Positions 1-20,643 of a stretch of 20,643 nt of DNA are shown in pieces (the stretch's first letter is position 1; every line of letters begins with the position of its first letter). Source of the stretch: a virus. A program made the translations under genes and the position numbers. The DNA is taken from positions 1 through 20,643 of the IMG/VR virus record IMGVR_UViG_3300045283_000038. One strand, written 5' to 3'. The notes under the pieces were generated by a model. That model did not search any database. It was given only the letters and a program-made list of their open reading frames with translations, and was not told where the DNA came from.

Positions 1-148
1 GCATGCCGTATTTCTTGGCTGCATATTTGTATGAGCAAATGGCGTTGTCGTGCTGAGATCGATCATCGATCACAACTTTGTCGTCTACCTCCATCATCGG
101 GAACGGCCATTTAGCCAATTTTTTCCGATTATCAGAAGCGAGTGTCAT
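1..148 (-). CDS. Small phage protein, 5' part only (leftward)
   Basis: Leftward frame starting at an ATG at 148-146 and running off the left edge; 49 codons are visible. The peptide begins MTLASDNRKK and continues with KWPFPMMEVDDKVVIDD and NAICSYKYAAKKYG. That pattern (aromatic-Pro, 'ME.DD', then a Ser/Ala-rich helix ending KKYG) is seen in short phage proteins of unknown function that read roughly 'YPWxxMEVGDSF...SAAxxYGKK'. No function can be assigned. The frame stays open upstream to a stop at 427-425, but the upstream codons contain no other ATG and look less protein-like. The ribosome site is weak (AAGAA). It points away from all other genes here, so it probably belongs to a leftward, non-structural operon. 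Confidence 0.6.
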   Translation of the reverse strand, partial: MTLASDNRKKLAKWPFPMMEVDDKVVIDDRSQHDNAICSYKYAAKKYGM

Positions 149-381
149 GTCGAATTTCTTGTTGGATCTGTACAGATTCTGATCAGACAAGATGTATTCC
201 TCGGGGAGGGTTGTGGTGTCCTGATAGAATAACGGGGAAGGAAGGGGGTTATCAATACCATGCGTTAAATAATCTACCTCCCCTTGTATTTTATGTGCCC
301 GCTGCAAGCACACCGATAAACATTGCACACTTGCCAGCAAAAAGGTGGTGGAGTGTGTATGCAGCGAGGAAAAAATGTGCT

Positions 382-409
382 TTGTAATGATAATCGTTCT
401 CGCTATAAA
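382..409 (+). promoter_or_regulatory. Sigma70-like promoter overlapping a Fur-box-like 19-mer
   Basis: TTGTAA (382-387), a 16-base spacer and TATAAA (404-409) make a reasonable rightward promoter. The 19 bases at 383-401 match the classical Fur box (GATAATGATAATCATTATC) at 15 of 19 positions, with the core AATGATAATC intact. The match covers the -35 and spacer, where a bound repressor would block RNA polymerase. No convincing rightward gene follows before 979. Function is inferred; AT-rich phage intergenic DNA can match this motif by chance. Confidence 0.35.
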
Positions 410-423
410 AGCCTTATAAACCA

Positions 424-438
424 ACTACTACTACTACT
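424..438 (+). repeat. ACT trinucleotide microsatellite, five units
   Basis: Five perfect ACT units followed by a CT-rich run (CTCTCT). It lies just downstream of the 382-409 promoter, so it would fall near the 5' end of any transcript. Repeats of this kind can vary in length by slippage. Confidence 0.85.
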
Positions 439-602
439 CTCTCTATATTTCTCTGTCTCAGTGTGCAGATGTGCCTACCCATCCATGTTTTCTGGTTTTT
501 ACTGATTTTGACTTTATTGGGGGGTATGGGTCGGTAATGGTCGTGGCTCTGTGGAGGGGGTACCCTGCACACTTTTAAAAATGGGTGTTCGAAAATGCCT
601 GG

Positions 603-623
603 AGGCCACGAACGACGTGGCTT
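603..623. repeat. Hairpin in gene-poor region
   Basis: Inverted repeat with core GCCACG / CGTGGC around a 5-base loop AACGA, extended outward by a G-T and an A-T pair. No T-tract follows on either strand, so it does not look like an intrinsic terminator. Confidence 0.4.
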
Positions 624-870
624 GTAGCGATGTGCAGTCATAAAAACATCGACCCACACGGCTCCACACTCCACACTTTCCAAGATTTCTGATGATTTAC
701 TCTGTTTTGGCATTGCCATCCTAAATCCGCGCATGAGACTATAGCTACGCAGTGAATGAGCAGGTCGATGCTCAGTCCAGCATCAGAGTCATCCGATAGA
801 GGTGACAGCCGAGCGCTAGAATTGTTGGATTGCCAAAGCTGGAGATCGACGCCAGCCACTGCAACGAACA

Positions 871-884
871 ATGTGCATGCACAT
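871..884. promoter_or_regulatory. 14-bp perfect palindrome, possible operator
   Basis: ATGTGCATGCACAT is a perfect palindrome about 95 bases upstream of the start of the 979 gene. Its length and symmetry fit a dimeric helix-turn-helix repressor site. There is only one copy visible and no supporting regulator gene in the window, so the role is a guess. Confidence 0.3.
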
Positions 885-978
885 AGAATCAACCAGCGCC
901 AAGACCGACAGACCCGCCAGGAATAACTGGGAAGGTAGTCAGCCCGCAGATGCGGAACCAATCTCAAGAGGACTGGAC

Positions 979-1203
979 ATGCAAAGCTGCGATATCCGCG
1001 AAAAGATACTGGGTCTGGTCATCTCTGCCTGGCAGCGAGAGGATTCGGCTGATAGCGTCACAGATCAGATCATGACCGTCATTGCTGAGCGCTCAGCTGG
1101 CTACACCGCCGTAGACATGACTACCGCTGCGGCTGATGGGTTTCGTGATGGGCAGGCATCGGTTGTTAGGCATGATCCGGCGCAATATACTTATACCGGT
1201 TGA
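979..1203 (+). CDS. Small hypothetical phage protein (74 aa)
   Basis: I do not recognise this family. The ATG at 979 was chosen because AAGAGGA (966-972) sits six bases upstream, an excellent ribosome site; upstream in-frame starts at 871 lack one. The product begins MQSCDIREKILGLVISAW and looks mostly helical and soluble, with acidic stretches and a C-terminal tail ending QYTYTG. No signal peptide or membrane segment is visible. It is the first rightward gene before the packaging genes, a position often held by late regulators or lysis-linked proteins, but it is much shorter than lambda Q. A promoter for the downstream leader RNA is embedded in its last 40 bases. Confidence 0.65.
   Translation: MQSCDIREKILGLVISAWQREDSADSVTDQIMTVIAERSAGYTAVDMTTAAADGFRDGQASVVRHDPAQYTYTG
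1163..1191 (+). promoter_or_regulatory. Strong sigma70-like promoter at the end of the 979 gene
   Basis: TTGTTA (1163-1168), an ideal 17-base spacer and TATACT (1186-1191; five of six to TATAAT). The predicted start is near 1198, just before the stop codon of the upstream gene. It reads into the structured non-coding stretch that ends at the terminator at 1446-1479, and beyond it into terS. The spacing and position make it a good late-promoter candidate. Confidence 0.5.
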
Positions 1204-1479
1204 TAGGGTGCGAATCGTCTTTATCACGCGTAACACCTGTCCCGTGCGGCGGAATGGTGGTTCGACTCCACCCAGGTGTTACTTGGATGCAGATGAATAC
1301 GCAGGCTGATGCGTAAAGTTGCGAAAATCTGTCTGGCATAAGCAGATATTCGTCCCCGTTGAGAATGCCGGAATCAGCACCGGCCATCTGCATCAACCGA
1401 ACGCATCTTCGCGTTATCTAGCTAGCTGCTAGCGGTGCAATACCGAAAGCCACCATCCTAAAAGCTTGGTGGCTTTTTT
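1198..1479 (+). ncRNA. Candidate structured leader or non-coding RNA upstream of terS
   Basis: About 280 bases without a gene, bounded by the promoter at 1163-1191 and an intrinsic terminator. Visible helices: (A) a 10-bp stem, GTAACACCTG at 1230-1239 with CAGGTGTTAC at 1273-1282, stacked directly on a T-arm-like hairpin (1256-1272: 5-bp stem, loop TTCGACT). (B) A 10-bp stem, GATGCAGATG at 1286-1295 with CATCTGCATC at 1385-1394. It closes a four-way junction of three hairpins: 1298-1315 (6 bp), 1321-1353 (5+5 bp with one mismatch) and 1367-1384 (5 bp). (C) Hairpin 1400-1415. (D) Hairpin 1421-1433. (E) The terminator. The pairings are read directly. That this is an RNA, and its role (late-operon leader, antiterminator, trans RNA or packaging element), is inference. 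Confidence 0.5.
1446..1479 (+). terminator. Rho-independent terminator before terS
   Basis: Nine-base-pair stem AAAGCCACC (1446-1454) with GGTGGCTTT (1468-1476), a 13-base loop, and a run of six T (1474-1479). It would stop transcripts from the 1163-1191 promoter before the packaging genes. Late expression would therefore need read-through or antitermination, or a separate promoter between 1480 and 1530, where I see no good one. Confidence 0.85.
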
Positions 1480-1505
1480 CTGTCTGGGGTATAGTTATTT
1501 CAATC

Positions 1506-1523
1506 TGATTGAGCTTGATTGAG
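1506..1523 (+). repeat. Tandem TGATTGAG repeat just before terS
   Basis: TGATTGAG occurs at 1506-1513 and again at 1516-1523, a 10-base period that puts both copies on the same face of the helix. It lies within 25 bases of the terS start. It could be a protein-binding site (regulator or terminase), or simply leader sequence. Confidence 0.3.
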
Positions 1524-1530
1524 AGTGGGT

Positions 1531-1944
1531 ATGACTGATTTTAGCCAAGAGGTATTCGATGAAATCTGCGTATGGCTGGCTGTAGGCGAGTCCATGCGAA
1601 CCGTATGTGCTCGTCCTGGCATGCCGGATAAGTCAAACGTATTCCGCTGGATAGCTAATGATGCGAGTCTGCGCGACCAATACGCTCGCGCGAAGTACGA
1701 GGGATGTGAAGCGCTGGCTGAGGAGATGTTTGATATATCCGATGAAATTCCGCCAATGAAAGATGATGGCAGCATTGATAGTGGCTATATCAGTTATGCG
1801 AAACATCGGACTGATGTGCGCAAGTGGTACTTGTCGAAGATCGCGCCGAAGAAATATGGTGATAAGTTCACACAGGAACTTACTGGCGCTGATGGTGCTG
1901 CACTCCCTGCTATTCAAGTAGTATTCGGAAACAAGCCAGAGTAA
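1531..1944 (+). CDS. terS: Terminase small subunit (Sf6-type)
   Basis: 137 aa. The small subunit recognises the phage packaging site and hands the DNA concatemer to the large subunit. The N-terminal part (residues about 5-45) is a helix-turn-helix with the family pattern 'GESMRTVCARPGMPDKSNVFRW' (residues 19-40). A helical oligomerisation core follows, including DQYARAKYEG. The C-terminal part has the typical 'RTDVRKWYLSKIAPKKYGDK' block (residues 93-112) and 'TGADG'. This pattern is that of Sf6/P22-group small subunits, implying headful packaging. ATG 1531 was chosen over the in-frame TTG at 1519 because homologues start close to the HTH. It lies 52 bases after the terminator. Confidence 0.88.
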   Translation: MTDFSQEVFDEICVWLAVGESMRTVCARPGMPDKSNVFRWIANDASLRDQYARAKYEGCEALAEEMFDISDEIPPMKDDGSIDSGYISYAKHRTDVRKWYLSKIAPKKYGDKFTQELTGADGAALPAIQVVFGNKPE

Positions 1945-2028
1945 AATGGTTGAGCAGCTAGACCGGCCAGTCGAAAAGGGTTACGCCAACCCCTGCTGCA
2001 AACTTCAGGCGAAACGCGAGGCGACGTT

Positions 2029-2763
2029 ATGCATATTTGCAGTAACTGCAAGACTGATAAACCTCTAGATCTTTTCTACATTCGGCGAGATGGGCTCACT
2101 GAAAAGCCATCGTCTAGATGTAAGGCGTGCGTCGCAAAAAAGACCAAACAGCGAAGACTTCTCCTGGCAACTCAGTCACAAGGGCTGCCATATATGACTA
2201 AAAACCCCTGCCGAAGAGGACATTCTGCGCCGCGCATTCCGGCTACTGGGGATTGCAGTGAATGCTACCGGCTAAGAGATGCAGTTCGTTCACTTAAGCG
2301 AAACAAAACTCCAGAACGGAAAGCCTATTTTGAAAACTGGCGAGCCGAAAACAAGGAGAAGATAGCAGTTAGCGCTAAGCGGTATGCAGCGTCAGAGAAA
2401 GGCCGAACCTATGCAAAGGACAATTTTGCAAGAAGGTATGTGGCTGACTCTGATTTCAGGGTGAAGTGCGCGATTCGTAATGCCCTTAAAAGGATTTTCC
2501 TGGCCTCAGGGAATACCAAGCGCTTAAAAACCCAAGAGATCCTTGGATACGGTCCAGACGAGCTTCGCGCCCGCATCAGCTGTCAATTTAAAAATGGCAT
2601 GGATTGGAGTAATTACGGCGAGTGGGAAATTGATCATAAAATCCCCATTGCTGTGATGTTTGCGCGAGGAGAGACTCGGCCTGAAGTCATCAACTGCCTA
2701 GCCAATCTTCAGCCATTATGGATGGCAGAAAACAGATCGAAAGGCGCGAGATATGCTGGTTAA
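2029..2763 (+). CDS. HNH endonuclease with zinc-finger N-terminus, inserted between terS and terL
   Basis: 244 aa. Two Cys-rich modules precede the nuclease: CSNC...CKAC (C4, C7, C31, C34) and C61, H65, C76, C79, probably zinc ribbons. A Lys/Arg-rich helical region (about 80-160) probably binds DNA. The C-terminus holds the HNH signature 'WEIDHKIP' (D202, H203) followed by 'NCLANLQPLW' (N226) and 'ENRSKG' (N235), the pattern of phage HNH homing-type nucleases. The ribosome site is modest (GAGGCG). Its stop overlaps the terL start by 11 bases. The gene separates terS and terL, which are normally adjacent, so it is most simply a free-standing homing endonuclease. A packaging role is also possible, because HNH proteins next to terminases can aid DNA maturation in HK97-type phages. 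Confidence 0.85.
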   Translation: MHICSNCKTDKPLDLFYIRRDGLTEKPSSRCKACVAKKTKQRRLLLATQSQGLPYMTKNPCRRGHSAPRIPATGDCSECYRLRDAVRSLKRNKTPERKAYFENWRAENKEKIAVSAKRYAASEKGRTYAKDNFARRYVADSDFRVKCAIRNALKRIFLASGNTKRLKTQEILGYGPDELRARISCQFKNGMDWSNYGEWEIDHKIPIAVMFARGETRPEVINCLANLQPLWMAENRSKGARYAG

Positions 2764-3958
2764 GCTTCCTTGGTGGGCTGAGAAACTGTTCGGGACCTAT
2801 CGCTACAAGGTCTTGTGGGGAGGCCGAGGCAGCGGGAAAAGCTATGCCGTGGCTGATGCGCTGCTCATCAAGGGCGCCAGCAAGCCAAGCCGTATACTGT
2901 GCGCTCGCGAGTTTCAGAACAGCCTTGGCGACTCTGTACACCATCTGCTGGCGCAAAGGATTAATGCCCTTGGCCTGTCGTCGTTCTATGAGGTTCAGAG
3001 AGAAACCATCCTCGGGCTGAACGGGACATCATTCATATTCAAGGGCGTCCGCAACAACGTCCAGTCGATCAAGTCCCTGTCTGGCATAACTGAGCTATGG
3101 CTTGAAGAGGCTCAGACTGTCAGCAAGGCTAGTTGGGATGTTCTAGTCCCGACCATCCGGGAGCCAGGCTCCGAGATCTACGTCACCTTCAACCCGATGC
3201 ATGAAAGCGACCCTACCTATCAGATGTTCATCGCCAACACTCCTGGCGATGATGCATACATCGAAAAGGTTAACTGGCGCGACAATCCTCATTGGCCTGC
3301 TGAGCTTGAGACAGAGCGTGTCAGGCTATTGCGCACCGATCCTGATATGTATTCGCATGTGTATGAAGGCGAGTGCATAAACAGATCTGTTTCCCAGATA
3401 TTTGCAAATAAGTACCGTGTCAGCGAATTCGAGCCTGGAGCCGATTGGGATGGTCCGTACTTCGGCCTGGATTTTGGATTCTCTCAAGACCCGACTGCCG
3501 GCGTGAAACTCTGGATCCGCGACAGGACGCTCTATGTTGAGCGAGAGGCTGGCGGAATTGAGATCGAGAACGATGACATGGCCGCACTGTTGATCGAGGA
3601 ACTGCCGGCTATTGAGAAGCATGTGGTGGTTGCCGACAATGCCAGGCCAGAGTTGATCAGCCACCTCAAGAAGCCAGATCCAACTGGCCGCCGCCCTAAC
3701 CTGCCGAAGATCGAGGCCTGCTCGAAAGGCAAGGGCAGCGTGGAGGACGGCATCTCATTCATGAAGACCTTCGACGAGATCGTGGTGCATTCCCGCTGCA
3801 AGGAGACCATCAAGGAGTTCCGCATGTACTCGTACAAGGTTGATCGGCTTTCCGGTGACGTGCTGACCGATATTGTCGACAAATGGAACCACTACATGGA
3901 CGCCATTCGCTATGCGCTGGAGAAGGTCAGGAAGAAATCTCAGTTCTTCGCTGGTTGA
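2753..3958 (+). CDS. terL: Terminase large subunit (ATPase/nuclease, Sf6-type)
   Basis: 401 aa, within the usual 400-470. It is the motor that translocates DNA into the prohead and cuts it. The N-terminal ATPase has Walker A GGRGSGKS (23-30), Walker B LWLEEA (115-120) with the catalytic Glu pair, and the coupling motif TFNP (145-148). The RNase H-like nuclease has its acidic residues at D240 (GLDFGFSQDPTA), D295 (VVADNARPE) and D383 (MDAIRYA). The sequence from 'RILCAREFQNS' through 'PTIREPGSEIYVTFNP' closely follows Sf6/P22-group large subunits, supporting headful packaging. The start at 2753 gives the family-typical beginning (hydrophobic/WAEKLF then YKVLWGG). It overlaps the HNH gene by 11 bases. 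Confidence 0.95.
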   Translation: MLVKLPWWAEKLFGTYRYKVLWGGRGSGKSYAVADALLIKGASKPSRILCAREFQNSLGDSVHHLLAQRINALGLSSFYEVQRETILGLNGTSFIFKGVRNNVQSIKSLSGITELWLEEAQTVSKASWDVLVPTIREPGSEIYVTFNPMHESDPTYQMFIANTPGDDAYIEKVNWRDNPHWPAELETERVRLLRTDPDMYSHVYEGECINRSVSQIFANKYRVSEFEPGADWDGPYFGLDFGFSQDPTAGVKLWIRDRTLYVEREAGGIEIENDDMAALLIEELPAIEKHVVVADNARPELISHLKKPDPTGRRPNLPKIEACSKGKGSVEDGISFMKTFDEIVVHSRCKETIKEFRMYSYKVDRLSGDVLTDIVDKWNHYMDAIRYALEKVRKKSQFFAG

Positions 3959-3983
3959 CATCCATTCTATAGCCGTGCAAGAT
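3955..3983 (+). promoter_or_regulatory. Possible weak promoter after terL
   Basis: A perfect -35 (TTGACA, 3955-3960) overlaps the terL stop codon, followed by a 17-base spacer and CAAGAT (3978-3983), which matches the -10 consensus at only three of six positions. It would serve the genes from 4009 onward. The consensus -35 may be chance. Confidence 0.25.
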
Positions 3984-4008
3984 CGCAAAATCAACCAAGG
4001 AGACCGCC

Positions 4009-4239
4009 ATGGCAATCACCACCAAGAAAGTGCTTAAGTGGATCTGGACCGAATTCAAGCGTGAGATGGTGATTCAGAAGCCAGATCCTGCCATGCTGGC
4101 GCGCATGGCAGAAATGAGAATGGTCAGCAAACCAGAATTAACCATCGGCCAGAAAGCAATCCGTGGCGGCAACAGAGCCGTAAAGATCTGGTTCTTTATG
4201 GGCATGGCTCTCATCGTCTGGGTGGCGATCCATATCTGA
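4009..4239 (+). CDS. Small tail-anchored membrane protein (76 aa)
   Basis: Family not recognised. It starts at ATG 4009 with AGGAG eight bases upstream. The first 55 residues are polar and basic (KKVLKWIWTEFKRE, then Met-rich MLARMAEMRM). Residues about 58-75 (VKIWFFMGMALIVWVAIH) form a single hydrophobic segment ending two residues before the C-terminus, so the protein is probably a C-tail-anchored inner-membrane protein with its N-terminus in the cytoplasm. It is too short and lacks the features of a typical holin or spanin, and its place between terL and structural genes is not a usual lysis position. A role in lysis timing or superinfection exclusion cannot be excluded. Confidence 0.7.
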   Translation: MAITTKKVLKWIWTEFKREMVIQKPDPAMLARMAEMRMVSKPELTIGQKAIRGGNRAVKIWFFMGMALIVWVAIHI

Positions 4240-4270
4240 TCGCATTTAAGCTGGCCAAGTGATACGATTC

Positions 4271-4290
4271 GCGCACTCATTGGAGTGCGC
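4271..4290 (+). promoter_or_regulatory. Hairpin covering the ribosome site of the 4296 gene
   Basis: GCGCACTC (4271-4278) pairs perfectly with GAGTGCGC (4283-4290) around a 4-base loop. The only Shine-Dalgarno sequence for the next gene (GGAG, 4282-4285) is in the loop edge and 3' arm, ahead of ATG 4296. In mRNA this 8-bp helix would hide the site and reduce translation unless opened. It has no T-tract, so it is not a terminator. Confidence 0.55.
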
Positions 4291-4295
4291 TAGTC

Positions 4296-4854
4296 ATGGC
4301 AGATATCCTCTACAAAGTTCTCTACGGCCCGCTGAAGAAACTGGTCGACATGCTCGACGGCACTTATGCCGAGCTTCAGATTGCACAGCCGCCTGCATTT
4401 TTGCTTTCTGGAACAACCAAACAAAGACTCAGGGTAGACGTCGGTGAGCCTGGATTTTTCCAGGGGCAGCAAGCCAGAACCTTCAGGGAATTCTCAATCA
4501 ATACCGGCTCGACCCTGACGCTGAAAGTCGTTGTGCCGCTGAATATCATTCTGCTTCAGCAGGGTGTAGACCTCGACAGTGGCAGCCTGAGAGTTACCAA
4601 TGCTGTCGGTGGAACTCCTGCTGGGTCATTTGCCGCAGTTCGTCATTACTGCTGGCGGATCCGTCTCTGGGTTCACGCCTCTAGATATTCATCGCGTGGT
4701 TTCGACGGCAACCGGAGTTCAAAGCACGGTCGGCAATATCGTTGGTGACGAGCGCGGCATTGGCGCAAATACTTATTACATCCTCTATGAGAACTTCGGG
4801 ACCGGTACTGCGACCGGAACGTTATTTCTTGTCTGGGAAGAACGAGTTCCCTAG
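4296..4854 (+). CDS. Structural/decoration-like protein, reading frame broken near 4630
   Basis: The product is split over two frames. The first starts at ATG 4296 (MADILYKVLYGPLKKLVDML) and reads sensibly to about GGTPAGSF (4629-4631). The second, one base ahead, continues sensibly as PQFVITAGGS...QSTVGNIVGDERG...FGTGTATGTLFLVWEERVP to a stop at 4854. The second frame opens only after a stop at 4588-4590, so a +1 shift (or a one-base insertion) must lie between 4591 and 4748, most likely about 4629-4640. The second half resembles beta-rich phage virion proteins with 'STVG..VGDERG...TATG'. Expected joined length is about 185 aa. Causes: sequencing error, true mutation, or an unrecognised programmed +1 shift. 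No classical shift signal is evident. Confidence 0.6.
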
Positions 4855-4862
4855 GAGGGTGT

Positions 4863-5942
4863 ATGGCAGTCACTCGCGTCAATGTCTCGATTCCAATGGG
4901 CGTATGGACCAATCTGTATGCTGCATCAGGCATAGCTGTCGGCACCGAGGTCATGCTGTTCAACAAAGACGGCATGATCGTCAAGATTGCCGCGTCGCTC
5001 GCGGCCCCGACCACGGTTGATGGTTTCTTGTTGTACGCATTCACCGCCGCCAATGAGCCGCTTGATATTCCGCCTGGCGAGCCTGGCCTGTGGGCCTATT
5101 CGCCGATTGGGACCGCAACAATCCTGATTCAGGAGCAGGCCACTCAGCGCCATTCTGCTGCGGCTGCCTGGACAACCCAGGCGCATGCAAAGGGTATGGA
5201 CTTCTATACGGCTGTAGGTCTCGGCATGGTGCCTGGCGTGCGTCGCGTAGCCGCACTCGGTAACAACCCAGATATCGATACCGGTACATTCCCGGAGACC
5301 GTCTGGACTGGCGGCGGCCTCTACCCATGGATGACGGCCGCGACCTCGCTTGAGATTGTATCGACCTCGGCCTCTGATGCTGCGGTTGGTGTAGGCGCCA
5401 TTACGGTCTTGATCAATGGCCTTGATATCAATTATGTCGAAGTGGCGCAGACGATAACACTCAATGGCCTAACTCCTATAGCGATTCCGATTCAGCTATT
5501 CCGCATCAACAATGCCCTGGTCATGACGTCTGGCTCGACCCAAACGAATGTCGGAGACATCAACATTCGCGATGCTGGTGCTGGCACTGTTCGCGGGATC
5601 ATTCCGGCTGGCTATGGCATTACTAGGCAGGCCGTTTATACCGTTCCGGCTGGTTTCACGCTTAGCGTGCATTCAATCCTGGGCTCGATGGTCAGAAGTG
5701 GCGCCAGCAGCAGTGCAACTATCGCGACATTCTTCCGGTCTTTAGCCGGTACTTATCGGTTGCCGCTTGAATTCAGCATTAGCGACACGGTGCCATACCG
5801 GCATGAGGGCATCCCTGGGATTATCTCGACCGAAAAGACTGATGTTGCACTTCGATGCACATTCGTAAGCGCCAACAATACCGCTTTGACGGCTGCCTTC
5901 CTCGGCATCCTGATTGCCAATACGACTCTAGCGCAGGTCTAA
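4863..5942 (+). CDS. Virion structural protein, decoration/appendage-like (359 aa)
   Basis: Begins at ATG 4863 with GGAGGG just upstream. Residues about 1-90 form a beta-rich module (VWTNLYAASGIAVGTEVMLFNKDG) that is clearly related to the whole product of the next gene. Residues about 140-220 (PETVWTGGGLYPW...ASLEIVSTSASDA...INGLDINYVEVAQTITLNG) match a domain I know from structural proteins of diverse tailed phages, in which a 'DVWEGGGxYPF...LEIVS.S..D...G.GA..V.V.GLD..Y' block precedes a jelly-roll-like C-terminus. Residues about 230-359 (TVRGIIPAGYGITRQAVYTVPAG...) complete that fold. It is probably a capsid- or neck-attached protein. The position between terL and portal is unusual. Exact virion location is not known. 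Confidence 0.65.
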   Translation: MAVTRVNVSIPMGVWTNLYAASGIAVGTEVMLFNKDGMIVKIAASLAAPTTVDGFLLYAFTAANEPLDIPPGEPGLWAYSPIGTATILIQEQATQRHSAAAAWTTQAHAKGMDFYTAVGLGMVPGVRRVAALGNNPDIDTGTFPETVWTGGGLYPWMTAATSLEIVSTSASDAAVGVGAITVLINGLDINYVEVAQTITLNGLTPIAIPIQLFRINNALVMTSGSTQTNVGDINIRDAGAGTVRGIIPAGYGITRQAVYTVPAGFTLSVHSILGSMVRSGASSSATIATFFRSLAGTYRLPLEFSISDTVPYRHEGIPGIISTEKTDVALRCTFVSANNTALTAAFLGILIANTTLAQV

Positions 5943-5945
5943 GTC

Positions 5946-6206
5946 ATGACCACAATTGCCGATGTTCAGCTCATCCCGACTACCTACATCGAGGTCTACG
6001 CGGCCACCGGGATTACTTCCGGTACGCAGCTAGTTGTGCAGAACAAGTCGATGGGCCCTGTTAACGTTCAAAATATTGGCTCGCAGCCACTAGGGACTAA
6101 TCTTGATGGGTTTATCATTGAGCCGCTTGGGCTATGGCGCGTTCCGACCGGCACCGCCAAAGCCTGGTTCAAAGGTAATGGCGCCCTAGCTGTCGAGGTG
6201 ATGTGA
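5946..6206 (+). CDS. Small beta-rich virion protein, paralogue of the preceding gene's N-domain (86 aa)
   Basis: Starts four bases after the previous stop. The sequence YIEVYAATGITSGTQLVVQNKS (residues about 14-35) aligns with WTNLYAASGIAVGTEVMLFNKD of the 4863 product, and its LDGFIIEPLGLWRVPTGTAKAWF tail aligns with that protein's VDGFLLY...GEPGLWAYSPIGTATIL region. It therefore seems to be a single-domain copy of the same attachment or folding module, arisen by duplication. No enzyme motifs are visible. It is likely a structural accessory acting with its neighbour; the 1-base overlap with the next gene suggests coupled translation. Confidence 0.65.
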   Translation: MTTIADVQLIPTTYIEVYAATGITSGTQLVVQNKSMGPVNVQNIGSQPLGTNLDGFIIEPLGLWRVPTGTAKAWFKGNGALAVEVM

Positions 6207-6520
6207 TGCCCGTCCTCCCTTATTCGCAATTGGAGGCTGACAAGATCGTCAGCTATTCCGGCACAACTGATGCGACTGGCAAATATTCGGTCGTCTATTC
6301 GAAGGCTTATGCGGCAGGCAGCGCGCCAACTGTTATCCCGTCGATGGTCGGCGCGCCGAATACACAGACTGCCCGCGTTACCGCATCCAACGAGACTGGC
6401 TTCACGGTACTTGTTGAGGCGCGAACTGTTACGACCGTATTGTCTATTCAGGTGCTATCATCTGCCGCCACTCCAGTTGCGGGTCAGATAGTTAATATCA
6501 CGCTAATTACGAATGACTGA
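6206..6520 (+). CDS. Beta-sandwich accessory virion protein (104 aa)
   Basis: ATG 6206 overlaps the preceding TGA (TGATG), with GAGGTG five bases upstream; an in-frame GTG at 6203 is the alternative. The sequence has the rhythm of small beta-sandwich domains common in phage fibres and decoration proteins: YSGTTDATGKYSVVYSKAY, then PTVIPSMV, TARVTASNETGFTVLVEAR, and a final ILVTITLITND-like strand (VNITLITND). Such domains typically bind a surface or trimerise at the end of an appendage. It is the last of a run of three intact and one broken structural-like genes placed before the portal. Function is inferred from pattern only. Confidence 0.6.
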   Translation: MPVLPYSQLEADKIVSYSGTTDATGKYSVVYSKAYAAGSAPTVIPSMVGAPNTQTARVTASNETGFTVLVEARTVTTVLSIQVLSSAATPVAGQIVNITLITND

Positions 6521-6530
6521 GGTCAGCATG

Positions 6531-6551
6531 ACTTGAGCAATATTCTCAAGT
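6531..6551 (+). promoter_or_regulatory. Inverted repeat ahead of the portal gene
   Basis: ACTTGAG (6531-6537) and CTCAAGT (6545-6551) are perfectly complementary around a 7-base loop CAATATT, ending six bases before ATG 6558. It lacks a T-run. In mRNA it would occlude the only purine-rich stretch ahead of ATG 6558, which weakly favours initiation at the downstream ATG 6585. In DNA it could be a protein-binding site. Confidence 0.35.
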
Positions 6552-6557
6552 ATCATC

Positions 6558-7934
6558 ATGCACACTATTTATCGGAATTCGTCCATGCCTTTTTATGACC
6601 GCCTGAAATTCTGGAATAAACCCGAGGCCAAATCAGGCGGCTCAGGTATGCGAACTTCTGAGATTCCTATTCAGCAAGGCTCATTGCTTGGCTTGATCTT
6701 CGGTGGCCAACGCCTAACTCCGCATGCGGCCATGCAGTACTATCGGACATGCTCAAGCGTGGCCATTGCGGTCGACATGATCGCCGATGAGATCGAGCAT
6801 TTGCAGCCGGTTCTCCAGATGGAAGACGGCAAGTATGTAAATGATCACGATCTTCTGCGACTTCTGAAGTCCCCGAACGGGTTCGATAACTGGGCTGGAT
6901 TCATTGGCGGAGCTGCCAGGCATTACCTGCTGACTCGCGAATGTTTCTATTATGCGGGCGGCGGTATTACTCGGCCTCCACTGGAATTGTTCGCAGTCAA
7001 GCCGCAGACCATTAGCACTGTCGAGAACGCCGTCGACAACTACCCGCAATCATTCCTGATTGCCAATGGTCGTGCTCGTGGCAGCTATGATCGAGCCGAG
7101 CGTGCAAAGAAAGTGAACTTCTATGATGGTGGCCTACGCGAACTGTTTCGCGTGAATGGCTTCTCGTCGCGCATTGAGAACACAATGTCCGATAGTCCGC
7201 TTGAGGCTGTCGCGCTCGAGGCCAAACAGCAGATTCAGGGCCGCGTGCATAACTTGGCGTTGCTTGATAATGGCGGTCGCCTGAGCCTGATCGTGCAGTT
7301 CAAAGACCCTATGACCGAGGATGAGCATATTGCTCGCCGCGATGGGGTTAACCGGGCATTGGCTGGCGCATCTAACGCCGGTCGCATTGCTGTTGTGTCA
7401 TCAAGCGACATGGAGATCCATGAGGCCGGCACCAGCAACAAAGACATGGATTATGCGCAGCTCGATGCGGTCGCCAGGGAATCGCTATTTCTTCGCTACA
7501 AGATCCCGCTGCCTCTGGTGAATAACGATGCGACGACTCATAACAACATGGAGCACTCGGTCTATCACCTTTATGACCGCGCCGTATTGCCGCTGGCCGA
7601 TGTCTTGCTGGATGGCCTTGGTCGCCTGCTACTGCCTCGCTATGGCCTTGACCCTGCCAGGGTGTCACTGACCTATAACCCCGAATCGATTGACGCTCTG
7701 GTGGCTCGCCGCGTGACCATGTTGCTTGATCGGCAGAAGCTGGGCGTCGAGACAATCAATGAGTTGCGCGCCCAGCTGCCTAATCGCGAACCGATTGAAG
7801 GCGGCGATACGCTTTATCAGCCTTCGACCATGATTCCGGTCGGGACCGATCTGTTTACCGAAGACAATGCCAATAGCGATACCGTGGCGGCCAGACTGCT
7901 GGCTGAGGATGCGGCGAATGTCGGCAAGCCGTGA
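6558..7934 (+). CDS. Portal protein (HK97-type)
   Basis: 458 aa (449 if it starts at ATG 6585, where MPFYDRLKFW looks like a typical portal start and GGAA lies seven bases upstream). The dodecameric portal sits at one capsid vertex, is the channel for DNA entry and exit, and docks the terminase and then the connector. Family features: a basic amphipathic N-terminus; 'AMQYYRTCSSVAIAVDMIADEI' near residues 58-80; 'HDLLRLLKSPNG'; the clip/stem section around 'SDSPLEAVALEAKQQIQ'; 'NGGRLSLIVQFK'; and 'YKIPLPLVNNDATTHNNMEHSVYHLYDRAVLPLADVL' near residues 315-350. Length and order match HK97 gp3-type portals. It is followed by the head morphogenesis gene with a 17-base overlap. Confidence 0.92.
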   Translation: MHTIYRNSSMPFYDRLKFWNKPEAKSGGSGMRTSEIPIQQGSLLGLIFGGQRLTPHAAMQYYRTCSSVAIAVDMIADEIEHLQPVLQMEDGKYVNDHDLLRLLKSPNGFDNWAGFIGGAARHYLLTRECFYYAGGGITRPPLELFAVKPQTISTVENAVDNYPQSFLIANGRARGSYDRAERAKKVNFYDGGLRELFRVNGFSSRIENTMSDSPLEAVALEAKQQIQGRVHNLALLDNGGRLSLIVQFKDPMTEDEHIARRDGVNRALAGASNAGRIAVVSSSDMEIHEAGTSNKDMDYAQLDAVARESLFLRYKIPLPLVNNDATTHNNMEHSVYHLYDRAVLPLADVLLDGLGRLLLPRYGLDPARVSLTYNPESIDALVARRVTMLLDRQKLGVETINELRAQLPNREPIEGGDTLYQPSTMIPVGTDLFTEDNANSDTVAARLLAEDAANVGKP

Positions 7935-8850
7935 GATCCTGACTCGCGAAGTTGCCGAAAAGCTCAGGCTTGAAGCGATTCTCAAGCCTGGCATTCGCAA
8001 AATATTCGCCAGGGTTGTTGATGACTTCCGAACTTCAGTTGCTCGAACTGGTCAGCCACCTGAAATTGCGCGCTATCGAATTGCATTTGAGACCTTGCTT
8101 GATGAGCATTATCGCCGCATGCAGAAGTCATTTAGTGGCGCGATCTTGCTGCACAACAAGGTCGATACGTTCGCGCAACTGCGCAACAAGGCAGCCAAGC
8201 CAACCGAAGAAGATCAGCACGACAAGGAGTTGATAGCTGCTATTTTTCTGCTTTGGCGTGAGAAGCATGCGCCAGTGCAAGCTGACTTCATCGCGCAGAC
8301 GACTGCCAAAGACATGGCCGATGCCATCGATCAGGCTCGCCAAGCACTGACAGAAGAAGGCAAGCCCATTGATAAGCGCTCGCTTGCATTGACCGCCGTG
8401 GCGATCCTTAAGCGCATCCTTCGCGTCCGGGTTGACGTGATAGCGGTTACTGAAACACAGACTGCGGCAGAAACTACAAAGGCCGTAGAGGCGTCGGTCG
8501 TTACTAAAATTCCGATTCCAGGAATTCCAGTTCCGCCCGGTGCCTTTCCTCCGGTTATCCCGCCATTTACGCCGACCACTCCAAGCGAGCCAGATATTCC
8601 GCTGGAGCCTTTGGGCCCGCAAGAGCCGACTGCGCTCAGAGAGCAACCATCCACTTTAAAAAAAAGTTGGATTACGCTCAGGGATAATCGAGTTCGCGCG
8701 ACACATCATGCGGCTCATGGCCAAACTAGGCTGATAAATGAAGCCTTTGCTGTTGGAAGTTCTAGTATGATGTACCCAGGTGATACTTCTATGGGCGCGC
8801 CGATTCGTGAGATTATTCACTGTCGTTGCAGCGCTCAATATCTGTTTTGA
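7918..8850 (+). CDS. Head morphogenesis (SPP1 gp7 / Mu F-like) protein
   Basis: 310 aa from ATG 7918 (MSASREILTREVAEK), chosen over the upstream in-frame 7867 start because GAGGA precedes it and it overlaps the portal end only slightly. Proteins of this family bind the portal and are packaged in small numbers in the capsid. The N-terminal half is helical. A Pro-rich linker (about residues 196-238, IPIPGIPVPPGAFPP...) follows. The C-terminal domain has the MuF-like pattern 'DNRVRATHHAAHGQ', 'SSMMYPGDTS' and 'IIHCRCSAQY'. A run of eight A at 8658-8665 lies at the start of this domain and could be slippery. The central helical part is followed by no toxin-like extension. Confidence 0.82.
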   Translation: MSASREILTREVAEKLRLEAILKPGIRKIFARVVDDFRTSVARTGQPPEIARYRIAFETLLDEHYRRMQKSFSGAILLHNKVDTFAQLRNKAAKPTEEDQHDKELIAAIFLLWREKHAPVQADFIAQTTAKDMADAIDQARQALTEEGKPIDKRSLALTAVAILKRILRVRVDVIAVTETQTAAETTKAVEASVVTKIPIPGIPVPPGAFPPVIPPFTPTTPSEPDIPLEPLGPQEPTALREQPSTLKKSWITLRDNRVRATHHAAHGQTRLINEAFAVGSSSMMYPGDTSMGAPIREIIHCRCSAQYLF

Positions 8851-8859
8851 GGATACAAA

Positions 8860-9936
8860 ATGAAAAAGATGGTAGTTCCATTTGAGGTAAAACAAATCAC
8901 CGAGGATGCGGACTACTTCATGTTCGAAGGCTACGCATCGACCTTCGGCAACACCGATTTAGGTGATGACGTTGTGGTTGCTGGCGCATTCACTCAGACC
9001 ATTGCTGAGTTGATGGCCAGCAAGAAGACCGGCAAGTTGCCGGCGCTCTGGCAGCATGATTGCGATGAGCCCATTGGGAGTTACACCGAGCTGCAAGAGG
9101 ATGCTCGCGGCCTATTCGTTAAGGGTCGGCTGCCCAAGGCCGATACTTTCGTTAGCGGTCGAGTAATCCCGCAGATGAAAGCCGAAAGTATTGGCTCAAT
9201 GTCGATTGGCTATTCAGTGCTGGATTATGCCATTGAGGGCGGCATTCGAATGCTTAAGGCTCTCAAGCTCTGGGAAATCTCGTTGGTTACTATGCCAATG
9301 AATGAGCTGGCCGAAATAACCGATATGAAGTCGGCCACTCCCTATCAAGATTTGCCACTTGCTGCTCGCGATCTGGCATGGAGTGCCGACGCTGCACTTT
9401 CCCGCGTTAAGCCATTCCTTGATTCTGCTGATGAGCCAAGCGAGAAATATCGCAAAGCCTTCCTGTGGTTTGATTCTGATCATCCAGATGAATACGGATC
9501 CTACAAGCTACCAATTGCCGACGTAATTGATGGCAAGCTTACCGCAGTCCCTCGTGCAATCTTCGCGGCCGCTGCTGCATTAAGTGGCGCTCGTGGTGGC
9601 GTCAATATCCCTGACGCTGATCGCGCCTCAGTCATTGCAAACGTTGATCGCTACTACGCCAAGATGAACTTGGATTCGCCGTTCACCAAAAAGTCCGGCA
9701 TGCGCGTCGATGACCTGGCAAGCCTGACCGAAAGAGACCTTGAAAAACTATTCAAGTCGGGCGTATCCTTTACAAACCAAACATCTAAGCGCCTAGCATC
9801 CGCGCTTAAAACTTTTCTTCGAGACGAAGACGAGTCAGGGAATCGGGAAGATTCTACCGGATCAGCCGTTGTTGACGAGCTCAAGAGCTTGTTGGAACTC
9901 GCTAAAACCCTGACCTCGAAAATCGAAGGAAAGTAA
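8860..9936 (+). CDS. Prohead protease with C-terminal extension (HK97 gp4 family)
   Basis: 358 aa; classic prohead proteases are about 200-230, so this one has an extra C-terminal half. It cleaves the scaffold-like delta domain of the capsid protein after prohead assembly. The protease domain (1-160) shows 'FEGYASTFGNTDLGDD', catalytic H66 (LWQHD), S115 (GSMSIGY) and E140 (LWEISLVTMP), the triad of this serine-protease family. Residues about 168-265 (AWSADAALSR...KLPIADVIDGKLTAVPRAIFAAAAALSGARGG...DRYYAKM) form a separate domain that I have seen fused to such proteases in other phages. The last 90 residues are charged and helical, perhaps scaffold-like. Ribosome site GAGGA. It lies directly before the capsid gene. 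Confidence 0.9.
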   Translation: MKKMVVPFEVKQITEDADYFMFEGYASTFGNTDLGDDVVVAGAFTQTIAELMASKKTGKLPALWQHDCDEPIGSYTELQEDARGLFVKGRLPKADTFVSGRVIPQMKAESIGSMSIGYSVLDYAIEGGIRMLKALKLWEISLVTMPMNELAEITDMKSATPYQDLPLAARDLAWSADAALSRVKPFLDSADEPSEKYRKAFLWFDSDHPDEYGSYKLPIADVIDGKLTAVPRAIFAAAAALSGARGGVNIPDADRASVIANVDRYYAKMNLDSPFTKKSGMRVDDLASLTERDLEKLFKSGVSFTNQTSKRLASALKTFLRDEDESGNREDSTGSAVVDELKSLLELAKTLTSKIEGK

Positions 9937-9937
9937 C

Positions 9938-11134
9938 ATGACCGATATTAACCAAGAAGCGCTTGGTGCCGTAAAGGCTCTGCGCGAGACCGTTGAGAAA
10001 TACGGCGCTGACTCCGCTCAGTTCAAGAGCATGGTCGACACCACTACTCAAGCTCTCGAAAAGCAGGAAAAGGCTAACCAAGAGTTCACCAGCAAACTTG
10101 CTGAAGAGCAGAAGAGTGCGCTTGAGCTGAAAGAGCGTATCGATGGCTTGGAGCTTGAGCTTTCCCGCAAAGGCACCACTCAGACTGGCGCCAACCACAA
10201 AGAAACAGAAGAATATAAGGCCATGCAGGCTTATGTTCAGAAGGGTGTAGAACAGCTGAGCATTGAGCAGAAGAACACCTTGCGTACCGACATCGGCACC
10301 CAGGGCGGCTATCTGACGATGCCAGAACTCGACAGCATGATCATCAAGAAGATCACCGAGATCTCGCCGATGCGTCAATATGCTCGCGTCCGCACTGTCG
10401 GCAGCAAAACCCTGTCCATTCCAACCCGTACCGCCATTCCGGTCGCCACCTACGAAGGCGAAGCGGCTGCTGGCGGCGAAAGCAACAGCTTCTACGGCCA
10501 GGAAACTCTGACCGCGTACCGCATGACCGTGACCGTGCCATACACCTACGATCAGCTGATCGATTCCCAGTTCGACATTGAATCGGAAATCATGAGCGAC
10601 GTGGCCGAGGCGTTCGCTTTCACCGAAGGCGCCAAGTTCGTGAATGGTAGTGGCGCCAAACAGCCTGAAGGCTTCCTGGCCAACGCCGATGTCGCCGCGA
10701 ACTTCCGCCTGTCCTCGACTAGCGGCGTGATTACCGGTGACGACGTTCTCTTGCTGTCCGGCGACCTGAAAGTTGGTTACAACCCGATGTATGCGATGAA
10801 CCGCCAGACTCTGGCCTTCCTGCGCACCCTGAAAGGTTCGACCAACGATCACTACCTGTGGCAAGTAGGCCTTGGCCCAACCCAGCCAAACACCCTGGCA
10901 GGCGCTCCATACGCGATCATGCAGGACATGCCGAGCATTGCGGCTAACTCCTTGAGCCTGGTCTATGCGGATTTCGCTCGCGGCTACACCATCATCGACC
11001 GCACCGGCCTGATGGTCATTCGTGATGAGCTGACCCGCAAGAAAAACAACATCATCGAACTGACCTTCCACCGTTACAACCACGGCCAGGTCGTCCTTTC
11101 CGAAGCTTTCAAAGTTCTGAAAACCAAACCTTAA
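9938..11134 (+). CDS. Major capsid protein (HK97 fold)
   Basis: 398 aa. Residues 1-115 are charged and coiled-coil-like (EKQEKANQEFTSKLAEEQKS), the delta domain that acts as scaffold and is removed by the upstream protease. The mature capsid part starts around 'TDIGTQGGYLTMPELDSMII' (118-136), followed by 'SPMRQYARV', the extended loop (about 158-200), 'GAKFVNGSGAKQPEGFL' and the typical C-terminus 'TGLMVIRDELTRKKNNIIELTFHRYNHGQVVLSEAFKVL'. The ribosome site is GAAGGAAAG. Codon use is strongly biased to C-ending and other preferred codons compared with neighbours, as expected for the most abundant virion protein. The E-loop segment has no lysine, so HK97-style covalent cross-linking is unlikely. 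Confidence 0.95.
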   Translation: MTDINQEALGAVKALRETVEKYGADSAQFKSMVDTTTQALEKQEKANQEFTSKLAEEQKSALELKERIDGLELELSRKGTTQTGANHKETEEYKAMQAYVQKGVEQLSIEQKNTLRTDIGTQGGYLTMPELDSMIIKKITEISPMRQYARVRTVGSKTLSIPTRTAIPVATYEGEAAAGGESNSFYGQETLTAYRMTVTVPYTYDQLIDSQFDIESEIMSDVAEAFAFTEGAKFVNGSGAKQPEGFLANADVAANFRLSSTSGVITGDDVLLLSGDLKVGYNPMYAMNRQTLAFLRTLKGSTNDHYLWQVGLGPTQPNTLAGAPYAIMQDMPSIAANSLSLVYADFARGYTIIDRTGLMVIRDELTRKKNNIIELTFHRYNHGQVVLSEAFKVLKTKP

Positions 11135-11144
11135 GGAGGTCGCC

Positions 11145-11558
11145 ATGTTTCAAGTTTTCGATCTACACAACGAGGCGACTAGTCGTGTTGGCCTGAACAT
11201 TCAGGCTATCGCCACCAGCACCAACACCGATGGCCCGATCATCGACACCGCTCACTTTGAGTCGCTGGAGTTTTACATCCAGTCCGGCACCCTGACTGAC
11301 GGAACCTATACCGCGCAGTTGTTCCACGGTAACGATAGCGGCCTGTCGGACGGCGTCCAGCTGACTACCGAAGAGCTTTTGGGCTCGGCGGTGTTCATCT
11401 TGACCGATGACAATGCCACCCGCCGCATCGGCTATGTCGGCAAGAAGCGCTACGTGCGTCTGCGTATCGTCTCTACTGGCGTGACCACCGGCGGTACTCT
11501 GGGCGCGATTGCCGTTCTCGGCACGCCTCAGCATGCTCCGGCTGCTGCATCGGTGTAA
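11145..11558 (+). CDS. Capsid-associated (decoration/head) protein, 137 aa
   Basis: A very strong ribosome site (AAGGAGGT) precedes ATG 11145, ten bases after the capsid gene. The sequence is beta-rich: 'DTAHFESLEFYIQSGTLTDGTYTAQLFHGNDSG' and 'RRIGYVGKKRYVRLRIVSTGVTTGGTLGAIAVLGTPQHAP'. This is the pattern of a small head protein family commonly encoded just after HK97-type capsid genes, where a capsid-surface or stabilising role is likely. Its codon bias resembles the capsid gene, and a terminator follows directly, so it and the capsid protein probably share high expression. The alternative is a minor connector component, less likely given the expression signals. Confidence 0.72.
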   Translation: MFQVFDLHNEATSRVGLNIQAIATSTNTDGPIIDTAHFESLEFYIQSGTLTDGTYTAQLFHGNDSGLSDGVQLTTEELLGSAVFILTDDNATRRIGYVGKKRYVRLRIVSTGVTTGGTLGAIAVLGTPQHAPAAASV

Positions 11559-11574
11559 TCTGCAACAATTAAGC

Positions 11575-11601
11575 AAAGGGGTCTTCGGGCCCCTTTCTTT
11601 T
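11575..11601 (+). terminator. Rho-independent terminator inside the head operon
   Basis: AAAGGGG (11575-11581) pairs with CCCCTTT (11590-11596). Inside, a U-G and a C-G pair close a UUCG tetraloop, a very stable cap, and the tract CTTTT follows. It sits between the capsid/decoration pair and the connector genes and would lower downstream expression, matching the copy numbers of the products. Confidence 0.85.
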
Positions 11602-11619
11602 AAGTTCCAAGGAGTTGTC

Positions 11620-11829
11620 ATGGTAAAGCTTTTGAAATCCGGCAGCTGGGCGCTCGAAGGCGTTCGCGTTGTCGAAATGGTTGAAGGCGTAGATCAGAGC
11701 TTCGGCGCTGCTGAAGACTTCAAGCTAGTAGAGGCTGGCTGGGCAGAATGGGTGAAAGTTGTGCCTGTTGCCGAGGCTGAGGTTGAACCAGAAGCTGCTG
11801 AAATCGCCGCAAAAACCAAGGCTAAGTAA
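11620..11829 (+). CDS. Small acidic hypothetical protein (69 aa)
   Basis: Not recognised. ATG 11620 follows AAGGAG. Two parts are visible: a compact N-terminal segment (MVKLLKSGSWALEGVRVVEM through AEWVKVV, about 48 residues) and an Ala/Glu-rich acidic tail that ends in Lys (EVEPEAAEIAAKTKAK). Such small genes with charged tails are common between capsid and connector genes; the related arrangement just before the sheath gene here also has a short protein with an Ala/Lys tail. Its stop overlaps the next start (TAATG), so translation is probably coupled to the gp6-like connector. Confidence 0.65.
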   Translation: MVKLLKSGSWALEGVRVVEMVEGVDQSFGAAEDFKLVEAGWAEWVKVVPVAEAEVEPEAAEIAAKTKAK

Positions 11830-12455
11830 TGACTGACCGCTATGAGGTATCAGCCCCAGGCGGTCTAGCCGTGGCATTGGCCACTGTAAAGTTGTGGCTG
11901 AAGATTGATGTCGGTGATACTTCTCGCGACCCAGAGCTTACGCTGATCATCGCCGACGCCACCGATATGGTTGAGCGATACACTAATCGCTATTTATCGC
12001 CACGCACGGTCGTCGGCAAGTTCGATTCGATCGGTAAGTGCGATCCTGCATTCCCGTATGATTATGTCTGGCTGCGTCGGGCGCCCATCTATGATGCTGC
12101 TGTAGTGCTGGTGCAGCTGATTGGTCCGACCTCGACCGTCAATATCGCATCTCAGGATTATCGCCTGAAGCCATTCGATGATCAGGCCAGACTTTATCTG
12201 ATTCGCGGTCTCGACGCTCCAGATCCATTTGAGCCATACCCTCTGCGCGTTACCTTCATGGCCGGCTATACAAATGAGGCTGCAATACCGCCCACATTGA
12301 AACAGGGGCTTCTTGAGCTGATTGCCTTCTTCGACGCCAACCGTGGTGATTGCGGGGGCTGTGGCGAGACTCATGGCGGCTGCAATATCCTTGGCATCCC
12401 CGAGGCTATCAAGGCCAAACTTGCATTCTTCAGAATCCTGCGGGTATTCGCATGA
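11829..12455 (+). CDS. Head-tail connector (HK97 gp6 / phiE125 gp8-like)
   Basis: 208 aa. It forms the ring beneath the portal that prepares the head for tail attachment. Family pattern: an N-terminal 'GLAVALATVKLWLKID', 'DPELTLIIADATDMVERYTNRYL' (about residues 34-56), a beta middle with 'RRAPIYDAAVVLVQ' and 'YRLKPFDDQARLYLI', then 'YPLRVTFMAGYTNEAAIPPTLKQGLLELIAFF'. Unusual is a Cys/His cluster near the C-terminus, C175-X2-C178-X3-H182-X2-C185, spaced like a small metal-binding knuckle, which I do not associate with this family. Start and stop both overlap neighbours by a few bases (TAATG and ATGA). Confidence 0.8.
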   Translation: MTDRYEVSAPGGLAVALATVKLWLKIDVGDTSRDPELTLIIADATDMVERYTNRYLSPRTVVGKFDSIGKCDPAFPYDYVWLRRAPIYDAAVVLVQLIGPTSTVNIASQDYRLKPFDDQARLYLIRGLDAPDPFEPYPLRVTFMAGYTNEAAIPPTLKQGLLELIAFFDANRGDCGGCGETHGGCNILGIPEAIKAKLAFFRILRVFA

Positions 12456-12859
12456 GCTGCATAATCAAGCGGTTTCCCAAGGTAAAGATTTGCATTGGCG
12501 ATCTTCGCACCAAGATCAATCTGGCGAGTCGTGAGGCTGTAGGACAAGCTCCTGATGACTGGGATAGCAGTGGCGTGACTTTCACGACCTATGCTTCGGA
12601 GTGGTGCGCTATTAGCACTACGGCTGGCGTATTCGCTGGTGTTGCGCGATTCAATAACACCTCAATCGACCCACACGCTACGCATATGTTTTATATCCGT
12701 CATCGCAGCGACTGGCGCAATATTGAGGCCGGCAATGTATTCGTACTGATGGGTGATCGTCGTTTCCGCGTGCTGCGAGTCGACAATCAGGATGAAGACA
12801 ATATATTTGATATCATTCAGGCCACTGAGCGCGGTGAATCTGAGGCTGGGCAGGCATGA
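12452..12859 (+). CDS. Head closure / head-tail joining protein
   Basis: 135 aa from ATG 12452, which overlaps the previous stop as ATGA; the longer in-frame extension upstream would run through the connector gene and was rejected. The product is a small beta-barrel-like protein: 'KVKICIGDLRTKINLASREA', a long middle with 'SEWCAISTTAGV', 'HMFYIRHRSDWRNIEAGNVFVLMGDRRFRVLRVDNQDEDN' and a short acidic tail. 'GDLRTKI...R', 'THMFYIRH' and 'DRRFRVLRVDN' fit the SPP1 gp16 / HK97 gp7-type head-closure family, which seals the connector after packaging. It sits exactly where that gene is expected, between the gp6-like and gp10-like genes. Confidence 0.75.
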   Translation: MSCIIKRFPKVKICIGDLRTKINLASREAVGQAPDDWDSSGVTFTTYASEWCAISTTAGVFAGVARFNNTSIDPHATHMFYIRHRSDWRNIEAGNVFVLMGDRRFRVLRVDNQDEDNIFDIIQATERGESEAGQA

Positions 12860-13287
12860 TCGAACTTAAGGAGGCCGATACCAACGAAAGGAATGTTCTC
12901 AAAATCCTGATTGCTGAGCGGGCCACGAATCTTGCCCTGACATATGCCTGGAAAGAAGTCGGTAATCTCCTCACGAATAAGTTGCAGTACATGATCCGCA
13001 ATGGCCCGCGCACCGGCCGGGTCTATACCTTTCGTGGTCGCAAACATCAGGCCTCGGCGCCAGGCGAAGTGCCGGCCAATCGCACCGGCAAGCTGGCCAA
13101 GAGCGTTGGCTATGAGGCGACTGGTCACCACACCTTAGTATTTGGTGAAGAGGCTGAATATGCTGGATACCTTGAGAATGGCACCAAAAAGATGGCGCCG
13201 AGACCGCATCTCCAAGTGGCCGTAAACGAGATGCAAACTGTCACCATGCAAACACTTATCAAGTTCATCGACGAGGCCTATAAATGA
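12856..13287 (+). CDS. HK97 gp10-like tail completion protein
   Basis: 143 aa, starting in an ATGA overlap. It carries the family hallmark 'APGEVPANRTGKLAKSVGYE' (about residues 71-90), followed by 'GEEAEYAGYLENGTKKMAPRPHLQVAV'. This is the core of HK97 gp10 / minor tail completion proteins, which finish the neck end of the tail so that it can join the head. The N-terminus is a helix with 'LALTYAWKEVGNLLTNKLQYMIRNGPRTGRVY'. Its stop overlaps the next start (ATGA), continuing the chain of coupled connector genes. Confidence 0.85.
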   Translation: MIELKEADTNERNVLKILIAERATNLALTYAWKEVGNLLTNKLQYMIRNGPRTGRVYTFRGRKHQASAPGEVPANRTGKLAKSVGYEATGHHTLVFGEEAEYAGYLENGTKKMAPRPHLQVAVNEMQTVTMQTLIKFIDEAYK

Positions 13288-14438
13288 TCACGCCTCGCGA
13301 CGTCATGGCGCATTTATGGCGCTACCTGCCATCAGTGACAAATCTATTCAATGAGCAGCTGACGATTACCAATGTCACGGTAACTGGTGGCCTGATTACT
13401 GGCACGATCACGGCTGGTACTCCAACTGTCGACCAGAAGCTGTTGCTGTCAGGCATCAAGGTTCGCAACCCGATTGTCGCTTACGTCAACAATGGCGATG
13501 GCACCGCACGCTTTACGACTGCCCACGATCATGACCAGACTGAGCCGCATCAGCGCCTAGATACGCAGCAACTCCAACTCGGCGGAATTACTCCGTCAGT
13601 CTGGAACGGCCTGCACAGTATCGATTCCATTCCTAATCGCCGGACATTTGAAATCAAGCTGATTGAGTCGTTAACTCTTGACGGCTCGTGGACGTTCGAC
13701 GGAACTTATGTCCTTGATGAAGTAACGCCACCTACTGGCGGCTACCTGATTGAGCAGCCGACTGGCGTGCTTGGCATCGGAACCGTAACTGCGGTTGTCG
13801 GCACTACGGTTACCATCGATCCGGCAGAAGGCATCTTTCACTATGATGGCGTGATCGATACCATCACCGTTAACACGCGGATCCGCGCAAGAGCAGCCGC
13901 CGATATCACTCGCGCCGAGGCTATCTACACTAAGCAGGGCGCCGCGAAGCCATTCATATTCGTTATCATGACCGACGTATCAGTCTCGAAGGATCGCCAC
14001 ACGCCAAACGATGGCTTGGCGACCTTCACTAAGCAGGACATGCGCCTTCTCAGGCTGCTCCAGAACTTCGCGATTGCCGTATTCATTCCGACTGCCGACG
14101 ATATCGGCGGCGACAACGCCCAGCACATGGCCTATGGCGAGATCTATAGCGCGCTGACGAAGATCTTCTACGGCTTCGGGTTCAGCGATGAATCAGCTAT
14201 TGATTACGTCACCGTGTCAGCCGGCCATGGTCCTGGCTTATATAATTCAGCGTACTACCTGCATGTGTATGACTGGCAAGTACCGAATGTGATAACCTTT
14301 GAATCTGGATTTGACGGTCAATCCCCATTCATTACCGACGTTGCATTCAGGGATATCAATCAGTCCCTCTATGTAAATAGCAGCGATAAGGCCATAATGT
14401 CTATGGCATTAGACTTAGACGAGGAACCTCTGCCGTGA
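13284..14438 (+). CDS. Mu gp37-like tail terminator with inserted beta domain (384 aa)
   Basis: In Mu-type tails the gene just ahead of DUF2635 and the sheath encodes the tail terminator, which caps the tail tube; this gene holds that place. The N-terminal 25 residues and the C-terminal half (about 205-384: 'TRAEAIYTKQGAAKPFIFVIMTD', 'FTKQDMRLLRLLQNFAIAVFIPTADD', 'YGEIYSALTKIFYGF', 'YYLHVYDWQVPNVITFESGFD') fit such a fold. Between them (about 27-200) lies a Thr/Gly-rich beta insertion: 'VTVTGGLITGTITAGTP' and 'NPIVAYVNNGDGTARFTTAHDHD' followed by 'IPNRRTFEIKL'. The insertion resembles repeated Ig-like or immunoglobulin-fold modules found in many phage proteins. The protein is over twice the usual length (about 150-190 aa). 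Confidence 0.7.
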   Translation: MITPRDVMAHLWRYLPSVTNLFNEQLTITNVTVTGGLITGTITAGTPTVDQKLLLSGIKVRNPIVAYVNNGDGTARFTTAHDHDQTEPHQRLDTQQLQLGGITPSVWNGLHSIDSIPNRRTFEIKLIESLTLDGSWTFDGTYVLDEVTPPTGGYLIEQPTGVLGIGTVTAVVGTTVTIDPAEGIFHYDGVIDTITVNTRIRARAAADITRAEAIYTKQGAAKPFIFVIMTDVSVSKDRHTPNDGLATFTKQDMRLLRLLQNFAIAVFIPTADDIGGDNAQHMAYGEIYSALTKIFYGFGFSDESAIDYVTVSAGHGPGLYNSAYYLHVYDWQVPNVITFESGFDGQSPFITDVAFRDINQSLYVNSSDKAIMSMALDLDEEPLP

Positions 14439-14647
14439 TCAAGTCGATTACCATCGAGAACAAAAGCATGGTTAGCTTGCACGGCCTTGGTGCTGGCGAA
14501 AAAACCGATATCCAAGTTGATGAGGAAGGTACGCCTCTTGATCAACATTGGCGCCGCCGTTTTGCCGATAGCGCTATTGATGGCTGCATTGCAGTTGTCC
14601 AAGCCGAACAACCGAAAGCCAAGGCGCCCAATAAGGAGGCCGAATAA
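14435..14647 (+). CDS. DUF2635-type small protein (Mu gp38-like, 70 aa)
   Basis: Starts with GTG at 14435 in a GTGA overlap, with GAGGAA eight bases upstream. The core 'EGTPLDQHWRRRFADSAIDGCIAVV' (about residues 31-54) matches the DUF2635 pattern '...P...WRRRL.DG.V...', a family encoded immediately upstream of the sheath in Mu-like phages. The N-terminus is beta-rich ('ITIENKSMVSLHGLGAGEKTDI') and the C-terminus is a Lys/Ala/Glu tail. The function is unknown; constant linkage to the sheath suggests a tail-assembly role. Its TAA overlaps the sheath ATG by one base. Confidence 0.82.
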   Translation: MIKSITIENKSMVSLHGLGAGEKTDIQVDEEGTPLDQHWRRRFADSAIDGCIAVVQAEQPKAKAPNKEAE

Positions 14648-16227
14648 TGTCTGCCACAAGCAACCCGCGTATTAATATCTCGCTGCTTCCGGCGGCCATT
14701 GTCAGCGCCTTTGCGGATCGTCGTGACTTGCTGGTTGGTGTTGTGCCGACTGCGGCTACAGCGACTACTGGCGCCCTGGTGTCTAACGTCAACTCCCTGA
14801 CCCTGGCGCAGAAGCGCGCTCAGTTTGGTACTGGCGAATTGTTTAACCGAGTGCAGAAGTGGCTGGCATCGAATGCCGGTAACTCACCGCTCGATGTGAT
14901 CGCGGTCAAAGAGAATGGCGCCGGTACTGCGGCTACTGCCTCTATCGCATTCACTGGCCCAGCAACCGCTGCCGGCTCGATTACGGTATCGGCGGTCGAC
15001 GAATTCCTGTTCACCGTTACCGTGCAGGTAGCAGTTGGCGATACGGCTACGGTCATTGGTGCGGCAGTTAGCACCGCACTGAACGCGCTGGTCGATGCGC
15101 CATTCACTTCTGCCGCCGTAACTGGCACCGTAACGATTACGGCTGACGAGAAAGGCACCAGCGGCAACTACTACGGCCTCAAGATCTCGTCGATTCTTCC
15201 GGCCGGTGTAGGCCAGACTTTGACCGGCTGGGCTGGTGGCTTGACCGATCCGGTTTTGACCACTCTGTTCGACGTAATCACCAGTATCCGCTACACAGGC
15301 ATCAGCTTTCCGGAATACTGGCAGGCCAACTTGAGCTTGGTTAAAACTTTGCTTGAGGCTCGCTTCAATGCTGCCAATGACATTATTGATGGCACGGCCT
15401 TCCATGGCCGCAGCCTGACCTATGCGAACGCCCTGACTGCGGTATCTACCGAGAACAGCCAGACCATCGTGATGGGCGGCAACAACAAGATCACCACATT
15501 GAACCAGATCGGGCCTGCGATCCTTCAGCCTGCTGACTGGACTCTGGCTTACTTCATGGGCGTTCGCGCGCGCCTCCTTACCCCTGGCGCTCCGATTGCT
15601 AGCTTTATCGTGACCACGTCCGGGCTTCTGGATACTTTTGGCGGCCCCGCACTGGCATCATTGCCATATTTCAATACACCGCTGGCCCAGACCCCACTGG
15701 CATCTCCTGCGATCCTGTATGCGACCGCCGAGCAGCGCGACCTGGAAACTCAGGGCTTCACTACTTTCGGCGTGAACATCAGCAACAATGCAATGATCAT
15801 GGGCCCGACGGCCACCAACTGGAAGACGGACGCATCCGGCAATGCCAACATCTCATTCCATTATCTGGACTATGTAGATACCGGTTCGGCTTGCCGAGAA
15901 ATCTTCTGGCGCACGCTGCGCTCGACCTTTGCTCAGTCTCGATTGACTGAGGGTGATCTGATTCCTGGCCGCTCAATGGCAAATGCCGAGAGCATCAAGT
16001 CGGAACTGTTGCGGATCTATCGCGTGCTGGCTGGTCAAGCGCTTACTCAGGCTGGAGATGCTGCCGAGAAATACTTCAGCGACAACACCAAGGTAACCAT
16101 CAGCCTCGCCACTGGTGCCGCGACCATCACCGGCCCGCTGCCAATCGTCACCCAATTGCGCCAGCTCGATTATGCGCTTCAATTCAGTTTCTCGGTCGGC
16201 TCGACCGGCACGCAAGTGACCTTTTAA
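14647..16227 (+). CDS. Contractile tail sheath protein (Mu L-like)
   Basis: 526 aa, typical for Mu-type sheaths. It polymerises around the tail tube and contracts during infection. AAGGAGG precedes ATG 14647. The N-terminus 'INISLLPAAIVSAFADRRDLLVGVVPTAA' is the sheath start pattern. A variable Ala/Thr/Val-rich beta domain lies at about 95-190 ('ASIAFTGPATAAGSITVSAVDEFLFTVTVQVAVGDTATVIGAAVSTALNALVDAPFTSAA'). The core has 'SFPEYWQANLSLVKTLLEARF', 'ERDLETQGFTTFGVN' (as EQRDLETQGFTTFGVN), and the C-terminal donor-strand region with 'YRVLAGQALTQAGDAAEKYF' and 'LPIVTQLRQLDYALQFSF'. It makes the tail myovirus-type despite the siphovirus-like HK97 head genes. Confidence 0.93.
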   Translation: MSATSNPRINISLLPAAIVSAFADRRDLLVGVVPTAATATTGALVSNVNSLTLAQKRAQFGTGELFNRVQKWLASNAGNSPLDVIAVKENGAGTAATASIAFTGPATAAGSITVSAVDEFLFTVTVQVAVGDTATVIGAAVSTALNALVDAPFTSAAVTGTVTITADEKGTSGNYYGLKISSILPAGVGQTLTGWAGGLTDPVLTTLFDVITSIRYTGISFPEYWQANLSLVKTLLEARFNAANDIIDGTAFHGRSLTYANALTAVSTENSQTIVMGGNNKITTLNQIGPAILQPADWTLAYFMGVRARLLTPGAPIASFIVTTSGLLDTFGGPALASLPYFNTPLAQTPLASPAILYATAEQRDLETQGFTTFGVNISNNAMIMGPTATNWKTDASGNANISFHYLDYVDTGSACREIFWRTLRSTFAQSRLTEGDLIPGRSMANAESIKSELLRIYRVLAGQALTQAGDAAEKYFSDNTKVTISLATGAATITGPLPIVTQLRQLDYALQFSFSVGSTGTQVTF

Positions 16228-16240
16228 GGAGGCCGACTAA

Positions 16241-16642
16241 ATGGCAATTACACTTTCAGTACCATCGGTCATCGTTAATAACGAGACCATTTCGATTGTG
16301 CCGAACTCGTTCAGCTACGATGGGGGCGAGGGCGAGATCAATGTTCGCGCCGCCTCTGGTGGTGGCAACACCGTCGAGTCGGTTCACTCGGTCAATGCCG
16401 AAAAGAAAATCGGCAACTGCAAGTTCGAGGTTTATCTGACGCCAGACATGGACTCTCGTGTTCGGTCTTGGAAAAACCAAGTTGGCCAGAATAACATTCA
16501 GTTCGTTCAGCGCCTGAGTGGTGGCGGTTCCGTTACTCGCTCATTCTCGCGCATGTCGCTGATCAACCAAGTAGAGCGCAAGGCATCTTCTGATGGCGTT
16601 GTCTCTCTTGAGTTCCACGGCGATCCGATGACCGGCGTTTAA
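16241..16642 (+). CDS. Tail tube protein (Mu M-like)
   Basis: 133 aa, 13 bases after the sheath with a strong AAGGAGG ribosome site. Typical tube features: an early beta strand set 'VIVNNETISIVPNSFSYDGGEGEINVRAASGGG', the 'SVHSVNAEKKIGNCKFEVYLTPDMDSRVRSWKNQVGQNNIQF' core, and the end 'SLINQVERKASSDGVVSLEFHGDPMTG'. The order sheath, tube, chaperone, tape measure is the standard contractile-tail module. Length is within the 110-180 range of the family. Nothing unusual is visible. Confidence 0.88.
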   Translation: MAITLSVPSVIVNNETISIVPNSFSYDGGEGEINVRAASGGGNTVESVHSVNAEKKIGNCKFEVYLTPDMDSRVRSWKNQVGQNNIQFVQRLSGGGSVTRSFSRMSLINQVERKASSDGVVSLEFHGDPMTGV

Positions 16643-16668
16643 TAATTAATATTGGCTGAGGGGCAATT

Positions 16669-17208
16669 ATGATTCACGACGGGACTACTGAGTTCTTTTC
16701 CGAGCACGAGGTTTCATATAGCTGCAAAGGCGCCGTCAAAGAGACGAACATCTTTGTTCTGCGTGAGCCTGGCATGGATCACTACAAGCATTACATGCGC
16801 ATCAAGCAAATGTTCATGCAGATGTTCATGGAGGCCGGCGAGAAACACAAAAACAAGAGCACCGATATCTCTGGCGAAGAAGTCAAAGCCATTGAGGAAG
16901 ATCACGAGCAGAACAGCGAAGAGTTCGCCGAGACACTTGAGATGCTTCTGCTGACCTCCGAAAAGATCGACGCCTCGGATTTTCTTGATACGTTCCGCTC
17001 AATGGCCTGCATGAAAGCCGGCAAGCCGATTGTAATACTGGATGGCGAGCAATCAATGACCGACTCTATCTGGTCGACTATGCACCCTGATGACGGCTAC
17101 AAAATGGCAATCCGGTGGGCAGCTTTTTTCGCTATGCCCTCGGCAGACGGCCAGAAGACTTCGTCGACCAAGCTGTCAGCATCACGAGGGCAAGCGAAGG
17201 TGGTATAA
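16669..17208 (+). CDS. Tail assembly chaperone, short (zero-frame) product
   Basis: 179 aa. GAGGGG precedes ATG 16669. The chaperone binds the tape measure and recruits tube subunits; it is not in the final virion. The protein is acidic and helical, with Met-rich 'HYMRIKQMFMQMFMEAGEKHKN', 'EEDHEQNSEEFAETLEMLLLTSEKIDASDFLDTFRSMACMKAGKPIVILDGEQ' and 'MHPDDGYKMAIRWAAFF'. Its position between tube and tape measure is diagnostic. The last 25 codons, after the slippery heptamer at 17124-17130, are read only when no frameshift occurs. Confidence 0.85.
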   Translation: MIHDGTTEFFSEHEVSYSCKGAVKETNIFVLREPGMDHYKHYMRIKQMFMQMFMEAGEKHKNKSTDISGEEVKAIEEDHEQNSEEFAETLEMLLLTSEKIDASDFLDTFRSMACMKAGKPIVILDGEQSMTDSIWSTMHPDDGYKMAIRWAAFFAMPSADGQKTSSTKLSASRGQAKVV

Positions 17209-17288
17209 GCTACGAATGCGCCAAAGAAATGCCTCTCTGGGAGGTTGAGAGAGTCTGCAAGGCTTTAGAGAAAATAAACCGCAAGTAA
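16669..17288 (+). CDS. Tail assembly chaperone, -1 frameshift product
   Basis: Predicted 206-aa fusion: zero frame to TTC 17128-17130, then -1 from C17130 (CGC TAT GCC...) to a TAA at 17286-17288. The extension of 52 residues begins RYALGRRPEDFVDQA and ends 'EGGISYECAKEMPLWEVERVCKALEKINRK', a pattern typical of the frameshifted half of tail chaperones ('GG.SY....EMP..E'). This accounts for 80 bases between the short product's stop and the tape measure gene. Known families (lambda G/GT, Mu 41/42 and others) use such a shift to set the ratio of the two chaperones. The frame and heptamer are read directly; the efficiency is unknown. Confidence 0.8.
17124..17130 (+). promoter_or_regulatory. Slippery heptamer T TTT TTC for -1 frameshifting
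   Basis: In the zero frame the codons are GCT TTT TTC, giving the canonical X XXY YYZ heptamer T TTT TTC. Both tRNAs can re-pair with TTT TTT after slipping one base back. The -1 frame is then open for 52 codons. No strong downstream stimulatory stem is obvious by eye; only short GCC/GGC pairings are possible just 3' of it. Confidence 0.85.
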
Positions 17289-17298
17289 GGGGCTTACG

Positions 17299-19299
17299 AT
17301 GGCATTTAACATCGCGTATACCTATCAGTTGATCGACAAGTATACGGCCCCGATTCAAAAGATCATTGCCGCCACTCGTGCGCATACTCGATATCTAAAA
17401 GAAAACCAAATCGCTCTCCGCGAGAGCAATGCCACGCTAGCCAAGATGGTTGTTAATGCTGGGAAAACTGGCACGGCAATGACTCGCCTAGCGAATAGAT
17501 CTGAGCGTCTCAATGGCTCTCTTAAGGCGCTACAGCACAGCAATGCATTCGACCATCTGACTACTCAGGCCAAAGCCCTGAATGACCAGATTGATAGGAT
17601 GGGGCGCGCCTCGCTGCCAGGATTTCCGGCTGGCGCGGTTCCTGGACGCCATCCCGGTGCAGTTCCAGGCCGCAGCGCACCAGCAAGTAAACATGTCGAC
17701 CGAGCATCTCGCTTCGGCGGTGCTGCATCCGCACTTGGCGGTATTGGTGCCGGCATGGCAATTACAAACATCCTCAAACAAACCGCAGCCGTCGAAAATG
17801 CGATGATCGACCTCGGGCGCGCAACCAACTTGCCCAAGGCAGAACTCAAGGCATTCGAAGAGCGCTTCATGACGCTCTCTGAAAAGATCGGCATCAGCAC
17901 TGATAAGCTGGCCATCATGGCATTTGAGGGCTCAAAGCTTGGACTGCCCAACGAGGAGCTTGATAAGTTCGTCAATATCACGGCTAAGGCTGCTGTAGCC
18001 TTTGAAGTCGCCGAGGAAGAGGCTGGCCGCGCCCTAGGCTCAATCAAGACCAAGATGGGCTTTTCAATTGGTGGTCTTGAAGAATTTATGGATCGGATGA
18101 ACGTCGTCGCCGATAAGACATCGGCTGATGGCGAGCGCATGATCAATATCGCTGAGCGACTGTCCGGCACATTCAATACGCTAAAGCTTGACCCATCTGT
18201 GGCATCTGGCTTGATTGGTGTTGCCGATCAACTTGAAAGATCGCCAGAGCTAGCTGCTTCCGGCATGGACATGGTCATCAACAAGATGATGCAGTCCAAG
18301 GCGCTAGCCGCAAAAATGATCGCCGATCCGGTCGGAACAATTCGGAATGTATTCACCAAGCTTGCAAAACTTCCGCAGGCCGAGAAAATCCTAACACTGA
18401 CAAAAATGTTCGGCTCGCATGCAGCGCATTTCGCCGTGAAACTTGCAAGCAACATGCAGGTGTTTGAGGACACCATGAAGATTGCAGCAAGCTCAGGGAC
18501 GCTTGGCAGTATGCAGCGCGAGATGAACTCCAAGCTTGATTCGCTGACCATGCATTGGAATAACCTCAGGAATGCCGCTAACAACGCCAAGACCGCATTT
18601 GGCGAGGGCATGAAAGAGGACATTAAAAAAATCAGCGACAAGATCCAGGAAATGGTCCCTAAGATTCGTGAATTTACCCGAGAGCATCCTGGCTTTGTAA
18701 GAATAGCTGCGGCTGTAGGAATAATGACTGCCGCAATTGTGCTGGCAGTCCCTATCGCATGGGCGCTTGGTGCTGCATTAGCTTTCATTGGTGCCCCAAT
18801 ACTTATAGCTGCTGCGGCTATAGGGCTAATGGCTGCGCGATGGGATGAAATGGAGCAGGCCGGCCATCCAGTAGTAACTCTCATTCATTCGATCACACGC
18901 AGAGTCGGCCATATCATTGATAAATTCAAAGAATTTGATACGGCTAGTGATGGATCGAGCAAGTCAATTAAAATTCTAGCGAAGGCATTTGATTGGCTTA
19001 CGGAATTTCTTGCGCTTCCGCTTAAGATGATTGATTTGCTGCTTGCCGGCCTTGAGAAACTGATGGGGTATCAAGATAAGATCCAGCCAATCGGCATGCT
19101 GACCGATACCGAGTCATCACTGAGCAAGCTGATCCCGCCAAATATCAAGGCCGCCTCGAACATCCATTCGCTAACCGGCGGCAATCCGGGGTCCGCATCG
19201 GTCAATGGCACAATTACCGTCAAGGCCGAGCCAGGAACCAAGGCAACAGTTAGCCAGCCAAATCTCCCTACTGGCAGCAATTTGCTGATGGCAAAGTAA
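17299..19299 (+). CDS. Tail tape measure protein
   Basis: 666 aa, which at about 1.5 angstrom per residue predicts a tail near 100 nm. It occupies the tube lumen, sets tail length and helps DNA cross the inner membrane. The start ATG 17299 follows TAAGGGG. The N-terminus is helical and basic; a flexible 'GAVPGRHPGAVPGRSAP' stretch (about 113-130) precedes the conserved TP901-type tape measure segment 'AVENAMIDLGRATNLPKAELKAFEERFMTLSEKIGISTDKLAIMAFEGSKLG...AKAAVAFEVAEEEAGRALG'. Residues about 466-514 are strongly hydrophobic and may form two membrane-spanning helices. The C-terminal part is helical with a beta-rich end. The gene follows the chaperone directly, as expected. Confidence 0.92.
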   Translation: MAFNIAYTYQLIDKYTAPIQKIIAATRAHTRYLKENQIALRESNATLAKMVVNAGKTGTAMTRLANRSERLNGSLKALQHSNAFDHLTTQAKALNDQIDRMGRASLPGFPAGAVPGRHPGAVPGRSAPASKHVDRASRFGGAASALGGIGAGMAITNILKQTAAVENAMIDLGRATNLPKAELKAFEERFMTLSEKIGISTDKLAIMAFEGSKLGLPNEELDKFVNITAKAAVAFEVAEEEAGRALGSIKTKMGFSIGGLEEFMDRMNVVADKTSADGERMINIAERLSGTFNTLKLDPSVASGLIGVADQLERSPELAASGMDMVINKMMQSKALAAKMIADPVGTIRNVFTKLAKLPQAEKILTLTKMFGSHAAHFAVKLASNMQVFEDTMKIAASSGTLGSMQREMNSKLDSLTMHWNNLRNAANNAKTAFGEGMKEDIKKISDKIQEMVPKIREFTREHPGFVRIAAAVGIMTAAIVLAVPIAWALGAALAFIGAPILIAAAAIGLMAARWDEMEQAGHPVVTLIHSITRRVGHIIDKFKEFDTASDGSSKSIKILAKAFDWLTEFLALPLKMIDLLLAGLEKLMGYQDKIQPIGMLTDTESSLSKLIPPNIKAASNIHSLTGGNPGSASVNGTITVKAEPGTKATVSQPNLPTGSNLLMAK

Positions 19300-19300
19300 A

Positions 19301-20620
19301 ATGACTGACATCTACACTCAGCGACTAGCCCAGGCATCATGGCGCGGCGTAGTGTTCTCGGTTCGCTCCGAGGACCTGCCGACTGGTGGCCGCAAGACTG
19401 CACTGCATGACTTCCCAAACTCAGATGAGCGCTTCATTGAGGATCTTGGCGAGATACCGCAGCGCTTCACTATCAAGGCCTTCGTACACGGCCTGGACTG
19501 GCTTGAGCGTGCGCAGGCGTTAGAGCTTGCATTGCGTACTGCTGGGCCCGGCCGATTGGTCATGCCAACCTTCGGTGCATTCACTGTCTGGGCACTACCA
19601 TACAGCAAGAGCGCATCGCAGGAATCAGTAGGCGAGATCGAGTTCAACCTTGAGTTCGCCACCAGCCGAGCAGTTGCCGGGATTATCGAATCGGCTCCAG
19701 CGCCAGAGATGGTATTTGCGGCTGGCGATACAGCCCGCTCATCCATCGGCGGCGCATTTGCCAAATTCTTCAAGGCGCCACTGAGTTCAATCGGGATTAG
19801 CGCCTCGATCAGCGATCTGACAGCAGCTGCTAATGGCGCCTTCTCATCGGTTGCGAACATCATCTCCGCAGATAGCCTTGGTGAGTTAACTGGAGCCGTG
19901 CGCTCATTGCTGGGTAATGTTGGCGGCCTCATTGGCGACCCGATCAATCTCGCGCTTGAGTTCTTCGGCATTGATGACGATGCGCCAGGCATATGGCAGA
20001 TCATCAGCGAAGGCCTGGATGCGCTCGATTCAGTTAATGCATTGCTTGGCTTCGTGAATGGCTTCGGCAATAACCTGGCACTAATTCAGTCCGACCTAGA
20101 TAGCGGGTCAACAGTTTCTCCGGTATCAGATATCTCGCTGTGGCCAGCCACTACTGACGACCGCATTGAGCGCAACCGCGACCGCACTACCATTGTCGAG
20201 GCTAATCGCCTTGGCGCGCTTGTAGCGGCCTATGAGCAGGCGGCAAATGCTGATTATCAGACCATCGACCAAGTGCAGACCATTCGTGGAAACCTTGAGG
20301 ATGCCTACGTCACAATGATGCAGGTAGAAGCGCAAGATGTTGATTCGGTGCCAGCCCAGAAAGAGGTTAGGGCGGCTATGTCTGATCTGCGCATACGTGC
20401 GCTAGCCGTGCTCGATCAGAAAGCTCAATCAGCATGGCTGACATCGCAGATCGTACGCGCTGGAGCACTAACCGCGCCATCACTGACCTATTTGCTTTAT
20501 GCTGAATCCCTAACTAACGACATTGATTCGCGGGCAATCGAAATTCGACAACTCAATCCACAAGTTTCAGCTATCGAGATGTCAGGCGAGCTAACCGTTT
20601 TGAGGGGTCGCAATGCTTGA
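19301..20620 (+). CDS. DNA circularisation / tail protein (Mu N-like)
   Basis: 439 aa, starting one base after the tape measure stop. The N-terminal 95 residues carry the DNA_circ_N pattern: 'LAQASWRGVVFSVRSEDLPTGGRKTALHDFPNSDERFIEDLGEIPQRFTIKAFVHG' and 'ALRTAGPGRLVMPTFGAFTV'. This family (Mu gpN and relatives) is named for genome circularisation, but its place between tape measure and baseplate genes fits a baseplate or tail-hub component, as shown for similar phages. The rest is helical with a Gly/Ala-rich segment around residues 150-230 and a long C-terminal helical part. It overlaps the next gene by eight bases. Confidence 0.88.
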   Translation: MTDIYTQRLAQASWRGVVFSVRSEDLPTGGRKTALHDFPNSDERFIEDLGEIPQRFTIKAFVHGLDWLERAQALELALRTAGPGRLVMPTFGAFTVWALPYSKSASQESVGEIEFNLEFATSRAVAGIIESAPAPEMVFAAGDTARSSIGGAFAKFFKAPLSSIGISASISDLTAAANGAFSSVANIISADSLGELTGAVRSLLGNVGGLIGDPINLALEFFGIDDDAPGIWQIISEGLDALDSVNALLGFVNGFGNNLALIQSDLDSGSTVSPVSDISLWPATTDDRIERNRDRTTIVEANRLGALVAAYEQAANADYQTIDQVQTIRGNLEDAYVTMMQVEAQDVDSVPAQKEVRAAMSDLRIRALAVLDQKAQSAWLTSQIVRAGALTAPSLTYLLYAESLTNDIDSRAIEIRQLNPQVSAIEMSGELTVLRGRNA

Positions 20621-20643
20621 AATCCGACATAACGGAATCCCGT
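20613..20643 (+). CDS. Baseplate hub protein (Mu P-like), first codons only
   Basis: ATG 20613 follows GAGGGG and overlaps the previous stop by eight bases. Only MLEIRHNGIP is visible before the window ends. Order (tape measure, N-like, then this) predicts the Mu P / baseplate hub gene; the peptide itself is too short to prove it. Confidence 0.5.
   Translation, partial: MLEIRHNGIP

Follow-up and report, generated by a model that had tools for sequence, protein, structure and literature searches.

Just upstream of the packaging genes of the virus studied here lies a strongly folded stretch, which raises the question of whether it is an RNA, and of what family and function, or a DNA feature of the packaging site. 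The window (i.e., the whole stretch of DNA analysed) is the complete virus record IMGVR_UViG_3300045283_000038, a linear fragment of 20,643 bases. It carries a small terminase gene (terS), an endonuclease VII-like gene, a large terminase gene (terL), and head genes; the endonuclease VII/HNH-like gene (positions 2029 to 2763) lies between the two terminase genes. A first-pass annotation of the letters alone had described strong helices upstream of terS, a promoter, a terminator, and no gene in between.

A module with two copies upstream of terS

The predicted fold of positions 1198 to 1485 had a free energy of -112 kcal/mol (z = -5.2), and none of 200 shuffled sequences folded equally well, which bears out the helices of the first-pass annotation. 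The terminator ending at position 1479 was likewise confirmed: a related locus, L084, retains it with a stem (AAAGCCCC/GGGGCTTT) that differs in sequence from that of the window and is still paired. A standard terminator scan misses the 1446-1479 site only because its loop is 13 nt long. No conserved protein was found in the folded stretch, in agreement with the earlier reading. The promoter proposed at position 1163 (TTGTTA-N17-TATACT) fared worse, as one match was found and 1.8 ± 1.7 were expected by chance. This candidate overlaps the 3' end of the upstream reading frame, which is conserved as a protein in L084, so that conservation of the promoter site is no proof of its function. The small reading frame at 871-1203 matched no PHROG family; a portion of the frame has a match in an early protein of Pseudomonas phage PS-1.

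ARAGORN and Rfam detected no tRNA, tmRNA, or Rfam family in the window, and a permissive Rfam threshold yielded chance matches only. An identity as tRNA or tmRNA was rejected on these grounds, the likeness being limited to positions 1231-1281, where an acceptor-like stem bears a hairpin that resembles a T arm. Also rejected were C4 antisense RNA and the remaining Rfam phage RNAs (none in the window; tRNAs only in the P1 locus, L404). The Pas sRNAs of Escherichia coli prophages are different RNAs, judged by their description (PMC13192938).

A direct blastn search with the window stretch gave no match in phages and only short chance matches in plasmids, and loci gathered via TerS contained no RNA homologue. 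Loci gathered via TerL contained conserved pieces of the leader. Among them, L084 retains the closing strands, both hairpins, and the terminator, while the insert and the 5' hairpin have been swapped out; its terS shares only 29% identity with that of the window. One candidate family probe, AACACCTG..GGTTCGACTCCACC, was discarded after it matched an ordinary tRNA-Ile cluster. Two short patterns drawn from the conserved parts each matched at least 120 viral contigs, from which chance coding repeats were excluded. The common motif was GATGCAGATG-AAT-GCGC-AGGCTGAT-GCGC, a variable insert, and GCCGG-AGATCAGCA-CCGGC-CATCTGCATC.

The module core thus consists of a closing helix (strands S2 and S3), two hairpins flush with it that bear complementary loops, and a variable insert. 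A blastn search with the 87-base core (E ≤ 1) returned 188 phage records, mostly of Pseudomonas, Klebsiella, and Escherichia phages and including P1; because the insert varies, only 2 of the 188 covered most of the query. The full unit was present in all 15 phage records whose loci were searched with a covariance model. This model (R1) gave 172 matches, 155 of them distinct, across two sets of loci, with module sizes of 87 to 220 nt. No family in Rfam 15 corresponds to the module, and none is described in the searched literature, subscription papers lying mostly outside that search. We regard it as almost certain that the module is an RNA family absent from Rfam 15 and that it has the fold given here.

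The window carries two copies, units A and B (Table 1). A homologous copy of unit A is present in L084 (positions 3184 to 3262). Unit A (745-866) probably marks the 5' end of the window RNA. It lies outside the positions given in the first-pass annotation, which also overlooked the T-arm-like hairpin at 1256-1272 and the complementarity of the two loops.

Table 1. Positions of the module copies and neighboring features in the window
Feature	Position	Strand	Basis or remark
Unit A, first module copy	745-866	+	cmsearch with R1, 49 bits, E 1e-10; code GUCGAU x AUCGAC
Unit A closing strand S2, GCAGTG	749-754	+	Pairs with 857-862
Unit A hairpin 1	757-774	+	Loop 762-769, AGGTCGAT
Unit A hairpin 2	838-856	+	Loop 843-851, AGATCGACG, complementary to hairpin 1 loop
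Unit A closing strand S3, CACTGC	857-862	+	Partner of S2, 749-754
Small reading frame between units A and B	871-1203	+	Protein-conserved, 59% over 150 aligned columns in L084
S1 strand, UCGUCUUUAUC	1215-1225	+	Alternative partner for unit B S2, in place of S3
Variable 5' hairpin, tRNA-like	1231-1281	+	Stem TAACACCTG/CAGGTGTTA stacked directly on T-arm-like hairpin
T-arm-like hairpin, GGTGGTTCGACTCCACC	1256-1272	+	Within 5' hairpin 1231-1281
Unit B, second module copy	1286-1394	+	cmsearch with R1, 76 bits, E 6e-18; code GCUGAU x AUCAGC
Unit B closing strand S2, GATGCAGATG	1286-1295	+	Pairs with 1385-1394
Unit B hairpin 1	1298-1315	+	Loop 1303-1310, AGGCTGAT
Unit B variable insert between hairpins	1316-1366	+	Sequence differs in L084
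Unit B hairpin 2	1367-1384	+	Loop 1372-1379, AATCAGCA, complementary to hairpin 1 loop
Unit B closing strand S3, CATCTGCATC	1385-1394	+	Partner of S2, 1286-1295
Intrinsic terminator	1446-1479	+	AAAGCCACC-13 nt-GGTGGCTTT+T6; kept in L084, stem altered
Terminase small subunit gene	1519-1944	+	phrog_1482, E 3.5e-40; downstream of unit B

Covariation, loop codes, and variable parts

In an alignment of 26 sequences, 95% of the cells were paired, and both sides had changed in 11 of 25 pairs. The covariation score was 0.241, compared with 0.083 for shuffled alignments and at most 0.093 when the partners were slid. Both the closing helix and the hairpins covaried. The closing-helix strands of most Pseudomonas phages are GATGCAGATG/CATCTGCATC; those of P1 are GTTGTGATGA/TCATCACAAC. 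The first-pass annotation had named a lack of compensatory changes in homologues as grounds for abandoning its candidate RNA; such changes were present, and the claim was not refuted.

Covariation extended to the pairing between the two loops. Most members carry the code GCUGAU x AUCAGC, while unit A of the window and copies in L084, L272, L284, and L413 carry GUCGAU x AUCGAC, which amounts to two compensatory changes in the loop-loop helix. Cognate loop duplexes were predicted at -5.9 to -6.5 kcal/mol and noncognate ones at -0.4 to -1.2 kcal/mol. The GUCGAU copy lies upstream of a common-code copy in the window, L084, L272, and L284. The GUCGA/UCGAC code also occurs in DS8 and ENT47670 but with another hairpin stem, which indicates repeated origin or movement of the double change. 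A descriptor that left the loop sequence free found 97 sites in the collected loci and none in shuffled sequence; in this search for further codes, there were two main codes only. Most loci were gathered with patterns fixing the common loop, GCUGA, which in part explains why other codes are rarely seen. A third code, GGUGAU x AUCACC, was seen in a single case (L106, 7673 to 7776), beside a common-code unit.

A further strand, S1, lies upstream of many units and is complementary to S2. Of 114 nonredundant units, 48 showed significant complementarity, compared with 5.7 expected at the threshold used; in the majority of units, S1 was absent or went unrecognised. It has two main types, UCGUCUUUAUC(GG) and CUGCAUCGG, and changes in S1 are matched by changes in S2; the UCGUCUUUAUC motif occurs upstream of 18 of the 114 units. 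In enteric phages, an upstream CACAAC acts as S1. S1 and S3 are mutually exclusive partners of S2, and the two resulting folds were no more than about 10 kcal/mol apart in 12 of 13 cases (the kissing helix uncounted); only P1 (L404), for which another S1 had been chosen automatically, departed from this. In the window, the two pairing states of S2 were nearly equal (-97.5 and -98.4).

The inserts were highly variable: 162 inserts fell into 91 sequence clusters. A given insert recurred in units whose closing strands or loop codes differed (L272 compared with L177, L322, and L384) and in the differing units of P1 and mEp460, which points to the exchange of inserts. The insert of the first P1 unit is nearly identical to that of mEp460, a lambdoid phage. 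T-loop hairpins were present in 9 of the 91 insert clusters, where 0.3 would be expected, and were not seen on the opposite strand; T-arm hairpins were present upstream of 9 of the 114 units (0.15 expected). As a class, inserts were slightly more stable than their shuffles; a mean z of only -0.44 makes "folded cargo" a doubtful description of many of them. Long hairpins with a tRNA-like layout, a T-arm being nested in an extended acceptor-like stem, were observed in L087 (1130 to 1260) and L088 (1405 to 1530).

Another phage sRNA, Proteo-phage-1 (RF03044), lies on the same strand 60 to 190 nt upstream of the unit at 12 loci (L240, L287, L234, L246, L303, L305, L296, L310, L327, L264, L356, and L405), which were selected partly for that feature. 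It is a different RNA, which there stands where the 5' hairpin would otherwise be.

Genomic setting and the nature of the element

A P1-type unit was matched in 851 of 5,426 complete E. coli genomes (about one in six), and R1 had matches in 23 of the 149 genomes examined from a single Pseudomonas genus group. The surroundings of the units were diverse. P1 has two (L404, 2995 to 3131 and 3424 to 3527), located behind tRNA-Asn and tRNA-Thr and between tRNA genes and tciA. In ZC03 the unit is within a tRNA array, in HC6 and ZCKp20p it adjoins a tRNA, and in UPM2146 about 2 kb separate it from a tRNA cluster downstream. Kintu has a unit followed by two tRNAs and an endolysin gene. Two phages show a late-operon arrangement: the order is Q gene, promoter-like site, unit, terminator, and lysis genes in PAJU2 and Q, unit, tRNA-Phe, and holin in phiEt88. 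The units of mEp460, CSP3, and PS-1 are in early operons. Of the 155 distinct units, 44 are followed by a terminator within 130 nt, and in L272 and L284 a promoter-like site immediately precedes unit A. PHROG profiles of the flanking genes were mixed (integrase, repressor, Q, holin, spanin, and HNH), with no single partner gene.

A complete array was observed in L284 (reverse complement, 3430 to 4500), which comprises a promoter-like site, unit A, tRNA-Asp, a boxA-like AACGCTCTTTAAA, a tRNA-like hairpin, S1, unit B, and a terminator; it ends with a long open frame where terS would be. The boxA-like sequence also follows unit A in L413. A general association with boxA was rejected, since it occurs near only 2 of 114 units. 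In Klebsiella phage ZCKp20p (L442, 3114 to 4244), a TnpB-family gene is close to the unit and the tRNA.

Three observations bear on whether the element acts as RNA. Among the inner pairs, there were 62 G-U cells and 8 A-C cells. An adverse count over all pairs (G-U/A-C, 71:96) was set aside as misleading, because the A-C cells came from the outer three pairs, which are not conserved. Units and tRNA genes agreed in strand without exception: 39 tRNA genes lay no more than 1.5 kb from a unit (26 of the 155 units involved), several of them only 4 to 11 nt away. The orientation relative to flanking long open reading frames (48:29) is weak evidence, because antisense frames are common in GC-rich DNA. 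Together with the covariation, the excess of G-U over A-C and the strand agreement with tRNA genes indicate that the module is a transcribed RNA and not a packaging-site DNA feature. The compensatory changes, the pairing bias, the strand agreement, and the lack of an Rfam match thereby give strong support to the new phage RNA proposed in the first-pass annotation.

A packaging site, as the same annotation had also considered, or a recombination site or origin that only resembles an RNA, is very improbable. Such a DNA element would agree with the location of a unit directly upstream of terS in the window. It would account neither for the 62 G-U cells against 8 A-C cells nor for the match in strand, and in most of the named phages examined the unit is distant from the terminase. 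Packaging in particular is disfavoured because the element, found also in tRNA clusters and early operons, is tied neither to terS nor to late leaders.

A candidate kissing-loop clamp and its alternatives

The best overall explanation, to which we assign a probability of about 0.45, is an untranslated RNA with two modules, each an intramolecular clamp, and with ordered folding of S1, S2, and S3. The two loops would kiss side by side within one molecule, and this clamp would let an exchangeable, sometimes tRNA-like insert fold as an isolated, nuclease-resistant domain in a long untranslated transcript. Distinct loop codes would keep tandem copies from cross-pairing. S2 may pair first with nascent S1 and later switch to S3, so that folding would be ordered or coupled to processing. 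The window RNA would start near position 745 and mostly end at 1479, with read-through supplying terS. The clamp mechanism itself falls a little below an even chance.

Whether the loops pair within or between molecules is not distinguished by the sequence, which fits both. In an RNA-only oligomer, loops would kiss between molecules, in an assembly like those of GOLLD and ROOL, possibly around the variable insert. The purine-purine-N6-A layout of the hairpin 2 loop is also that of stable intermolecular kissing complexes, the HIV DIS being one example. GOLLD and ROOL are structured RNAs of phages and prophages, often found beside tRNA islands, and contain kissing loops and a variable linker able to accommodate a tRNA (PMC12286853), a setting that the module shares. 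They are several hundred nucleotides long, compared with 87 to 220 nt for the module, which is a two-hairpin clamp with tandem copies of distinct loop codes, and their Rfam models matched neither the window nor 28 related loci. Both hairpins also rise from one junction, making intramolecular docking geometrically simple, and we rate an oligomer as improbable.

The most serious competitor to the clamp is processive antitermination, in which the nascent module would bind RNA polymerase, alone or with host factors, and carry it past terminators and Rho, in the mode of HK022 put or the eps-associated RNA. Much of the setting is consistent with it: units in lambdoid late-operon leaders after Q (PAJU2 and phiEt88), in early operons (mEp460, PS-1, and CSP3), in tRNA operons (P1 and ZC03), and before terS in the window, together with the 44 nearby terminators, the start of unit A at promoter-like sites, and the boxA-like sequence behind unit A in L284 and L413. 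Many units, however, come after rather than before tRNAs, boxA is as rare as noted above, and the differing codes of tandem copies would have no obvious role. The likeness to put is also incomplete. Both are phage leader RNAs with two hairpins, found in operon leaders and in two copies per phage, but put lacks a variable insert enclosed by a closing helix, and the module differs in size and architecture from the put criterion of about 70 nt with two stem-loops. PutL is a 73-nt, two-stem V shape for which kissing loops are not described (PMC9378689). R1 found no match (E ≤ 1) in the whole HK022 genome, contrary to an identity with put, and none in the lambda genome; by this measure, the module is a member of neither the put nor the lambda 6S family. 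It could act like either of them though a different RNA. On balance, we consider antitermination unlikely.

The first-pass annotation had also likened the layout to lambda pR'-6S-tR'. This comparison finds support in PAJU2 and phiEt88, which share with lambda a promoter, a short untranslated leader, and a terminator between Q and the lysis genes (in phiEt88, Q-unit-tRNA-holin). It does not extend to P1, ZC03, or PS-1. The module is not tied to terS or late leaders, being present in tRNA clusters and early operons as well; in the window, the unit precedes terS and no Q is visible. A related alternative is a trans-acting leader RNA comparable to lambda 6S or prophage sRNAs, short, abundant, and terminator-ended, whose insert would base-pair with host or phage mRNAs. 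The promoter-leader-terminator layout of PAJU2 (and, less surely, of the window) and the hypervariable insert agree with this idea. We give it little weight, as many units are within tRNA clusters without a terminator of their own, and no seed common to the 91 insert clusters is visible.

The phi29 pRNA has an end-closing helix and two complementary hairpin loops, and its gene is near the packaging genes. Unlike it, the module has no Rfam match, occurs as two copies with different codes, and is found in phages with ordinary terminases, far from packaging genes. This setting across phages argues against a role in the packaging motor, with loops paired between molecules, like that of the pRNA.

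The intramolecular clamp is thus our preferred reading. It is possible, at rather less than even odds, that phages of many Gram-negative bacteria share modular cassettes that combine a kissing-loop clamp, exchangeable and partly tRNA-like inserts, distinct tandem codes, and an S1/S2/S3 switch. In E. coli genomes, in P1, and in numerous phages of Pseudomonas, Klebsiella, and Escherichia, the module lies in gaps that mostly lack annotation. The compensatory loop-loop changes imply that the module does something for these phages, and it may account for some of the untranslated RNA that late leaders and tRNA clusters of phages contain and that has lacked an explanation.
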